Below are positions 1-64,000 of a DNA stretch of 64,000 nt, piece after piece. This DNA is from Psychrobacillus psychrodurans (lineage in GTDB: Bacteria > Bacillota > Bacilli > Bacillales_A > Planococcaceae): the NCBI GenBank assembly GCA_900114885.1, contig FOUN01000001.1, positions 496,001 to 560,000 of the forward strand. The letters run 5' to 3'. Under the pieces are notes generated by a model, which was given only the letters and a program-made list of their open reading frames with translations, ran no database searches and had not been told where the DNA came from. Each line of letters begins with the position of its first letter. The first letter of the stretch is position 1. The position numbers and the translations under genes are program-made.

Positions 1-185
1 TTGTCATTGTAAATGAACCAAATGCAGCGTTAGGTGGTCATGCAGCAATGGTAGAAGCATTACCGCCTCCAGAAACGGTTCAGATGGCTGCTATTTTATT
101 GGCAACCTTACCAATACTTATTGTTTATCCGTTCTTACAAAAACATTTTGCAAAAGGAGTGATGCTTGGATCTGTAAAAGGATAG
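1..185 (+). CDS. Carbohydrate ABC transporter permease, C-terminal fragment
   Basis: The reading frame is open from base 3 to a TAG at 183-185 and gives about 60 residues. It contains a hydrophobic helix (roughly AAILLATLPILIVYPFLQ) followed by the tail KHFAKGVMLGSVKG. That ending is typical of MalG/LplC-type inner permease subunits of carbohydrate ABC importers. The 5' part lies outside the window. The binding-protein gene 65 bases downstream on the same strand supports a sugar-uptake operon. Substrate unknown. Confidence 0.75.
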   Translation, partial: VIVNEPNAALGGHAAMVEALPPPETVQMAAILLATLPILIVYPFLQKHFAKGVMLGSVKG

Positions 186-249
186 TATTTAGAAAATTGT
201 CGGTACTGCTGTTAAAGAAGCCTTACAAAAGATAAATGGAGGGGTTAAT

Positions 250-1869
250 GTGAAAAATAAGCACCTAATGATTAGCTTTCTACTTCTTTTCCTTAGTTTT
301 ATGTTAGTAGCTTGTACGGATGAAAATACAGATGAGAAAGATACAACCGACAAAGATAATGAAACTGCAGGAGAAAAAGCTCCAAATGCACAGGTTGATC
401 CATTTGATCATAGTGAGAAATATACAATCACGGGGATGACATTCCGTTTCGGTGATCCACCTCCATTAAAAAGTCCTGGTCTAGATATGATAAATGAGCG
501 ATTTAACGTAGATTATAAACCAGAGATTATACCTCAAGGTGATTATGTTGAAAAATCTTCTGCCATTGTAGCATCAGGTTCTATGCCAGATTTAGTTGGA
601 TTCCAAGCTGGCGATACGCGTTTTTATCAATGGGCAGAAGATGGAGCATTTCTACCCCTAGATGACTATTTATCACATTACGAAACATTAGGGAATATTC
701 CAGACTATATTTACAATTCTTTTAAAGTAGACGGAAAGGTATATGGAATTCCGCGTTATTCCAATCCATATCCTGTAACACCAATTATTCGTAAGGATTG
801 GCTCGATAAATTAGGATTGGAAGTACCAACAAACTACGAAGAGTTAGAGAAAGTTGCTATTGCATTTACAAAAGAAGATCCAGATGGGAATGGAAAGGCA
901 GATACGTATGGAGTAGCTATTGGAGAAAATATTAACCCAAGCTTTAACATGGGAACATATTGGGACTTCAATGCTTGGTATCACCAAAATGATGATGGAG
1001 ATTTTATTCCAGGTATCATTTCTGATGGAAGAAAAGACTTAGTTCAATTTTTTGCTAATTTGTATAAAGAAGGCGCTATGACAAAAGACTTTGCCGTTCT
1101 TGATTGGGCGAGTACTAATAATGAGTTTTACTCCGGTAAAGCTGGAATTTTCGTAGGCGGTGTCTCCGGGATGTCACAGGAGTATTTCGATGGATTATTA
1201 TCTATTAATCCAGAAGCGAAGCTAGTAGCAATTCCTCCATTTGAAGCACCAGACAAATCGAAAGGATTCACAATGGGTTCAGGTAACTCAGGTATTCTTG
1301 CTTTAAATGCTAATCTTGCAGAAGACGAAGGGAAATTATATCGAGCATTAGAGTTAGTAGACTTTGGGAAAACTTATTTCCCGGCTGAGGAAAAAAATCC
1401 TCAAAATGCGGACTTTGACTTCTATTTAGGTAAAGAAGGAACTGGTTATAATATGGAAAATGGATTACCTGTCCAAATTCCAACGTTCTCTTCTGAAGGA
1501 CTTGCGCCATCAACCTATTTCTTGGATAACAGAGAACAGGTTCCAGAGGATGCAAATATTACGTATGCGGATAGCTATACACTACCAGAGTTGAAAGAAA
1601 TGACTGCATCATTACAAGAAATGTTTGAAACGAGCGAGTTATATGTCGATCCTTCTCATGGTGTTCTATCACAAACAAACCAAGAAAAAGGTACAGATTT
1701 ATTTCAATTCTTAATCAACGAACAATCGAAAATGATCGCTGGTCAAAGACCAATATCTGACTGGGACGCACTAGTTGAAGAGTACCTTGCAAAAGGTGGC
1801 GAAGCGATTATTAAAGAAACAAACGAAGGAATCAAATCTAAAGGATATACAGAAAGAGAATGGAAGTAA
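250..1869 (+). CDS. Extracellular solute-binding lipoprotein, LplA/YtcQ-like
   Basis: This 539-residue protein starts at a GTG placed after the ribosome site GGAGGGG. It has a lipoprotein signal peptide whose lipobox LVAC puts the lipidated cysteine at residue 22, followed by an acidic Asp/Glu/Thr linker. The rest is the long (over 500 residue) class of sugar-binding proteins that work with LplB/LplC-like permeases. The motif DWLDKLGLEVPTNYEEL and an Asp-rich EDPDGNGKADTYG segment are typical of that class and may bind calcium. It should capture an oligosaccharide or glycoside outside the membrane and deliver it to the permease whose 3' end opens the window. No ATPase gene is visible. A terminator follows directly. 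Confidence 0.85.
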   Translation: MKNKHLMISFLLLFLSFMLVACTDENTDEKDTTDKDNETAGEKAPNAQVDPFDHSEKYTITGMTFRFGDPPPLKSPGLDMINERFNVDYKPEIIPQGDYVEKSSAIVASGSMPDLVGFQAGDTRFYQWAEDGAFLPLDDYLSHYETLGNIPDYIYNSFKVDGKVYGIPRYSNPYPVTPIIRKDWLDKLGLEVPTNYEELEKVAIAFTKEDPDGNGKADTYGVAIGENINPSFNMGTYWDFNAWYHQNDDGDFIPGIISDGRKDLVQFFANLYKEGAMTKDFAVLDWASTNNEFYSGKAGIFVGGVSGMSQEYFDGLLSINPEAKLVAIPPFEAPDKSKGFTMGSGNSGILALNANLAEDEGKLYRALELVDFGKTYFPAEEKNPQNADFDFYLGKEGTGYNMENGLPVQIPTFSSEGLAPSTYFLDNREQVPEDANITYADSYTLPELKEMTASLQEMFETSELYVDPSHGVLSQTNQEKGTDLFQFLINEQSKMIAGQRPISDWDALVEEYLAKGGEAIIKETNEGIKSKGYTEREWK

Positions 1870-1872
1870 TAT

Positions 1873-1911
1873 AAAAATGACCTGTTCGCTAATGCGAGCA
1901 GGTCATTTTTC
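1873..1911 (+). terminator. Intrinsic terminator after the solute-binding protein gene
   Basis: The inverted repeat AAAATGACCTG / CAGGTCATTTTT encloses a short loop and ends in a T-run just after the stop codon. It closes the ABC transporter operon. Confidence 0.85.
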
Positions 1912-1945
1912 TAAAAAATTTTGCAAAACTGCTGACGCTTTTTGT

Positions 1946-2108
1946 TCGGGCGTATAGGGTTTTGCCCCGGTCGCATAGGACTAAATGATGGGGGGATAGA
2001 GCGCTATGTCGGGCGAATAAGTACAGCTCGGGCGTATAGGGTTTCGTCCCGTTCGCATAGGACTAAACCACGAGCGAAAGAGCGCTATGTCGGACATTCA
2101 CACACCCG
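1946..2108. repeat. Imperfect tandem duplication of an ~82 bp GC-rich unit
   Basis: Two units begin with TCGGGCGTATAGGGTTT at about 1946 and 2028, a period of 82 bases. Within each unit the sub-motifs TCGCATAGGACTAAA and AGAGCGCTATGTCGG recur at the same offsets, separated by diverged sequence. The stretch is visibly richer in CpG than its surroundings. The small frames across it (for example 1942-2166, repetitive and Arg/Gly-rich) look like by-products of the repeat, so I do not call a gene. Bases 2109-2331 hold no gene; they lead into the next ribosome site. Confidence 0.7.
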
Positions 2109-2331
2109 CTCGGTCAGAAAGAGATCATTCTCATGTTATAAGCTCTTGTCGATGGGGATGATGTAACCTTATTATCCCTAGGGTCTTTAGAAAATATATG
2201 TGGATGCATTTTTCTTTTTTGAGAATTCCTCCACCCAAATTAAAGACTTATTAAAGTCATGTCATAAATTTAGTCGGTAAGCTAATATAATTATAGAGTA
2301 TTCTGAATAATTTGTTAGAGGGGGAATTAGT

Positions 2332-3576
2332 GTGGTTGTGGAGGGAAAAACAGAATTAGCAAAGGATAGTAAAATCTCAAAAAGGAAGAATATATTTAAT
2401 TATCTTGGACCGGCTTTAATCACTTCGGCCTTAGTATTAGGTCCAGGAAGTGTTACGCTATCTTCTAAAATTGGGGCAATATATGGCACACAATTAGTTT
2501 GGACCATTATTTTAGCTATTATTTTAATGATGGTATTTACAGAAATGAGTACTCGGATTGGTTTAGCAGCTGATCATAGTTTCATTCAAACAATTAAGAA
2601 AAAATGGGGATTGCTCGCTGGAGTATTAATAGGGGTTGGTGCATTTTTGGTTACCGCATCATTCCAAGCAGGTAATGCAATTGGTACAGGGATAGCTATA
2701 TCTACAGTTACAAATATGGATCCTACCATTTGGATTATCATCTTTACTCTCATATCTATTGGATTATTATTTGCAAAACAGTTTTATCAAATTCTTGAAA
2801 AAATGATGCTGGTCTTAGTAGTTATTATGTTACTGGCATTTTTGATCACTGTTATAGTAGTCCAACCATCATTAGTGGATATTTTCAAAGGATTCATACC
2901 GGTGTTACCTGAAGGAAGTATGGGGTTAATCATAGCACTATTTGCAACAAGCTTTTCCATTGTTGGAGCTGTATATCAATCTTATTTGGTAAAAGAAAAA
3001 GGTTGGAAAATTACAGATGCTGCAAGTGGTCGTAAGGAATCCTTTTTAGGAATTTTTCTTCTAGGTTTTATTTCTTTCCTAATAATGATTACAGCTGCAA
3101 CTATTTTGAAGCCTCAGGGACTTATCGTTAATGATGCAAGTGAAATGGGCTTAGCGTTAGAACCACTTTTTGGTAACTGGTCTACTATTGTCTTTATGCT
3201 CGGATTGTTTGGGGCATCCTTTTCTTCACTGATGGGGAATGCAACGATTGGTGGATCATTACTAGCGGATGGTCTTGGCATTGGCAGCAACTTGTCGAAT
3301 ATGAAGGTGAAACTACTAATTATTTTAGTGATGCTCTTCGGTTCTATCATTGGGATTGTATTTGGTTCTGCTCCATTGAATCTAATTGTTTTTGCACAAG
3401 CCATTACGATATTTGTTGTGCCTTTTATAGCAATTGCTATTTTAGTAGTAGCTAATGATAAAAATATTATGGGAGAACTTAAAAATAAATTATTAAGCAA
3501 TGTCCTAGGGATTATTGGACTAATAGTTTTAATCTATTTAGCTTTCAATAATATAAAAAATATCTTTTTTTCATAA
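2332..3576 (+). CDS. Nramp-family membrane transporter with atypical metal-site motifs
   Basis: A GTG start follows the ribosome site GAGGGGG. The 414-residue protein has about eleven hydrophobic segments and aligns by eye with Nramp/MntH carriers from the first helix (LGPALITSALVL). The diagnostic DPGN of helix 1 reads GPGS here. The helix-6 Met-Pro-His motif is absent: the region reads SIVGAVYQSYLV. In canonical Nramp proteins the Asp and Asn of DPGN and the Met of MPH bind Mn2+ or Fe2+, so this member probably carries something else. Four catabolic genes follow on the same strand with tight spacing, which fits uptake of an organic substrate or a chelate. Fold confident, substrate unknown. 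Confidence 0.75.
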   Translation: MVVEGKTELAKDSKISKRKNIFNYLGPALITSALVLGPGSVTLSSKIGAIYGTQLVWTIILAIILMMVFTEMSTRIGLAADHSFIQTIKKKWGLLAGVLIGVGAFLVTASFQAGNAIGTGIAISTVTNMDPTIWIIIFTLISIGLLFAKQFYQILEKMMLVLVVIMLLAFLITVIVVQPSLVDIFKGFIPVLPEGSMGLIIALFATSFSIVGAVYQSYLVKEKGWKITDAASGRKESFLGIFLLGFISFLIMITAATILKPQGLIVNDASEMGLALEPLFGNWSTIVFMLGLFGASFSSLMGNATIGGSLLADGLGIGSNLSNMKVKLLIILVMLFGSIIGIVFGSAPLNLIVFAQAITIFVVPFIAIAILVVANDKNIMGELKNKLLSNVLGIIGLIVLIYLAFNNIKNIFFS

Positions 3577-3594
3577 GAAATTGGAGGGATTCAT

Positions 3595-4611
3595 TTGAAA
3601 ACAGTTGAAGAACTTGAATACTTAATGACCGAACCATCTGATGCACTAGTAGAAGATATGATGAAAATAGATGGTAATATATTGATATTAGGCATTGGAG
3701 GTAAGATGGGACCTACTTTAGCGATGATGGCGAAAAGAGCTATTGATAAAGCTGGTTTAGATAAGAAGGTAATCGGCGTATCCCGCTTTTCCAATGGAAC
3801 ATTGAAAGAAGATTTAGAAAAAGCAGGAATCGAAACAATTTCCACAGATCTATTAGATGATGAACAATTGAAACTGCTTCCGAAAGAGAAAAATATCATA
3901 TATATGGCGGGCAATAAATTTGGTACAACTGGCAATGAACATTTTACCTGGGCGATGAATACATACCTGCCTGGAAGAGTAGCAGAGTACTTTAAAGGAT
4001 CCAACATTGTCGCTTTCTCAACTGGGAATGTATACCCATTAGTGCCTTTGACTTCAGGTGGCTGTGATGAATTGCATGAAGTTGCTCCGGTTGGCGAGTA
4101 TGGTCAATCTTCCCTTGGGAGAGAACGAGTGTTTACTTATTTCTCTCATAAGGATAATACGCCATTAACCGTATTCAGATTAAACTATGCGATCGATATG
4201 AGATATGGTGTCTTACTCGAAATTGCTCGCTCTGTGAATAACGGGGTACCTTTAGATTTATCGATGGGTCATGTGAATGTCATTTGGCAGGGGGATGCAA
4301 ATGAATATGCAATAAGATCGTTATTAATAGCAAGCTCACCTCCAACCATTTTAAATGTAACGGGCCCAGAAACGTTACCAGTTCGATGGCTTGCCAATGA
4401 GTTTGGAAAATTGCTAGGGAAGACTCCAATATTTGATGGAGTAGAAAAGGAAAATGCTCTATTAAATAATGCGAGTAAGGCACATAAGTTATTTGGATAT
4501 CCAAGAGTCTCCATAAGAGAAATGATTGAATGGACAGCAGACTGGGTAGCAAATGATGGAGAAACGATTAATAAACCAACTCACTTTCAGGAACGGAAGG
4601 GGCAATTCTAA
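3595..4611 (+). CDS. NAD-dependent epimerase/dehydratase family protein
   Basis: A TTG start follows TTGGAGGG. The 338-residue protein has an N-terminal Rossmann motif around residues 30-38 (GIGGKMGPT) and the extended-SDR layout, including the VAFSTGNVYP strand (normally TSS). The expected catalytic YxxxK reads YGQSS in the segment GEYGQSSLGRER, so the lysine is replaced by serine. It may therefore use another base or serve mainly as a binding or isomerase protein. It lies 18 bases after the Nramp-like gene, and its stop codon abuts the start of the next gene. It probably acts on a sugar acid or a related polyhydroxylated compound. Reaction not assignable. Confidence 0.8.
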   Translation: MKTVEELEYLMTEPSDALVEDMMKIDGNILILGIGGKMGPTLAMMAKRAIDKAGLDKKVIGVSRFSNGTLKEDLEKAGIETISTDLLDDEQLKLLPKEKNIIYMAGNKFGTTGNEHFTWAMNTYLPGRVAEYFKGSNIVAFSTGNVYPLVPLTSGGCDELHEVAPVGEYGQSSLGRERVFTYFSHKDNTPLTVFRLNYAIDMRYGVLLEIARSVNNGVPLDLSMGHVNVIWQGDANEYAIRSLLIASSPPTILNVTGPETLPVRWLANEFGKLLGKTPIFDGVEKENALLNNASKAHKLFGYPRVSIREMIEWTADWVANDGETINKPTHFQERKGQF

Positions 4612-5670
4612 ATGGCTTTATCACAAGACCTACAAAAACATTTACAAGATGGTGCCTTTATCCCTGCTCATCCATTAGCATTGACAAGTGATAAACAATT
4701 AGATGAATATGCTCAAAGGAGATTGACTAGATACTATATAGAGGCTGGAGTAGGTGGTATTGCAGTTGGTGTTCATACGACTCAATTTGAAATTAGAGAT
4801 CCTCAGTTTAATCTATATGAAATTGTTTTACGTTTAGCGCTGGAAGAAGTCGAAAAAGCACAGCTACAGCGTCCGTTTCTAAAAATAGCGGGTGTTTGTG
4901 GAGGTACGGAGCAGGCATTAGAAGAGACAAAAATAGCTAAAGCACTAGGCTATGATATGGTGCTTTTAAGTAATGGTGGATTACATCAGTATTCAGAAGA
5001 TAATCTTATTGAACGGACAAAAGTTGTTGCAAATGAATTACCTGTGTTTGGGTTTTATTTACAACCAGCTGTTGGAGGACGAATTTTTAGCTATGAATTC
5101 TGGGAGGAGTTTGCTAGTGTCGATAATGTGGTCGGTATTAAAATGGCTCCTTTTGATAGATATTTAACCTTAGATGTAATACGAGCGGTTTGTGCGTCTC
5201 CAAGAAAAGATGAAATTGCACTCTACACTGGCAATGACGATAATATTGTTTTAGATTTATTTGCAGCATACCAGTTTGAAGTAGAAGGTAAAATGGAAAG
5301 TAAAAGCATAGTAGGTGGTCTTTTAGGACATTGGTCGGTATGGACGCATAAGGCTGTAAAGCTATTTGAGAAAATAAAACAGGCCAGACTCGATAATGAC
5401 ATAGATAAACATTGGTTTTCTATTGCGCAGGATGTAACAGATGCAAACTCTGCATTCTTCGATTCAAAAAATGCATTCAAAGGAAGTATTGCTGGGATTA
5501 ATGAAGTGCTTAGTAGACAAGGGCTTCTGCAGGGGAATTGGTGTTTAATTGATCATGAAACTTTAAGTCCAGGTCAGGCAAACGAAATCGATCGTGTTTA
5601 TGCAACCTATCCGCAGTTAAATGATGATGCATTTGTACAGGAGTTTCTTCGTAATGATAAAAACCAATAA
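4612..5670 (+). CDS. Dihydrodipicolinate synthase/N-acetylneuraminate lyase family protein
   Basis: The ATG directly follows the upstream stop codon (TAAATG), indicating translational coupling. The 352-residue protein is longer than typical DapA (about 290). It follows the TIM-barrel plan of class I pyruvate-dependent lyases: AGVGGIAVGVHTT near the N-terminus and the predicted Schiff-base lysine in VVGIKMAPFDRY. DapA itself is unlikely because of the length and the context beside an epimerase and an oxidoreductase. A sugar-acid aldolase or dehydratase role is inferred. Confidence 0.8.
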   Translation: MALSQDLQKHLQDGAFIPAHPLALTSDKQLDEYAQRRLTRYYIEAGVGGIAVGVHTTQFEIRDPQFNLYEIVLRLALEEVEKAQLQRPFLKIAGVCGGTEQALEETKIAKALGYDMVLLSNGGLHQYSEDNLIERTKVVANELPVFGFYLQPAVGGRIFSYEFWEEFASVDNVVGIKMAPFDRYLTLDVIRAVCASPRKDEIALYTGNDDNIVLDLFAAYQFEVEGKMESKSIVGGLLGHWSVWTHKAVKLFEKIKQARLDNDIDKHWFSIAQDVTDANSAFFDSKNAFKGSIAGINEVLSRQGLLQGNWCLIDHETLSPGQANEIDRVYATYPQLNDDAFVQEFLRNDKNQ

Positions 5671-5672
5671 AA

Positions 5673-5714
5673 AGTAGGAAAAGACACATTAGCAATCATG
5701 TGTCTTTTCCTACT
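5673..5714 (+). terminator. Perfect 17-bp inverted repeat between operon genes
   Basis: AGTAGGAAAAGACACAT and its exact complement flank an 8-base loop three bases after the aldolase stop codon. No clean T-run follows the second arm, and the next ribosome site begins five bases later. It could be a weak terminator, an attenuator, or an mRNA 3'-end stabiliser that lowers expression of the regulator gene downstream. Confidence 0.65.
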
Positions 5715-5729
5715 GGAAAGGAAGAGGAT

Positions 5730-7052
5730 ATGAAATCTCATATAAAGGTAGGAGTAATTGGTCCGACTTGGATTTATGACACGCTTGTTCGCTGCTTTAA
5801 CCTTTTCCCTACCATACAACCGATTTTCCGTTTGTCTGATGAAATAGATAGAGCAAAAGAATTCACAGCGGAGTTAAGAGATAAAGTGGATTGTCTATTT
5901 TATTCGGGACGAATTCCATATTTGGTCGCTAAAGAAGAGGTGCCAATGGAAGTTCCAGCATTTTATATACCGTTAAAAGGAGCGGGATTATACCAAGCAC
6001 TTTATAAAATGAAAAATAAAATGAATTTCACTCATATAAGTTTTGATGGAATTCAAAGTGACTATATTGAAATTGTAAAAAAAAATGTAGAAGAAACGTT
6101 TAGTTATGATAACTACAATAACTTAGTTTCTCTTGAAAACGTGGACGAGATTCTAAATTTTCATATGGAAAACTTGGAAAAATGTTCTTCTGCGGTTGTA
6201 ATTACAAGCTTGAAATTAGTAAGTGAATTATTGACAAATAATAATATTACAAATGAATGGCTGAAGCCTTCAGAAGAAGATATTATTGTGTCTATTGAAA
6301 GAATGCTATTAGGAACTAATCAACGAAAGCAAAAAGAAATGCAAATTATTATAGGAAGAATCTTTATAGAAAACTCAACTGCTATAGCAAATGATTTTAT
6401 GACAGAGCAGCAAATACAAAAAAGATATCATACTACATATCGAATGTTACTCCATTTTGCTGAGCAAATGAGCGGTTATTTGACTGCATTAAGTAGCACA
6501 GAATATTTGTTTGTCACAAACCGTGGAATATTTGAAAGAGTTACAGAAGGGTATAAAGTATTGCCGATTGTAGATGAATTGAAGAAGAAAATAGGTGTAA
6601 CCTTATCTATTGGTATTGGATTTGGATTTTCTGCATTAGAGGCAGGCTCTCATGCGAGAGTAGCGCTTATTCAAGCACAAGAAAATGGCGGAGATAGCTG
6701 TTATATAGTTAGTGAAGATAGAAGTGTATTTGGACCAATTGATATAGCGGCACCTATGAAATATCCGCTTGCAGTGACAGATCAACTCTTAATCCAAAAA
6801 TCAGAGACAGTCGGTATGAATGCAGCGAACATAGAAAAGACGATGGCTCTAATTCGAAGAAAAAAGAAAAATGAATTTACGGCCCATGAGCTTGCTTCTG
6901 TTTTGGGTATTACACCAAGGAGTGCTCATAGAATTGTTCAATCATGGTTGGATGCTTCTTTAATAGAGGTGATTGGAACAGAGAAAATGTCGAGAAGAGG
7001 TAGACCACGCCAGGTTTTCACACTATTAAATAGTGAGGAGATTAGTATATGA
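5730..7052 (+). CDS. Transcriptional regulator with degenerate GGDEF-like and C-terminal HTH domains
   Basis: The preferred start is the ATG at 5730, with GGAAAGGAAGAGG just upstream; a longer frame runs into the hairpin. The 440-residue protein has an N-terminal ligand-sensing-like region. A central segment with SIGIGFGFSALEAGSHARVAL resembles the degenerate GGDEF-like fold of PucR/CdaR regulators. The C-terminal winged or helix-turn-helix domain (about residues 370-440) includes FTAHELASVLGITPRSAHR and an RRGRPRQ wing. It has no DNA-cleaving or catalytic motif. It probably controls this cluster; the next gene starts inside its stop codon (ATGA overlap). Confidence 0.75.
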   Translation: MKSHIKVGVIGPTWIYDTLVRCFNLFPTIQPIFRLSDEIDRAKEFTAELRDKVDCLFYSGRIPYLVAKEEVPMEVPAFYIPLKGAGLYQALYKMKNKMNFTHISFDGIQSDYIEIVKKNVEETFSYDNYNNLVSLENVDEILNFHMENLEKCSSAVVITSLKLVSELLTNNNITNEWLKPSEEDIIVSIERMLLGTNQRKQKEMQIIIGRIFIENSTAIANDFMTEQQIQKRYHTTYRMLLHFAEQMSGYLTALSSTEYLFVTNRGIFERVTEGYKVLPIVDELKKKIGVTLSIGIGFGFSALEAGSHARVALIQAQENGGDSCYIVSEDRSVFGPIDIAAPMKYPLAVTDQLLIQKSETVGMNAANIEKTMALIRRKKKNEFTAHELASVLGITPRSAHRIVQSWLDASLIEVIGTEKMSRRGRPRQVFTLLNSEEISI

Positions 7053-7921
7053 AAATAGGTTTAATAGGGTTGGATACATCACATAGTGAAATTTTCACGA
7101 GGTTATTAAATGATTCTCAGGCTTCACATTATGTAGCAGGAGCTAAGATAACTCATGCTATCCCAACGTATTCTAAGGATTTACCTATTAGTCGTGAACG
7201 CTTCCCTAATTACTATAAAATAGTCACAAGTAAATATGGAGTAATACCAGTTGAAGACGTTGAAGAGCTAATGACTGTTGTCGATGCAGTAATTATTGGA
7301 ACAGTTGATGGAAGAAACCACTTAGATTGGTTTAAGAAAGTAGTTAGCTATAGTAAACCGGTTTTTATTGATAAACCAGTTGTTATGAGCAGCGACGAAA
7401 TGAAAGAATTGATTAATCTCAGTAAAGTTCATCACACTCCAGTCATGAGTTCCTCATCCTTAAGATTTTCAGAATCAGTCATAGCAGTAGCTAATAATAC
7501 AGAAATCGAGAGTGGCTACTTTTTTGGACCAACACCTCGCCAACAACAAATGCCAGGATACTTTTGGTATGGAATTCACTTACTAGAGATGGTTGTAACA
7601 ATTTTTGGTACGAAAGTTAAACACATAAAAATAGAAACATATCCGGATTGTGAACAAATTCATATGACATTTGCAAGTGGAAAACATGTAATCATCAGAG
7701 GAGAAAACGACTGGCATAATCGTTTTGGAGCAATCCTTCATTCAAAGGAAAGCGTTCATTCCCTACGATTATGGGAAGAAGAGAAGCCTTACTACGCCGG
7801 ACTAATCGAGCAAGTCGTGCATTTCTTTGAAACTGGAGTATCACCAGTACCGATAGAGGAGACGGAGCAAATTATCGAATTGATAGAAAGGATTGCGTCC
7901 CTGTGCAGGGACCAATTCTGA
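7049..7921 (+). CDS. Gfo/Idh/MocA-family oxidoreductase
   Basis: The start overlaps the previous stop by four bases (ATGA). The 290-residue protein begins with the Rossmann segment MKIGLIGLDTSHSE and has the family motif FIDKPVV at about residues 107-113, where the Lys of the EKP-like motif is catalytic in relatives. Length is shorter than the usual 330-350 residues. The reading frame ends inside a dispersed palindromic repeat: the last residues, SLCRDQF, are repeat-encoded. It presumably oxidises or reduces the cyclic or acyclic polyol/sugar acid handled by this cluster. Confidence 0.8.
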   Translation: MKIGLIGLDTSHSEIFTRLLNDSQASHYVAGAKITHAIPTYSKDLPISRERFPNYYKIVTSKYGVIPVEDVEELMTVVDAVIIGTVDGRNHLDWFKKVVSYSKPVFIDKPVVMSSDEMKELINLSKVHHTPVMSSSSLRFSESVIAVANNTEIESGYFFGPTPRQQQMPGYFWYGIHLLEMVVTIFGTKVKHIKIETYPDCEQIHMTFASGKHVIIRGENDWHNRFGAILHSKESVHSLRLWEEEKPYYAGLIEQVVHFFETGVSPVPIEETEQIIELIERIASLCRDQF

Positions 7922-7937
7922 AAGTTAACTACAATTT
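7897..7937. repeat. REP-like element copy 1
   Basis: GTCCCTGTGCAGGGACCAAT followed by TCTGAAAGTTAACTACAATTT. It overlaps the 3' end of the Gfo/Idh gene and supplies its stop codon. It directly abuts copy 2, making a doublet. Confidence 0.85.
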
Positions 7938-7938
7938 G

Positions 7939-7996
7939 GTCCCTGTGTAAGAAGCAATTCAGAATAGTGTTGAAGTTGTGTTTTACACAGCGGCAC
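7939..7996. repeat. REP-like element copy 2, both arms present
   Basis: GTCCCTGTGTAAGAAGCAAT at the left is mirrored by TTTTACACAGCGGCAC at the right, so the unit is a long imperfect palindrome of about 58 bases. The centre (CAGAATAGTGTTGAAGTTGT) is nearly identical to that of the copy at 33432. Confidence 0.85.
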
Positions 7997-8001
7997 CTCG
8001 A

Positions 8002-8042
8002 ACGCACACTCTCTAGGGTTCAACTGGAGGGTGTGTTTTTTT
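8002..8042 (+). terminator. Hairpin with T-run between repeat copies
   Basis: The arms CGCACACTCT and AGGGTGTGT are followed by a run of T residues. It can terminate the preceding operon before the CdaR-type regulator. Confidence 0.65.
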
Positions 8043-8044
8043 GT

Positions 8045-8066
8045 GTCCCTGTGTGCCAAACAATTA
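8045..8066. repeat. REP-like element copy 3 (left arm only)
   Basis: GTCCCTGTGTGCCAAACAAT is a solo arm without a recognisable right half, directly after the terminator. Confidence 0.75.
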
Positions 8067-8155
8067 TAAATATTAAGAAAAAAATGTGTTATTATATTAT
8101 TCATGTAGTATGCAATATATAGGCGAGGTAGTTTAATCGCAAAGGGGAGTTGAAG

Positions 8156-9238
8156 ATGTTTAATTTAGAGGTTTTAGGGCAGCAAATTGTGGAGGAACTC
8201 TCAATGCTTATTGACCAAAGTGTTTTGGTCACAGATCGCACGGGATTCATCATAGCTAGTACAGATCCTCAGAGGTTGAATTCGTTTCATGAAGGGGCTT
8301 CAATATCAATTAAAAGTCTTAAACAATTACATATGACGGAAGAAATGAGTAAAGAGTTAAGAGGTGTTCGGCCAGGTATGGTCATGCCGATTGTTATTGA
8401 AGATAAGGCTATTGGCGTTATTGGGATAACAGGTACACCTAAAACAGTGGAAAAGTATGCAAAGCTTGTTCGGAAGGTAGTAGAACTTTTTATAACTGAT
8501 TTTTTGTCTCGTCAACAAAGGGAACGGTCAGTCAGGGAACTGGAGTACTTTGTCTCCGATTATTTTTTAAAGGAGCTGTCTGACACAGAGACGAAGAAAA
8601 AAGCGAAATTATTGGGGTTTCCCATCGAAAAATTTTGCCGCATAGCTATCTTGCAGGGAAGTCAGTATATTGATAAAGAAATAGTAGAGCGTATGAAGAA
8701 TAACCAAACCATTCATCCAGATTTAATGATCGTCCGGTCTGGGTTAGGGCAACTAATCTTTTTTATACCAGAGGTAGAGAAAAATCATCTGATTTCATCC
8801 TTTGAGAAGATGGAGATACGGTTAATGAAGATATACGGAGATTTTCAACCAATTGGAGTAGGTCAGCAAGGAGACTTAAAAACTTCATTTTTACAGGCGC
8901 AGACCGCTATTAACATTTCTATCCGACAGAAAAATATCGTTTTTGAGGAAGACCTTAAATTGGAACTTTTATACTATGACCTTTCGGATGAAAGCATCCA
9001 TACTTTTTTGAGCAGAACGATTAAGCCCATTTTAGAGGATTTGGAGCTCTTAGATACTCTGGACTGTTATTTTAATGATAATGGAAGTCTTCAGGAAATT
9101 GCAGATAAATTATTTATACATAAGAATACCTTGAAATATCGGTTATCCAAAATTGAAAGTATGCTTTCTATGCAATTGTCTAATCGAGCACATCTAGCTG
9201 AGATCTATACTGCTTATAGACTTTATAAACGAATTTAA
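8156..9238 (+). CDS. CdaR/PucR-family transcriptional regulator (sugar-diacid recognition type)
   Basis: The ATG at 8156 is preferred over a TTG six bases earlier because AAAGGGGA sits at the right distance. The 360-residue protein has an N-terminal diacid-recognition-like domain (VLVTDRTGFIIASTDPQR), a central degenerate GGDEF-like part and a C-terminal PucR helix-turn-helix with LQEIADKLFIHKNTLKYRL and a terminal Tyr-Lys motif. The same gene order (CdaR-type regulator beside glcD/glcF) is known from Bacillus ysfB-ysfCD. It very likely senses glycolate, glycerate or another 2-hydroxy acid and controls the operon that starts at 9538. Confidence 0.85.
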   Translation: MFNLEVLGQQIVEELSMLIDQSVLVTDRTGFIIASTDPQRLNSFHEGASISIKSLKQLHMTEEMSKELRGVRPGMVMPIVIEDKAIGVIGITGTPKTVEKYAKLVRKVVELFITDFLSRQQRERSVRELEYFVSDYFLKELSDTETKKKAKLLGFPIEKFCRIAILQGSQYIDKEIVERMKNNQTIHPDLMIVRSGLGQLIFFIPEVEKNHLISSFEKMEIRLMKIYGDFQPIGVGQQGDLKTSFLQAQTAINISIRQKNIVFEEDLKLELLYYDLSDESIHTFLSRTIKPILEDLELLDTLDCYFNDNGSLQEIADKLFIHKNTLKYRLSKIESMLSMQLSNRAHLAEIYTAYRLYKRI

Positions 9239-9277
9239 TCTCCATGACAAAGATAGATTAAATTCTTCATACAGATG

Positions 9278-9309
9278 CAAAAACCATGAATTTCGATTCA
9301 TGGTTTTTT
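9278..9309 (+). terminator. Intrinsic terminator after the CdaR-type gene
   Basis: CAAAAACCATGAAT and ATTCATGGTTTTTTG pair perfectly around a TTCG loop, and a T-run follows. Confidence 0.9.
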
Positions 9310-9499
9310 GTGGTAATTATGTAGTTTACCTTTATGACTCTGACGAAAATTTTTTCGATCCGTAAAACAAGTAACTAGCTCTAATTATCAGAGTAGCGAA
9401 GATTTTTCTTTGTCCAAATGGACAAAAATAAACATCAGTATATTCTGAATTATTGGATGATTGGACATTTTAAAATAACTAGTAGTTTTGTAGAATTCT

Positions 9500-9513
9500 T
9501 GTAAGCGCTATCA
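9500..9513 (+). promoter_or_regulatory. cre box (CcpA site) upstream of glcD
   Basis: TGTAAGCGCTATCA fits the catabolite-responsive element consensus TGWAANCGNTNWCA at every position and lies 24 bases before the glcD start. Its place close to the start suggests catabolite repression by CcpA. No promoter boxes between 9310 and 9499 are clear enough to call. Confidence 0.8.
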
Positions 9514-9537
9514 AAGATATCGCAGAGGAGGGAATAA

Positions 9538-10947
9538 ATGTTGCTGTGGATAGATGAAATTCGAGGAATAGTAGGAGATGCAAATATAAAGACATCTGCT
9601 GCACATCTTACAAGCTATAGCTATGATGCAGCTGCTGGTTTCCAGTCATTACCGGATGCTGTTGTATCCCCCGCTTCTACAGAAGAAATTCAAAAAATTA
9701 TGCTTGTCTGCCAGAAGTATCTTGTTCCAATCGTGCCACGTGGTTCCGGTACAAATTTAGCAGCTGGTACTGTTCCTACTAATGGAGGAATTGTACTTCT
9801 TTTTAATCGAATGAACCAAATAATAGATTTTGATGAAGCTAATTTGTGCATCAATGTACAACCAGGCATTATAACACTGGATCTCTGTAATTATGTTGAA
9901 GAACGAGGATTATTTTATCCTCCTGATCCGAGCAGTATGAAAATTTCCACCATCGGAGGGAATGTTAGCGAAAATTCAGGCGGTCTTCGAGGACTCAAGT
10001 ATGGAGTAACGAAGGATTACGTCATGGGACTGAAAGCTGTGTTACCAAATGGGGACATTATTAAAACCGGTGGTAAATTGGCGAAGGATGTAGCAGGTTA
10101 TGATTTAACTTCATTACTTGTTGGAGCAGAGGGGACTTTAGGAGTTATAACAGAAATAACTCTAAAACTAATACCACTACCACAGACACAGAAAACAGGG
10201 ATTGCCTACTTCCACTCACTAGAAGCTGCTGCTTCTACGGTTTCGGAAATTATAGCTGCAAAAATTATACCGGCTACGCTTGAGTTTATGGACCGAGGAA
10301 CAATGGATGCAGTGGAGTTATTCATGGGTCTTGGCTTGCCAACCGACGCAGAAGCGATGTTATTAATGGAACAGGATGGATCAACAGAGACAGTTAGTTC
10401 CGATGTTGCCAAAATGATTGAAATTGCAAAGAAGAATGGGGCAACCTCTTCTGCTATTGCAAATTCCACGGAAGAAGCGCTTCGTTTAAAAGCTGGAAGA
10501 CGAAGTGCACTGTCAGCACTTGCACGGAAACGACCGACTACGATTTTAGAGGATGCTACGGTTCCCCGCTCTGAACTAGCTGAGATGGTTCGTGAGATTC
10601 AAAGAATTGCAGAAAGGCACCATGTTGAGATTTACACCTTTGGTCATGCGGGAGATGGCAACCTACATCCCACCTGTTTAACAGATATACGAGATGAAGA
10701 AGAAATGCAAAGAGTAGATGCTGCCTTTGCTGAAATATTTGAAGCTGCAATTGCACTAGGAGGAACGATTACTGGAGAACACGGTGTAGGAGAGATGAAA
10801 TCTCCCTACTTGGAATGGAAGATAGGGTTAGAAGGTATCACGCTCATGAAGTCTATTAAACAAGCGATTGACCCGAATAATGTATGCAATCCTGGGAAGT
10901 TGTTTGCTAAATCTACAAAACCAAGGGTGGTGGTGCATTATGGCTAG
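9538..10947 (+). CDS. glcD: Glycolate oxidase subunit GlcD (FAD-linked 2-hydroxyacid dehydrogenase)
   Basis: The ATG follows GAGGAGGG. The 469-residue protein has the FAD-binding PCMH core with VPRGSGTNLAAGTVP at about residues 65-80, the second FAD motif GGNVSENSGGLRG, and the C-terminal FAD-oxidase motifs HAGDGNLHPT and GEHGVGEMKS. It oxidises a 2-hydroxy acid such as glycolate or D-lactate and passes electrons to the iron-sulfur partner encoded next, with which it overlaps by eight bases. Family assignment is firm. The exact hydroxy acid is not fixed, and the linked CoA genes argue for something beyond glycolate. Confidence 0.92.
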   Translation: MLLWIDEIRGIVGDANIKTSAAHLTSYSYDAAAGFQSLPDAVVSPASTEEIQKIMLVCQKYLVPIVPRGSGTNLAAGTVPTNGGIVLLFNRMNQIIDFDEANLCINVQPGIITLDLCNYVEERGLFYPPDPSSMKISTIGGNVSENSGGLRGLKYGVTKDYVMGLKAVLPNGDIIKTGGKLAKDVAGYDLTSLLVGAEGTLGVITEITLKLIPLPQTQKTGIAYFHSLEAAASTVSEIIAAKIIPATLEFMDRGTMDAVELFMGLGLPTDAEAMLLMEQDGSTETVSSDVAKMIEIAKKNGATSSAIANSTEEALRLKAGRRSALSALARKRPTTILEDATVPRSELAEMVREIQRIAERHHVEIYTFGHAGDGNLHPTCLTDIRDEEEMQRVDAAFAEIFEAAIALGGTITGEHGVGEMKSPYLEWKIGLEGITLMKSIKQAIDPNNVCNPGKLFAKSTKPRVVVHYG

Positions 10948-12247
10948 CGCACTCGCGGAGCGGATGCAGAAAAGCTTTCAGGAGCACGTACAAGAGGATT
11001 TGCTAATGGACTGTATGCGTTGCGGTTTCTGTTTACCAGCTTGCCCTACTTATATTACGACTGGGCAAGATGAAACACACTCTCCTCGCGGTCGAATCGC
11101 TTTAATGAAGGCTGTGAGAGATGGTGTTGTGAAGTGGGATGGGTCAGTGGAGGAAGCTTTTGATGTCTGTCTTGGTTGTCGTGCTTGTGAGCCAGCTTGT
11201 CCAGCAGGAGTGCAATATGGAACGTTAATAGAGGAGACAAGACATGCCATTAAAGATGCAAAACCTACCACTCTTAAAGAAAAGGCAATTAGAAAAGTAA
11301 CGTTTGATGGGCTGTTTGCAGATCAGAGGCTAATGACAGGTACAGTGAAGCTGATTGCTTTATATCAGGCAACTGGTATTCAAAAAGTCGCTCGTAAAAT
11401 TGGATTTATGGATCTTTTCTCCACCCAGCTTAAAGAGATGGAGGCAGTCCTACCTAAAATTTCTTTAAAAAAACCTAAAAGGGAAACAACAGCTATTTCA
11501 ACAAAAGTAGCATTTTTCACAGGCTGTCTCATGGATACAATGTTTCAACAAACTAATCAGAGAACTATCGAACTTTTAAATATGTTAGATGTGGAAGTAG
11601 AGATACCTTCTGGGCAACAATGCTGTGGTGCACTTCATGGTCATAGTGGTGAGGTGCCGAAAGCAAAGCGTAACGCGGAGAAAAATATACGAGCATTCGA
11701 TCATGATGACTATGATTATATTGTTCAAAATGCTGGAGGCTGTGGAGCATTTCTAAGTGAATACGGGAAATTACTCGGTACAGAAGAAGCAGCAAAATTT
11801 TCAAAAAAAATTATTGATATTTCATCTCTATTAGTGAAATTAGGAATGGTGGAAATGCTTCCACAAAGTAAAAATGAATCATCGGTAATTGTTACATATC
11901 AAGACTCTTGTCATTTACGCAATGTGAATGGAGTTTGGAGAGAACCACGAGCCTTACTACAAGCAGCACCTGGTTATCAGTTTCAGGAAATGCCAAATGC
12001 AGCAGGCTGTTGTGGTTCCGCGGGAATTTATAATATATTGCAACCTGAAATGTCGAATAAAATTCTAACCCAAAAGATGAAAGGGGTGATAGAAGTCGCA
12101 CCTATGAAAATAGTGACTTCCAATCCAGGCTGCTTACTTCAAATGAAGGTTGGTATTGAAAAAGAAGGTTTATCTGATCAAATGGAGGCTGTACATATCG
12201 TTGATTTTTTATACGAATCAATGATCAATTATAAAAAAGGGGTGTAA
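10940..12247 (+). CDS. glcF: Glycolate oxidase iron-sulfur subunit GlcF
   Basis: The chosen start is the ATG at 10940, inside the end of glcD; the longer upstream frame lies in the glcD coding sequence. The 435-residue protein has two 4Fe-4S motifs (CMRCGFCLPACP and CLGCRACEPACP) near residues 25 and 80. Two CCG domains follow, each with a CX(n)CCG pattern (FFTGCLMD...QQCCGALHG and YQDSCH...AAGCCGSAG). It takes electrons from GlcD and transfers them to the membrane quinone pool. Spacing and overlap show cotranscription and coupling with glcD. There is no glcE, as in Bacillus. Confidence 0.92.
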   Translation: MASALAERMQKSFQEHVQEDLLMDCMRCGFCLPACPTYITTGQDETHSPRGRIALMKAVRDGVVKWDGSVEEAFDVCLGCRACEPACPAGVQYGTLIEETRHAIKDAKPTTLKEKAIRKVTFDGLFADQRLMTGTVKLIALYQATGIQKVARKIGFMDLFSTQLKEMEAVLPKISLKKPKRETTAISTKVAFFTGCLMDTMFQQTNQRTIELLNMLDVEVEIPSGQQCCGALHGHSGEVPKAKRNAEKNIRAFDHDDYDYIVQNAGGCGAFLSEYGKLLGTEEAAKFSKKIIDISSLLVKLGMVEMLPQSKNESSVIVTYQDSCHLRNVNGVWREPRALLQAAPGYQFQEMPNAAGCCGSAGIYNILQPEMSNKILTQKMKGVIEVAPMKIVTSNPGCLLQMKVGIEKEGLSDQMEAVHIVDFLYESMINYKKGV

Positions 12248-12251
12248 GGAA

Positions 12252-13265
12252 ATGAAAAAATTAAAACGTTCCATCTTTACGACAATCGGGTTATCAGCAG
12301 TTCTACTTTTAGGAGCATGTGGCGGAGAGGAATCTTCTGCGGAGGATAAGGAGTATAACTTAAAGATGTCGGTAACAGTTTCCGAGTCATCTACTTGGTA
12401 TGAAGCAGCAGAAAAGCTAAAAAAGGATCTAGCAGAAGAAAGTGATGGTCGTATTAATTTAGAACTATTTGCAAATGAACAGTTATCTGGAGGAGATTCC
12501 GGTAAAGCAGTAGAGGGACTCTCAAAAGGAACTATTGATTTAACTTTCAACTCAACCATCATTTACTCCATTTTGGATGAACGTTTCGGTGTCGCTTCAG
12601 CACCATTTCTTTTTAACAATTTAGACGAAGCAGATGCGGTATTTAACGGAGATGGTGGAGATCAACTGAAAAAAGTATTAGCTGAAAAAGGAGTACAGGC
12701 ATTAGGATATGGGGAAAACGGTTTCCGTCAACTAACTAACAGTGTACGTGAAGTAAAAGGTCCGGAGGATATTAAAGGACTGAAGCTTCGTATACCAGGA
12801 ATCACGATGTATACAGATTTATACCGTGAACTTGGTACTGACCCAGTAACGATGACGTTCTCCGAGGTATTTACTGCATTACAACAAGGAACGATTGATG
12901 GTCAGGAAAATCCTATAGACGTTATTTATTCATCTAAGCTAAATGAAGTACAAGATTACATGACACTGTGGAACTATTCGTATGATCCACTAGTGCTTGG
13001 GATGAACAAGAAACTATACGATTCGTTAAGTGATTCGGACAAAGAGCTTTTTGATCGACTAGGGAAAGAAGCGGCAGCATATCAAGTTGAGCAGGCACGT
13101 GAAAAAGAAGCAACCCAAATTGAAGAATTAAAAGCTAGTGGTATGCAGTTCTATGAGCCGACTGACGAAGAGCTTGCTGCATTTAAAGAAGAGGTACAAC
13201 CACTATACGATAAATACAAAGATATATGGGGTGCTGAATTACTGGAAGCTTTCCAAAAGAGATAA
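12252..13265 (+). CDS. TRAP transporter substrate-binding lipoprotein (DctP family)
   Basis: It starts four bases after glcF. The signal peptide ends in the lipobox LLLGAC, so the 337-residue protein is a lipid-anchored binding protein, as usual for TRAP systems of Gram-positives. The DctP signature KLRIPGITMYTDLYRELGTDPV contains the arginine that binds the substrate carboxylate in family members. The motif GTIDGQENP is also typical. With the two membrane genes that follow it forms a complete Na+-driven TRAP importer for a carboxylic acid, presumably the substrate of GlcDF or of the CoA pathway downstream. Confidence 0.9.
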   Translation: MKKLKRSIFTTIGLSAVLLLGACGGEESSAEDKEYNLKMSVTVSESSTWYEAAEKLKKDLAEESDGRINLELFANEQLSGGDSGKAVEGLSKGTIDLTFNSTIIYSILDERFGVASAPFLFNNLDEADAVFNGDGGDQLKKVLAEKGVQALGYGENGFRQLTNSVREVKGPEDIKGLKLRIPGITMYTDLYRELGTDPVTMTFSEVFTALQQGTIDGQENPIDVIYSSKLNEVQDYMTLWNYSYDPLVLGMNKKLYDSLSDSDKELFDRLGKEAAAYQVEQAREKEATQIEELKASGMQFYEPTDEELAAFKEEVQPLYDKYKDIWGAELLEAFQKR

Positions 13266-13277
13266 GGAGGTTGTCGG

Positions 13278-13772
13278 ATGAAAATCCTTAATAAAGTAGA
13301 AGAAATTATTCTAGTCTTAGCATTACTAGCAATGACAATTATTGCTTTTGCTAATATTATTTCTAGAAATTTTGCTCAGATATCTCTGTCTTTTACAGAG
13401 GAATTGACTATTAACCTCTTTGTCCTTCTTACTTTTGTAGGTACTGCCATGGGTGTGCGTAATTACTCACACCTTGGCTTTACACTTTTATATGATCTAG
13501 GTGGAAAAGTTTTGAAACGCAGTATGATTGCCATTTCAACAATTTGTGGATTAGTTCTATTTGGAGTCCTGTTCTGGTATGGAATTCAGACGATTTTATT
13601 CCAAATGGATATGGGGCAGAAAACACCTGCACTTGGATGGCCAACATGGGTGATGACTTTGTCACTTCCAATTGGGGCAATTTTATGTATCGTGCGCACA
13701 ATACAAGTTGGATGGCAGGAATGGCAGCTAAAGGACCAGGCATCTACATCTAAGGAAGGAGAGCAACTATGA
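13278..13772 (+). CDS. TRAP transporter small membrane subunit (DctQ family)
   Basis: The ATG follows AAGGAGG. The 164-residue protein has four predicted transmembrane helices. It contains the DctQ-type features FTEELTINLFVLLTFVGTAMG and GVRNYSHLGF. It has a scaffold role and pairs with the large subunit, whose gene overlaps its stop codon (ATGA). Confidence 0.9.
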   Translation: MKILNKVEEIILVLALLAMTIIAFANIISRNFAQISLSFTEELTINLFVLLTFVGTAMGVRNYSHLGFTLLYDLGGKVLKRSMIAISTICGLVLFGVLFWYGIQTILFQMDMGQKTPALGWPTWVMTLSLPIGAILCIVRTIQVGWQEWQLKDQASTSKEGEQL

Positions 13773-15091
13773 TTGCCTTACTGTTATTTGGAGCATTCTT
13801 TGTACTGATTTTCCTTCGTGTACCTATTGCGATTTCACTTGGGATCTCATCATTAATCGTATTAGTGTCGTCAAATGGGTTGTACGGTTTAGAAGCGGTC
13901 ACGGATATTATGTACACAAGTGTAGCGAAATTTACCTTACTGGCCATTCCATTCTTTATATTAGCTGGAGTTATTATGGATCATGTAGGGATTTCCAAAC
14001 GTTTAATAGAATTTGCACAGGCTATGGTTGGTCATAGAAAAGGTGGCATTGTTCTTGTAACTGTGTTAGTGGCTGTTTTCTTTGCAGCTATATCGGGATC
14101 TGGTCCGGCAACTGTAGCAGCAATTGGTGGTATTCTCATACCAGCAATGGTTAAAAGTGGTTATACCAAAGAAACAGCTGGAGCATTGGTTGCGAGCTCA
14201 GGGGCAATTGGTATCATTATCCCGCCTAGTATTGCATTCATCGTTTTTGCTGTAGTGGCTGGTGATCAGATTCCTATTACGATTAACCGTCTCTTTTTAG
14301 CAGGAGTAATTCCTGGATTACTAATGGGTTTTGCATTCATTGTTGCTGCATTCTACGTGCGTCGTAAGGAAGAGAAAAAAGGTATTTTTCATGCTGATGA
14401 GGCTGTAGTTCAAAAAGCTTCTGGTAAAGAAAGATGGCAAGCATTTGTTAGGGCATTGCCGGGCTTATTTATTCCTTTCATCATTTTGGGAGGAATATAT
14501 GGTGGATTTTTCACTCCTACGGAAGCCGCTGTAGTTGCGGTAGTCTACGGCTTAATCGTTGGCTTATTTGTATTAAGAGAAAATCTTTTCAAGAGCATGT
14601 ATCGTATTTTTGTAGACGCTTCGCTTCAAACTGCAGTCGTTATGATTATCGTTAGTGCCGCATCGGTATTTGCTTACATAATCACAACAGAACAAATTGC
14701 TCGTGATATGAGTGATACGATTTTATCGATTTCGAGTAATCCAGTTGTCATTCTTTTATTGATAAATGTATTGCTTCTAATCGCAGGAGCTTTTATCGAT
14801 GCAATTTCAGCTTATTATATATTCGTTCCTATATTACTGCCAATCATGCTTTTCATAGATATGGATCCAACCGTGTTTGGTGTATTCATGACAGTCAATC
14901 TGGCAATCGGTCTTTTTACACCACCAGTAGGACTCAACCTATATGTAGCGGCAGGTATATCTAAGACGAATATTATTGGTATATCAAGAGGGGTACTACC
15001 ATTTATAGTGGCGGCTATTATCGTTTTATTGTTAATCACATTTGTTCCAGCCATATCAACGTTTTTACCTGATCTAATGAATGTAAAATAA
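13769..15091 (+). CDS. TRAP transporter large permease subunit (DctM family)
   Basis: It starts in the stop codon of the small subunit. The 440-residue, very hydrophobic protein has the usual dozen or so helices and the DctM hallmarks AISGSGPATVAAIG, SSGAIGIIIPPSI and NLAIGLFTPPVGLNLYVAAG. These include the helical hairpins that bind substrate and Na+. It completes the TRAP importer. Confidence 0.93.
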   Translation: MIALLLFGAFFVLIFLRVPIAISLGISSLIVLVSSNGLYGLEAVTDIMYTSVAKFTLLAIPFFILAGVIMDHVGISKRLIEFAQAMVGHRKGGIVLVTVLVAVFFAAISGSGPATVAAIGGILIPAMVKSGYTKETAGALVASSGAIGIIIPPSIAFIVFAVVAGDQIPITINRLFLAGVIPGLLMGFAFIVAAFYVRRKEEKKGIFHADEAVVQKASGKERWQAFVRALPGLFIPFIILGGIYGGFFTPTEAAVVAVVYGLIVGLFVLRENLFKSMYRIFVDASLQTAVVMIIVSAASVFAYIITTEQIARDMSDTILSISSNPVVILLLINVLLLIAGAFIDAISAYYIFVPILLPIMLFIDMDPTVFGVFMTVNLAIGLFTPPVGLNLYVAAGISKTNIIGISRGVLPFIVAAIIVLLLITFVPAISTFLPDLMNVK

Positions 15092-15106
15092 AGGGGGAAA
15101 TAAGGG

Positions 15107-15853
15107 ATGAAATTTTCTAAAGAAGTAGCTATTATCACTGGTGCAGCTAGTGGAATCGGTCAGGCTGTTGCTATACAGCTTGCAAATGAAGGAGCGAATG
15201 TAGTTCTTGTTGATTTGAATTCATGTGAAAAAACAATTGCTCAGTTAGGGGATTCTGTTTACTTAGAGTGTTTAGGAGATATTCGAGATAAAGATTTTGT
15301 CCAAGCAACCGTTGCAAGGACGATTGAAAAATTTGGTGAAATACATATTTTGGTTAATAATGCAGGTACATGTAGTCGACTCGATTTAGAAGATATGACT
15401 GTCGACATGTGGGATCGTGATTTAGATACCAATTTAAAAGCAACTTTCTTGTTTAGTCAAGCATGTGTTTATCCACATATGCGCGACGCCAATTATGGAC
15501 GTATTGTCAATATTAGCTCCATCTCTGGAATAAATGGCGGAGTCGTTTCCGGTGGAGAAAAGAATGGTCGTTCTGGTCCAGCATATTCTGCTTCTAAAGG
15601 AGGGGTTATTGCTCTTACGAAATGGATTGCAAAAGAAGTAGGCAAGTACGGTATTACATGTAATTCGGTAGCACCAGGTGCTGTAGCTACAGGGATTACT
15701 GCAGGAATTGCTTACGATACATCTGATCAGGTTATTGATCGAATGGGAACACCAGACGATATTGCAGAGGCAGTATTATATTTTTCCTCCAGAGCGGCTA
15801 GCTATTCAACTTCTCAGGTATTGAAAGTGGATGGAGGTTACAGTATTGGTTAA
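15107..15853 (+). CDS. Short-chain dehydrogenase/reductase (SDR)
   Basis: The ATG follows AAAGGGGG. The 248-residue classical SDR has the cofactor motif TGAASGIGQAV near residue 12, the NNAG motif, a catalytic Ser in NISSISG and YSASK as the active-site Tyr/Lys. It resembles FabG-like 3-oxoacyl reductases, but in this catabolic operon it more likely oxidises a hydroxy acid or a 3-hydroxyacyl-CoA. The last codons contain the ribosome site of the next gene. Confidence 0.88.
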   Translation: MKFSKEVAIITGAASGIGQAVAIQLANEGANVVLVDLNSCEKTIAQLGDSVYLECLGDIRDKDFVQATVARTIEKFGEIHILVNNAGTCSRLDLEDMTVDMWDRDLDTNLKATFLFSQACVYPHMRDANYGRIVNISSISGINGGVVSGGEKNGRSGPAYSASKGGVIALTKWIAKEVGKYGITCNSVAPGAVATGITAGIAYDTSDQVIDRMGTPDDIAEAVLYFSSRAASYSTSQVLKVDGGYSIG

Positions 15854-16346
15854 GGTTCCCCTTCAATCCGTCTATGACACTACAACTCAGAGAATCGTAG
15901 GGCGTCTGACAAAAGATATAGATCTTTTCAAAGGTATTAAAGAGATTTGTCAGGAGCATGGAGTAAAGGCTGCTCACTTTCAATGTATTGGGTCATTGCA
16001 ATATGCTACTTATGTTCAGGTTGAGCGTGATGGAACGCAAGGTCGGATTAAATATTCCGCCAAAAAGTGTACGCATTCCCCTGTAGAATTATTATCTGCA
16101 ACAGGTTTTGTCGGATACGATGAACAGGGCAAAACGGATATTCACATGCATGGTGTATTTGTAGACTGTGATTCTGTTATTAGTGGAGGACATTTCTTAG
16201 AAGATGAAAATCCAGTAGCTGTAACGATTGAGTATATTATTTTCCCGTTAGAGGACGTAGTAATGCAACGAAAAGAAGATGAGATTTGGGGAATGCCAGT
16301 ATTTCAATTTTCGAAAGGTGGGCTTTTAAATGGAGACAATAAGTAA
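15846..16346 (+). CDS. PCC/DUF296-domain protein (PD1-like)
   Basis: A longer frame begins at an ATG at 15831, but GGAGGT at 15833-15838 places the start at the TTG at 15846, overlapping the SDR gene by eight bases. The 166-residue product contains the PCC/DUF296 fold with the conserved His/Gly features DIHMHGVFVDCD and ISGGHFLEDENPVAVTIE. Family members are trimeric, small-molecule or DNA-associated proteins, and some bind metal at the HxH and His sites. Function in this operon unknown; location argues for a catabolic rather than a DNA-binding role. Confidence 0.78.
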   Translation: MVKVPLQSVYDTTTQRIVGRLTKDIDLFKGIKEICQEHGVKAAHFQCIGSLQYATYVQVERDGTQGRIKYSAKKCTHSPVELLSATGFVGYDEQGKTDIHMHGVFVDCDSVISGGHFLEDENPVAVTIEYIIFPLEDVVMQRKEDEIWGMPVFQFSKGGLLNGDNK

Positions 16347-17805
16347 GTTGGCTTTAAAGGCTGCAGATGCCAATCCAGATAAGGTTGCAGTGAAGGACAA
16401 AGATCGTTCATTCACCTATAAGGGATTTAAAGAAAGAACCCTAGCTTTATCTGCATACTTTCATGCGCAAGGTATCCAAAAAGGAGATCGTGTAGCGGTA
16501 TTAATGAAAAATCGAGCAGAGCATATTGAATTGGATGTAGCACTTGCACATGCCGGAATTATAAAGGTACCTCTTAACTACCGTCTTCATTTCAAAGAAT
16601 TGGACTATATGATAAATGATGCAACTGTTTCCCTACTTATCGGAGAAGAGGAGCTATTGTCTACACTTAGTGGAAATCTTCCACAGCTAACTGTAGGGGA
16701 AAAGTATGAAAAGGTTATTAAAGAACATTATGGACAAGTATTTTTGGAGCAGGTAGATGAAGATGATATATTTGCCATTATGTATACATCAGGTACGACT
16801 GGTAGTCCAAAGGGGGTAATGTTGAGTCATCGAAATATGATCGCTGGTTCCCTATCATTATCACAAGTCTGTAATGTAGATTATTCGGATATCATTGGGC
16901 ATGTTGCGCCATTGACACATGGTAGTAATTTTCTAAGTCATGTTGCCTGGTTATATGGTTTAACACAAGTCGTCTACGATAAATTTGAATCAGATCAATT
17001 TTTGAATCATTTAAAGGAAGATCAAGTAAGCATTATCTTCATGGTACCGACGATGGTGAATCTGATGATTCAGGATCCAGCGTTTGACGCAACAAAACTA
17101 GAAACTCTTAAATCCATTAATATGGCCGGTTCTCCTATTGCTTCGACTAAGCTAAAGGAAGCATTGGATAAAGCAGGAACCATTTTTGTGGAAACCTATG
17201 GACAGGTGGAGGCTCCAATGTGCATCACAATGATGCCTCGCCATGAGCTCCCGGATAGACTCGAGTCATGCGGGAAAATCGGTCCCTTTGTTGATATGAA
17301 AATTGTCAATGATGAAAACGAGGAAGTTGCACACGGAGAAGTCGGTGAAATTATTTGCAAAGGTTCATTAGTCATGAAGGGTTATTGGAACAATAAAAAA
17401 GCAACAGACGAGACACTAGTAGATGGGTGGCTGTATACAGGAGATTTGGGTTGGAGAGATGCATTAGGATTTTTACATATAGTCGATCGTAAGAAAGACG
17501 TTATTATATCGGGGGGAGTTAATATTTATCCCCGTGAAGTAGAAGAAGTTTTAAATCTGCATCCAGGAGTGAAAGAAACATGCGTAATTGGTGTGGAAGA
17601 TGAAAAGTGGGGAGAGAATATCGCTGCTTATGTCGTCTTAAATGGTACTGTTGGAGTCGAGGAAACTGAATTGCTAGCCTTGTGTATGGATCATTTAGCA
17701 AGTTTCAAAAAGCCAAAAGAAATACACATTGTAGATGCGCTACCTAAGAGTTCATATGGAAAGATATTGAAACGTGAATTGAAGTCACAACATGTAGGAG
17801 TGTAA
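16330..17805 (+). CDS. Acyl-CoA synthetase (AMP-dependent synthetase/ligase)
   Basis: The ATG overlaps the previous stop by 17 bases. The 491-residue adenylate-forming enzyme has the P-loop motif YTSGTTGSPKGVMLSH at about residues 150-165, then YGQVEAP, the YTGDLGW core motif and the C-terminal lysine motif SSYGKILKREL. It activates a carboxylic acid to its CoA thioester. Together with the thiolase next door this shows that the imported acid, or its oxidised product, is degraded as a CoA ester. Confidence 0.9.
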   Translation: METISKLALKAADANPDKVAVKDKDRSFTYKGFKERTLALSAYFHAQGIQKGDRVAVLMKNRAEHIELDVALAHAGIIKVPLNYRLHFKELDYMINDATVSLLIGEEELLSTLSGNLPQLTVGEKYEKVIKEHYGQVFLEQVDEDDIFAIMYTSGTTGSPKGVMLSHRNMIAGSLSLSQVCNVDYSDIIGHVAPLTHGSNFLSHVAWLYGLTQVVYDKFESDQFLNHLKEDQVSIIFMVPTMVNLMIQDPAFDATKLETLKSINMAGSPIASTKLKEALDKAGTIFVETYGQVEAPMCITMMPRHELPDRLESCGKIGPFVDMKIVNDENEEVAHGEVGEIICKGSLVMKGYWNNKKATDETLVDGWLYTGDLGWRDALGFLHIVDRKKDVIISGGVNIYPREVEEVLNLHPGVKETCVIGVEDEKWGENIAAYVVLNGTVGVEETELLALCMDHLASFKKPKEIHIVDALPKSSYGKILKRELKSQHVGV

Positions 17806-17807
17806 GG

Positions 17808-18941
17808 ATGACAAAAACATATATACACGGTGTGGGGATGACGAAATTCGGAAATCATTCGGACAGAACCTTAAAAAGTTTGTTATTAGATGCAAGTCGT
17901 CAGGCACTAGAAGCAGCAGGTAGACCTAAAATTGACGCAGTGTTTGTAGGGAATTTTCTTGCGGGTAGCATGAGTAATCAGGAAATATTAGGTGCAATCG
18001 TCGCAAATGACCTAGGCCTTGGTTATATTCCTACTGCAAAAGTAGAGGGTGCCTGTGCATCAGGTGGTATCGCACTACGTCAAGGAATACTAGGGGTAAT
18101 GAGTGGAGAATACGATACAGTTTTAGTAGCGGGCGTAGAAAAAATGAAGCATGCAAATACTCCAGATGTAACGCAGGCTATTAATGCTGCTATGGATACC
18201 GATTCAAATGAAAAGCACGCAGGACTTACATTCCCAGGGTTTTTCGGTGTACTTGCTCATAGATATTTCCATGAAACTGGAGCAACCAAAGAACATTTAG
18301 CAATGGTCGCTTTGAAAAATCGAGAAAATGCACTTAATAATCCACTTGCTCAATTCCAGAAAGCAACATCCATCGAAGAAATTATGAATGCTCGTCTAAT
18401 TACCGAGCCTTTAGGATTATTCGACTGTTCTCCTATGACTGATGGGGCAGCAGCGATAGTCATTTCTAGGAAACCAAGTAGTATCCATGTACGAGCTTCT
18501 GCACTCGTATCAGGTCCTACACAAATGCAGGATGCAGCAGAATTGCTATCTATTCCTGCAATTGGGGAATCGGGAAGACGTGCATACGAAAAGGCAGGGT
18601 TAGGTCCTGAGGATATCGATGTTATTGAAATTCATGATTGTTTCTCCATGACAGAAATCATTGCCATTGAGGAACTAGGATTTTTCAAAAGACTCGAAGG
18701 TTGGAAAGCAGTTGAAACGGGACATACGAAACCTGGAGGCAAGAAACCAGTTAATACAAGTGGTGGGTTGTTATCTAGAGGTCATCCAATTGGAGCGACT
18801 GGGCTTTCTCAGATTTATCACCTCGTTCATCAGCTTAATGGCACTGCCCCAAATCAGGTAGAGGGTGCAAGAATTGCACTCGCACAAAATTTAGGTGGAA
18901 CAGGCTCGTACTCAGCTGTTCATATCTTGGAGAGGTTGTGA
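17808..18941 (+). CDS. SCP2-type thiolase family protein
   Basis: It starts three bases after the ligase stop codon. The 377-residue protein has the nucleophile Cys in VEGACASGGIALR (about residue 84), the SCP2-type HDCFSMTE motif and the GHPIGATG histidine near residue 328. The second Cys of classical biosynthetic thiolases is not evident: the segment reads AQNLGGTGS. Such enzymes, paired with a DUF35 protein, work as thiolases or as retro-aldolases on CoA esters. The DUF35 gene follows immediately. Cleavage of a 3-oxoacyl-CoA or hydroxyacyl-CoA is inferred. Confidence 0.87.
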   Translation: MTKTYIHGVGMTKFGNHSDRTLKSLLLDASRQALEAAGRPKIDAVFVGNFLAGSMSNQEILGAIVANDLGLGYIPTAKVEGACASGGIALRQGILGVMSGEYDTVLVAGVEKMKHANTPDVTQAINAAMDTDSNEKHAGLTFPGFFGVLAHRYFHETGATKEHLAMVALKNRENALNNPLAQFQKATSIEEIMNARLITEPLGLFDCSPMTDGAAAIVISRKPSSIHVRASALVSGPTQMQDAAELLSIPAIGESGRRAYEKAGLGPEDIDVIEIHDCFSMTEIIAIEELGFFKRLEGWKAVETGHTKPGGKKPVNTSGGLLSRGHPIGATGLSQIYHLVHQLNGTAPNQVEGARIALAQNLGGTGSYSAVHILERL

Positions 18942-18945
18942 TAAC

Positions 18946-19245
18946 ATGAAAGTTTATACTTGTTGTGGGCATGAGACAGTTGTAAAACGTATATACTGTC
19001 CGAGTTGTGGTACCTCAGATATACAAGAGCAAGAGATTTCTGACCATGGAACAATATATAGTTTCACAAAAATCCATGTTCCACCCGTTGAGTTTGCAGA
19101 AATTGCTCCATATAATGTGGTATTGGTACAGCTGATGAATACAACTGCTAAGGTTACTGGCCGCTTAATGGGCGATGTATCGATTGGAGATACTGTTGAA
19201 TTGGATCGAGTCGAAAATGGGGCTTATCTTTATAAAAAAGTATAA
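18946..19245 (+). CDS. DUF35 OB-fold zinc-ribbon protein (thiolase partner)
   Basis: The ATG at 18946 follows GGAGAGG; a longer frame lies inside the thiolase gene. The 99-residue protein has a rubredoxin-like zinc ribbon (Cys-Cys ... CPSCG in the first 25 residues) and an OB-fold domain with GTIYSFTKIHVPP. In archaeal and actinobacterial systems this protein holds the CoA channel of an SCP2-type thiolase. Gene order predicts the same complex here. It is the last gene of the operon. Confidence 0.88.
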   Translation: MKVYTCCGHETVVKRIYCPSCGTSDIQEQEISDHGTIYSFTKIHVPPVEFAEIAPYNVVLVQLMNTTAKVTGRLMGDVSIGDTVELDRVENGAYLYKKV

Positions 19246-19247
19246 AT

Positions 19248-19280
19248 GAAAACCTGTGCTTTTTTAGCACAGGTTTTTTA
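19248..19280 (+). terminator. Intrinsic terminator of the glc-TRAP-CoA operon
   Basis: AAAACCTGTGCT and AGCACAGGTTTTTT form a perfect stem-loop with a T-run just after the DUF35 stop codon. Confidence 0.92.
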
Positions 19281-19405
19281 GGAATAAGAAAAATACAAAG
19301 GCACTTGCCCAAGGTAGTTTATGAATTTTTTTTGAATGTAATGATAATAGAATTAGCGATACTCTGTTTGTTAGGAGAAACCGTTAGTTTAAGGTGGTGT
19401 ACTCT

Positions 19406-20347
19406 TTGAAATTTATTGCTTCGCTTATTTCACGATTTTTGCCTGTTTGGATTGTGGCACTAGCTTGTATTGCATATTTTTTCCCCGATGCTTTTCGAGG
19501 GTTTCGAGGTTGGACAGGATTTGGTCTTGGCGCAATTTTCCTGTTAATGGGTATGCAACTTGCTACAACACAACTTATCGCTGCGATTAAACACCCTAAA
19601 AATGCCCTTATTGGAATAATCCTAAAGTGGACTGTAATGGTTGGGGTATCTATTGGAGTAGCTTACTTATTTTTTGGGGACTATCCAGAAGTAGCTATTG
19701 GGGTTATTCTTTCTGGAACAGTTCCTAGTGGTACATCAGCTAATTTATTCTCTTTTATAGCAGGAGGAGATGTAGCATTAAGTATTACGATGGCCACTCT
19801 AGATACCATAATATCTCCAGTACTAACACCTTCTTTAACTCAACTATTTGCAGGTCAGCTTATTCCCATTGAGTTTTGGTCAATTTTTTTAAATATTATT
19901 TATATCGTTTTTATTCCCTTATTTTTAGGTGTTTTTTTACAATGGAAATTCAGCCATAGCGTCAATAGGGTGAAACCTTATACATCTATTCTCTCTCAGC
20001 TAGCCTTGTTTTTAATTATTGTTTCGGTTATATCAAGTGCACAGTCTTCCCTTGAGGAAAATTTACATCTACTGCCACTTATTGGCTTTGCAGTTTTACT
20101 TCAGGTATCCATTCCGATGTTTGGTGGCTATTACTTAGCGAAAGTGCTTAAGGTAGGGGAAGCAGCGGCACGTTCAATTTTATTTCAAACTGGAATTTGC
20201 AATACTGCACTGGCAGCTACTTTGGCTTTAGAGCATGTGAGTTCGCTTGCAGCCGTCCCAGCAGTAGTGAATATGGTCATCAACTTGACGCTTGGAGCTA
20301 TCATGTCGAATTATTTTGCTCAGAAACACAAAGTCGTTCCTGAGTAA
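19406..20347 (+). CDS. Bile acid:sodium symporter (BASS) family transporter
   Basis: The TTG at 19406 is preferred because AAGGTGGTG lies at good distance; a GTG 12 bases earlier overlaps that site. The 313-residue protein has nine or ten transmembrane helices. It carries the BASS core motif GTVPSGTSANLFSFIAGGD and a second conserved segment, TLDTIISPVLTPSL, which form the crossing region with Na+ sites. Bacterial relatives carry organic anions such as pantoate or 2-oxo acids. It stands alone after a terminator, so linkage to the preceding operon is only positional. Confidence 0.85.
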   Translation: MKFIASLISRFLPVWIVALACIAYFFPDAFRGFRGWTGFGLGAIFLLMGMQLATTQLIAAIKHPKNALIGIILKWTVMVGVSIGVAYLFFGDYPEVAIGVILSGTVPSGTSANLFSFIAGGDVALSITMATLDTIISPVLTPSLTQLFAGQLIPIEFWSIFLNIIYIVFIPLFLGVFLQWKFSHSVNRVKPYTSILSQLALFLIIVSVISSAQSSLEENLHLLPLIGFAVLLQVSIPMFGGYYLAKVLKVGEAAARSILFQTGICNTALAATLALEHVSSLAAVPAVVNMVINLTLGAIMSNYFAQKHKVVPE

Positions 20348-20596
20348 AATCTAAGACAATTCAGGACTTAACGAGGGAAGATTCTGCCCTATTATAAGAG
20401 GGAAAAGTAAACACACTTAACAGGAGACATTACGAATTAATAAAGCAAGTTATAATACTGTAGGAGATGGATGAAAAAACTTTCTAAACTTACATAAAAA
20501 AGTTTGAAAAAATTAAATAATGGATGTTTAATTACTTTTTAGCGGGGTATATAAATAGTACAAGGCGGAACTACCGTAGGAAGGGACTGGTAAACT

Positions 20597-20695
20597 ATGA
20601 GTTTACAAGAGACTTCAATGGATGATTTGCACAGCCTTGGCGGAAAATTTGCTTTACTGACGAAAGGTACTCTCGTCGGGAACCGATATATTTAG
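20597..20695 (+). CDS. Possible small ORF inside the structured region
   Basis: An ATG within the loop of the GTAAAC hairpin opens a 32-residue frame (MSLQETSMDD ... LVGNRYI) ending at a TAG at 20693-20695. GGAAGGG lies about 12 bases upstream, a slightly long spacing. No homologue is recognised. It may be a leader peptide tied to the surrounding RNA structure, or chance. Confidence 0.25.
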   Translation: MSLQETSMDDLHSLGGKFALLTKGTLVGNRYI

Positions 20696-20882
20696 GTTTC
20701 TATCCAACGTGTTTTACCTGAAAGTGAAAGAAAAGTTTTTTGTGGAAGTGCACATTAAAGTCTAATGGTTTCCTATTAGACGACATAACTGCACTGACGA
20801 GATGAATGATAAAATTGTCAGTTACGGTTTAACTAAGCAACATACAAATTTTCCGAGTGTATTCCCTATTTAGGGAAGGAAG

Positions 20883-20915
20883 AAAGCGTAGTCCTATTAG
20901 GATTACGCTTTTTTC
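20883..20915 (+). terminator. Intrinsic terminator of the structured RNA
   Basis: AAAGCGTAGTCC and GGATTACGCTTTTTT pair almost fully around a short loop and run into T residues. Confidence 0.88.
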
Positions 20916-21159
20916 TTTCCTGTTTTTTTCTTAATACTTGTAGGAAATTAGATTTAATTCAGTAAAACTGATTTCAATCAATAAAAGCTTCTTAACGTAG
21001 TCAAAAATGCCTGATGAGATTTTGGTGAACACATAATGGAATGGAGAAGCTACAAAATTTTCCGTTAAAGAACCGCAAACAATGTGATATTTCATTTGAC
21101 AATAGTCGCATCAATCTATGAAAACACATCATTAAAACTATTAATTCAGAAAATAATGA

Positions 21160-21188
21160 TTGTTTTTGCTAGAAAGATAAATTATAAT
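21160..21188 (+). promoter_or_regulatory. Sigma-A-type promoter of the FCD regulator operon
   Basis: TTGTTT at 21160-21165 and TATAAT at 21183-21188 are separated by 17 bases and lie 38 bases before the start codon of the regulator gene. Confidence 0.6.
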
Positions 21189-21225
21189 TCAAATAGCTAC
21201 TCATCAGTGAGGAGGAGGTGTGAAT

Positions 21226-21957
21226 ATGAAGATGAGTAAAGAGCTGTTTTCTAATGAAGCAGATTTTCATTACTTAATCGCTTTACAATGTCTTTCTGAT
21301 TCAGAAAAGCCACTTGGATCATGGATTATGAAAGAAAAGATGGAGAACCTTGGTGATTCGATCAGCTTGGCATCTGTAGGTAGATTGTTAAAGGAATTAG
21401 ACGGTCTGGGATGGACAGAGTTAGTTTCTTCGCAAGGGAGAATTCTTACTGTAAAAGGACAACGCCAATTAGAAGGAATGCAAAGTGATGTAGAAAGACT
21501 TAAGATTGAAGCCGAAATGAAAAAAGCAACTGATCCTGAGAATGCACAAGACATCATTGATTTACTAAATGTACGAGTGATTATTGAGTCAGAGGTTATT
21601 AAATCAGTTATTGAGTATGCATCTGATGAGGAAATTGGACTTTTAGAGGAATCGGTTAAGCAACATAAACATTGTGTAAGTATAGGGGAAAATTCTGAAC
21701 TACTTCCGATTAATTTTCATCAAGTGTTATGTACACTTTCTTGTAACCGCTTTCTTAACTCTGTGTTAAAACTATTAATACATGAAGAGTTAAGACTCGA
21801 GGAGAAGTTTCCAGAGATTGCTACTAAGTTAAGGGATGCACATCATCTTGTCGAACATGAACTGATATTAGAGGCGGTAAAAGCAAGAGATGTGGAGAAA
21901 GCAGTTTTACTTACAAAAGATCATATCCAAAAGCTGATTCAAAGCGTTATCAATTAG
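21226..21957 (+). CDS. Transcriptional regulator with winged-helix and FCD-like domains
   Basis: The ATG at 21226 is well placed after GAGGAGGAGGTG; a GTG at 21220 lies within that site. The 243-residue protein has an N-terminal winged-helix domain (ISLASVGRLLKELDGLGW, with a wing GRILTVKGQRQLEG). Its C-terminal all-helical part (RVIIESEVIKSVIEYASDEEI ... ARDVEKAVLLTKDHIQ) resembles the ligand-binding FCD domain of GntR/FadR regulators. The N-terminus differs from the usual GntR domain and is more like the HTH found in NrpR. It probably controls the transporter and amidohydrolase that follow. Confidence 0.72.
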   Translation: MKMSKELFSNEADFHYLIALQCLSDSEKPLGSWIMKEKMENLGDSISLASVGRLLKELDGLGWTELVSSQGRILTVKGQRQLEGMQSDVERLKIEAEMKKATDPENAQDIIDLLNVRVIIESEVIKSVIEYASDEEIGLLEESVKQHKHCVSIGENSELLPINFHQVLCTLSCNRFLNSVLKLLIHEELRLEEKFPEIATKLRDAHHLVEHELILEAVKARDVEKAVLLTKDHIQKLIQSVIN

Positions 21958-21982
21958 ATATTTTCATAAAGGGGATGAGAAA

Positions 21983-23539
21983 ATGGAGTATGGGATTTTA
22001 TCGTTATTACCACCAATTCTTGCAATTGTAATAGCTATCGTGACTAGACAGACAATTTTATCCTTATTCATTGGTGTTTGGTTAGGTTCTACAATAATTA
22101 GCGGTTGGAATCCATTCGTTGGATTTACAAATTCGATTACCGATGTTGTCATACCTTCGATTGCGGATCCTTGGAATGCGGGAATGTTATTGCTAGTTAC
22201 GTTAGCAGGAGGGTTTGTAAATATTCTACGTGTTACAGGTGGTGCGCGTGCTTTTGCCGAAGTGGCTACGAAAAAAGTGAATACGCGCAAGAAAGCGCAG
22301 AACTTTATATGGGGTAGTTCTTTCCTATTTTCTTATACAGAGCCAGTTTTAATCTTAGGAACGGTTACTCGTCCTATTGCAGATAAGTTAAAAGTATCCC
22401 GTGTTAAATTGGCATATATTTTGGATTCAATGGGAAGTCCACTAGCTGCTATGTCCCCAATAAGTAGTTATGGACCTTTTATTACTGGACTTATTGCCAC
22501 GCAGATTGCTGTGCTTGGTTTAAGTGATAATCCATGGTCATTGTTCATCCAAATGATACCTTATAATTTATATGGTCTATTTGCAATGATTGGTGTGTTA
22601 TTTGTGGTTAATTTAAATTTAGATATTGGACCGATGTATAAAGCTGAAATACGTGCGGTAGAGACTGGGGAACTATACGGAAAAGACGATAAGCTGATGA
22701 TAGATGAGTCTGTTGAAGAAGAGATGATGGTATCCAATACAAAAGCGGACATTTTTAGCTTTTTGATCCCAATGGGGTTATTAATGGGGACTATTTTTGC
22801 CGTTATTTTTTGGACGGGGAATATTGCTGAAAATGGATTTCGTGGTGCTTTTTTAAATTCTAATATTGTATTGTCCATCATTTGTGGATTTATAGCAGGT
22901 GCAGTTGGTGGAATTATCTATGCAAAATTGAGATACAGAACATCATTAATTTATCTTTTTGATGAATTAACCAACGGTATATTAAAGTTGATGATTGTGC
23001 CTCTTATTTTGGTCATGGCATGGTCGATTGGTTCCATCGCTTCTACGATGGGATTAGGTACGTATATTACAGAATTAGTTGGAAACTACTTGCCAGCATT
23101 TCTAGTTCCAATAGTTATTTTTATCATCGGAGCATTGATAGCGTTTGCAACGGGAAGTTCTTGGGGTGTCTTTGCAATTATGATTCCAATTGCTGTTCCA
23201 ATGGCTGCTTCGATGGATATCAATTTAGCTCTAGCGATTGGTGCTGTAATTAGTGGTGGCTTATTTGGAGACCATTGTTCACCGATTTCCGATACCACCA
23301 TCATGTCGTCAACTGGTGCGGCTGCTGATCATATTGAACATGTTCGAACCCAATTGCCATATGCTTTAGTTATTGCGACTGCTTCAGGAATCGGTTTTCT
23401 TTCCGCAGGACTTACACAGAATGTATTTGTTGGATTGATAGTAACGGCTATTGTTCTATTAGTAGCGTTGTATTTATTGAATCGTAGGGTAAAAAGAAGA
23501 GATTCAAATGTATTAATCAATAAGGAAGTAATCTCTTAA
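21983..23539 (+). CDS. NhaC-family Na+/H+ antiporter-like transporter
   Basis: The ATG follows AAAGGGGATGAG. The 518-residue protein has about twelve helices and carries the NhaC-superfamily signature segments SYTEPVLILGTVTRPIADK, AFATGSSWGVFAIMIP and GGLFGDHCSPISDTTIMSSTGA. Members exchange Na+/H+ or exchange organic compounds (such as malate/lactate). Placement between a regulator and an amidohydrolase suggests uptake or exchange of the amidohydrolase substrate or product. Confidence 0.87.
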   Translation: MEYGILSLLPPILAIVIAIVTRQTILSLFIGVWLGSTIISGWNPFVGFTNSITDVVIPSIADPWNAGMLLLVTLAGGFVNILRVTGGARAFAEVATKKVNTRKKAQNFIWGSSFLFSYTEPVLILGTVTRPIADKLKVSRVKLAYILDSMGSPLAAMSPISSYGPFITGLIATQIAVLGLSDNPWSLFIQMIPYNLYGLFAMIGVLFVVNLNLDIGPMYKAEIRAVETGELYGKDDKLMIDESVEEEMMVSNTKADIFSFLIPMGLLMGTIFAVIFWTGNIAENGFRGAFLNSNIVLSIICGFIAGAVGGIIYAKLRYRTSLIYLFDELTNGILKLMIVPLILVMAWSIGSIASTMGLGTYITELVGNYLPAFLVPIVIFIIGALIAFATGSSWGVFAIMIPIAVPMAASMDINLALAIGAVISGGLFGDHCSPISDTTIMSSTGAAADHIEHVRTQLPYALVIATASGIGFLSAGLTQNVFVGLIVTAIVLLVALYLLNRRVKRRDSNVLINKEVIS

Positions 23540-23565
23540 TACAGCAGGAAAGGAAATGATAATTT

Positions 23566-24996
23566 ATGTTGAAAGTAGATATGATTATTCATAATGGGCA
23601 TATTCTAACAATGGAAGGAAAAGGTGTTGGTTTTATCGAAAATGGAGCAATAGCGATTAAAGGAAATATAATAGAAGCAGTCGGGGAATCAACAGAAATT
23701 CTATCTAATTATAAGGCAGAACGGATGATTGATGCTACTAACAAGTTAATCATGCCAGGATTGATAGATGCACATATTCATACGGGCATTAGTATTTTCC
23801 GCGGAGTGGCACAAGATATGTCAAACTGGATGCAAAAAGGTCTGTGGCCCTTTCAAAAACACTTACGTCCAGAAGAAAGCGTTGTTGGTTCCATGGTTAA
23901 TATTATCGAGGGAGTGAAAGCAGGTACTACCACTTTCTGCGATTACGACGGTCGAATGGACTTACTTGTACAAAACTATAAAAAAATCGGAGCGCGTGCA
24001 AGGCTTGCCGAATTAATAAACGAGATACCAGATGATATTGGAGATTTGCCAGTAGGAGAGTTATATCCATTTGACCCTTCAATTGGTCAAGAAAAGCTGC
24101 AACGAAATCTAGATTTATATGAAGAACATCATAATACTGAAAATGGACGTATAACAGTGATCCTTGGTCCACATGGTCCGGATATGATGAGTTTGGAGCT
24201 ATTGAAAGAAATTCAAGCGCATGCAGAAAGATTAGATACAAAACTGCATATGCATGTTGCACAGGGCGATCGTGAAGTACTTCAAATCGAAAAACGGTAT
24301 GGTAAACGAACTATTGAATTTCTAGAGGAACATGGCCTATTAAACGAACGTCTTATAGCTGTGCATTTAACGGAGGCAACGGACGAAGAAACAGAAGTGG
24401 TTGCAAAAAGTGGAGCAAAGTTAATATACTGTGCTGGTAGTATTGGTATTATCGATGGTATGGTTCCACCCGTTCAGAAGTTTTTAGACGCAGGGGGAAC
24501 GGCTTGTCTAGGATCTGACCAAGCTCCGGGTAACAATTGTAACAATATGATCAATGAGATGAAAATGGCAGCCATTTTGAACAAAGTAAAATATAAAGAT
24601 CCAAGAGTATTTAACGCCACACAGGCACTTCGAATGGCAACAATCGAAGCAGCTAAAGTGATGGGAATTGATGACCAAGTTGGTACGTTACAAGCAGGCA
24701 AAAAAGCAGATGTTATCTTGCTAGACTTGTCCTCACCTACATTTTTCCCTGTGTTAACAATACCAATTCGCAATATTGTTCCAAACCTTGTGTATTCGGC
24801 ACGTGGGGATGAGGTTGAAACGGTTATCATTGATGGAAACATCGTGATGGAAAACCGGGTAATCCTAACAGTAGATGAAAAAGAGGAAATACGAAAAGCA
24901 CAATCAGCAGCAGAGCAGATTTCTATTCGTGCTAAAGACGATATATTAAGTGCTGATAGTGATATTTTACAAATGGTACGTGATGGATTGTTGTAG
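23566..24996 (+). CDS. Amidohydrolase, SAH deaminase/chlorohydrolase-like
   Basis: The ATG follows a GGAAAGGAAA ribosome site. The 476-residue enzyme belongs to the metal-dependent amidohydrolase superfamily: the HxH motif is in PGLIDAHIHTG (residues 70 and 72), further metal or substrate histidines are in LHMHVAQGD and AVHLTEATDEE, and the catalytic aspartate is in CLGSDQAPGNN. The layout is that of S-adenosylhomocysteine/methylthioadenosine deaminases, guanine deaminase and triazine hydrolases. It deaminates or hydrolyses a nitrogen heterocycle or amidine, but the substrate cannot be read from the sequence. Confidence 0.85.
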   Translation: MLKVDMIIHNGHILTMEGKGVGFIENGAIAIKGNIIEAVGESTEILSNYKAERMIDATNKLIMPGLIDAHIHTGISIFRGVAQDMSNWMQKGLWPFQKHLRPEESVVGSMVNIIEGVKAGTTTFCDYDGRMDLLVQNYKKIGARARLAELINEIPDDIGDLPVGELYPFDPSIGQEKLQRNLDLYEEHHNTENGRITVILGPHGPDMMSLELLKEIQAHAERLDTKLHMHVAQGDREVLQIEKRYGKRTIEFLEEHGLLNERLIAVHLTEATDEETEVVAKSGAKLIYCAGSIGIIDGMVPPVQKFLDAGGTACLGSDQAPGNNCNNMINEMKMAAILNKVKYKDPRVFNATQALRMATIEAAKVMGIDDQVGTLQAGKKADVILLDLSSPTFFPVLTIPIRNIVPNLVYSARGDEVETVIIDGNIVMENRVILTVDEKEEIRKAQSAAEQISIRAKDDILSADSDILQMVRDGLL

Positions 24997-25013
24997 AAGG
25001 AGCATATTTAAGC

Positions 25014-25063
25014 GTCCCTGTGTAAGAAACAATTCTACACTATTCTGACAATACGCTACAATT
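25014..25063. repeat. REP-like element copy 4
   Basis: GTCCCTGTGTAAGAAACAAT is followed by a diverged centre and ends with CGCTACAATT. It lies 17 bases after the amidohydrolase stop codon, before the terminator. Confidence 0.85.
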
Positions 25064-25095
25064 TGCTTTTCTTTAGATTTATTCATGATAAGACC

Positions 25096-25133
25096 AAGCT
25101 CGTTCATCAAGAAATTGGTGAACGAGCTTTTTG
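25096..25133 (+). terminator. Intrinsic terminator of the amidohydrolase operon
   Basis: AAGCTCGTTCATC and GGTGAACGAGCTT pair around an 8-base loop and are followed by T residues. Confidence 0.9.
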
Positions 25134-25322
25134 TGATTTTAAAAATTATTGTCGAGACTATTGAAAAAATATTGAGGTAAGAAACCCAGGCTAAGTAATT
25201 ACTACTATAACTGTTAACGGTTTCTAGAAACTGGATTTCTTATTAACTCCAATAACAGTTATATAATTTAGTTTAAATGAATTTTTTCAACAAAATAAGT
25301 TTCGTTTAATAGTAAAGCCAGA

Positions 25323-25356
25323 GCCGCTTCTCTGTAATAGAGAAGTGGTATTTTTG
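25323..25356 (+). terminator. Orphan hairpin with T-run
   Basis: GCCGCTTCTCT and AGAGAAGTGGT pair around GTAAT and end in TTTTT. No gene precedes it within 300 bases, so it would end a short transcript of unknown nature or act as a roadblock. The stretch 25134-25322 also contains AATAACAGTTATA-like AT-rich inverted sequence but no gene. Confidence 0.6.
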
Positions 25357-25408
25357 GTTACAAAGTAGAATGAGTTCACTGGAATTATTTCACTATTCAA
25401 AAAAGAGT

Positions 25409-25437
25409 TTGACATAACAATATAATTGTCTTACAAT
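25409..25437 (+). promoter_or_regulatory. Sigma-A promoter of the kdgD operon
   Basis: TTGACA at 25409-25414 and TACAAT at 25432-25437 are separated by 17 bases. They lie about 50 bases before the kdgD start codon. Confidence 0.75.
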
Positions 25438-25489
25438 AAAATTTATAGAAAATTATAATTCTTAAGTTTATTAGAAGGGTGGAATTTGT

Positions 25490-26419
25490 ATGAAGACGAG
25501 AAGGAGACAGGCACCGAAAGGAATCCTAGGATTTCCGGTTGCACCAATGAATGTAGAAGGGAAGCTAGATTTAGAGGCATTAGGGAAAAATATTGAGTTT
25601 TTAATAGAGGGTGGTTTAAGTTCTATATTCGTTGCATGTGGAGCAGGTGAATTACATGCAATCAGTAATGAAGAATATAGAAGTATGGTGGAAGTTGCTG
25701 TGAATAGGACGGAAGGGAAAGTGCCACTTTATACAGGAGTTGGGGGAAACATCTCGAATGCCTTAGAACAAGCAAAAATTTCCGAAGAGCTAGGTGTGGA
25801 AGGCTACTTAATATTACCACCATACTTGATTGATCCCTCACAGGATGGTATATACGATTATTTAAGAACGATTATCCAAAGCACTGAGTTGAATGCAATC
25901 GTCTATCAAAGAGATAATTGTATTCTAGATTCCAAGACACTTAAGAAACTATGTGAACTTCCCCAACTTGTAGGGTTTAAAGATGGAGTAGGAAATATGG
26001 AGATTAATACTGAATTTACACATTTAATAGGTGATCGTTTAGAGTGGGTTAATGGAATGCCATTAGCAGAAGTAACAATGGCTGCTTATGTGAACTTAGG
26101 TTTCACATCGTATTCGTCGGCAATTTCAAACTACATACCACATATTTCAGCTATGTATTACGAAGCACTTTTAACTGGAAATAAAGAAGTTGCACATGAG
26201 TTACATGAAGACGTTATTCTGCCTATTCACCGGATTCGTAAACAGAAAAAGGGCTATGCAGTTTCTCTGATTAAGGCGGGTATGCAAATTATTGGTCTAC
26301 CAGTGACAACGAAAGTTAGGGCGCCAATTGCAACAGTTGAAAAAGAACATTATGAAGAATTGAAGAAGATTATTGACCATGCATTGGAAAAATATCCTGC
26401 TCCAACAAGAGTTATATAA
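25490..26419 (+). CDS. kdgD: 5-dehydro-4-deoxyglucarate dehydratase
   Basis: The ATG follows AGAAGGGTGG. The 309-residue protein is a DHDPS-superfamily TIM barrel with the KdgD-specific run [17 protein letters not shown], the Tyr of AIVYQRDN, the Schiff-base Lys in [12 protein letters not shown] and [12 protein letters not shown]. It converts 5-dehydro-4-deoxy-D-glucarate to 2-oxoglutarate semialdehyde with loss of water and CO2. The dehydrogenase for that product is encoded next. No glucarate or galactarate dehydratase is present in the window, so the upstream step is elsewhere or the substrate differs. The hydroxyproline-pathway deaminase of the same superfamily is an alternative. Confidence 0.85.
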
Positions 26420-26435
26420 TAGGAGGTTCTTTAAA

Positions 26436-27896
26436 ATGACAACGATAGCTAAAGAAAATACGTACTTGAATTATATAAATGGCGAATGGATTGCTTCGGA
26501 AACAGGAGAAACAGCCGAGAGTAAAAATCCGGCAAATAAGGATGAAGTAGTTGGTCTTTACCAACTATCTTCAGCCAATGACTTTGATCAGGCAGCTACT
26601 TCCGCAAGGAAAGCGCAAAAAGCATGGCGTAAGCTTACTGGAAATGTAAGAGGAGATTATTTACTAAAAGCTGCCACTATTTTAGAAGAACGAATAGAAG
26701 AAGTAGCAACCGCTATGACAAAAGAAATGGGTAAGACATTTGCAGAGGCAAAAGGAGAAACTGCTCGTGGGGTAGCTATCTTACGTTATTACGCAGGAGA
26801 AGGAATGCGACCAATTGGCGATGTAATCCCTCCTACTGATAGCGAAGCACTTATGTTCACAACTAGAGTACCTCTTGGTGTTGTTGGCGTTATTACACCT
26901 TGGAACTTTCCAGTAGCCATACCGCTGTGGAAGATGGCACCAGCACTTATTTACGGTAATACGGTTGTTATTAAACCAGCAAGTGAAACTGCGGTTACTT
27001 GTGCAAAAGTGATAGCGTGTTTGCATGATGCAGGAATTCCAGCAGGAGTTTTAAACATGGTGACAGGTTCTGGATCTTTAATTGGAACAGAAATGGCTAA
27101 TCATACTGAAATAGATGCGATTACATTTACAGGATCCAACGCAGTAGGCAAGCAGCTAGCACAAACAGCAATTTCAAGAGGTATTAAATACCAACTTGAA
27201 ATGGGAGGGAAAAATCCTGTAATTGTTGCGAATGATGCAGACCTAGATTTAGCAGTCGAAGCAACGATTAGTGGTGGATTAAGATCTTCAGGCCAAAAAT
27301 GTACAGCTACTAGCAGAGTTATTGTCCAATCAGAAGTTTATGCACAATTTAAAGATAAGCTACTACAAAAAGTGGCAGACATTACAATTGGAGATGGCAT
27401 GGAAGAAGGTACATGGATGGGCCCTTCCTCAAGCGAAAATCAGTTAAACACAGTACTCTCAGCTATTGCAAAAGGAAAATCAGAAGGGGCTACACTTCTC
27501 TTTGGAGGAGATAAAGTAGAAAAGGAAGGCTTGAATGGGTATTACGTTGAGCCGACGGTATTTGAAGACGTATCATCTACTATGACACTTGCTCGAGAAG
27601 AGATTTTTGGACCTGTTCTTGCACTTATGAAAGTAGATACGATTGAAGAGGCACTAGAATTGGCAAATGACTCAGAATATGGATTAAGCGCCTCTATTTT
27701 TACAACAAAAATAAGTAATATGCTTTCATTTATAAATGAAATGGATGCAGGGTTAGTGCGTATTAACGCTGAGAGTGCCGGAGTAGAATTACAAGCGCCA
27801 TTTGGTGGGATGAAACAGTCTAGTTCTCACTCTCGTGAACAAGGACAAGCGGCAAAAGAGTTTTACACGGCTATTAAAACAGTATTCATTAAATAA
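26436..27896 (+). CDS. Aldehyde dehydrogenase, probable 2,5-dioxopentanoate (alpha-ketoglutarate semialdehyde) dehydrogenase
   Basis: The ATG at 26436 follows AGGAGG at good distance; the longer frame lies within kdgD. The 486-residue enzyme has the NAD(P)-binding ALDH core, the PWNFPVAIP motif, the catalytic Glu in LEMGGKNP and the nucleophilic Cys in [10 protein letters not shown] (about residue 288). Directly downstream of kdgD it should oxidise 2-oxoglutarate semialdehyde to 2-oxoglutarate, feeding the TCA cycle, as the YcbC-YcbD pair does in Bacillus. Confidence 0.9.
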
Positions 27897-27925
27897 AGTG
27901 AAATCGTTAAGATGGAGGTGTAAGG

Positions 27926-28378
27926 GTGAATTACGAAGAGAAATTAGAAAGCAAAGGATATAAATTTCCAACACAAGCAAATAAGCGAATATTTGAAGCA
28001 GGAGTCAGAACTGGAAATTTAATTTTTGTTAGTGGTAATGCAGCGAAAGTAGAAGGTGTATTAAAATATAAAGGGATTGTAGGCGACACAGTTACGATGG
28101 AGCAAGCACAAGATGCTGGTAAAATTGCCTTTGTAAATTGTTTAGCAACAGTTAAAAATATGATAGGTAATTTGGATTCTATGAAAAGGATTGTTAATAT
28201 TAAAGGTTATGTGGCAAGTACTCCTGAATTCACTGACCAACCAAAAGTGATGGATGAAGTATCTGCATTGGCAATTGAGATATTTGGTGAAGTAGGAAAA
28301 CATAGTAGGGTTTCGCTTGGAACATCTTCACTACCAGAAGGAACACCTGTAGAAGTTGAAATTGTTGTTGAAGTGTGA
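27926..28378 (+). CDS. RidA/YjgF family protein
   Basis: The GTG start is set by GATGGAGGTG. The 150-residue protein has the Rid fold and the conserved arginine in HSRVSLGTSSLPEGTPVEVE (around residue 128), which binds the carboxylate of 2-imino acids in RidA. It may act as an imine/enamine deaminase, either for housekeeping or as a pathway step if the operon substrate contains an amino group. Confidence 0.88.
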   Translation: MNYEEKLESKGYKFPTQANKRIFEAGVRTGNLIFVSGNAAKVEGVLKYKGIVGDTVTMEQAQDAGKIAFVNCLATVKNMIGNLDSMKRIVNIKGYVASTPEFTDQPKVMDEVSALAIEIFGEVGKHSRVSLGTSSLPEGTPVEVEIVVEV

Positions 28379-28421
28379 TGAATGAACTAGACGCAAAATA
28401 ACTACAAAAGGAGTCTGACTG

Positions 28422-29393
28422 ATGAAAAATATGACCGATCTACCATTAGGTGTCAAACAATTATTTACGAGTATCACTCACTTGAAAGAAGGGGAAAAAG
28501 TACTGGTCATCACGGATGATGATAAAAGAGAGATTGGTGAATTTGTTTATAAATATGCCAAACAATTTTTTGAAACTTCCATGATTGTTATGCCTCCAAC
28601 TGAAGGACATGGTGCAGAACCGACAGAAGCTGTTATTGCAGCATTAAATAATTGTGATGTTGCATTTGGTGCTACTACTTACTCCTTGTATCATTCTAAA
28701 GCACGCTTAAGTACAAGTAAAAATGGACGACTACGATGGATTGGGCTTCAAGATTATGCTCTTCATATGTTCGAAAAAGGTGGACTAACTGCAGACTTCG
28801 ATGAAGTTACACGAGTTGTTAATCGAGTTGCACCATTTTATAAAGGCAAAACATTCACACTCACTGCTCCCGGTGGTACTAATATGGTTTGTAGCATAGA
28901 AGGACGTGAACCTGTGCTTGATCATGGAACGGCAACCGTGCCTGGTTCTGCTTCATTTCCTCCGAATGCAGAAGTTGCACTAGGACCAGTTGAAGGAACT
29001 GCAAACGGTGTATTGGTATTTGATGGAAGTATACCACACCCATTATTAAATTTAATCGAAGAACCGATAACATGCACAGTGAAGGACGGCTATATTACAG
29101 AGATAACCGGTGGACATGAGGCAGATATATTACGTAAGATGTTGGCTGACTTCAACGATTCAACTGTTTATAATATTGCGGAGCTTGGACTTGGACTCAA
29201 TAAAGAAAATTTCCTGTGTGGACATATGGCACCAGATGAAGGGTCATTTGGGAATATCCATATTGGTATTGGAAAGAATTTAAATTTTGGTGGGCATGTC
29301 GATTCGCCATTGCATTTAGATATGATTATTAAAACAGTTACCTGTAATATTGATGGGCGAGATATTATGAAAGATGGAGAATTGCTAGTTTAA
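28422..29393 (+). CDS. M29 aminopeptidase-T/NicX-like metalloenzyme
   Basis: The ATG follows AAAGGAGTCTG. The 323-residue protein resembles the COG2309 family that includes aminopeptidase T and 2,5-dihydroxypyridine 5,6-dioxygenase (NicX). Candidate metal ligands are the Glu of NAEVALGPVEGTANG (about residue 188) and the His and Asp of SPLHLDMI (about 298 and 300), matching the Glu...His-x-Asp pattern in NicX-type enzymes. Surrounding genes (RidA, semialdehyde dehydrogenase, TRAP importer) favour a small-molecule ring-opening or hydrolytic step over peptide cleavage. Reaction unproven. Confidence 0.72.
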   Translation: MKNMTDLPLGVKQLFTSITHLKEGEKVLVITDDDKREIGEFVYKYAKQFFETSMIVMPPTEGHGAEPTEAVIAALNNCDVAFGATTYSLYHSKARLSTSKNGRLRWIGLQDYALHMFEKGGLTADFDEVTRVVNRVAPFYKGKTFTLTAPGGTNMVCSIEGREPVLDHGTATVPGSASFPPNAEVALGPVEGTANGVLVFDGSIPHPLLNLIEEPITCTVKDGYITEITGGHEADILRKMLADFNDSTVYNIAELGLGLNKENFLCGHMAPDEGSFGNIHIGIGKNLNFGGHVDSPLHLDMIIKTVTCNIDGRDIMKDGELLV

Positions 29394-29407
29394 TAAATTT
29401 TGAGCAA

Positions 29408-29465
29408 AAACTCTTGGTGTGCTACTTAGGGATAGGCTAGTTAGAATACCAAGAGTTTCCTTTTG
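29408..29465 (+). terminator. Long-looped hairpin after the M29/NicX-like gene
   Basis: AAACTCTTGGT and ACCAAGAGTTT form an 11-bp perfect stem with a 29-base loop, followed by CCTTTT. It separates the enzyme genes from the TRAP genes, though read-through is possible. Confidence 0.7.
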
Positions 29466-29486
29466 CGAAATATATTTTGTATTTAA

Positions 29487-29500
29487 AGTAAGCGCTTACA
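29487..29500 (+). promoter_or_regulatory. cre box upstream of the second TRAP operon
   Basis: AGTAAGCGCTTACA matches the cre consensus at 13 of 14 positions and contains the perfect palindrome GTAAGCGCTTAC. It lies 36 bases before the binding-protein start, suggesting CcpA control. Confidence 0.75.
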
Positions 29501-29536
29501 ACTAAATGTCTAATCTATAAAGAATGGGGTGGCTGA

Positions 29537-30547
29537 ATGAAAAAGAAAAATAAATTTACAGCTATTATACTAGGTCTTTCATTGATGATATTGTTAGCTG
29601 GATGTTCTGCGTCAGCTAATGGAGCGGTAAGTAGTAAACGAATTATTAGTGTTGCAACCGTTCAACCTGAGAACCATGCAATTTATCTTGGTTTAAACGC
29701 ATTTAAAGAATATGTAGAAGAAGAAATGGGAGATAAATTCGAGATTAAACTGTTTACTAATGGTGTAATTGGTGGAAATTCGGAGGCACTCGAATTGTTA
29801 CAAATGGGATCACTAGATTTAGTTGCTACGAGTGGAAGTAATTTGGAAGCTTTTGCGAATGAGTATAAGATTTTTGGTTTACCCTATTTATTTAACGATG
29901 AAGCAAGCTTTCGTAAAGTGATGAACGATGAAGAATTTACAGATATAATTTATAATTCTACAGCTGACAAAGGAATCCAAGGTGTGGCTTGGTTTTCCAA
30001 TGGGGTAAATAATTTTTATGCTTCAAAGAAAATTGAAACTCCAGAAGACTTAAAGGGATTAAAGATTCGTGTTCAGTCTAGTGAAGCAAATGTGAAGCTC
30101 GTCCAAGGATTTGATGCGGCAGCTGTTGTTATGGCTTATGGGGAAGTGTATACAGCTTTACAGAACCGTGTTATTGACGCTGGTACTAATCCTGAGATGG
30201 CTCTAGTTGATATGAAGCATGGGGAGGTTGTAAAATACTATTCTCGCACAGAGCATCAGATTTTTACTGACATGCTTGTTGCAAATACAGACTTTTTAGA
30301 TTCGCTTTCGACAGAGGAAAGAGAAGTTTTCCAAGATGGATTTAAATTAAGTAGTCAAGTTGCAAATGAAGCATGGGACAAACGGATTACTGAAGTGACA
30401 GAAGAAGCAACGGAAATGGGTGTAGAATTCATCACTGTGGATAAAGGATTATTCGAAGAAATGCAAAAACCAGTTAAAGAGGAATTATTAATCTCCAACC
30501 CAGATTTGCAACCACTTTATGACAAGATTCAACAAATCCAAAACTAA
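29537..30547 (+). CDS. TRAP transporter substrate-binding lipoprotein (DctP family), second system
   Basis: The ATG follows GGGGTGGCTG. The signal peptide ends in the lipobox LLAGC at about residues 19-23. The 336-residue DctP protein contains KGLKIRVQSSEANVKLVQGFDAA, whose arginine is the family carboxylate ligand, and the GEVYTALQNRVIDAGTNPE hinge. It lacks close similarity by eye to the first DctP in this window. It should bind the organic acid degraded by the kdgD cluster. Confidence 0.9.
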   Translation: MKKKNKFTAIILGLSLMILLAGCSASANGAVSSKRIISVATVQPENHAIYLGLNAFKEYVEEEMGDKFEIKLFTNGVIGGNSEALELLQMGSLDLVATSGSNLEAFANEYKIFGLPYLFNDEASFRKVMNDEEFTDIIYNSTADKGIQGVAWFSNGVNNFYASKKIETPEDLKGLKIRVQSSEANVKLVQGFDAAAVVMAYGEVYTALQNRVIDAGTNPEMALVDMKHGEVVKYYSRTEHQIFTDMLVANTDFLDSLSTEEREVFQDGFKLSSQVANEAWDKRITEVTEEATEMGVEFITVDKGLFEEMQKPVKEELLISNPDLQPLYDKIQQIQN

Positions 30548-30561
30548 AGAAGGTGTATTTA

Positions 30562-31056
30562 ATGGAAATAGTAAAGAACATAATGGATAAGGTATTATCA
30601 GGTGTTTGCGCCGCTTTATTGTCTTTTATGACGCTACTAGCTACTTATCAAGTGATTACACGATATGTATTTAGTAGTCCAAGTACGATATCTGAAGATT
30701 TGTTGAGTTATTCCTTTGTTTGGGTATCTTTGCTCGGGACAGCGTTAGTATTTGGTCAAAAAGACCATATGAAATTATCTATATTTTCGGATAAGTTTAC
30801 AGGGATAAAGCTGTTTGCATTATCTATTTTTACCGAGTTACTCATCATGACTATTGCGGTAATTGTCTTTTTATTTGGAGGTACACAGGTTGTTGGAGTA
30901 GGCGCTATACAAATATCACCAACGTTAAATATTTCTATGGAATGGATTTATGTTGTGCTTCCAATAAGTGGCGTATTGATAGTTGTCTATAACGTCATTA
31001 ATATCATCCAATTAATCCAACGATTCACAGAAAGCAAAAAGGAGGGGATACTATGA
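30562..31056 (+). CDS. TRAP transporter small membrane subunit (DctQ family), second system
   Basis: The ATG at 30562 is set by AAGAAGGTG; a GTG at 30553 lies within that site. The 164-residue protein has four hydrophobic segments and the DctQ-like SEDLLSYSFVWVSLLGTALVFGQKDHMKL region. Its stop codon overlaps the start of the large subunit (ATGA). Confidence 0.88.
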   Translation: MEIVKNIMDKVLSGVCAALLSFMTLLATYQVITRYVFSSPSTISEDLLSYSFVWVSLLGTALVFGQKDHMKLSIFSDKFTGIKLFALSIFTELLIMTIAVIVFLFGGTQVVGVGAIQISPTLNISMEWIYVVLPISGVLIVVYNVINIIQLIQRFTESKKEGIL

Positions 31057-32360
31057 GTGTAGCTGTAACAGCAGGTTTGTTGATTTTCTTTACAATTGTT
31101 ATTCTATTACTTATCGGTATTCCAATAGGAATTACTCTCATTGTTGCCTCGATACTAGCGATTACACAAGTATTAGGTTTTTCTGCTGCTATTCCCTCAT
31201 CGGCTTTGAAAATGTTTCAAGGTATTAATATTTTTACTTTATTAGCCATTCCTTTCTTCATACTGGCAGGGAATATTATGAATAAAGGTGGTATAGCTGT
31301 ACGACTGATTAACTTAGCAACCGCTATGACTGGTAGAATACCAGGATCACTTGCTCAGACAAATGTAGTTGCAAATATGCTATTTGGATCTGTATCTGGT
31401 TCTGGAACAGCTGCCGTATCAGCAATGGGGTCTATTATGGGACCTATTCAAAAAAAAGAAGGCTATGATGAAAACTTTGCAGCTGCTATAAATATAGCAA
31501 CCGCTCCTACTGGATTATTGATACCACCGAGTACTGCTTTAATCACATATGCTTTGGTAAGTGGAGGCACTTCAGTGGCAGCTCTTTTTCTTGGGGGTCT
31601 AATTCCTGGTGTCTTATGGGGAATAAGTTGTATGATCGTAGCATTCTTTTATGCGAAAAAGAAAGGGTATGTTGGTAAAAAGCAAATATCCTTAAATGAA
31701 TTCCTAAAGGTTGCATTTGAAGCAATTCCAAGTTTATTACTAATCATTATTGTCGTTTTTGGCATTGTTGGAGGAATCTTCACTGCTACAGAAGGCTCTG
31801 CAATTGCAGTTGTCTATAGTTTGCTTTTATCTACTATATTTTATAAAACGATTAACTTAAAAGAATTATATGCTATTTTAGTAGAAAGTTCGAAGTTGTC
31901 TGCTATTATTATGTTTTTAATTGGAGCATCTAATATTATGGCTTGGGTAATGTCATTTACTGGAATCCCAGATATGATGGCAACCGTTATACTAGGTATT
32001 TCAGATAATCCAATTATCATTTTGTTAGCTATAAATATATTATTGTTGTTTGTCGGTACATTTATGGATCTTACACCGGCAATTTTAATTTTCACACCAA
32101 TACTACTACCTGTGTGTTTAGCATTAGGAATGACTCCTTTACATTTCGGTATAATGCTTACATTTAATCTTTGTATTGGAACTATTACACCACCTGTAGG
32201 GAATATTCTTTTTGCTGGTATTAAAGTTTCAAACGTAAAAGTGGAAAGAGTAATGCCGCACCTGCTCAAATTTTATGTAGCCATTCTTATTGTCCTTTTG
32301 CTAGTAACATATATTCCATGGTTTTCAACATTCCTACCATCTTTAGCTGGGGTAAGTTAA
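31053..32360 (+). CDS. TRAP transporter large permease subunit (DctM family), second system
   Basis: The start is preceded by AAGGAGGGG. The 435-residue membrane protein has the DctM motifs GSVSGSGTAAVSAMGSIMG, APTGLLIPPSTALITYA, ILIFTPILLPVC and NLCIGTITPPVGNILFAG. It completes the second Na+-driven TRAP importer. Confidence 0.93.
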   Translation: MSVAVTAGLLIFFTIVILLLIGIPIGITLIVASILAITQVLGFSAAIPSSALKMFQGINIFTLLAIPFFILAGNIMNKGGIAVRLINLATAMTGRIPGSLAQTNVVANMLFGSVSGSGTAAVSAMGSIMGPIQKKEGYDENFAAAINIATAPTGLLIPPSTALITYALVSGGTSVAALFLGGLIPGVLWGISCMIVAFFYAKKKGYVGKKQISLNEFLKVAFEAIPSLLLIIIVVFGIVGGIFTATEGSAIAVVYSLLLSTIFYKTINLKELYAILVESSKLSAIIMFLIGASNIMAWVMSFTGIPDMMATVILGISDNPIIILLAINILLLFVGTFMDLTPAILIFTPILLPVCLALGMTPLHFGIMLTFNLCIGTITPPVGNILFAGIKVSNVKVERVMPHLLKFYVAILIVLLLVTYIPWFSTFLPSLAGVS

Positions 32361-32380
32361 AAAAATTGAAGAAATAGATA

Positions 32381-32421
32381 AAAGAGAGATTGTAGTGGTA
32401 TAACGACTTCACTCTCTTTTT
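32381..32421 (+). terminator. Intrinsic terminator of the second TRAP operon
   Basis: AAAGAGAG and CTCTCTTTTT form the base of a stem-loop ending in T residues, just after the large-subunit gene. Confidence 0.75.
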
Positions 32422-32508
32422 ACATAGTAATGTGAAATTCCTTTGGGATTATAGTGTATAATTGTAATATAGAAAATCTCAAAAATATTTAAAGAAAGGT
32501 GGGATTTG

Positions 32509-33201
32509 ATGAAAGAGTATACAATGAACACCATACGTAGGAGTACTTTGTCTCAGCAGGTGCTGGAACAAATTATTTTTATGATAACGAGCGGACAGTT
32601 GAAGCCAGGCGATAAACTACCAGCCGAAATGGCATTGATGGAACAACTTGATGTAAGCCGTCCAGTATTACGTGAGGCTCTAGGGTCCTTAGAAACGTTA
32701 GAAATTATTACAAGAAGACCCCGGAGTGGTACATTTGTAAATGATAAAGTGGGGAGCAGTCCGTTCAAAGCAATGCTTGCATTGTCTATTAATAATATCC
32801 CTGCCGTTATTGAGGCACGTATGACTCTAGAATTGGGACTCGTCACAATTGCAGCTGAAAAAATATCTGATGATCAACTTGAAAAAATAAAAGAAACAAT
32901 TGACAGAATCCAAGAAAATCCAAATAGTGATTACGGAAAATTAGATAAGGAATTTCATCGGCTTATCGCGCAAAGTGCGAATAATCCTGTAGTTGAAGGG
33001 ATGATCGATTCCCTTCTTATCACACATGAAAAAACGGATAGCTTGATAACTTACCGTGAGCCGTCCATTACAATCGAGCATCACTTAGCTATATATGAAG
33101 CGTTGAAAAAAAGAGATCCTCATGAATCGTTCACTCAGATGTATAAGCATTTAAAATACGTAAGGAAGAAAATATTAGATGACTTTGAAAAAGAAAAATA
33201 A
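32509..33201 (+). CDS. GntR/FadR-family transcriptional regulator
   Basis: The ATG at 32509 is favoured over the adjacent TTG by the AAAGGTGGG site. The 230-residue protein has the GntR winged helix (VLEQIIFMITSGQLKPGDKLPAE and VSRPVLREALGSLETLEII, then RPRSGTFV) in the first 75 residues. A C-terminal FCD domain follows with the metal- or ligand-binding Asp/His pattern, including DKEFHRLIAQSANN and a later HLAIYEAL. By position it is the regulator of the kdgD-TRAP cluster. Confidence 0.9.
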   Translation: MKEYTMNTIRRSTLSQQVLEQIIFMITSGQLKPGDKLPAEMALMEQLDVSRPVLREALGSLETLEIITRRPRSGTFVNDKVGSSPFKAMLALSINNIPAVIEARMTLELGLVTIAAEKISDDQLEKIKETIDRIQENPNSDYGKLDKEFHRLIAQSANNPVVEGMIDSLLITHEKTDSLITYREPSITIEHHLAIYEALKKRDPHESFTQMYKHLKYVRKKILDDFEKEK

Positions 33202-33354
33202 TATAAATAAAACCCTTATTTAGGATAAAAAAAGATGAATATCAGGTTTTTTTAAGTAACGTATCTTAAAACTAGTAATATTTTAAATCTACAAAAAGAA
33301 ATAGAATTCTTCGTACTGGAAAAGTATAAGTTTCTTAGGACCAAATATCTTGTT

Positions 33355-33387
33355 GTAGCCGAAATGTTAAATTGGCTACTTTTTTTA
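33355..33387 (+). terminator. Intrinsic terminator after the GntR-family gene region
   Basis: GTAGCC and GGCTAC enclose a 13-base loop and are followed by eight T residues. It lies about 150 bases after the regulator stop codon. Confidence 0.75.
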
Positions 33388-33393
33388 TTAAGT

Positions 33394-33416
33394 GTCCCTG
33401 TGTAGCAAACAATTAG
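33394..33416. repeat. REP-like element copy 5 (left arm only)
   Basis: GTCCCTGTGTAGCAAACAAT then TAG; a solo arm seven bases after the terminator and 15 bases before copy 6, making a doublet. Confidence 0.8.
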
Positions 33417-33431
33417 GAGATTTTCATTTTC

Positions 33432-33487
33432 GTCCCTGTGTGAAAAACAATTCAGAATAGTGTTGAAATTGTGTCTTACACAGGGAC
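33432..33487. repeat. REP-like element copy 6, full palindrome
   Basis: This is the clearest complete unit: GTCCCTGTGTGAAAAACAAT at the left and TTGTGTCTTACACAGGGAC at the right pair over most of their length, with centre TCAGAATAGTGTTGAAA. It lies between two convergent operons and could fold in RNA on either strand. No other terminator is evident for the minus-strand ABC operon, so it may serve that role. Confidence 0.88.
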
Positions 33488-33518
33488 ACTCTCCGGAACT
33501 CCGACAAGGAACTCCCAC

Positions 33519-34193
33519 TTATACCAGTTCTTCCACAGCAATGCCTCTAGATTTTAGTAAATCAGCGTAGAATGGATCTTTTCCTAAGCAGTATATACGA
33601 TCACAAAAAGAGGTAATTTCGCTCATGTCGTGAGAGGTATAGATTATCATTTTTCCTTCGTTTTTTGCTAAGTTCACCAAATAATTTCCAATCTCTTCTT
33701 TAGATTTCATATCGATACCTACAGTTGGCTCATCGAGAAGGATTAAAATGGGGTCATGAATAAGACTGATTGCTAGATTTAGTTTTCTTTTCATTCCACC
33801 GGATAATGAATCCACTGGTTCATCCCATTTGTTTAGTTGCATATCAAGGCAGAGCTGTTTGCATTCTTCTAATGATCTTCTTTTCCAGGATAGCTTTTCA
33901 AAGAACATGAAGTTTTCTGCTACAGTGAATTCCTCCCATAAAGAAATTTCTTGAGGGACATAACCTATAATCTTACGGATGTTTTTAATATCTTTTGAAT
34001 AAGATTTATCCTCTAATATAATACTCCCATTAGATTGTGGTTGCACAGTAGCTAAAATTTCCAATAGAGTCGATTTACCTGCTCCATTTTCTCCAACTAA
34101 CCCGACAACTTCACCAGGTTTCACTATAAGGTTTACATCGTTTAATATTTTTTGTTTATGATAGCTTTTTTGTAGGGAATTTACTTGCAACAC
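33519..34193 (-). CDS. ABC transporter ATP-binding protein
   Basis: A GTG start follows AAAGGAGGT on the minus strand and lies inside the end of the permease gene. The 224-residue ATPase has Walker A GLVGENGAGKST, the Q-loop YVPQE, the signature LSGGMKRKL, Walker B LILLDEP and the H-loop YTSHD. It is of the DrrA/CcmA-like class that energises ABC-2 exporters. The gene is the third of the minus-strand set and powers the two permeases encoded upstream of it. Confidence 0.93.
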   Translation of the reverse strand: MLQVNSLQKSYHKQKILNDVNLIVKPGEVVGLVGENGAGKSTLLEILATVQPQSNGSIILEDKSYSKDIKNIRKIIGYVPQEISLWEEFTVAENFMFFEKLSWKRRSLEECKQLCLDMQLNKWDEPVDSLSGGMKRKLNLAISLIHDPILILLDEPTVGIDMKSKEEIGNYLVNLAKNEGKMIIYTSHDMSEITSFCDRIYCLGKDPFYADLLKSRGIAVEELV

Positions 34194-35313
34194 GCTGACT
34201 ACCTCCTTTAACTATTGTTATAACAATAATGAATGTTAAAAATGCATAAGCGATGCTACCATGTAATAATGAATAAACCGGACTGAAAGACTCTATCCAT
34301 GGCCATCTTCTTATAATAGAGTCTATTGGGATAAATGCCCCCCCACATATTGTAAGGATAAGGGAGATTGCAATGGAACTAATATAATAGAAGAAACTAT
34401 TAGTATAGTTTCTAGCAAGTAAAGCAGCTAGCATATTTATTGTGATCCGGAAACCAAGTAGCGCAATGATTAATCGTACATTTGGAGTTGCTAAATCTAG
34501 AAAGTGAAGAATAGATAGAGTGACTATATCCATAAAAAATAATAAAACCGTATAGAACAATAAATTCCAGGATATATAGCTATTTAACGACATTTTAGTA
34601 AATGTCCATCGCACCCTTATTTGTATACTATTTGCTTTCACTATCCAATCAAAAATAAATAATGTAGCAATGATTTGGAAAAAAGCCCATATTCCCCATA
34701 CAGATAGAAGGGAGCTACTTTCAATTTCTGTTTCAGTTGGTGTCCATTGGAAGGAAAAGCTTGTCGTAATTAGCTGTTTCTTTTCCTGTTTTTCTTTACT
34801 CGTTTTGAAAATTTCTTCTATATTCCATTCTTCACTGGAGCCATACTTTTCATATAACTTTTTAATTTCCGTAGAGGCTTTAGTACGTGTTGCTTCTTCT
34901 TGAACATATGAGCTAATCGTTTCTGCAACAGCAAAGTAAGCAAATGACCTATTGGATGAATATGCCTCAATGAGCTGAGAACGACGATTACTTACAATAT
35001 CTTTCTCATATCCATCCTTAATGACAAAAACACTATCGAGCTCATGTTTTTCTAATAGATCATTAGCTTTTTGAAGGTCTAGTCTATTAACTTGTAAATA
35101 ATCTGTATTCATAATACGTTGAACTAAAGCATCAGAAAGGACAGATTCATCTTCTATTACTAGTCCAATTGGTACCTTTGATTCATCGCCAAATTTATTT
35201 ACCGCACTGAAAGTCATTACAGTCAAAACAAGAGGTAGTATAAGCCAGGCTAATAAAACTTTCCACTCCTTACGCAGCCTCATCGCTTGTATCGATAAAA
35301 TACCTTTCATCAT
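34156..35313 (-). CDS. ABC-2 type transporter permease
   Basis: The ATG at 35313 overlaps the upstream permease stop by four bases (ATGA). The 385-residue protein has one N-terminal helix, a long extracytoplasmic domain of about 170 residues (GLVIEDESVLSDALVQRI ...) and five or six C-terminal helices, the layout of YhgE/Pip-like ABC-2 exporters. It is paired with a similar permease. Substrate unknown; antimicrobial peptide or lipid export is possible. Confidence 0.82.
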   Translation of the reverse strand: MMKGILSIQAMRLRKEWKVLLAWLILPLVLTVMTFSAVNKFGDESKVPIGLVIEDESVLSDALVQRIMNTDYLQVNRLDLQKANDLLEKHELDSVFVIKDGYEKDIVSNRRSQLIEAYSSNRSFAYFAVAETISSYVQEEATRTKASTEIKKLYEKYGSSEEWNIEEIFKTSKEKQEKKQLITTSFSFQWTPTETEIESSSLLSVWGIWAFFQIIATLFIFDWIVKANSIQIRVRWTFTKMSLNSYISWNLLFYTVLLFFMDIVTLSILHFLDLATPNVRLIIALLGFRITINMLAALLARNYTNSFFYYISSIAISLILTICGGAFIPIDSIIRRWPWIESFSPVYSLLHGSIAYAFLTFIIVITIVKGGSQRVASKFPTKKLS

Positions 35314-36545
35314 TTCCACCTATCCTTCCACTGTGTAGAGATCCACAACAGTATCAGTCCCACGAACGATTGAATTCCTAGTAGGGTAAAGTCTGCGTAG
35401 TTTCGTCCAACTAACACAATATCTACAATCCATCGGAAGACTTCAAAAGAAAAGAAAAATGGAAGTAGATTTTTCACCAATAAAGGAAAATAAATAGTAG
35501 GAATGAATGCTCCGCTTGAAACAATCAACATTAATATCAGGAAAAATTGAAGGAGTAATCCTACTCTTTTAGATGAAATCCATAGATCAACTAACGATAA
35601 ACTAACTAATAAAAGCCATCCATACAATAAAATAAACAGAAATAGACGGAAATAATCTAATATAAATAACTCGACCGCAAAGTATTTAACAATCGGTATT
35701 AAAGTAACAGTAACAAATAACATGCTTACTAAGAGTGCAACAATTATTTGCGAAACATTCGTATGCCAGTATGTTACTCCAAGTAACTTCCAACGTATTC
35801 TCAAGGCAACATGTGTCTCTTTTCTTAACAATGAATAGCTTCCGAATAGCCATATACTAAATGCAATAAACCAACCGGCTACTACATAATAATTCGTAGG
35901 GGAAGTTGTTGTTATATTGGTAATTACTTCTTCGTCTAGTATTTGCCCGCTTCCTAATGTATATAAAGTAAATTCAATAAATGTTTCAAAGATAAGTCCT
36001 TCTAATTCTTCTTCTGGAATATAAGCATTACTTGCATAATCATAGACCGTTAGAATATTAGCCTGAGCAGAGGAAATGCAACGTGTCATACTTTCTGCTA
36101 ATTCTTTTACAATGAAGCTATCTACTGTTCGAGAAGGATTTCCTACAATCGTTAGGGAGACAGACTTTCCTTTATACAGCTTTTTAGTAAACTCCTTAGG
36201 GAATAGTATGTATGTACTTATTTCATTGTTCTCTATTTTATAATCTGCAGTCTCTTTTGACATAGAGATTATTTCAATGGCTTCTTCTTTATCTAAAGAA
36301 AGGGTCATGAATTCCAGTAACATTTTCGTTTCTTCTGTTTGGTCTTCATCCACAAAAGCAATGGAAATAGGTTCTTTAGCCGACGGGACAAAAAGCGAAG
36401 CAACGATTCCAAGCGTTGAAACTAGCAGAAAAATAGGGAAAAGAAAAAGCAGAAGAAGTGATTTCCACTTCTTCTGAATACTTTTTCCATATTGAGTCGT
36501 AAAGAAGGCAATCTTTTTCAAATCGATCAAGATGCATCCACTCAT
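35310..36545 (-). CDS. ABC-2 type transporter permease, second subunit
   Basis: The 411-residue protein has the same design as its neighbour: an N-terminal helix (LLLLFLFPIFLLVSTLGIVAS), an extracytoplasmic region starting AFVDEDQTEET, and a cluster of C-terminal helices. The two probably form a heterodimeric channel. The start at 36545 has AAAGGA only four bases away, so an internal TTG is possible and the first residues are uncertain. Confidence 0.8.
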   Translation of the reverse strand: MSGCILIDLKKIAFFTTQYGKSIQKKWKSLLLLFLFPIFLLVSTLGIVASLFVPSAKEPISIAFVDEDQTEETKMLLEFMTLSLDKEEAIEIISMSKETADYKIENNEISTYILFPKEFTKKLYKGKSVSLTIVGNPSRTVDSFIVKELAESMTRCISSAQANILTVYDYASNAYIPEEELEGLIFETFIEFTLYTLGSGQILDEEVITNITTTSPTNYYVVAGWFIAFSIWLFGSYSLLRKETHVALRIRWKLLGVTYWHTNVSQIIVALLVSMLFVTVTLIPIVKYFAVELFILDYFRLFLFILLYGWLLLVSLSLVDLWISSKRVGLLLQFFLILMLIVSSGAFIPTIYFPLLVKNLLPFFFSFEVFRWIVDIVLVGRNYADFTLLGIQSFVGLILLWISTQWKDRWK

Positions 36546-36564
36546 TTCCTTTAATTAGGTATTA

Positions 36565-38061
36565 TTAATATAATTCCTGTTCGAGTTGTTCTGTTATGTT
36601 CATTCCCCAGCGTTCCAATTCAGGGTAAATATCTTCCATCATTAATTGTTGTAGTGCTTCGGCATCCATTGTTCCGATATTCACCATTTTCTCTGAATCT
36701 GATGGAACATTCACTCTTTTAATAATCTTACTTTCTTCGCTAATATTTATAATAGCGCTTGAACTGCTATCTAACTCAATCGAGAATTCATGCTTTGCTT
36801 GCATAGAGTCTTTTTTATAGCTTGAATTTCCACTCCATAAAAACTCCATTGGTTGGTAATCATCCTCTAGTGCAAATTTACGTTCGAATCTTCTATCATC
36901 ACCTGATACTTTTTCTTCACCGTTATAGACTAGACCAACTTTGTTATCATCTAAGAAGGAGATTTCATCCTTATAAGTGCCATCTTTGGTAGCGGTAAGG
37001 TCTCCTGTAAAGTGTAGTGGCTCATCATCCATACTAATTGTATAATTCCAGTTTTGTGCTGAGTCTTCTAGTAATTGTGTGCCAGCAATTTCTAATTTAC
37101 CTAGGTCTGCTATTTCTATATTAATATCTCTTTTAACGATTAAATCTGCATCTTGCCAAATAGTAGATTTTATACCATCAGGTAGGTCAATTTCATCTAC
37201 TGAGCTAATTAGATCTTCCATTACTTCATCAAATTCAAATGTTTCGTTTGGCATACCGGTAGCCGTAAACTGTTCAAACGAACTCTCCAAGTAATCCTCA
37301 ACCATTTTTTTGAATTTTGGATCTTTTTGTGCTCTTTTAAGTACATCTGTTAACATCTTCTTCACTTCAGCTTCTGAAAGCGTCATAGATACTTTTTCTG
37401 CTTTAATAGATTTCCCATTTACATCAATTTTTTCTTTTGATGTTGTAAATGACTCCTCTGGTAATGAATCATATAGATACATCATGTATTCTTCTTTTAG
37501 ATATTCGATATTTTCCTCGGATAAAACGTTATCTTTACCTAAGAAATTTTCTAGACCAAGTTTTTCACTACCTACATAACTTGGATCTATAGCACGCATT
37601 AAGTTTCCATAATCTTTATCCTTCAATTGAAGTAATTGATCATAAAAAGGAAGCCCTAAAATAATCTCTTCCGTTGTAATATAGCCTTTAATAGGGTCAA
37701 CATCCACTCCGAGAATCGTTGCATTGATCTCAGCTTCTACCTCTTTCTTATTTGGATCACTTGCAATTCGCATTGCAATATTAGAGTTATTTACCACTTG
37801 TTCTATTTCAGGATTAGTATCATCTTGATATTCACCTGATAAATCATATGTGCTATCGATAACTTTAGTAGTACCGTATTTTGCCCATTCTGTTTCATTT
37901 TCATAGCGTGTTTCGACAAGTTCTTGAATATGTTGAATTGTCTTAACCTCCGAATAAAAATATTGCTCCTTAGGTGTTTTGCTCACTAGGAAAAAAGCAG
38001 ATGCTCCTCCAGCCAACACAAAAAAAGAAATAATTGCAATAATCCATATACTTTTCTTCAT
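36565..38061 (-). CDS. Membrane-anchored extracytoplasmic protein of unknown function
   Basis: The ATG follows GAAAGGAAGG on the minus strand. The 498-residue protein has one N-terminal helix (IWIIAIISFFVLAGGASAFFLVS) and a large acidic, lysine-rich extracytoplasmic part without cysteine pairs or recognisable catalytic motifs. It ends in MNITEQLEQELY. I recall similar proteins annotated as a domain of unknown function (possibly DUF6583) beside ABC-2 exporters. It lies 19 bases upstream of the exporter genes and should be cotranscribed, so it may be an accessory, sensor or cargo-handling protein of that exporter. Confidence 0.7.
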   Translation of the reverse strand: MKKSIWIIAIISFFVLAGGASAFFLVSKTPKEQYFYSEVKTIQHIQELVETRYENETEWAKYGTTKVIDSTYDLSGEYQDDTNPEIEQVVNNSNIAMRIASDPNKKEVEAEINATILGVDVDPIKGYITTEEIILGLPFYDQLLQLKDKDYGNLMRAIDPSYVGSEKLGLENFLGKDNVLSEENIEYLKEEYMMYLYDSLPEESFTTSKEKIDVNGKSIKAEKVSMTLSEAEVKKMLTDVLKRAQKDPKFKKMVEDYLESSFEQFTATGMPNETFEFDEVMEDLISSVDEIDLPDGIKSTIWQDADLIVKRDINIEIADLGKLEIAGTQLLEDSAQNWNYTISMDDEPLHFTGDLTATKDGTYKDEISFLDDNKVGLVYNGEEKVSGDDRRFERKFALEDDYQPMEFLWSGNSSYKKDSMQAKHEFSIELDSSSSAIINISEESKIIKRVNVPSDSEKMVNIGTMDAEALQQLMMEDIYPELERWGMNITEQLEQELY

Positions 38062-38384
38062 TCAAAACCTTCCTTTCAATTCCACATATGGTAGCAAATA
38101 ACTGCTTTTCATTATTTTACATCATATGTATCTGATAATAATTATAGCAGATAAATATATTTGAGGGACTTTTATCTATAAAAAAATCAAAAAAATTGGG
38201 AATTCCTATTTTTTTCGACAAAAAAGTGGTATGTTTCTGTCCCTGTGTAGCAAACAATTCTAGTCTACGCATACTTGGGTAAAAAAGTGCAGAAGATCTT
38301 TTACTATCTAAGAGATAAGGTTGCCACTCTCATGTTCAAACTCAAACATGCATATAATACGAAAAGCAACAAAGGAGATAAAAA
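38062..38384. other. Divergent intergenic region between ABC and PTS operons
   Basis: It holds upstream sequences for two divergent operons and REP copy 7 at 38239. CATGTT and AACATG flank a short spacer at about 38331-38350, just before TATAAT at 38353-38358. That pair could be an operator with a -10 box for the PTS genes, but I see no good -35. No gene. Confidence 0.5.
38239..38262. repeat. REP-like element copy 7 (left arm only)
   Basis: GTCCCTGTGTAGCAAACAAT followed by TCTA. It lies in the divergent promoter region of the ABC and PTS operons, an unusual place compared with the other copies at gene 3' ends. Confidence 0.85.
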
Positions 38385-38831
38385 TTGAATCGTAGACTAC
38401 TAGAAGAAAAAGGAGTATTGCTAGATGTTACAGCGAAGGACTGGCAAGTTGCTATACGTATTTGCGGAGAAATACTTGTGAAAACGGGAAAAGTAGAAGT
38501 CACATATGTAGATGCAATGATCAATAATATTCAAGAACTTGGACCATATATCTTAATAGCACCTGGTGTTGCCATGCCCCATGCTCGTCCGGAAGATGGG
38601 GTTATCCAAGAAGGAATTAGTATTGTTGTTTTAAAAGAAGAGGTTGCTTTTGCACCAGGTAGAGAGTTTAAGGTATTAATCGGCTTGGCCGCTTTAAATA
38701 GCGAATCACATATTTACATTTTACAAAAAATAGCGGAGGTGATTTCCGAAGCGGATACGCTGGAAAGATTAAAAAATGCAACAGAGAATGACGAAATTCT
38801 ACAGCTATTCAATGACAAAGAGGAGCATTAG
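38385..38831 (+). CDS. ulaC: PTS system EIIA component, ascorbate type
   Basis: The TTG start follows AAAGGAGA. The 148-residue protein has the EIIA fructose/mannitol-fold phosphorylation motif MPHARPEDGV with the active histidine at about residue 67. It accepts phosphate from HPr and hands it to the EIIB encoded next. The ascorbate type is assigned from the following EIIC. Confidence 0.87.
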   Translation: MNRRLLEEKGVLLDVTAKDWQVAIRICGEILVKTGKVEVTYVDAMINNIQELGPYILIAPGVAMPHARPEDGVIQEGISIVVLKEEVAFAPGREFKVLIGLAALNSESHIYILQKIAEVISEADTLERLKNATENDEILQLFNDKEEH

Positions 38832-38833
38832 CC

Positions 38834-39103
38834 ATGAAAATACTAGCAGTATGCGGAATGGGTTTTGGATCTAGCATGATGTTAAAAATGACAATCGAAA
38901 AAATTTTAAAGGAAAAAGGCATTACAGCAGATGTAGAAACTGCAGATTTTACTACTGCTTCTAGTATTTACGCAGATTTTATCTTCACTAATGAAGAATT
39001 TGCTAAACAATTGGAGGGCGGAAAAGTAAAGGTTGTTAGTGTGAAAAATATTGCGGATGCAAATGAAATAAGAGGTGCATTGGAGTCGGTATTAAACACA
39101 TAA
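38834..39103 (+). CDS. ulaB: PTS system EIIB component, ascorbate type
   Basis: It starts two bases after ulaC. The 89-residue protein has the P-loop-like phosphocysteine motif AVCGMGFGSSMM with the active Cys at residue 6, as in lactose/ascorbate-type EIIB proteins. It transfers phosphate to the incoming sugar. Confidence 0.88.
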   Translation: MKILAVCGMGFGSSMMLKMTIEKILKEKGITADVETADFTTASSIYADFIFTNEEFAKQLEGGKVKVVSVKNIADANEIRGALESVLNT

Positions 39104-39115
39104 GGGGGATCGAGT

Positions 39116-40381
39116 ATGGCTTTTTTTGAATTCTTAATGAATGAAATTTTAAGCATTCCTGCTGTGTTAGTTGGTTTAATAGTATTTGTCGGACTCGTTG
39201 CTCAGCGTGCTGCTACTACAAAAGTAATGTCAGGTACGCTTAAAAGTATTATAGGTTTTCTTATTTTAGGCGCAGGTGCTGGAGTGATTGTAGGTTCTTT
39301 AGATTCTTTAGGCGGAATTATTGAAAAGGCCTTTAATATTCAAGGTGTGATTCCGAATAATGAAGCGGTTGTCGCTATTGCTCAACAAATGTTTGGGACG
39401 GAAACAGCACTTATTATGGGATTTGGATTCGTTGCGAATATTTTATTTGCACGCTTTACGCCTTGGAAATATATATTTTTAACTGGGCATCATACATTTT
39501 TTATGGCTGCTTTATTATCTGCGGTTTTAGGAACATCTGGCATGGAAGGAGCTACTTTAGTTATTGTCGGCTCCATATTACTTGGCTTTTTCATGGTTTT
39601 AATGCCAGCGCTCGGTCAACCATTTATGAGACAGGTAACTGGGAATGACGATATTGCGATTGGTCACTTTGGAACGTTTGGTTATATTTCTGCTGGTTTA
39701 ATAGGGAAATGGTTTGGCAATAAAGCGAAGTCCACAGAGGATATTAAAATCTCTGAGAAATGGGCATTTCTGAAGGATTCATTAATATCTACTGCTCTAA
39801 CAATGGTAGCTATCTTCATTATAATAGCTGTTTTAGCAGGTTCAGATGTAGTATCTAGTTTCTCCGGAGATCAAAATTTTATTATGTTTAATATCATGCA
39901 AGGTATCACATTTGCTGCTGGTTTGAGTATTATTTTACTCGGTGTACGTATGATTCTAAATGAAATCGTTCCAGCTTTTAAAGGAATTGCAGATAAACTT
40001 GTCCCTGGTGCAAAACCTGCACTAGATATACCAATTGTCTTCCCATTTGCTCCTACTGCTGTAATGATTGGTTTCCTTTTTAGTTTTGCAGGTGGTCTTA
40101 TAAGTATGGCGCTGTTAGGTGTATTATCATTGCCCCTGATCATCCCAGGTCTTGTTCCTCACTTCTTTACAGGAGCAGGTGCCGGAGTATTTGGTAATGC
40201 AACTGGAGGTCGAATTGGTGCTGCTGCGGGTGGTTTTGTAAATGGTGTTTTGATCAGCTTCTTGCCAGCATTTTTATTACCAGTTTTGGGAGAGCTCGGT
40301 TTTGCTAACACAACATTTGGTGATTCGGACTTTGGTGTAATAGGAATTATTATTGGATTCATTACAAGTCTATTTAGTTAA
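39116..40381 (+). CDS. ulaA: PTS system EIIC component, ascorbate type (UlaA/SgaT)
   Basis: The ATG follows AAGGGGGA. The 421-residue membrane protein belongs to the ascorbate-specific EIIC family, with FGFVANILFARFTPWKYIFL, TGHHTFFMAALLSAVLG and the C-terminal GGRIGAAAGGFVNGVLISFLPA. UlaA imports L-ascorbate or similar compounds with phosphorylation. No ulaD/E/F-type genes accompany it. The next genes encode a split transketolase, so the imported compound may be a different pentose- or ascorbate-like molecule that enters the pentose phosphate pathway. Confidence 0.88.
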   Translation: MAFFEFLMNEILSIPAVLVGLIVFVGLVAQRAATTKVMSGTLKSIIGFLILGAGAGVIVGSLDSLGGIIEKAFNIQGVIPNNEAVVAIAQQMFGTETALIMGFGFVANILFARFTPWKYIFLTGHHTFFMAALLSAVLGTSGMEGATLVIVGSILLGFFMVLMPALGQPFMRQVTGNDDIAIGHFGTFGYISAGLIGKWFGNKAKSTEDIKISEKWAFLKDSLISTALTMVAIFIIIAVLAGSDVVSSFSGDQNFIMFNIMQGITFAAGLSIILLGVRMILNEIVPAFKGIADKLVPGAKPALDIPIVFPFAPTAVMIGFLFSFAGGLISMALLGVLSLPLIIPGLVPHFFTGAGAGVFGNATGGRIGAAAGGFVNGVLISFLPAFLLPVLGELGFANTTFGDSDFGVIGIIIGFITSLFS

Positions 40382-40651
40382 AAGTTACTAGGTGACCTTC
40401 TGGGGGAAGGCAGAATTCCTAATTTTTTCACGCATTAACTTGCAGGCTGATGTTGCGGCTTCCTGTTACAATATCGCCACTAACTAGTACATCCTATGCG
40501 TCGTAATATTTCCAGATCAAGATATGGCACTATGTCACAAGTTTAATTATGAGATAACTGCTCGCCTAGAACCTAGAAGAAAATCTCCATGTCGACTTGC
40601 ATAATGTAGGAGACTTGCTTCCTGGGAGCCTTTGATCATCAGAATCTTAAT
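40382..40651 (+). other. Non-coding spacer with possible leader RNA before the transketolase genes
   Basis: About 270 bases without a credible gene between the PTS EIIC and transketolase genes. They include small stems such as CCTTC/GAAGG at 40396 and end directly in the strong terminator at 40652. A terminator between two genes that look like one pathway is what an attenuator or riboswitch would show. I cannot assign a known family. Confidence 0.4.
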
Positions 40652-40702
40652 AACTCAGGCATTGCCGCACGATACGGCGTTATTTGCCTGAGTTCATTTT
40701 TT
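40652..40702 (+). terminator. Strong intrinsic terminator before the transketolase genes
   Basis: AACTCAGGCA and TGCCTGAGTT form a 10-bp perfect stem. The enclosed sequence has an inner GCCG/CGGC stem, and CATTTTTT follows. Confidence 0.88.
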
Positions 40703-40766
40703 AAGTCAGCGGTGGATGAATCATCCTAAGCTGATTGAAGTTTTATTTTATGAGGAGTGGTACTTA

Positions 40767-41600
40767 TTGATATCGATTGAACAATTAAAGCTTACAGCTA
40801 CAGTTCTCAGAAAAAGGATTTTATCCACTGCTTATTATAAAAAACAGGGACATGTTGGTGGTTCGCTATCATGTGCGGATATTTTAGTTAGTCTATTTTT
40901 CCATCAATTATCTATCGATCCTTCTTGTCCAAAATGGGAGGATAGGGATCGTTTTGTTCTTTCAAAAGGTCATACGGCTTTGGGACTCTATGCTACGCTT
41001 GCCTTGAGAGGATACATTTCCGAAGAAGAATTGAAAACCTTTGATCAGTACGAGTCACGACTACAGGCACATCCGGATATGACCAAACTAGATGCGTTGG
41101 ATATGTCTACAGGCTCTTTGGGACAAGGTTTATCAGCGGCGGTTGGTATGGCTATTGGTGCTAAGAGGCTGAAAAAGGATTTCCGTGTATATTGTTTGAT
41201 TGGAGATGGGGAATCTCAGGAGGGGCAAATTTGGGAAGCGGCAAATATCGCGGAAAAATATAAGTTAGATAATCTGATTGTTATTATGGATCAAAACGGT
41301 CTGCAGCAATATGGATGGAAAAATGGTAAGGAAAGAATGGACCCAGAGCGTTATGGAAAGAGAAAGTTTGATAGCTTTGGCTTTGAAACATGGGAAGTAG
41401 ACGGACATAGCATGGAGGATTTAATAGCAGTGCTGACTGAAGTGAAGGGTAGCGTGAATGGTCTTCCTAAAGCGATTATTGCAAACACAACAAAAGGTAA
41501 AGGTGTTCGTTTTATGGAAAATAATTATGTCTGGCATTCAAAAGCCCCTAATGATGAGGAATATCAAATGGCTTTAACTGAACTAGAGGGGGAAGATTAA
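40767..41600 (+). CDS. Transketolase, N-terminal (thiamine diphosphate-binding) subunit
   Basis: The TTG at 40767 fits GAGGAGTGG and gives a 277-residue protein, the usual size; a longer frame starting at 40716 has no usable ribosome site. Motifs are KGHTALGLYATLA, STGSLGQGLSAAVGMA, and the ThDP-binding GDGESQEGQIWEAA with NGLQQYG. It works with the C-terminal subunit encoded six bases later to transfer two-carbon ketol units between sugar phosphates. Confidence 0.9.
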   Translation: MISIEQLKLTATVLRKRILSTAYYKKQGHVGGSLSCADILVSLFFHQLSIDPSCPKWEDRDRFVLSKGHTALGLYATLALRGYISEEELKTFDQYESRLQAHPDMTKLDALDMSTGSLGQGLSAAVGMAIGAKRLKKDFRVYCLIGDGESQEGQIWEAANIAEKYKLDNLIVIMDQNGLQQYGWKNGKERMDPERYGKRKFDSFGFETWEVDGHSMEDLIAVLTEVKGSVNGLPKAIIANTTKGKGVRFMENNYVWHSKAPNDEEYQMALTELEGED

Positions 41601-41605
41601 AGCAG

Positions 41606-42535
41606 ATGTCGATAAATGTACGTGACCAATTTGGAAAGCAATTGGCGAAACTTGCAAAAGAAGATTCTAGAGTTCTTGCTTTAGATGGGGATCTTGGAAA
41701 CTCGACTCGTCTAGATTCTATAGAGAAAGAAACAGTAGATTCCTTTTTACAAATGGGAATTGCAGAACAAAATATGGTAGGTGTGGCAGCTGGTCTAGCT
41801 TCAGTAGGATTTCAGCCGTGGGTGTGTAGCTTTGCCACTTTCTTAACGAAAAGAGCATTAGACCAAATTGTAGTCAGTGTTGCCCAGACTAATTTTGATG
41901 TAAAGCTAGTTGGCAGTTATAGCGGATTGTTGACGAGCAACACTGGTAAAACACATCACTCTCTAGATGATATAGCCATTATGACAACAATTCCAAATAT
42001 GACTGTCATTGCCCCGAGCGACCCCAGTGAAACGGTATCCGCTATGAAAGCTATGCATAAAACGGCTGGACCTATGTATTTAAGGCTAACTAGAGATGAA
42101 ACGATTCCTTCATTTCTACCTAATTCTGATTTTGAAATTGGAAAAGGTAAAACACTAGCGGAAGGAACAGACATCTTATTAGTCACTACCGGGAGCACGA
42201 CCTTCCGTGTTAACGAGGTTATCAAACAAATGGAAGGTGTTTCAATTGCCCATCTACACTTTCCAACGCTAAAACCCTTCGATAAAGAACTGTTAATAGA
42301 CGCTGCTAGAAAAGTTCCACTAGTAGTAACAGTGGAAGAACATTATATACGTGGTGGACTAGGTAGCATTGTTTCGGAAATTTTATCTGAAGAATTACCT
42401 AAGAAAGTTGTTAGAATTGGAGTTCCAGACAGGTTTTTGGGGTGCGGGACGGATGAAGAGCTGCTGGAGTCAAATGGACTTTCAGTGTATGAAATTAGAA
42501 AGTCTTTGACTGCCCTGTGTAGCAAACAATTCTGA
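41606..42535 (+). CDS. Transketolase, C-terminal (pyrimidine-binding) subunit
   Basis: The 309-residue partner has the catalytic Glu in MGIAEQNMVGVAAGLA and the conserved HSLDDIAIMTTIPNMTV segment. The start has only a weak upstream purine-rich site, consistent with coupling to the N-terminal subunit. The last residues, ALCSKQF, and the stop codon are supplied by REP copy 8, the same ending in the same frame as the unrelated oxidoreductase at 7049-7921. Confidence 0.9.
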   Translation: MSINVRDQFGKQLAKLAKEDSRVLALDGDLGNSTRLDSIEKETVDSFLQMGIAEQNMVGVAAGLASVGFQPWVCSFATFLTKRALDQIVVSVAQTNFDVKLVGSYSGLLTSNTGKTHHSLDDIAIMTTIPNMTVIAPSDPSETVSAMKAMHKTAGPMYLRLTRDETIPSFLPNSDFEIGKGKTLAEGTDILLVTTGSTTFRVNEVIKQMEGVSIAHLHFPTLKPFDKELLIDAARKVPLVVTVEEHYIRGGLGSIVSEILSEELPKKVVRIGVPDRFLGCGTDEELLESNGLSVYEIRKSLTALCSKQF

Positions 42536-42550
42536 TAATTAACTACAATT
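42512..42550. repeat. REP-like element copy 8
   Basis: GCCCTGTGTAGCAAACAATT then CTGATAATTAACTACAATT, closely matching copies 1 and 11. It overlaps the 3' end of the transketolase gene and forms a doublet with copy 9, with a terminator between. Confidence 0.87.
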
Positions 42551-42551
42551 A

Positions 42552-42590
42552 ATACTCTCTCCTGTCTGTGAGCAGGAGGGGGTATTTTTG
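42552..42590 (+). terminator. Intrinsic terminator of the transketolase genes
   Basis: TACTCTCTCCTG and CAGGAGGGGGTA pair around TCTGTGAG and end in TTTTT. Confidence 0.85.
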
Positions 42591-42592
42591 AT

Positions 42593-42632
42593 GTCCCTGT
42601 GCAGCGTAATATTCAGAAAACTATAGACAATT
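42593..42632. repeat. REP-like element copy 9 (diverged)
   Basis: GTCCCTGTGCAGCGTAATAT then TCAGAAAACTATAGACAATT; the left end is conserved and the middle diverged. It lies about 120 bases upstream of the RAYT transposase gene. Confidence 0.78.
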
Positions 42633-42754
42633 ATATTACCTTTCATTACACTTGTATGAAGACACCCAATCTCACTCCCTCGAAGATTACCTTCCCTAAA
42701 ACAATAACCTATCAAGTCATTACTTTATAAATCTAAGAAAAGCGAGGTATAAAA

Positions 42755-43354
42755 TTGACAAGAAAAAGAAATTTGAACCCGGATTCGTATTATCATGTCA
42801 TCATGCGCGGAAACAATCGACTACCTATTTTTGGTTCACACCGAGATATGTTAGAACTCATGAGAATCTTCGAATATGCCCACGATCAATATCCCTTTCA
42901 TCTGCTAGCCTACTGTTTCATGACCAACCATTATCATTTGTTGATGAAGACAGAAAGTGAATCTTTAAGTAAAATCATGGCACACATCAACCGAAGATAT
43001 ACTTCATCCTATTCCAAAAGATATAATCATGTCGGACGAATTTATCAAAGTAGATATTTTGCAAAAGAAGTGAAATCGTATTCAGGGTTATTAGCTGTTA
43101 GTATATATATACACCGCAACCCTATAAATACCAAACAACCATTAGTCAATCGCCTTGAGTGGTACCCATATAGCTCTTACCCCTTTTACTTTGAAGAAAG
43201 TAAAGAAGCTCCAAAGTTTCTTAAACGTGATGTTTTAAAGGAGTATCTTCCACACCCCCTAGAGAAAACAAATGCTGAGTATTGTGAGTTTTGTAAAAAG
43301 ACCCCTGTGTATCAAACAATTCTACACAATTCAGGTGGCACGTTAAGTACTTAA
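42755..43354 (+). CDS. REP-associated tyrosine transposase (RAYT; Y1/IS200-like TnpA_REP)
   Basis: A TTG start follows GCGAGG. The 199-residue protein opens with the RAYT-type YYHVIMRGNNR and contains the HUH motif in FMTNHYHLLMKTE (about residues 66-72). The following RRYTSSYSKRYNHVGRIYQSRY stretch is diagnostic of TnpA_REP proteins and holds candidate catalytic tyrosines. Such enzymes nick single-stranded DNA at short palindromic REP elements. They do not carry inverted-repeat ends of their own. Here the gene is bracketed by REP copies 9 and 10, and copy 10 encodes its last residues. Matching copies elsewhere in the window make it their probable mobiliser. Confidence 0.9.
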   Translation: MTRKRNLNPDSYYHVIMRGNNRLPIFGSHRDMLELMRIFEYAHDQYPFHLLAYCFMTNHYHLLMKTESESLSKIMAHINRRYTSSYSKRYNHVGRIYQSRYFAKEVKSYSGLLAVSIYIHRNPINTKQPLVNRLEWYPYSSYPFYFEESKEAPKFLKRDVLKEYLPHPLEKTNAEYCEFCKKTPVYQTILHNSGGTLST

Positions 43355-43392
43355 CTGTCGAGAAATGTCAGAATAGTTTCTTACACAGGGAC
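43301..43392. repeat. REP-like element copy 10, long form with both arms
   Basis: CCCCTGTGTATCAAACAATT at the left and GAATAGTTTCTTACACAGGGAC at the right flank about 50 bases. The element overlaps the 3' end of the RAYT gene. A second GGGACAT follows at 43398, perhaps a trace of another copy. Confidence 0.85.
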
Positions 43393-43485
43393 ATACTAGG
43401 GACATACTAAGAAAAAAGTTCTTTTAGTCAAACGAAACAATTATAATATTAGTAGAATAGATTTCAAAGAAAGTTGGCGGAAAAA

Positions 43486-44337
43486 ATGGCATCGATTGAT
43501 CAAGAACTTTATGATTACATTCTTGAAAACTCAGGTAATATTACGAGTAAATGGTTTATCGCAAAAAGTGATTTTGATGGCTCTTTTTATTCTAATAATC
43601 CAAATCCAGAAATAGATCAAGTATTGTTGGAACAGCATGCTTTGACTATTAGGACTGTGGCCTATGCTTTTTTGGAGGAAGAGAATGGCTTTCAGGAGCA
43701 GCTTCTATTATGGGCAGAGACAGTAGCGAAAAGTAGAATTGAACATAATACTCCTATTCATGACGTCATACAGGCTCTAAATAAAACCCGTGAAACGATA
43801 TGGTTATATGTGGAGCACTTTGCAAATGATCACTTAGATGAAGTAAACAATACCCACATACTAAAATGGAGTCGCTTATTTAATACAGCATTTGATCAGC
43901 TTATCCATAGCTTTTCTTCAAGGTATTATGAACTATCTAACAATAGATTAAATGCTCAACAAGATTTGATAAATGAATTAAGTATTCCAATTATCCCAAT
44001 CTTGGATGGTGTTGGAGTATTGCCTGTTATCGGTGAGATTGATACAACTAGGGCGAGATCTTTATTGGAGGATGTGCCCTATAAATGCGTAGAAGTTGGT
44101 ATAAATAAGCTTTTCATAGATATTTCTTCTGTCACGTTTATGGACACAATGGTAGCAAATGAAATGTTTCACTTAATAGATGTACTTCAATTGCTTGGCA
44201 TCAAAACTTCTCTATCTGGTATTCGACCTGAAGTGGCACAGGCTTCCATCCAGTTAGGAGTGGATTTTGGCAATATTTCTACTTTTAGTTCTTTAAAGCA
44301 AGCACTGTTGAGGACTGGAGTTTATGTCCAAAGTTAA
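43486..44337 (+). CDS. RsbR-type STAS-domain protein (stressosome paralogue)
   Basis: The ATG at 43486 is preferred; a TTG 12 bases earlier is possible. The 283-residue protein has a divergent N-terminal helical or globin-like sensor part (residues 1-165) and a C-terminal STAS domain with ELSIPIIPILDGVGVLPVIGEID and SSVTFMDTMVANEMF, then LSGIRPEVAQASIQLG. In RsbR proteins the first motif usually reads LSTPI, with a phosphorylated Thr; here it is Ile, while the Thr of DTM is kept. No rsbS or rsbT lies nearby, so it would join a stressosome encoded elsewhere. Confidence 0.87.
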   Translation: MASIDQELYDYILENSGNITSKWFIAKSDFDGSFYSNNPNPEIDQVLLEQHALTIRTVAYAFLEEENGFQEQLLLWAETVAKSRIEHNTPIHDVIQALNKTRETIWLYVEHFANDHLDEVNNTHILKWSRLFNTAFDQLIHSFSSRYYELSNNRLNAQQDLINELSIPIIPILDGVGVLPVIGEIDTTRARSLLEDVPYKCVEVGINKLFIDISSVTFMDTMVANEMFHLIDVLQLLGIKTSLSGIRPEVAQASIQLGVDFGNISTFSSLKQALLRTGVYVQS

Positions 44338-44391
44338 GATAGTATATAAAAATGTAGCGTGAAAACAGGGTTGACGGGACTGGAAAGAATG

Positions 44392-44531
44392 ATTAATACG
44401 GCTGATTTCCGTTACAGGCGGAGGCTTTCCGAGGGGTGAGCGATGAACCTTCACCGTTGCTCCGCGTTCGTTGTGAAGGTTCATTTGACTCACTGATCCC
44501 TTCGGAGTCGCCGCCTTCCACTGCAATCAAT
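44392..44531. repeat. Dispersed Bacillaceae-type repeat, copy A
   Basis: It runs from GGCTGATTTCCGTTACAGGC to GAGTCGCCGCCTTCCACTGC and then CAATCAAT. Its arms GGCGGAGGCTTTCCGA and CTTCGGAGTCGCCGCC are near complementary, and inside lies the perfect pair ATGAACCTTCAC/GTGAAGGTTCAT. Beginning, end and internal CTTTCCG words match the element at 58850. I have seen this type of GC-rich element in many Bacillaceae genomes. It is non-coding. Confidence 0.75.
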
Positions 44532-44934
44532 ATAACGTGTACTCAAAGTTAATATAGTAATAAAACCGTCTGTTGATTAAGGGATTTGTAATGAAGGATG
44601 AAAAGTTGATATTCTTTTACACTAGAGGAAATAAAGAAAAATAGATAGTGTTCACTATAGCGATCGAAATTGTATCTTCGGGCGCTTCTATTTGATTAGA
44701 AAAGCATCTTTTCTCCAGTTATCCAGAAACGTACTTTCCTGTTTATAAGAGTTATAGAAGGACGATAACGTTAGATTGATAATAAGATAACGAAACGACT
44801 GTCTAAACTCTTCGTAAACGATTCTTAGCAAAAAATTGTGAGTTTTACAATACTAATTCAACTATAGTTTTAAAAGTAGGTTTATAGTTGTAATGATTTT
44901 TCATACACCCTATATATTAGAAGTATAAACTACT

Positions 44935-44977
44935 AAAATGCGTATTTTGATCAGGTTCAAAAGTTGCGCATTTTTTT
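44935..44977 (+). terminator. Intrinsic terminator upstream of the subtilase gene
   Basis: AAAATGCG and CGCATTTTTTT enclose a second pair, TTTTGA/TCAAAA, giving a long interrupted stem with a seven-T tail. It sits 135 bases before the subtilase start. Confidence 0.78.
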
Positions 44978-45061
44978 AGTTTACTAATACTATTTATCAA
45001 TTTTTCTTAATTTTTAGAAATTTCGATATTCGTATTAGTTTACTTGTGATAAGTTGGTAGT

Positions 45062-45086
45062 GTCACACTTTATTGGTAAGTGTGAA
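45062..45086 (+). promoter_or_regulatory. Stem-loop in the subtilase leader
   Basis: TCACACTT and AAGTGTGA form a perfect 8-bp stem around TATTGGT, ending about ten bases before the ribosome site. It could be an operator or a 5' mRNA stabiliser, as known for Bacillus exoenzyme messages. Which of these is a guess. Confidence 0.5.
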
Positions 45087-45111
45087 ATTAAAGACAAAGG
45101 GGAAATGAGAT

Positions 45112-48100
45112 TTGAAGAAGTTTAAGTTTATGAAGTTCTTTAGTAGTATTCTAGCTTTGATGATGGTGCTGTCTTTATTGGTTCCATTCTCGCAAGCAAG
45201 TGCTGAAGAAACGAAACCGTTCAAGCAGAATACTCAAAGCGAAAGTACGATTCAACTGAAGGCGGCTATTGCTGAGCAATTGAGCTTGTCTAAAGATGGT
45301 CCAACCCTTCACGAAAGTTTACAAAATGTATCGGGCAATCAAGATGTTGCAGTAATAGTACATTTATCCGAAAAACCAGTGGCACTAGAACAAGGAATAA
45401 GCCAGGTTAAAGGCAATAAATTCTCTAATGCTCGAGCAAATCAGGTTCGTGGCAATGTAAAAGCGCAACAAACAAAAGTAAAAAAAGAGCTAACTGCTAA
45501 AAAGGTTCAGATTAAGCAAGGATACACGTTTGATACTGTATTAAACGGATTTGCAGCAACTGTAAAAGCAAATGATATTCCTAAACTACTTACGGTTGAA
45601 GGGATTACATTAATCGAACCAGATACTACTGTTCATGCTTCAGAAATTAATACCACGAAATCATCAGAACTTAAAAAAGATGAAACATTAGAAGCTCAAA
45701 TGAATACAAGTATATCATTCCTAGGTATTGAACAACTTTGGGACGAAGGAATTGAAGGTCAAGGAATTAAAGTAGCGGTTCTGGATACCGGTATCGATGC
45801 GGATCACCCTGAATTTGCTGGAATATATAAAGGCGGGAAGAATTTCATACCGAACTCATCCACTTATACGAGAACTCGAGCAGATGATGATGCATCAGAA
45901 ACCTCTCCTGTAGAACGTCCAGCGGGAACACCAGAATTTAATGCAAACGGTAGTGCTTTCTATACATCTCATGGCACGCATGTGGCGGGGACAATCGCAG
46001 CAATCGGGGCGAATGAATACGGTATTAAAGGAATTGCACCTAAAGTGGACCTATACGCTTACCGTGTACTTGGCGCATATGGAAGTGGTTCTACTTCTGG
46101 TATCGTCAAAGCAATTGAAACAGCTGTATTAGAAGAAATGGATGTTATCAATCTATCACTTGGTGGTGGAGCTAACTCTGAAACGGATGCAGGTTCATTT
46201 GCTATTAACAATGCAATGATTGCTGGAACAATTGGGGTAGTTGCAACTGGTAACTCGGGTCCTAATCGTGGAACAATGGGTACCCCTGCTACAGCTCGTT
46301 TAGGGATTGCTGTTGGTAATACTACAAATCCCGAAACAATGTATAACGGGGAAGTTAACGTTACAGTTGGTGGATACAACTTAACAAAACAACTAGGGTT
46401 GATGGGTACAACTTTTGGACAAAATTTAGCTACACAACTTCAAGGTGAGTTTGACTTAGTTGCCGTACCTGGAAATGGAGAAGTAGCAGATTTTGAAGGA
46501 ATTGATGTAGAAGGAAAAGTAGCTTTGATCTCCCGTGGTAGTATCGCATTTGTCGATAAAATTGCAAATGCAAAGGCTAATGGGGCAGTGGCTACTATTA
46601 TTCATAACTTTGCTGGTGGTTCAAATGCACCGAATGCATCAGGCACTTTCCTTGGTGATTCATTTGCTTTCCTTCCGACTTTTGATATGTCTCAAACTGA
46701 CGGAGAAGCAATTCGTGCAGCATTGGCAGAGGGAACAGGAAAGGTTAGTTTTGGTAATTTTGCTTCCACGAAAACACTTGGAGACGATGTGAATGATTCT
46801 AGTTCACGAGGACCATCTACTCCAAACTTTGATATTAAACCAGATGTAAGTGCACCTGGTACAAATATAATGTCTACCATTCCTATGTACAAAGCAGATT
46901 TCCCTGAAGTTGTTTACGATGAAGCGTTTGATCGTAAAACAGGAACTTCGATGGCTACACCGCATATTGCAGGTATTGTAGCACTTGTGAAACAAGCTAA
47001 TCCATCTTGGAATGCATTTGATGTGAAAGTAGCACTTTCAAATACGGCAAAAATACTGAACACTGCAAAATATGATGTATTCTCACAAGGTGCTGGTCGT
47101 GTAAACGCATATGCAGCAGCACATCCAGAAATTCTTGCTTATGCATTAGATACTGCTGTATTAGATGCTAATGGTGCTATTGTGGATAATTTGAAAGGAA
47201 CAGTTACTTTCGGTCCACAATCACTGGAAGAAAATCTTGAAGTAACAAAACAAATTAAAGTAAAAGATATTAAAGGTAATGGTGGCGAATATAATGTTAC
47301 AGTTGATGTCACAAAATCATTCGGTGATGCACAGGTAACGGTTGATCAGCCTACATTCAATTTAGCTGGTGAGCAAGTTTTAAATGTAACTTTAACAGCT
47401 TCAGCAACAACTACAACACCTGGGGATGAAATACTTGGCTACATTCACGTTCAAGGTGAAGGTTCTAAAATTTCATTGCCATTTGCTGCAGATTTTGGTG
47501 GAGCTGAAGCGACGGAACTGAGAGATTACAAGATTACAGAAACAGATTTGTCATTTAATGGCGATGGTGTGAAAGATTCTGCTGTTCTATCATTCACATT
47601 AACTGGGGACGTAACTACTAACTATATCGAGCTTTGGGATATTATGAATCCAGAGGGTGGAGAATATGGAGACGGTTATATTGGTTATTTGCACGCAGGT
47701 TCGGCACTTGGTGCTGGGTCCTATAACCTGAATATTGCAGGGCAGTATAAACCTTGGAGCAGTGAACCAGCTACAACTATTCCAGATGGTTTATACACAA
47801 TTGACTTCACTGGTGTAGCTGCATCAGGAACCGTCCAAGATTATGTTGGACCAATTGTCGTGAAAACTACTAAACCAGAAATTACTGGAGCAGTTGCAGA
47901 AGGTGTTGCGACTGGTCAAGTTACAGACAAGTATATCGAATACAATGAAGAATTATATTTATATGGCCTAGACTATAATTTAAATGAAAAGTTAAATGCT
48001 TCATATATTGCTACAGTCAACGGTGAAGCATCGGCAGCAGTTGAGTTTGATTTGAACCAAGACGGTAGCTTCTCATTCCCAGTTACAGCTGAAACAGAAG

Positions 48101-48999
48101 CTGTAAAAGTAGTTATTAAAGACGCAGCAGGAAATGTTGGCGAATCATTAATTTACGAAAAAGAAGCTCAAGAAGTAACACTTTCTGTTGATCCAACTGA
48201 GCTAGTGTTAACATCTGGCAAAACAGCACAACTTACGGTAACAGAAACTTCAAAACCTGTAGAAGGTGATGCTACTCAGGAAGATGTAACTTCAGAAGCT
48301 ACTTATGTTGTCACAGACGACAGCATCGCAACAGTAACAAATGGATTAGTTACTGCAGTGGGAGAAGGCACGACTACAATTACTGTGTCATATGGTGAAA
48401 ATGATGTAACTGTAAATGTAACGGTAAAATCGCAGGATCCAGAAGTAACACTTTCTGTTAACCCAACAGAACTAGCTATTATAAAAGGTGAAACTTCTCA
48501 ACTAGCGGTTACGGAAACGTCAACACTTGCTAATGGTGATGCATCAGAGAAAGATGTAACTTCAGAAGCTAAATACGTTGTAGCAGACGACAGCATCGCA
48601 ACAGTAACAAATGGATTAGTCACTGCGAAAGCAGAAGGATCGACGACGATCACTATTTCATATGGTGGAAATGAAGTAACTGTAAATGTTACAGTTAAAG
48701 CACCTGATGTTGTCAATCCAGTAGTAACACTAACTATTGATCAAAATCAGGTCGAAACAAGACCTGGTAAAGAAGTTAAAGTTACCATTAAAGAAGTAAC
48801 TACTGTTGATAACAAATCGACAGAAAAGGACGTTACAAAACTTGCATCTTACAATGTAGATAAAAATAATGTAGCATCTGTAAAATCTGGCGTCGTGAAA
48901 GGTAAAGGACCTGGCGAAACAACTGTTACTGTAACATATGGTGAGCATACGCTGACTTTTGACGTAACTGTTGTAAAACCTGGGAAAGGGAATAAATAG
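45112..48999 (+). CDS. Secreted S8 subtilisin-like protease with PA and Ig-like domains (Vpr-like)
   Basis: A TTG start follows AAAGGGGA. The 1295-residue precursor has a Sec signal peptide ending near SQASAEE and an I9-type propeptide (about residues 80-175). The catalytic triad is Asp225 in VAVLDTGID, His287 in SHGTHVAG and Ser613 in GTSMATPH. A PA domain is inserted between His and Ser (about 440-550). The C-terminal third carries an Fn3/CHU-like part and then three bacterial Ig-like (BIG2) repeats around residues 1023-1290, each with VTLSVxPTEL or a variant. There is no LPXTG or SLH motif, so it is probably secreted or bound by the Ig repeats. The gene ends one base before REP copy 11. 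Confidence 0.93.
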   Translation: MKKFKFMKFFSSILALMMVLSLLVPFSQASAEETKPFKQNTQSESTIQLKAAIAEQLSLSKDGPTLHESLQNVSGNQDVAVIVHLSEKPVALEQGISQVKGNKFSNARANQVRGNVKAQQTKVKKELTAKKVQIKQGYTFDTVLNGFAATVKANDIPKLLTVEGITLIEPDTTVHASEINTTKSSELKKDETLEAQMNTSISFLGIEQLWDEGIEGQGIKVAVLDTGIDADHPEFAGIYKGGKNFIPNSSTYTRTRADDDASETSPVERPAGTPEFNANGSAFYTSHGTHVAGTIAAIGANEYGIKGIAPKVDLYAYRVLGAYGSGSTSGIVKAIETAVLEEMDVINLSLGGGANSETDAGSFAINNAMIAGTIGVVATGNSGPNRGTMGTPATARLGIAVGNTTNPETMYNGEVNVTVGGYNLTKQLGLMGTTFGQNLATQLQGEFDLVAVPGNGEVADFEGIDVEGKVALISRGSIAFVDKIANAKANGAVATIIHNFAGGSNAPNASGTFLGDSFAFLPTFDMSQTDGEAIRAALAEGTGKVSFGNFASTKTLGDDVNDSSSRGPSTPNFDIKPDVSAPGTNIMSTIPMYKADFPEVVYDEAFDRKTGTSMATPHIAGIVALVKQANPSWNAFDVKVALSNTAKILNTAKYDVFSQGAGRVNAYAAAHPEILAYALDTAVLDANGAIVDNLKGTVTFGPQSLEENLEVTKQIKVKDIKGNGGEYNVTVDVTKSFGDAQVTVDQPTFNLAGEQVLNVTLTASATTTTPGDEILGYIHVQGEGSKISLPFAADFGGAEATELRDYKITETDLSFNGDGVKDSAVLSFTLTGDVTTNYIELWDIMNPEGGEYGDGYIGYLHAGSALGAGSYNLNIAGQYKPWSSEPATTIPDGLYTIDFTGVAASGTVQDYVGPIVVKTTKPEITGAVAEGVATGQVTDKYIEYNEELYLYGLDYNLNEKLNASYIATVNGEASAAVEFDLNQDGSFSFPVTAETEAVKVVIKDAAGNVGESLIYEKEAQEVTLSVDPTELVLTSGKTAQLTVTETSKPVEGDATQEDVTSEATYVVTDDSIATVTNGLVTAVGEGTTTITVSYGENDVTVNVTVKSQDPEVTLSVNPTELAIIKGETSQLAVTETSTLANGDASEKDVTSEAKYVVADDSIATVTNGLVTAKAEGSTTITISYGGNEVTVNVTVKAPDVVNPVVTLTIDQNQVETRPGKEVKVTIKEVTTVDNKSTEKDVTKLASYNVDKNNVASVKSGVVKGKGPGETTVTVTYGEHTLTFDVTVVKPGKGNK

Positions 49000-49000
49000 T

Positions 49001-49040
49001 GTCCCTGTGTAGGGAACAATTCTGAAAATAGACTACAATT
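49001..49040. repeat. REP-like element copy 11
   Basis: GTCCCTGTGTAGGGAACAAT then TCTGAAAATAGACTACAATT. It begins one base after the subtilase stop codon and is followed directly by the terminator. Confidence 0.88.
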
Positions 49041-49081
49041 AACCATTCGATTCGATAAAAATATCGAATCGAATGGTTTTA
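49041..49081 (+). terminator. Intrinsic terminator of the subtilase gene
   Basis: AACCATTCGATTCGATA and TATCGAATCGAATGGTT pair perfectly around a short loop and run into TTTT. Confidence 0.93.
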
Positions 49082-49396
49082 TATTTGTTTACATAGAGAA
49101 ATAGAAGCAGCGGATAAACCAAAATGGGCTACTTCTAATAATAGTTTTCAATTATTTTTCCACCTGTCTTGGGTGAAATAAATAATTGCATATAGTTAAT
49201 TGGATTATTAGGCATTGGAGTATGGTTTCGTGAAAGAGGAATTCTTTTCATAAAGTTAATCCACTTCAATGAAGACTAGAGTGTTAAAGCACACTGTGAG
49301 ATGAAAGAAGAGACAATTATAAACTCGTTTATTCCAAAGGCATGAGAAACTTGTGTTGGCAATTATGAAATTAAAGATTTTCCCTTTGTAGATTTT
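49082..49396. other. Intergenic region, no feature recognised
   Basis: About 315 AT-rich bases between the convergent subtilase and EAL genes. I see no gene, no repeat and no clear terminator for the EAL gene. Confidence 0.6.
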
Positions 49397-50332
49397 TTAA
49401 CGACTAGGAACTATGCTCTGCTTTTTCAATAATTCGGCAAATTGATTTGCAGGCAACGGTTTAGAATATAGATATCCTTGTACAGTGTTGCAATTATAGT
49501 CTTGTAATACCTGCAATTGCTCCATAGTTTCAACTCCTTCTGCGATTACATCCATTTTTAAATGGTTCGATAATTGAATGATCATATGTACAATAAAGTT
49601 TGCATCCTCTTGTTTTGAAAGACTTAAATCCTGTATAAACGAACGATCAATTTTTAATATATCGATTTTCCCATTAAAATGATGCAGATGGGATAAAGAA
49701 GAATAACCAGTTCCGAAATCGTCGAGTGCTATTTTGATTCCTATATTTTTTAACTCATCTAATAGAGAGAAAACCGTTTCTTCGTTTTTTAAAATAGAAG
49801 TTTCTGTAATTTCAATTTCTAAATATTGAGATTCAAGCTGAGTTTCTTTCAGGGTTTCCTGAATACTGATGACTAAATCTTTCTCCATAAATCGGGATGC
49901 CGATAAGTTGATAGAAACCGGAATAGCAGGTAACATAGCATCCTGCCACGCTTTGTTTTGTGCACAAGCGCTTTTTTTTACCCATTTGCCAATTGTATTA
50001 ATAAAACCCGTTTTTTCTGCTAATGGAATAAAATCCTTAGGAAGGATTAACCCTAATTTCGGGTGATTCCATCTGATCAGTGCCTCTGCTCCAATTATTA
50101 AACCCTTCTCTGTGTCTACTTTAGGTTGATAATACAATTCAAATTGGTTTTTATCTATTGCATTTATAAGGTCCATATCCAGTGCAGTCTGAGAGGATGC
50201 AAATGCTTGATTGCAATCAGTTCCTTCAATGCCATTAAGATCTGAAATGATATTTTTTTGATGATTATTTTTAGTATCTGCGCTATTCTTATGTAATGAA
50301 GAGTATATATCAAGATTTGCTGTAGGCTGCAT
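49397..50332 (-). CDS. Cytoplasmic EAL-domain cyclic-di-GMP phosphodiesterase
   Basis: The ATG follows AAGGAGAC on the minus strand. The 311-residue protein is a short N-terminal region of about 50 residues followed by a complete EAL domain. The catalytic motifs are intact: EALIRW (EALxR), ITETSIL, DDFGTGYSSL, KIDRSFI and EGVET, then QGYLYSKPLP. There is no GGDEF, PAS or membrane segment, so it should be a soluble phosphodiesterase that lowers c-di-GMP. It lies directly downstream of the PapR-like peptide gene on the same strand, separated by one hairpin. Confidence 0.92.
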   Translation of the reverse strand: MQPTANLDIYSSLHKNSADTKNNHQKNIISDLNGIEGTDCNQAFASSQTALDMDLINAIDKNQFELYYQPKVDTEKGLIIGAEALIRWNHPKLGLILPKDFIPLAEKTGFINTIGKWVKKSACAQNKAWQDAMLPAIPVSINLSASRFMEKDLVISIQETLKETQLESQYLEIEITETSILKNEETVFSLLDELKNIGIKIALDDFGTGYSSLSHLHHFNGKIDILKIDRSFIQDLSLSKQEDANFIVHMIIQLSNHLKMDVIAEGVETMEQLQVLQDYNCNTVQGYLYSKPLPANQFAELLKKQSIVPSR

Positions 50333-50368
50333 TGGTTAGTCTCCTTATATAATGGTTTGATAAGAGAA

Positions 50369-50415
50369 GTCCAATAAAACTATATATGGAAAATAATTTT
50401 ATTGGACTTTTATGG
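50369..50415. terminator. Hairpin between the peptide gene and the EAL gene
   Basis: AAGTCCAATAAAA and TTTTATTGGACTT form a perfect 13-bp stem with a 17-base loop. TTTTAT follows on the plus strand, while the minus strand, which carries the flanking genes, has only a mixed CTCTTATC. It may partially terminate the peptide transcript and allow some read-through into the EAL gene. Confidence 0.7.
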
Positions 50416-50417
50416 GA

Positions 50418-50543
50418 TTAATTAATGAAAGGTAAATCGAAGGTAGTAATAGGTTGCTTAATTGATTTAGCAACTTCACTGCTTCCGTTTGGATATAGAG
50501 CTACTGCTAATACAATTAATAAGATAATTGATAATTTTTTCAT
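50418..50543 (-). CDS. PapR-like secreted quorum-sensing peptide precursor
   Basis: The ATG at 50543 follows AAAGGACGG at good distance on the minus strand. The 41-residue product has Met-Lys-Lys and a hydrophobic core (LSIILLIVLAVALY) as a Sec signal. A short polar linker follows, and the C-terminus is ITTFDLPFIN. PapR of the Bacillus cereus group has the same design (about 48 residues, MKKL start) and ends in an ADLPFEF-type heptapeptide that activates PlcR. The gene lies head-to-head with a PlcR-like receptor, 37 bases apart. The Asp-Leu-Pro-Phe core is the key match. A longer minus-strand frame from 50690 has no ribosome site. Confidence 0.72.
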   Translation of the reverse strand: MKKLSIILLIVLAVALYPNGSSEVAKSIKQPITTFDLPFIN

Positions 50544-50580
50544 GTTTTTACCGTCCTTTTCTATAATATGGGGTGATATT

Positions 50581-51462
50581 TTGGAAATGAAATATTTAGG
50601 GTTAGAAATAAGTAAACTTAGAGCTGAAATGGGGATGTCCCAAAAAGAGCTCGCAAAAGATATTTGTACACAATCGACGATTAGTCGCATTGAAGCTGGG
50701 GAAGTATATCCAGCAATAGATACTTTATTGAAGATAGCTTTAAAACTCCAAGTCCCAGTAGAGTATTTTATTGAAATGCTGTTTCATAAAAATGTTCTGG
50801 AAAGTGAGGGATTAATAAGTGAGATTGAGTACCACTTAAAAGAACATAACTATAAAAGAGTAATTTCAATAATTAATAGTAATGAGATAGATAACGACAA
50901 CATCTGGTTAAACTTATACCTCGACTATATTTTAAGTACCGCAAAATACTATTTGAAAATGATTTCACCAGAAAAGTGTATAGAAAATTTAAAAGCTATT
51001 TTAAATTACTCAAATCCAACTACAATTCAATTTAGATTTTTGCAAATTAAAGTTAATAATACTATCGCCAATGTTTATGGTGAAAATGGTGAAAGTCAAA
51101 AATGTCTATATCATTTTAATAAAATATTAAAAGAGCATATTCACAAAAATTATAGTGATTATAAAATAAATAGAACTCTAATAACTGTTTTATTTAATAA
51201 ATGTAAAATCTTATATGACATTAAAGACTATGATGCTGCACTTGAAGCTGCAAACCAAGGAATTCAAAAATCTAAGGAAAGTTCTTTTATGTTCTTAAAT
51301 GGCCAGTTCTTGTATTACAAAGGCCAATGCTTAGAAAAGAAAGCTGCTCCTATAGCTGAAATCAAAGAAGTGTATCAACAAGCTCTGTTTTTCTTCGAAT
51401 TTCAAGAATTACCTTTTTATATTCAAGCGATTAATCAAAATAAAAAACAATTTTTACAGTAG
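50581..51462 (+). CDS. PlcR-like quorum-sensing regulator (RRNPP family, HTH plus TPR)
   Basis: The TTG at 50581 is preferred: GGGTGAT precedes it at the right distance, and the N-terminus MEMKYLGLEISKLR then aligns residue for residue with PlcR (MQAEKLGSEIKKIR). The 293-residue product (PlcR has 285) has an N-terminal HTH_3 with MSQKELAKDICTQSTISRIE and GEVYPAIDTLLKIALKLQVP, also shared with PlcR. A C-terminal part of about five TPR-like helical pairs ends in YYKGQCLEKKAAPIAEIKEV. In PlcR these TPRs bind the re-imported PapR peptide. The matching precursor is encoded divergently. Confidence 0.85.
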   Translation: MEMKYLGLEISKLRAEMGMSQKELAKDICTQSTISRIEAGEVYPAIDTLLKIALKLQVPVEYFIEMLFHKNVLESEGLISEIEYHLKEHNYKRVISIINSNEIDNDNIWLNLYLDYILSTAKYYLKMISPEKCIENLKAILNYSNPTTIQFRFLQIKVNNTIANVYGENGESQKCLYHFNKILKEHIHKNYSDYKINRTLITVLFNKCKILYDIKDYDAALEAANQGIQKSKESSFMFLNGQFLYYKGQCLEKKAAPIAEIKEVYQQALFFFEFQELPFYIQAINQNKKQFLQ

Positions 51463-51643
51463 ACTGGGAGTCTTGTTTCAATTTTCATAGAGTTTCTATT
51501 GATAGAATAAATCCAATTCTATAATTAAGAAATATACTCAATCATTACTTATTGTTTATTTTAATAAAGAGTACTTATTGCTTAATTATTTGATGTATTA
51601 AATACTTTTTGCATTTCTAATATACTAGATTTATTGAAAGAAA

Positions 51644-51660
51644 TATGTAGGATATGCATA
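51644..51660. promoter_or_regulatory. PlcR-box-like inverted repeat
   Basis: TATGTAGGATATGCATA has the half-sites TATGNA and TNCATA of the PlcR box, but five bases separate them instead of four. It sits downstream of the regulator gene, next to a terminator, so it may be chance. Confidence 0.25.
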
Positions 51661-51675
51661 AATGGATATTTTCTT

Positions 51676-51713
51676 AAGTGGTCGAAAACTATTTTCGACC
51701 GCTATTTTTTATA
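51676..51713 (+). terminator. Intrinsic terminator after the PlcR-like gene
   Basis: AGTGGTCGAAA and TTTCGACCGCT pair perfectly around CTAT and are followed by ATTTTTT. Between the stop codon and this hairpin (51463-51675) the DNA is AT-rich, without a gene. Confidence 0.9.
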
Positions 51714-51796
51714 TTATGGTTTTTTGGATTGCAGTAGAAGTGTCATAATGTGATATACAATGGAAATACTAATACTTATCGAAGGAGGAATGATTG

Positions 51797-52459
51797 ATGA
51801 AGGTACGAATTGAGTGGGTTTACAAAACGCCGAGAGGAGCGGAGATGGATTTCTTTTCAGAGGAAGTACCTGCTGCTCAAGCGCTATTGTTTGTGGAAGA
51901 TATCGAGCGTACTGGGAGATTAAAGACGTTGACCTTTGTTGACCGTTTCGATAGCTCATGGACAGTAAAGGAATTGAAGGGGTATTTGAAGGGTATTGAA
52001 ACGGAGCCGCATAATGTGGTAGTGTATTTCGATGGCGGATATGATCGCGAAACGAAAAGTTCTGGGCTTGGCTGTGTTATTTATTATGAGCAGAATGGAA
52101 AGGCATATCGATTAAGACGAAATGCTGCCGCGACAGGTTTGGAGTCTAATAATGAAGCAGAATATGCAGCAATGCATTTAGGTTTACAGGAATTGAATTT
52201 ACTAGGCGTTCATCATTTGCCTGTTCGATTTATAGGTGATTCACAGGTAGTGATCAATCATTTGAACGGCGAATGGCCTGTAATCGAGAGGGATTTAACT
52301 GGGTGGGCCGACCGAATTGAAGCCAAATTAAAAGATCTCGGTATTCAGGCTGAGTATGAGCTTGTGCCGAGAAAGATTAATGGAGAAGCAGATCGCTTAG
52401 CGACACAGGCTTTGAATGGTATTGAGATTAAGGCTGTAATTGAGTTGGTAGAGGATTAG
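51797..52459 (+). CDS. RNase H-like domain protein (YpeP/RnhA-type)
   Basis: The ATG at 51797 is set by GAAGGAGGA. The 220-residue protein has an N-terminal extension of about 75 residues and a C-terminal RNase HI fold with the four acidic catalytic residues: VYFDGGYD, NNEAEYAA, IGDSQVV and EADRLATQAL. It is expected to cleave RNA in RNA:DNA hybrids or to act in a related nuclease role, as for Bacillus YpeP/YpdQ. Housekeeping gene with its own terminator. Confidence 0.88.
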   Translation: MKVRIEWVYKTPRGAEMDFFSEEVPAAQALLFVEDIERTGRLKTLTFVDRFDSSWTVKELKGYLKGIETEPHNVVVYFDGGYDRETKSSGLGCVIYYEQNGKAYRLRRNAAATGLESNNEAEYAAMHLGLQELNLLGVHHLPVRFIGDSQVVINHLNGEWPVIERDLTGWADRIEAKLKDLGIQAEYELVPRKINGEADRLATQALNGIEIKAVIELVED

Positions 52460-52501
52460 GTTTACTTTTTTATTTATTTAATTTTCTACCTACATATTGA
52501 A

Positions 52502-52535
52502 AACACCATTGCCTGTGGGGGCAATGGTGTTTTTA
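52502..52535 (+). terminator. Intrinsic terminator after the RNase H-like gene
   Basis: AACACCATTGC and GCAATGGTGTTTTT pair perfectly around CTGTGGGG. It lies between convergent genes and could serve both. Confidence 0.92.
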
Positions 52536-52557
52536 CTTTGCTCTATATTCATAATTT

Positions 52558-52959
52558 CTATAAATGTGCTGCATTTTCTTGTTTTGCTGGTGAATCGTTG
52601 TTGTCTTCCGGTAAAGATTCTACTTTTTTAGCTAATTTTTTCTGTTGAGATTTCGGGAAAGCTTGTTTTGCTTCTGCCTTTGAGTTAGCATCTTGTACAT
52701 TTTCATTATAATATTGAACGCTTGTCATGGCACCCTCTTCAACCATACGATTGTCATCTGGATCATTCGGATCTGAGAAGCCCGTCTTTGTCATTTGACT
52801 TGGTTTTGTGTTTTTAGCAGATACCATAGAGTCAATCTTCGTTTTAGAATTTTTTACTGCAGTTTTTAATTGTGCTTTATTGTTTTTACTTGTGAAATAT
52901 ACTGCTGCAAGTGCTGTAGCTGCTCCTATTAACATAGATCTTTTATTTCCGTTTGCCAT
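52558..52959 (-). CDS. Small membrane-associated protein of unknown function
   Basis: The ATG at 52959 is favoured by AAAGGGAGTG upstream. The 133-residue product has one short hydrophobic N-terminal segment (MLIGAATALAAVYFTS) and a long hydrophilic, Lys/Gln/Asn-rich tail with GFSDPNDPDDNRMVEEGAM. The design recalls YtxH-type general-stress proteins. I do not recognise the family. Confidence 0.65.
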   Translation of the reverse strand: MANGNKRSMLIGAATALAAVYFTSKNNKAQLKTAVKNSKTKIDSMVSAKNTKPSQMTKTGFSDPNDPDDNRMVEEGAMTSVQYYNENVQDANSKAEAKQAFPKSQQKKLAKKVESLPEDNNDSPAKQENAAHL

Positions 52960-53121
52960 AATCATCACTCCCTTTCTCTATATATACCCATTTCTTTTCA
53001 AGCTCAATCCTTTTTTATCTGTCCTTTTTTTGATTGTTTTAACAGTACATATGCCCGATAACTTTCTTACTAAAAATAGGATAAAATAATAGTCGACTTA
53101 CAAGAAGAAGGAGAAAAAAGC

Positions 53122-53601
53122 ATGACAGGAAACACACACATCATTGGCGGTCTTGCAGCAAGTCTTGCTTTTGCTCAAGTTTCAAACTACGAGCCCGTCC
53201 TATTAGTCGGCGCTGGCGTGGTAGGAGCAATTATACCTGATATTTGCCATGGAGGCAGTAAAATTGGTCGTAAATTTAAGGTACTATCAAACTTGATCAA
53301 TACCATCTTCGGACACCGTTCTTTCACGCATAGTTTACTGTTTTTAGTATTAATGGCCATCCTTTTGAATACTTTTATTGATAATGATTCAATTATACTA
53401 GGAATTCTAATTGGTATGGCGAGTCATTACATATTAGATATGGCGACGAAAAACGGTATTAAGTTACTATACCCACTAAAGATTACCGTTCGATTTCCCG
53501 TCACAACCAGAACTGGTGGCACAGTTGAGTACCTCGTATTTGCAGTATTATCACTACTAACCGTCTATTTCGGCTATGGCGTATTCGGAAATTATTTTTA
53601 A
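53122..53601 (+). CDS. Membrane-bound metal-dependent hydrolase (YdjM/DUF457 family)
   Basis: The ATG follows AGAAGGAG. The 159-residue membrane protein has the conserved N-terminal THIIGGLAAS, the AIIPDICHGGS aspartate and the GHRSFTHSLLF motif, and then ASHYILDMATKNGIKLLYP. These His and Asp residues form the metal-binding site of the YdjM/LexA-associated membrane hydrolase family. Substrate unknown; phospholipid or cell-envelope metabolism is likely. Confidence 0.87.
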   Translation: MTGNTHIIGGLAASLAFAQVSNYEPVLLVGAGVVGAIIPDICHGGSKIGRKFKVLSNLINTIFGHRSFTHSLLFLVLMAILLNTFIDNDSIILGILIGMASHYILDMATKNGIKLLYPLKITVRFPVTTRTGGTVEYLVFAVLSLLTVYFGYGVFGNYF

Positions 53602-53634
53602 CAAAAAAGCTACTCTTAAGAGTGGCTTTTTTGT
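53602..53634 (+). terminator. Intrinsic terminator after the YdjM-family gene
   Basis: AAAAAAGCTACTCTT and AAGAGTGGCTTTTTT pair with one G-T wobble and end in a T-run. Confidence 0.9.
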
Positions 53635-53825
53635 TAGGGTAATTCTTTTTTATAATAATAAGCCGTATCAGTAAGTATAATTATACGAATTATTCCATGG
53701 AACTTATAATTGTATTAGATTTCTTAAGTTAATAGAATTTATAGAAAACTTGCAATATATAATTGACGATTTAGTAATAGAAGTGGGATAGTTAAGAAAG
53801 ATGTACAAATAAGGGGGCTATAAAT

Positions 53826-54731
53826 ATGGGGAAAGCATTGGTGTTAGGCGGAACAAGATTTTTTGGTGTACAACTAGTCGAATCTTTATTGAAGCAAGGG
53901 TTTGATGTAACAATTGCTTCACGAGGGAATGTGGAGGATTCTTTTGGAGATAAAGTGAGTCGTATAAAGTTCGACCGCCTAGATGTTAGCAATATGCAGA
54001 AGAATTTTGTAGATACCGAATGGGATATCGTGTTTGATCAAATATGTTACTCCTCCCAGGAAGCGATAGATGCAATAGACGTTTTTAAAGGGAAAACCAA
54101 AAAGTATGTATTCACATCTTCTAAATCTGTCTATGAATCAGTTAGCACAGGTAAAGGATTTACTGAAGAGGATTTCAATCCATTTGAATACAGTTTAAAT
54201 GTAGGCTCAAAAGAAGACTTTTCCTACGGTGAAGGAAAAAGACAAGCTGAAACAGCATTTTTTGGACGTTCACCTTTTCCTGTCGTAGCAGTTAGATTTC
54301 CAATTGTAATTGGACTTAATGATTATACAGAGAGATTAAATTACTATATTCGAAAAGTAAGAGATCTTGAGGATGTGCATTTCGTCAACCTAGAGGCTGC
54401 TATGGATTTTATATCAGAGGAGGAGGCTGGTGATTTCTTAGCATGGGTTGGCCAATCTGATTTTGAAGGTCCTATTAATGCGACTTCCAATGGTTACGTG
54501 AGAATGGGAGAACTGCTTGAATATATTGAAGAAAAAGTTGAAAAGCATGCGAATGTTGTTACAACGACCGATGAAGAGAGCGGATCACCTTACAATATTT
54601 CAGAAACTTGGTTGATTAGCAATGAAAAAGCAAAGTCTCTAGGTTATGAATTTAAAGATTTGAAGGAGTACTTGCCTGGGCTAATAGGTGAGGCATTAGC
54701 TAAAATGGATGAAATTAGGCACAACAATTAG
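53826..54731 (+). CDS. NAD-dependent epimerase/dehydratase (extended SDR)
   Basis: The ATG follows AAGGGGGC. The 301-residue protein has the cofactor motif VLGGTRFFGVQLV at residues 6-18, with the atypical-SDR GGTRFxG pattern, and an intact active-site Tyr/Lys in SYGEGKRQAE. It resembles plant/bacterial RNA-binding-like or mRNA-associated SDRs and UDP-glucose epimerase relatives. The gene stands alone. Substrate unknown. Confidence 0.85.
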   Translation: MGKALVLGGTRFFGVQLVESLLKQGFDVTIASRGNVEDSFGDKVSRIKFDRLDVSNMQKNFVDTEWDIVFDQICYSSQEAIDAIDVFKGKTKKYVFTSSKSVYESVSTGKGFTEEDFNPFEYSLNVGSKEDFSYGEGKRQAETAFFGRSPFPVVAVRFPIVIGLNDYTERLNYYIRKVRDLEDVHFVNLEAAMDFISEEEAGDFLAWVGQSDFEGPINATSNGYVRMGELLEYIEEKVEKHANVVTTTDEESGSPYNISETWLISNEKAKSLGYEFKDLKEYLPGLIGEALAKMDEIRHNN

Positions 54732-54815
54732 TTTGGTGCAATAAATTAAAAATATGTTTTTATAAATAGCATATATTCTAAATAACAGAAAGTTTTACCA
54801 GGGGGAGTGATCTGA

Positions 54816-55517
54816 GTGAGAGCTATTATTGGTGTTTCGTCAAACATTAAAGAAGATTTGCTATCAGTTCCGTTGAGTAATGTTCGTGCAATCACGCAGT
54901 TCGGAGGTGTTCCAGTTGTGCTGCCGAATTTAGAGATGGATGGTATAGAGGAAATAGCAAGTACAATCGATGGGCTGTTATTAACTGGTGGTGGAGATAT
55001 TGATCCCACGTTGTTTGGTGAAGAGCCACTGCCTGGATTGGGTAATATTGTGCCGGAGCGAGACCGGTTTGAAGTAGCACTTATTCAAAAGATGTTGAAA
55101 TTGAATAAGCCAATTTTAGGGATATGTCGTGGTGCACAGATTATGAGTATTGCGATGGGTGGGGATATGTATCAGGATATTTATTCACAAAGAGATGGTT
55201 CATTATTACAGCATGATCAGCAGGCTCCAAATTGGCATGGTTCTCATTTTGTTGAAGTGACAGAAGGATCTTTGTTAAGTAAAATTGTTGGAGTGGATAA
55301 ATTTAAGGTGAATAGCTATCATCATCAAGCACTTCGAAATATGCCAGATGGTTTTATCGTCAGTGGTGTTGCAAGTGATGGTGTAATTGAATCTTTTGAA
55401 AGCACATATCACACATTTGTTATGGGGGTTCAGTGGCATCCAGAGAGCTTAATAAGTAAAAATGATACCAGTTCGCTTGCGATATTTGAGGCATTTATAA
55501 ATGAGTGTAAGAAATAA
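54816..55517 (+). CDS. Class I glutamine amidotransferase-like gamma-glutamyl hydrolase (PuuD family)
   Basis: A GTG start follows GGGGGAGTG. The 233-residue protein has the peptidase C26 features: nucleophile Cys in GICRGAQIM (about residue 105), catalytic His and Glu in GVQWHPESL, and the oxyanion region LLTGGGDIDP. It hydrolyses gamma-glutamyl amides such as gamma-glutamyl-GABA. No putrescine-pathway genes are next to it. Confidence 0.88.
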   Translation: MRAIIGVSSNIKEDLLSVPLSNVRAITQFGGVPVVLPNLEMDGIEEIASTIDGLLLTGGGDIDPTLFGEEPLPGLGNIVPERDRFEVALIQKMLKLNKPILGICRGAQIMSIAMGGDMYQDIYSQRDGSLLQHDQQAPNWHGSHFVEVTEGSLLSKIVGVDKFKVNSYHHQALRNMPDGFIVSGVASDGVIESFESTYHTFVMGVQWHPESLISKNDTSSLAIFEAFINECKK

Positions 55518-55529
55518 AGTTAGACAGAG

Positions 55530-55690
55530 AACAAGTTTTTAAAGGTTTTCTGTCGAGTTCCAGGGTTTGTCAGAGGCAAAGAGAATGTAAACGGAAACGA
55601 AGCTTCGGGTGATTGCTCATCGATCACTCCTGTGTAAAGCGTCAGCCTAAAACATATTAGGAACATTGGATCCCTGATAGCTTATGCTTT
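55530..55690 (+). ncRNA. Possible structured leader upstream of the M23 peptidase gene
   Basis: The 290-base gap holds a compact sequence with a GGGTGAT/ATCACTC stem-loop near 55608-55630 and ends in the terminator at 55691. That terminator is only about 85 bases before the peptidase start. Cell-wall hydrolase genes of Bacillota are often controlled by ydaO-type c-di-AMP riboswitches, but I do not find their GGGGAACCC-type core here. Another attenuator class or a plain intergenic transcript is possible. Confidence 0.35.
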
Positions 55691-55725
55691 AAAACGACTG
55701 TTTAATTGCAGTCGTTTTTATTATT
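55691..55725 (+). terminator. Intrinsic terminator before the M23 peptidase gene
   Basis: AAAACGACTG and CAGTCGTTTTTATT pair around TTTAATTG. It may end the upstream amidotransferase transcript or the leader. Confidence 0.85.
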
Positions 55726-55808
55726 CTCTTTTTTACTTAAAAAATGTAATTCATGAATTGTTTTTTCTGGGGAAAGCTATTTGAATCATGAATAAGGAGG
55801 TATTGGCT

Positions 55809-56819
55809 TTGAGTAGCTGGCTGAGGCGAGGTTTTTATGCATGTGTGCTTTCATTTCTGATTTCAACGAGTGTTTCAGCAGCGGAGAAGGAACCAACGCG
55901 GGAGCAGATTTTGGAAATGCGCATGGATTACTATATAAAGTATTCGAGTGAAATGCTACCGTGGTATTACTTGGCGGCAATTGACCAATATGAACGAAAT
56001 CTACAAGAGGTTCGAAGTGATCTTCCGAAACGAGATGGTGTTGTGGCGTTTCAATTTTCCACTGACTTTTGGGTTGGTTTATTGAATCCAATTAGAGATG
56101 ACCGCGATCTTATATCAATAACTTTCTTTGATGGAAAAGGTCTTGATGGGAATAATGATGGTTTCGCTGATCTTAAACAGGATGAAGATGTGATGTATAC
56201 TCTAACTAATTACTTGAATGAACGTGTGGTAACTGAGGAAGATTTTGAAAAGTCCTTGAAGGAATATTATATTCGAGATGAAGCAGTTAAACAGATCATA
56301 ACAAATGCTAAAATTTATAAGCATTATAATACGGTAGACCTTGATGGACGTGCATTTCCACTGGCTCTTCAGCATAATTACAGTTACCGTAGTACTTGGG
56401 GCGACAGACGCGGTTGGGGCGGTCGTCGTATGCATGAAGGGACCGATTTATTCGCTTCCTATGGTGTACCAGTGAAGTCAACAACTTATGGAATTGTAGA
56501 AACGAAGGGCTGGAATGATTACGGCGGCTGGCGTGTTGGGATTCGTGATGTAAATAATACCTATCATTATTACGCCCACTTGTCGGGTTATACGAAGGAG
56601 TTAAAAGAAGGCGATATTTTGGAACCAGGTACGGTCATTGGCTATGTTGGTAGCTCAGGATACGGTCGTGAAGGAACCTCGGGTAAATTCCCGCCACATC
56701 TGCATTACGGAATGTATAAATTTAACGGTCGCACGGAGTGGGCTTACGACCCTTTCCCATTATTGAAGCGTTGGGAACAGCAGGAAAGGAATGCTAAAAA
56801 GAATCCAGCAGCGAGTTAG
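55809..56819 (+). CDS. Secreted M23-family metallopeptidase (LytM-type cell-wall hydrolase)
   Basis: An ATG at 55788 opens the frame, but AAGGAGG at 55794-55800 points to the TTG at 55809. The 336-residue protein then has a signal peptide (ACVLSFLISTSVSAA) and a C-terminal M23 domain (about residues 180-320) with the zinc motif HEGTD, the HYYAH histidines and HLH. All metal and catalytic residues are present, so it should be an active peptidoglycan endopeptidase. The middle part (DGVVAFQFSTDFW ...) is a helical linker. Confidence 0.9.
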   Translation: MSSWLRRGFYACVLSFLISTSVSAAEKEPTREQILEMRMDYYIKYSSEMLPWYYLAAIDQYERNLQEVRSDLPKRDGVVAFQFSTDFWVGLLNPIRDDRDLISITFFDGKGLDGNNDGFADLKQDEDVMYTLTNYLNERVVTEEDFEKSLKEYYIRDEAVKQIITNAKIYKHYNTVDLDGRAFPLALQHNYSYRSTWGDRRGWGGRRMHEGTDLFASYGVPVKSTTYGIVETKGWNDYGGWRVGIRDVNNTYHYYAHLSGYTKELKEGDILEPGTVIGYVGSSGYGREGTSGKFPPHLHYGMYKFNGRTEWAYDPFPLLKRWEQQERNAKKNPAAS

Positions 56820-56990
56820 TTGCTGGATTTACATGTCGAGAAAGTGAAACTTCGATCAATGGATTACTTCATCCCTCAAATAAAACATTCAGGCTTCAAC
56901 GAGTCTCACTTATTCTTTGTTGCTTGGGTTAACTAATGAAGGTGGCAATCTTAAGACGTTTAGGACGTGGCGATATAATCGACCATGTCG

Positions 56991-57326
56991 TTAAAGCCCA
57001 ATAAAAGCAAGAGTAATCCAAAATAAATGAAGCATGAGTACACCTACATAGAGGGAAATTGCTATATTTAATAAAATCAGTATGAATGGTTTCGATTCTA
57101 ACTTGGATACAATTCCGATTAATAAAACCGGTAGAGCTATTTTTATAAAATAAAAACCTGCAACATTAACATTATATATAGTATTCATAATCGGATTGGA
57201 TTCTGTAATAAGATGATTTTGAATTCCAAAATCGGTAAAAAGAGCATCGAAAGTCGCAAGTAGTAACAAGATAATACCCATATTAATCAGTTTATTTCGA
57301 GGTGAAGTAGAAGAAATTGATTGCAA
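56991..57326 (-). CDS. Small four-helix membrane protein, DUF5658-like
   Basis: The minus-strand TTG start follows AAAGAGGA. The 111-residue protein has three or four hydrophobic segments and the sequence TESNPIMNTIY, typical of the DUF5658 family (conserved Asn-Pro after helix 1). Function unknown. It is divergent to the diphthine-ligase-like gene. Confidence 0.7.
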   Translation of the reverse strand: MQSISSTSPRNKLINMGIILLLLATFDALFTDFGIQNHLITESNPIMNTIYNVNVAGFYFIKIALPVLLIGIVSKLESKPFILILLNIAISLYVGVLMLHLFWITLAFIGL

Positions 57327-57443
57327 AGTGATATAATCCTCTTTCCTGTTTTTCTATTAGTATGTGATGGAAGTGGAGGAATATATTCTTGTACTTATAA
57401 AAATAGATTACAATGAAACTAGTTAAGAGAGGATGTGCCAAGA

Positions 57444-58109
57444 TTGAAAGATATTCCATTTATATGTTCTTGGAGTGGTGGGAAGGATTCTGCAATGGCT
57501 TATTATCGTGCAATGAAAATGGGGATGAAACCAAAAAGGTTACTGACAATGTTTGAAGAGAATGGAGGGATTTCTAAATCTCATGCACTTCCCCTTGAAG
57601 TGGTGAGAGCTCAAGCAGAAAGTTTAGGAGTGCCATTGTTCATAAAAGAAGCAAGTTGGAATTCCTATGAGAGTCAATTTATAGATGCAATGGATCAGTG
57701 CAGTGTTCAAGGAATTACACATGGTGTATTTGGAGATATTGATCTTGAGGGTCACTTAGAATGGGTACAAAAGACGTGTGAGAAATCGGGTATTGTTGCT
57801 GTGCATCCATTGTGGAAGGAGCCACGTCGAAGAATTATTGAGGAGTTGTTAGACGTAGGTTTTGAGGCTTGGATTGTAGTTGTTAACACTTCTATGATGC
57901 CAGCAGAGTTTGTTGGGAGAAAATTTTCGAAAGAATTAATAGTAGAACTAGAAGAATTAGAGATTGATGCTTGTGGGGAAAATGGAGAATTTCATACGGT
58001 CGTTGTGGACGGTCCAATTTTTTCTAAAAGGGTTCCAGTTAAAATTGGAGAAGCTGTCGTAAGAGGTGATTATATTTTCTCTCCAGTATCTATCGAAGGA
58101 AAAAGTTAA
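57444..58109 (+). CDS. Diphthine-ammonia ligase-like ATP pyrophosphatase (PP-loop family)
   Basis: The TTG at 57444 is preferred because AGAGAGG lies 11 bases upstream and only two before an alternative GTG. The 221-residue protein has the PP-loop SWSGGKDSAMAYY near the start and the family tail CGENGEFHTVVVDGPIF, both found in Dph6/MJ0570 proteins. Bacteria lack diphthamide, so the substrate is unknown. An adenylation-amidation reaction is expected. Confidence 0.87.
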   Translation: MKDIPFICSWSGGKDSAMAYYRAMKMGMKPKRLLTMFEENGGISKSHALPLEVVRAQAESLGVPLFIKEASWNSYESQFIDAMDQCSVQGITHGVFGDIDLEGHLEWVQKTCEKSGIVAVHPLWKEPRRRIIEELLDVGFEAWIVVVNTSMMPAEFVGRKFSKELIVELEELEIDACGENGEFHTVVVDGPIFSKRVPVKIGEAVVRGDYIFSPVSIEGKS

Positions 58110-58188
58110 ACCTTTTTGATTATTAGTACTGAAAAAGGGTATCGTAAAGAAGGAAATACATATAATTTTGAAATGGTGGAGAATACAA

Positions 58189-58653
58189 ATGACGAAAATG
58201 AATAGAGGAATTATTACTGCGCTTTCGGCAATTGGCTTAGCACAAGGCTTGAAGGTTTTAACGCATAAAAAGCTAACGGGTAACTGGGATTTAAAGCAGG
58301 CTTTTACAACAGGAGGAATGCCGAGCTCTCATTCAGCGGGTGTAGCGGCTTTGGCATCTTATGTCGCAACAAATAAAGGTGCTCGTCATACGGAAACTGC
58401 TCTAGCGGTTGTTTTCGGTGTAATTGTGATGTATGATGCACAGGGAATTCGTAGACATACAGGTGAAATTGCTCAATTAGTAAATGACTTGGAAGATAAT
58501 ATTGTGGCGCTATCCGGTAATTTTCCTAGCTTTGAATATGTTCAACGCGAAGGAGAGTTAAAAGAACTTCTGGGTCATCAACCGGTAGAAGTAATGGCTG
58601 GTGCGCTATTAGGAACGGCTTTTGGAGTTATGTGTGCTAAATTAGAAGATTAA
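58189..58653 (+). CDS. yuiD: Divergent PAP2-family membrane protein YuiD
   Basis: The ATG at 58189 is set by GGTGGAG seven bases upstream. The 154-residue protein has the DUF212 signature GGMPSSHSAGVAALASYVA with a phosphatase-like Ser-His, plus YDAQGIRRHTGEIAQLVN. Family members are related to acid phosphatases and haloperoxidases; undecaprenyl-type substrates are a guess. Confidence 0.9.
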   Translation: MTKMNRGIITALSAIGLAQGLKVLTHKKLTGNWDLKQAFTTGGMPSSHSAGVAALASYVATNKGARHTETALAVVFGVIVMYDAQGIRRHTGEIAQLVNDLEDNIVALSGNFPSFEYVQREGELKELLGHQPVEVMAGALLGTAFGVMCAKLED

Positions 58654-58669
58654 TCAATTGTTATATTCA

Positions 58670-58706
58670 AAAGCCAGGTTAGATAGGAATTCTAACCTGG
58701 CTTTGT
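58670..58706 (+). terminator. Intrinsic terminator of yuiD
   Basis: AAAGCCAGGTTAGA and TCTAACCTGGCTTT pair perfectly around a 7-base loop. Confidence 0.92.
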
Positions 58707-58849
58707 TCTTCTAAAAGGTAAGATAATCCATTAGGTGATTGGACAAAGCATTTCTAGGTTCTTGTTCAGAGAGAATCGGGCGTCTTTTTACTCGGTTTTT
58801 TCTTAAAAAATAAAAAAGTGAATCAATTTCATAAAATTATATTAAATAG

Positions 58850-59140
58850 TGAAACCCGAACAACGCTGATTTCCGCTCTAGGCGGACGCTTTCCGCGGGC
58901 ACGGCTTCAATCTCCTCGTCACTACGTTCCTGTGGGGCTTTCAGCTCGCGCTGTTCCCGCTGGAGTCGCCGCCTGCCGCTCCAATCAATACTCAATTATC
59001 AGTTTTTGTACATGGTTGATTGGACGAAGGTCTGCGAATGTAGTGTGAAATTTTTTTCGACGAACATGAGCCGCAGCAAAGGAAGCAGCTAAAGCCATGC
59101 CTACGGAAAGCGTCCGTCCTTCGCTAAAATCAACGACATG
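58850..59140. repeat. Dispersed Bacillaceae-type repeat, copy B, with an inverted end segment
   Basis: It begins with CGCTGATTTCCGCTCTAGGC and GGACGCTTTCCGCGGGCAC, and the first block ends in GAGTCGCCGCCTGCCGCTCC then AATCAAT near 58990. A second block at about 59070-59140 contains CGGAAAGCGTCCG and TAAAATCAACG, the inverse of the start, so the whole can fold back on itself. It shares ends with the element at 44392. The frame 58818-59048 across it is an artefact of the repeat. Confidence 0.75.
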
Positions 59141-59188
59141 CCTAGGTTTCTTTTGAGAGGGGGCTAGCGTCTTTAAAATCGGTTTTTC

Positions 59189-59662
59189 TTATTGGTTTTC
59201 GTCGTTATAGGTTTTAGTCTCTCCATCTGTATACCCGATTTCTAAATCAAACTTCGTGTACTCATCTACTTCAAATGCCGATACTACTCTTTGGATTATT
59301 TCTTCATTACTCATTACTTTCATTGGTTGTAGTTCTAAGAAAATTGGTTGGAGCACAGCATAGGCAGCATCCCCTTGTAAACTGGTAGCGGCATGCATAT
59401 TACTATATATTGCTTCCTTTGATTCGACATTGTATTGAGCCACTATACCATCTGTATTATCAGGTGTATCGATGTGAAGGTCAAAGTTAGTGAAGCTATA
59501 TTCATTTTTGGGATTCTCATCTACTAGATTATCCTCTTCTGGATTAACTGTTGTACCATAAGGAACATGCTCTTCTGTTTCGTCATTATTGTTGCCACCA
59601 CATGCTCCTAAAGTTAGTGCAGAGGTTAATATTATAGTGCTAAGTATTTTAGACGTTTTCAA
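59189..59662 (-). CDS. YusW-like lipoprotein, downstream paralogue
   Basis: The TTG at 59662 is set by AAAGGGG upstream; a longer frame adds a non-signal N-terminus. The 157-residue product has a lipobox LTLGAC. A short acidic linker follows, then a globular YusW-type domain with FTNFDLHIDTPDN at its start and DEYTKFDLEIGYTDG near its end. It is clearly homologous to the next gene upstream (FNLHIDT and YTNLNLEIAYDG), a tandem duplication. Function unknown. Confidence 0.82.
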   Translation of the reverse strand: MKTSKILSTIILTSALTLGACGGNNNDETEEHVPYGTTVNPEEDNLVDENPKNEYSFTNFDLHIDTPDNTDGIVAQYNVESKEAIYSNMHAATSLQGDAAYAVLQPIFLELQPMKVMSNEEIIQRVVSAFEVDEYTKFDLEIGYTDGETKTYNDENQ

Positions 59663-59692
59663 GATGATGACCCCTTTCATAGCATAATAAAA

Positions 59693-59725
59693 ATAAAACC
59701 AAGTTAGAAAGTCCAACTTGGTTAA
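59693..59725 (-). terminator. Terminator between the YusW-like genes
   Basis: On the minus strand AACCAAGTT and AACTTGGTT form a stem followed by TTATTTTT, just after the upstream paralogue. Confidence 0.85.
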
Positions 59726-59731
59726 GTGTAT

Positions 59732-60241
59732 TTATTTTTTATTTTTATTATCTGTATAGGTTTTAACTTCTTTTTCACCATCATAAGCAATCTCTAAATT
59801 TAAGTTTGTATATTCTTCCATACCAAAAGCAAGTGTGACTCTTTGAATAACATCTTCATCGGCCATATCTTTGTTTAGTTGTAGTTCACCAAGAACAGAT
59901 TTAAGAAGTTCATTAGCTTCTTCTCCCTCTATGTTCGCAGAATCTTTTTCATTAGTGTAAAGAGAGTCTTTTGGTTCTGCAGTATATTGTGCAACTACCG
60001 CATCTTTTGCTTCGGCAGTATCAATGTGTAGATTAAACGACTCGAATGCTACTTCTTTTGGTTCTTCTTCAGGAGTTTCTACAGTTGTGTCCTCTTTTGC
60101 TGTTTCTTCTTCTTGTTTTTGTACTTCGGTTTCATTGAGTTCGTTTTCTTCTACTTCATCATTGTTGTCTCCACAAGCTCCTAAAAGTAATGCCGAAGTT
60201 AGAAATGTTGAAGTTAGTACTTTAAATTTTGTGGTTTTCAT
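59732..60241 (-). CDS. YusW-like lipoprotein, upstream paralogue
   Basis: The 169-residue protein has a lipobox LLLGAC and a longer Glu/Thr-rich linker (about residues 25-62). The globular YusW domain starts AFESFNLHIDTAE and ends NLNLEIAYDGEKEVKTY. It is the paralogue of the gene at 59189-59662. The acidic linker suggests it spans the wall region. Function unknown. Confidence 0.85.
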   Translation of the reverse strand: MKTTKFKVLTSTFLTSALLLGACGDNNDEVEENELNETEVQKQEEETAKEDTTVETPEEEPKEVAFESFNLHIDTAEAKDAVVAQYTAEPKDSLYTNEKDSANIEGEEANELLKSVLGELQLNKDMADEDVIQRVTLAFGMEEYTNLNLEIAYDGEKEVKTYTDNKNKK

Positions 60242-60402
60242 CTAGTTGGCTCCTTTCGAGGTGTTCAAACCTACTGTATTATATAACCCAAAATAGATGC
60301 CTTAAACATTTTAGTATATTTATTAATTGAAGTTATAAATGATTATGATTAGTATTATGGGGTAAAGAAACATATCGTTCTAATAAGGAGGAGTATGATT
60401 GA

Positions 60403-60735
60403 ATGGAGAATTATACGGAACTTACATCTGTTGACCAATGGAAGCAAGTTTTGGAACGGTCAAGTGAAAAACCAGTACTAGTGTTCAAGCATAGTACAAC
60501 CTGTCCCGTAAGTGCTCATGCGTATGGAGAGTTCAGTTCGTTTGAAAAACAGATGGACCGCTATTTGGTGAAGGTGATAGAGCACCGTTCTGTATCCAAT
60601 GAAATAGCTATGGATCTGGGAATTCAACATCAATCTCCTCAAGCATTTGTGATAGCAAATGGAGAAGCAGTGTGGAATGCATCGCACTGGAAAATTACTA
60701 AAAAGACATTAGATACGGTAACAGCAACTTTATAA
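60403..60735 (+). CDS. ytxJ: Bacillithiol-system redox protein YtxJ (monothiol bacilliredoxin-like)
   Basis: The ATG at 60403 follows AAGGAGGAG. The 110-residue thioredoxin-fold protein has the single active cysteine in HSTTCPVSAHAY at about residue 30, and the conserved cis-Pro region HQSPQAFVI. YtxJ proteins are found in bacillithiol-producing Bacillota, where they reduce S-bacillithiolated proteins. This supports the taxonomic inference. It is cotranscribable with the next gene. Confidence 0.92.
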   Translation: MENYTELTSVDQWKQVLERSSEKPVLVFKHSTTCPVSAHAYGEFSSFEKQMDRYLVKVIEHRSVSNEIAMDLGIQHQSPQAFVIANGEAVWNASHWKITKKTLDTVTATL

Positions 60736-60758
60736 AGATTGGGGATTAGAGCAAAGGA

Positions 60759-61574
60759 ATGGAACCTATACAAAAAGTAAGCAATTATTTAGTGGATAAT
60801 GCAGAGACGATTATACGGGATATTACCGATACAGCACTGGAAAATTTGAGTATTAAATTAACGCAGGAAGAGCTTGAACATGCCATACAAAAAAACGTAC
60901 AGTTTTTGGTATTGCTGTCTGAATCCCTGCAAGATTCTAAAGAGTCAGCTGAAGAAGTACTGAAAGAGTGGAGTAAGCAGAACGGGGAAGCAGAAGCGAG
61001 GTTGTTTCATCAATTTTCTGCAGTTATAAAACCTTATGCAGTTAATCGGTTGTTATTTTTGCAAAAAATATCTCAAATTTCAATGGAACATGGGTTATCT
61101 ACAGAAGATGTTGTTAAAGTAAATAATAGATTCTGTTATTTAATGGATGTAAGTATGTCAGAAACTATTCAAGCTTATGAAATGTATCGTGATAAATTAA
61201 TGAAGGATCATCAGCGGGAAATTAATGAGCTATCTGCACCCATTGTACCTATTCAAGACGGGGTAGCAGTTTTACCGTTAATAGGTGCTATTGATTATAC
61301 TCGTGTTCAACATTTGTTAAATTATGTAGTTCCTAACATTCCTAGTTTAAAGGTTGACCATCTGATTATCGACTTTAGTGGTATTTTAGCAATAGATACG
61401 GAAATAGCTCAGCATATATTCACGATTCACAATGTGCTTGGACTATTAGGGATTCATGTGTTATTTTCTGGAATTCGTCCTAATTTATCGATGACGGTAG
61501 TTAAAGCGGGAATTGATTTTACTTCTTTTGATACATATGGAAGTGTAAAACATGCGATAGATAGTTTAAAATAA
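60759..61574 (+). CDS. RsbR-type STAS-domain protein, second paralogue
   Basis: The 271-residue protein has a helical N-terminal sensor half and a C-terminal STAS domain with ELSAPIVPIQDGVAVLPLIGAID, DFSGILAIDTEIAQHIF and SGIRPNLSMTVVKAG. As in the paralogue at 43486, the first phosphorylation-site motif (usually LSTPI) has lost its Thr, here Ala, while Asp-Thr at the second site is kept. It follows ytxJ by 23 bases. No rsbS/rsbT partner is nearby. Confidence 0.88.
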   Translation: MEPIQKVSNYLVDNAETIIRDITDTALENLSIKLTQEELEHAIQKNVQFLVLLSESLQDSKESAEEVLKEWSKQNGEAEARLFHQFSAVIKPYAVNRLLFLQKISQISMEHGLSTEDVVKVNNRFCYLMDVSMSETIQAYEMYRDKLMKDHQREINELSAPIVPIQDGVAVLPLIGAIDYTRVQHLLNYVVPNIPSLKVDHLIIDFSGILAIDTEIAQHIFTIHNVLGLLGIHVLFSGIRPNLSMTVVKAGIDFTSFDTYGSVKHAIDSLK

Positions 61575-61586
61575 TAGATTTTAGTT

Positions 61587-61622
61587 AATCCAATCCTTTC
61601 ACTTGTGGGATTGGATTTTTTA
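61587..61622 (+). terminator. Intrinsic terminator after the second RsbR paralogue
   Basis: AATCCAATCC and GGGATTGGATTTTTT pair around a short loop. Confidence 0.9.
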
Positions 61623-61706
61623 GTATACCTGTTTAATTTTTCTGCTTGGGGGGTAACTGAATTATGTGAACAACATAAATAAGGTTGAATAGAAGGAGGA
61701 AAAAGT

Positions 61707-63458
61707 ATGCTAGACCGCTATTATTGGAATGATACATTATCATATTTACCTGAGTTAATCGTTGCAATACTTGTACTTGTTATTGGATTTATCGTCGCAA
61801 AAGTATTGGAAAATGCTACTCACAAGTTATTGAGAAAGTTTCGGGTAAATGAACGTTTAGGAAACACGAAGTCCAAATGGACCGTAGAGAAGATTATTAG
61901 TAAAGTTGTATTTGTTATTGTGTTGATTTTAGCACTAGTATTATTCTTTAATATTTTAAATTTGAATACGATGGCAACACCATTTGTTTCGATGTATTCA
62001 GGATTGACTGGAGCTTTCTTGAACATATTGAAGGCAGCTTTGATATTATTATTTGCATGGGTTTTGGCTACTGTTGTGAAAAAAGGTATTCAAATGGCTG
62101 GATCGAAACTCAACTTAAATAAATATTCGGCGAAGGCAGGAATTGACGCAAAACCTGAAAACCAAGCTAAGTGGACGGAAACTACAGCAAAAATTGCATA
62201 TTATTTAATATTCTTGTTATTTATTCCCGCTGTATTGAATGCATTAGGAATTAACGGTTTAAGTGGGCCTTTTGAAGGGATGCTTGCAAGCTTTTTCAAC
62301 TTTATACCGAAGTTAATATCAGCTGGAATTGTATTTGCAATTGGTTTGTTTGTTGCGAAACTAGTTCGAAACATAATAGAAAAGTTATTACAATCTGCTG
62401 GAGCAGATAGACTGGCGGATAAATGGAAACTATCTTCTTTCGTTGAAGGTACTAGTTTATCGAAAATTGTTGGTATCATTGCATTTGTTTTAATAATGAT
62501 TCCAGTATCGATTACAGCACTAGAGATTTTAGATTTAGAAGGTATTTCTGGCCCGGCAATTGCAATGTTGAATGATGTTATGACCATGCTTCCGAAGATT
62601 TTCGTAGCAATTGTTCTTGTACTAGTTGGTATTGTTGCTGCCAAATGGGTCAAGGATGTAGTTGTATCCCTACTAGAAAAATTAGGTGTGAATTCAATTT
62701 TTGGAAAAATGGGATTCAAATCAGTTAGTGGAGGAGCACCATCGTTTGCGATATTACTAGGGACGATTGTACAAGTTATTATTATCTTGCTATTTGTAGT
62801 GGAAGCACTTCAACTATTAGAATTAGACTTTATGGTAACGTTGGCGACTGGTATCTTTGCTTATTTGCCTTCTGTAATTGCAGCAATTATTATTTTAGCT
62901 GTAGGATTCTGGTTAGCTAGTTTAGTAGAAAAAATAGTTGGCAACGTGATGACGCATTCATCAGGAACACCGCACTTCCTTCGTTATGTAGCAAAATATG
63001 CTATTTTAGCATTTGCATTTTTCATGGCATTAGATCAATTAGGTATTGCTGCTTCAATTATTAACGCAGCATTCATCCTTATTCTTGGAGGAGTGGCATT
63101 GGCATTCGGACTTGCATTTGGACTTGGTGGTCGAGAGCATGCTACAAAGTATTTAACGAAAATGGAAAAAAGCTTAGATGATGCAGAAGTATCTAAAGAG
63201 AAATATCAACAAGAAAAGGAATCGATGAAAGAATCATTTAAAGAAAACTTTCAAGACCCTTCAAAAACAGAGCAAAGTTTAAAAGAGGCAAGTCCTCATA
63301 TGGATGAAATGAGTCCTATTAGAGAAGCGAATGTAAATGAAGTAAATCCTGCACATGAGGAAGATTCACCTAGCACAGGCTATAATATTCCATCGACGGA
63401 TGATCTTCACCCGTTCGAGGACTTACCACCGATTGACGAAAGAAAAGATGAACAATAA
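61707..63458 (+). CDS. Mechanosensitive-channel-like protein with repeated conserved TM helices
   Basis: The ATG follows AGAAGGAGG. The 583-residue protein contains a repeated unit of a long helix plus a loop: LPELIVAILVLVIGFIVAK, FIPKLISAGIVFAIGLFVAK, MLPKIFVAIVLVLVGIVAAK and YLPSVIAAIIILAVGFWLAS start four copies. This is the conserved-TM-helix family (PF05552-like), related to mechanosensitive ion channels but without the MscS beta domain. The last helix ends with LAFGLAFGLGGREHA, an MscS-type pore motif. A charged, Glu/Ser/Pro-rich cytoplasmic tail of about 120 residues follows. Confidence 0.87.
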   Translation: MLDRYYWNDTLSYLPELIVAILVLVIGFIVAKVLENATHKLLRKFRVNERLGNTKSKWTVEKIISKVVFVIVLILALVLFFNILNLNTMATPFVSMYSGLTGAFLNILKAALILLFAWVLATVVKKGIQMAGSKLNLNKYSAKAGIDAKPENQAKWTETTAKIAYYLIFLLFIPAVLNALGINGLSGPFEGMLASFFNFIPKLISAGIVFAIGLFVAKLVRNIIEKLLQSAGADRLADKWKLSSFVEGTSLSKIVGIIAFVLIMIPVSITALEILDLEGISGPAIAMLNDVMTMLPKIFVAIVLVLVGIVAAKWVKDVVVSLLEKLGVNSIFGKMGFKSVSGGAPSFAILLGTIVQVIIILLFVVEALQLLELDFMVTLATGIFAYLPSVIAAIIILAVGFWLASLVEKIVGNVMTHSSGTPHFLRYVAKYAILAFAFFMALDQLGIAASIINAAFILILGGVALAFGLAFGLGGREHATKYLTKMEKSLDDAEVSKEKYQQEKESMKESFKENFQDPSKTEQSLKEASPHMDEMSPIREANVNEVNPAHEEDSPSTGYNIPSTDDLHPFEDLPPIDERKDEQ

Positions 63459-63463
63459 TAAAT

Positions 63464-63502
63464 TGCTTCAGCGAGAAATAATCTCGCTGGAGTTTTTTTT
63501 TT
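63464..63502 (+). terminator. Intrinsic terminator after the channel-like gene
   Basis: GCTTCAGCGAGA and TCTCGCTGGAG pair and run into nine or more T residues. Confidence 0.9.
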
Positions 63503-63668
63503 CTGAGAAAAGAACGTTTTTGCCCGATCAAATATCTATCCCCACTCTTATAGATTACCACAGAAATTAGTTATGATTTCTCTACTATTTATGTATAATG
63601 GTATTGAAGTTTTAATATTCAGTAATTTATGAATATTGAAAGAGAGTGACTATAAAAGGGGGAATAGA

Positions 63669-64000
63669 ATGTTAGTAGCAGAGAGGTTGGCATATTTAGC
63701 AAAAGAACAACCAACGAAAATAATTACTTCTTTTAAAGGTAGGGAGACAAGCTACGAAGATATGTTCGAGCAGGCTAAACGTCTTGCAGGTTATTTTCAA
63801 TCGAAAGGGTATAAACAAGAGGATATCATAGCAGTTTATATGATAAACTCAGATTATTTTTTGACGTGTTATTATGCATGTCAGCTAGGTGGTTTTACGA
63901 TATTACCGATAAATACAAAGTTAACTGCAGCAGAAGTTAACTATATATTTAGCCACTCAGAAGCAAAGGCATTAATATATGATACTCGTTTACAAACAAT
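63669..64000 (+). CDS. Acyl-CoA synthetase (AMP-binding), N-terminal part
   Basis: The ATG follows AAAGGGGG. The visible 110 residues (MLVAERLAYLAKEQPTK ... LPINTKLTAAEVNYIFSHSEAKALIY) are the N-terminal domain of an adenylate-forming acid-CoA ligase. The segment YACQLGGFTILPINTKL is the family's VAL..GAV.VPLNP-like turn. The ATP motif lies beyond the window. It stands alone after a terminator; long-chain or short-chain specificity cannot be judged. Confidence 0.82.
   Translation, partial: MLVAERLAYLAKEQPTKIITSFKGRETSYEDMFEQAKRLAGYFQSKGYKQEDIIAVYMINSDYFLTCYYACQLGGFTILPINTKLTAAEVNYIFSHSEAKALIYDTRLQT

Follow-up and report, generated by a model that had tools for sequence, protein, structure and literature searches.

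A probable PlcR/PapR-type quorum-sensing pair with a divergent peptide gene in Psychrobacillus

In the Bacillus cereus group the pheromone gene papR follows plcR on the same strand, PapR has a C-terminal core of DLPFEF type, the PlcR box has the consensus TATGNAN4TNCATA, and the PlcR regulon is large and comprises secreted and virulence factors. Structural work has placed PapR Glu6 against Lys89, Gln237 and Tyr275 of PlcR, and the PFEF core was described as the more conserved part of B. cereus PapR (PMC6568020). In the PlcRa-PapRa system of B. cereus, papRa was reported upstream of plcRa, PapRa comprises 93 aa with the active CSIPYEY in an internal position, and the PlcRa targets yielded no palindrome (PMC3519770). 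Literature joining Psychrobacillus with PlcR was not found, and the main texts of RRNPP_detector (PMC10075063) and of an mBio survey of 2022 (PMC9765709) make no mention of Lysinibacillus, Solibacillus, Sporosarcina or Planococcaceae; the supplements of both may list such pairs.

Here, a window of 64,000 nucleotides from the genome of the cold-tolerant soil bacterium Psychrobacillus psychrodurans was analysed together with 19 genomes of the genus and with more distant relatives. An earlier note on this DNA had described a 41-residue minus-strand frame with the C-terminus TTFDLPFIN, 37 bases from a divergent 293-residue regulator, and both the coordinates and the translation were confirmed (Table 1). 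In Psychrobacillus the two genes very probably form a peptide quorum-sensing pair of PlcR/PapR type, which would act at PlcR-box-like sites, and the proposal of such a pair outside the B. cereus group is supported by PlcR homology, a conserved coding frame, co-inheritance, covariation and a box-like site. The points against this reading are the loss of Glu6, a residue of importance in B. cereus PapR, the replacement of Lys89 by His, one regulator without a peptide gene and the lack of enrichment of the strict box. The 41-aa precursor would be exported and cut to a C-terminal peptide of about 5-8 residues containing DLPFIN, which would be re-imported via an oligopeptide permease (oligopeptide-binding proteins are encoded in the genome) and would occupy the TPR groove of the regulator; in this state the regulator would act at PlcR-box-like sites (TATCCATTTRTGCATA). 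Export, processing, import, binding and activation as well as the responding genes are what we infer by analogy with the described systems.

Table 1. Coordinates of genes and predicted elements at the locus (positions in the window)
Feature	Position	Strand	Remarks
Stand-alone EAL-domain gene, likely c-di-GMP phosphodiesterase	49397..50332	-	311 aa; Pfam EAL E=6.3e-70
AT-rich hairpin directly after papR-like gene	50369..50407	-	long stem in 10/13 species
papR-like gene	50418..50543	-	41-aa precursor MKKLSIILLIVLAVALYPNGSSEVAKSIKQPITTFDLPFIN; basic N-terminus, hydrophobic signal-like stretch, C-terminus TTFDLPFIN
Shine-Dalgarno of papR-like gene, AAGGACGG	50551..50558	-	conserved as AAGGACGG/AAGGAAGG in 13 species
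Shine-Dalgarno of regulator, GGGGTGAT	50570..50577	+	3 nt ahead of TTG codon; conserved in 14 species
plcR-like gene	50581..51462	+	293-aa HTH + TPR regulator, TTG start
Non-coding conserved block 3' of regulator	51566..51684		37/69 positions in 51600-51668 invariant, 13 species
Predicted -10 hexamer TATATT	51619..51624	-	28 nt from box; would be antisense to regulator
PlcR-box-like palindrome TATGCATAAATGGATA	51653..51668		one mismatch to TATGNANNNNTNCATA; 15/16 positions invariant in 13 species
Intrinsic-terminator-like hairpin 3' of regulator	51677..51703	+	predicted

The regulator is a full-length homologue of PlcR, with homology extending over the N-terminal HTH and the C-terminal RNPP/TPR domain at about 30% identity to the B. 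cereus protein. Among PDB sequences PlcR (2qfc) was matched over the full length with E=2.4e-38, a profile comparison yielded 1.5e-43 for PlcR and no comparable full-length match to another RRNPP receptor, and the domain PF18768 RNPP_C was recognized with 144.9 bits. In a fold search with an AlphaFold model for which ten orthologues had been used (mean pLDDT 79, HTH part weaker), the predicted structure retrieved PlcR chains at ranks 1-5, and Rgg2 and ComR were listed further down. The Rgg-SHP and ComR-ComS systems share pheromone receptors of HTH and TPR-like build and differ by this far weaker structural match, by a sequence match limited to the HTH and by peptides unlike DLPF. The alignment with PlcR suggested in the earlier note is borne out by these matches, and the regulator sides with peptide-binding PlcR rather than with peptide-free HTH proteins. 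Of the groove residues checked, Asn159, Asn201 and Tyr275 of PlcR are invariant in the genus, Lys204 is kept in 13 of the 14 orthologues, position 237 is Gln in 11 of the 14 and Lys in three, and Lys89 is replaced by His throughout, as opposed to PlcR-PapR of the B. cereus group; only Lys89, Gln237 and Tyr275 are contacts taken from the cited structure (PMC6568020).

In a tree of relatives from which PlcRa, PlcRb and PlcRc were absent, the Psychrobacillus proteins formed a clade with those of Lysinibacillus, Exiguobacterium and Macrococcus, and B. cereus PlcR fell into a separate clade with the Planococcus and OF4 proteins. This separation would suit a regulator of PlcRa type, or another RRNPP protein that is not PlcR-like proper, and PlcRa is likewise a PlcR paralogue with its peptide gene on the upstream side (PMC3519770). 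We judge this assignment to be improbable, since PlcR is the only solved receptor that was matched full-length, and since the motif here is C-terminal and accompanied by a PlcR-box-like site, whereas PapRa7 is internal and a palindrome was not detected at PlcRa targets (PMC3519770).

Regulator orthologues of 76-100% identity were found in 14 of the 19 Psychrobacillus genomes. Failure of the short frame to be conserved together with the regulator had been named beforehand as a possible refutation; a divergent short frame was present at 13 of the 14 orthologous loci, and a peptide profile searched against the 19 genomes recovered exactly those 13 at E <= 6e-20, with the next match at 0.003 and with no frame in the genomes lacking the regulator. 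The one exception, locus L016 (G008:C1:2363212-2367087), carries an intact regulator as an orphan receptor, without peptide gene and without EAL gene. Sequence comparison indicates that the short frame is a coding gene under purifying selection: in 13 species pN/pS was 0.36 for the whole frame, 0.22 for the signal part and 0.19 for TTxDLP, and the two other forward frames across the gene have stops in every species. When upstream flanks were shuffled as a control for chance, a short frame ending in [DET]LP[FYHL]x0-5 arose in 4 of 5200 cases. A basic N-terminus and a hydrophobic stretch, taken together as a predicted signal, are the basis for calling the product a putative exported precursor.

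Because the TTG codon is kept in all 14 orthologues and codon 3 of the L004 regulator is ATT instead of the nearby ATG, TTG is the likely start of the regulator. The spacer between the two genes, 37 bp in the window and 37-42 bp across 13 species, accommodates both Shine-Dalgarno sequences. Since so short a spacer is already filled with these, each promoter must reach into the other gene, and the geometry suggests that the promoters of the pair overlap each other's coding sequence in all 13 species, in agreement with what the earlier note had proposed. A search for sigma-70-like promoters gave none in the spacer and none above chance in the region.

At the C-terminus of the peptide DLP is invariant in 13 species and the last three residues vary (FIN, FTN, FVH, YVH, FIH, HIF, YIH, HTY, YTW, LIH and FIY), with F, Y, H or L after DLP and with Ile, Val or Thr at the position of PapR Glu6, a residue that is kept in most distant relatives. 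The locus resembles PlcR-PapR in its short, predicted-exported precursor with a C-terminal DLPF, in its PlcR-box-like palindrome and in a pherotype-like variation of the peptide tip; it differs from PlcR-PapR in the exchange of Glu6 for Ile, Val or Thr and in confining the variation to the last three residues while DLP stays fixed. If the likeness to PapR were due to chance, the frame could encode an unrelated small exported peptide, bacteriocin-like or membrane-associated, and the almost uniform signal-like part in most species, with export, processing and binding as predicted steps, would leave room for that. Such an origin is very improbable: DLP has remained invariant in 13 species even though the signal sequence was replaced in L009, L010 and L015, the variable tip covaries with receptor columns, and the peptides adjoining the regulators of distant relatives end in DLPFEH, DLPYEA and ELPFEN.

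Covariation was assessed in a sample of 13 species. A tree simulation was used for this purpose because fast-changing columns came out on top when mutual information was ranked with no correction for the tree. Thr at the Glu6 position occurs in two independent lineages, L005 and L012/L013, and the combination of Lys237 with Phe212 in the receptor is limited to these three loci. Among 131 variable receptor columns two, 212 and 237, separate the Thr-tip species, compared with 0.15 expected in the simulation. The residue at the position of PapR Phe5 (Phe/Tyr/His/Leu) tracks receptor position 205 (Ile/Thr/Val/Ile) with one exception, L015; for this pattern 0.03-0.12 columns were expected across the 13 species. 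Position 237 can be placed at the groove because Gln237 contacts PapR Glu6 in the cited structure (PMC6568020), and positions 205 and 212 may line the peptide groove as well. The covariation of the short frame with TPR residues that had been proposed is therefore present, in columns 205 and 237 and also in 212. PlcR/PapR-type signalling would be extended to an environmental, cold-adapted genus in which pherotypes vary naturally, and because this variation arose more than once, receptor-peptide specificity (positions 205, 212 and 237 versus the last three residues) becomes testable outside B. cereus.

The position of the peptide gene, 5' of the regulator and divergent at 13 of 13 loci, distinguishes Psychrobacillus from B. 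cereus with its papR downstream on the same strand. Frames with a PapR core, ending in DLPFEH, DLPYEA, ELPFEN and similar, also adjoin distant regulators of about 25-37% identity on either side. The order is divergent in L018, in L029 and on plasmids of L. fusiformis, E. alkaliphilum, A. pseudofirmus OF4 and M. bovicus, and it is convergent in L017, L025, L027, L107, L108, L111, L113 and P. versutus. As relatives are divergent or convergent and papRa lies upstream of plcRa (PMC3519770), divergent order is not new, and the layout, which the earlier note had contrasted with that of plcR and papR, is shared by the plasmid relatives in Lysinibacillus, Exiguobacterium, Alkalihalophilus and Macrococcus. 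These head-to-head plasmid pairs, with peptides ending in TTLDLPYEA, FSDLPYEV, TFDLPFEH and SGLPYEI, differ from the Psychrobacillus locus in being plasmid-borne, in keeping Glu in the peptide and in having no adjacent EAL gene annotated, and in the OF4 pair a perfect PlcR box occupies the intergenic region. What the locus adds is an EAL partner, a predicted 3' operator and a species-level tuning of the peptide tip. A further relative of the regulator, with 25% identity, is encoded in an unannotated 3-kb record of Listeria phage LM 4-14-1 (OR848946.1:52-768).

The conserved block starts about 100 bp past the regulator stop and extends to about 220 bp. It was considered as a coding element and as a structured RNA, and both were rejected, as there is no conserved frame in the first case and neither a stable consensus fold nor an Rfam match in the second. 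The PlcR-box-like site in the block, a 3' position that differs from PlcR-PapR, adjoins the regulator in all 14 orthologues. In L016 it is inverted together with the block, which there faces a 217-aa gene (MNGTNIQPNL...) whose only match is a weak one to a PHROG without assigned function. Exact second copies of the box precede secreted-protein genes in three genomes: G005 and G013 have one ahead of the same gene, for a protein of 327 aa, and G009 has one ahead of a gene for a protein of 182 aa. These genes are absent from the other genomes in the set of 19, and judged from sequence they are likely regulon members in single species. Their families (L043, L059, L058) gave no Pfam match, searches with Pfam and PHROGs revealed no function for the box-associated secreted proteins or the L016 gene, and no such secreted-protein target was found in the genome of the window. 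Genome-wide, the strict PlcR box was not enriched: it occurs 8 times, and the reversed control gave 11 occurrences. A small regulon or a more degenerate box could account for this. A search for the genus version of the box with two mismatches exceeded the reversed control in every genome and is uninformative, because the excess was also seen in the five genomes without regulator.

The asymmetric box, TATCCA...TGCATA, points towards the gene at the three secreted-protein loci and in L016, and a spacing of 28 nt between box and hexamer is common to OF4 (TATAAG), L016 (TATATT) and L058 (TAACAT); at other loci a spacing of 33 nt fits instead. Box orientation and the 28-nt spacing place the predicted promoter of this locus on the minus strand, antisense to the regulator. 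Between the block and the regulator no conserved frame of a second peptide was detected, and no minus-strand terminator was found; the first gene that an antisense transcript could reach is therefore the papR-like gene about 1 kb further on. In convergent relatives the PlcR box is located at the peptide promoter, perfect at +1095 in L025 and +1099 in L108 and with one mismatch at +1070 in L107, compared with +1052 to +1137 for the boxes of Psychrobacillus.

A stand-alone EAL gene, another difference from PlcR-PapR, closely follows the peptide gene in the same orientation. It is present in the 13 peptide-bearing genomes and in no others, being missing from G008 and from the five genomes without regulator (Fisher p = 3.7e-5 for co-occurrence with the peptide, a value that ignores kinship). 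The catalytic motifs EALIRW, EITE and DDFGTGYSS are present in its sequence. The hairpin following the papR-like gene, in which G-C/A-U and G-U exchanges were seen by eye, is probably the terminator of that gene, with a weak U-run in the window; in the remaining three of the 13 species the interval up to the EAL gene contains an inverted repeat of another kind. Because the hairpin separates the two genes in 10 of the 13 species, their co-transcription is uncertain. Strict co-inheritance of the EAL gene suggests a connection of the peptide system with c-di-GMP, which would join the two kinds of signalling in a Gram-positive genus.

These features can be joined in a tentative and rather unlikely model, in which the active regulator drives the 3' promoter antisense through the whole of its own gene into the papR-like gene, so that signal production and receptor silencing would be combined on one transcript of a non-contiguous operon. 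This arrangement would have arisen by loss of an ancestral convergent papR of which the PlcR-box promoter was kept, and through the co-inherited EAL phosphodiesterase the signal would be coupled to c-di-GMP. From the gene order and the predicted 3' operator, overlapping transcription would be expected in a quorum-sensing switch. We assign a chance somewhat below even to an ordinary new PlcR/PapR pair, in which a different factor would bind the block or the block would serve as promoter of the rightward gene, and in which the EAL gene would have no part in the system. In favour of this, TATACT in the block would also make a fair -10 hexamer on the plus strand, a plus-strand terminator follows the block in the window, and the EAL gene may be insulated by the hairpin past the peptide gene; on the other hand, the block occupies the place of the peptide promoter in relatives with a convergent papR-like gene, TATCCA...TGCATA faces the gene at the three secreted-protein loci and in L016, and the EAL gene accompanies the peptide without exception.

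Several of the relatives' papR-like frames are unannotated or called hypothetical, and PapR-like systems are therefore probably under-counted. WP_012961261.1 of OF4 (L096:2180-2335) and WP_156108911.1 of P. versutus (L095:3382-3540), both annotated as hypothetical, resemble precursors of PapR type, and a perfect PlcR box is located close to each. PapR-like precursors with internal repeats are encoded by L111:2350-2583 (-), with TELPYEY three times in one frame, and by positions 2361-2549 (-) of the regulator-oriented locus L113, with GLPLEYSVKR twice in one frame; by sequence, these repeats suggest that another genus of the class has precursors with several pheromone copies. In eight genomes of one genus (L019, L020, L021, L023, L024, L028, L030 and L031) no papR-like frame was recognizable within 1.5 kb, and TATGCACTTACGCATA or a one-base variant is located about 55 bp after the PlcR-like gene, at about +913 from the regulator start.
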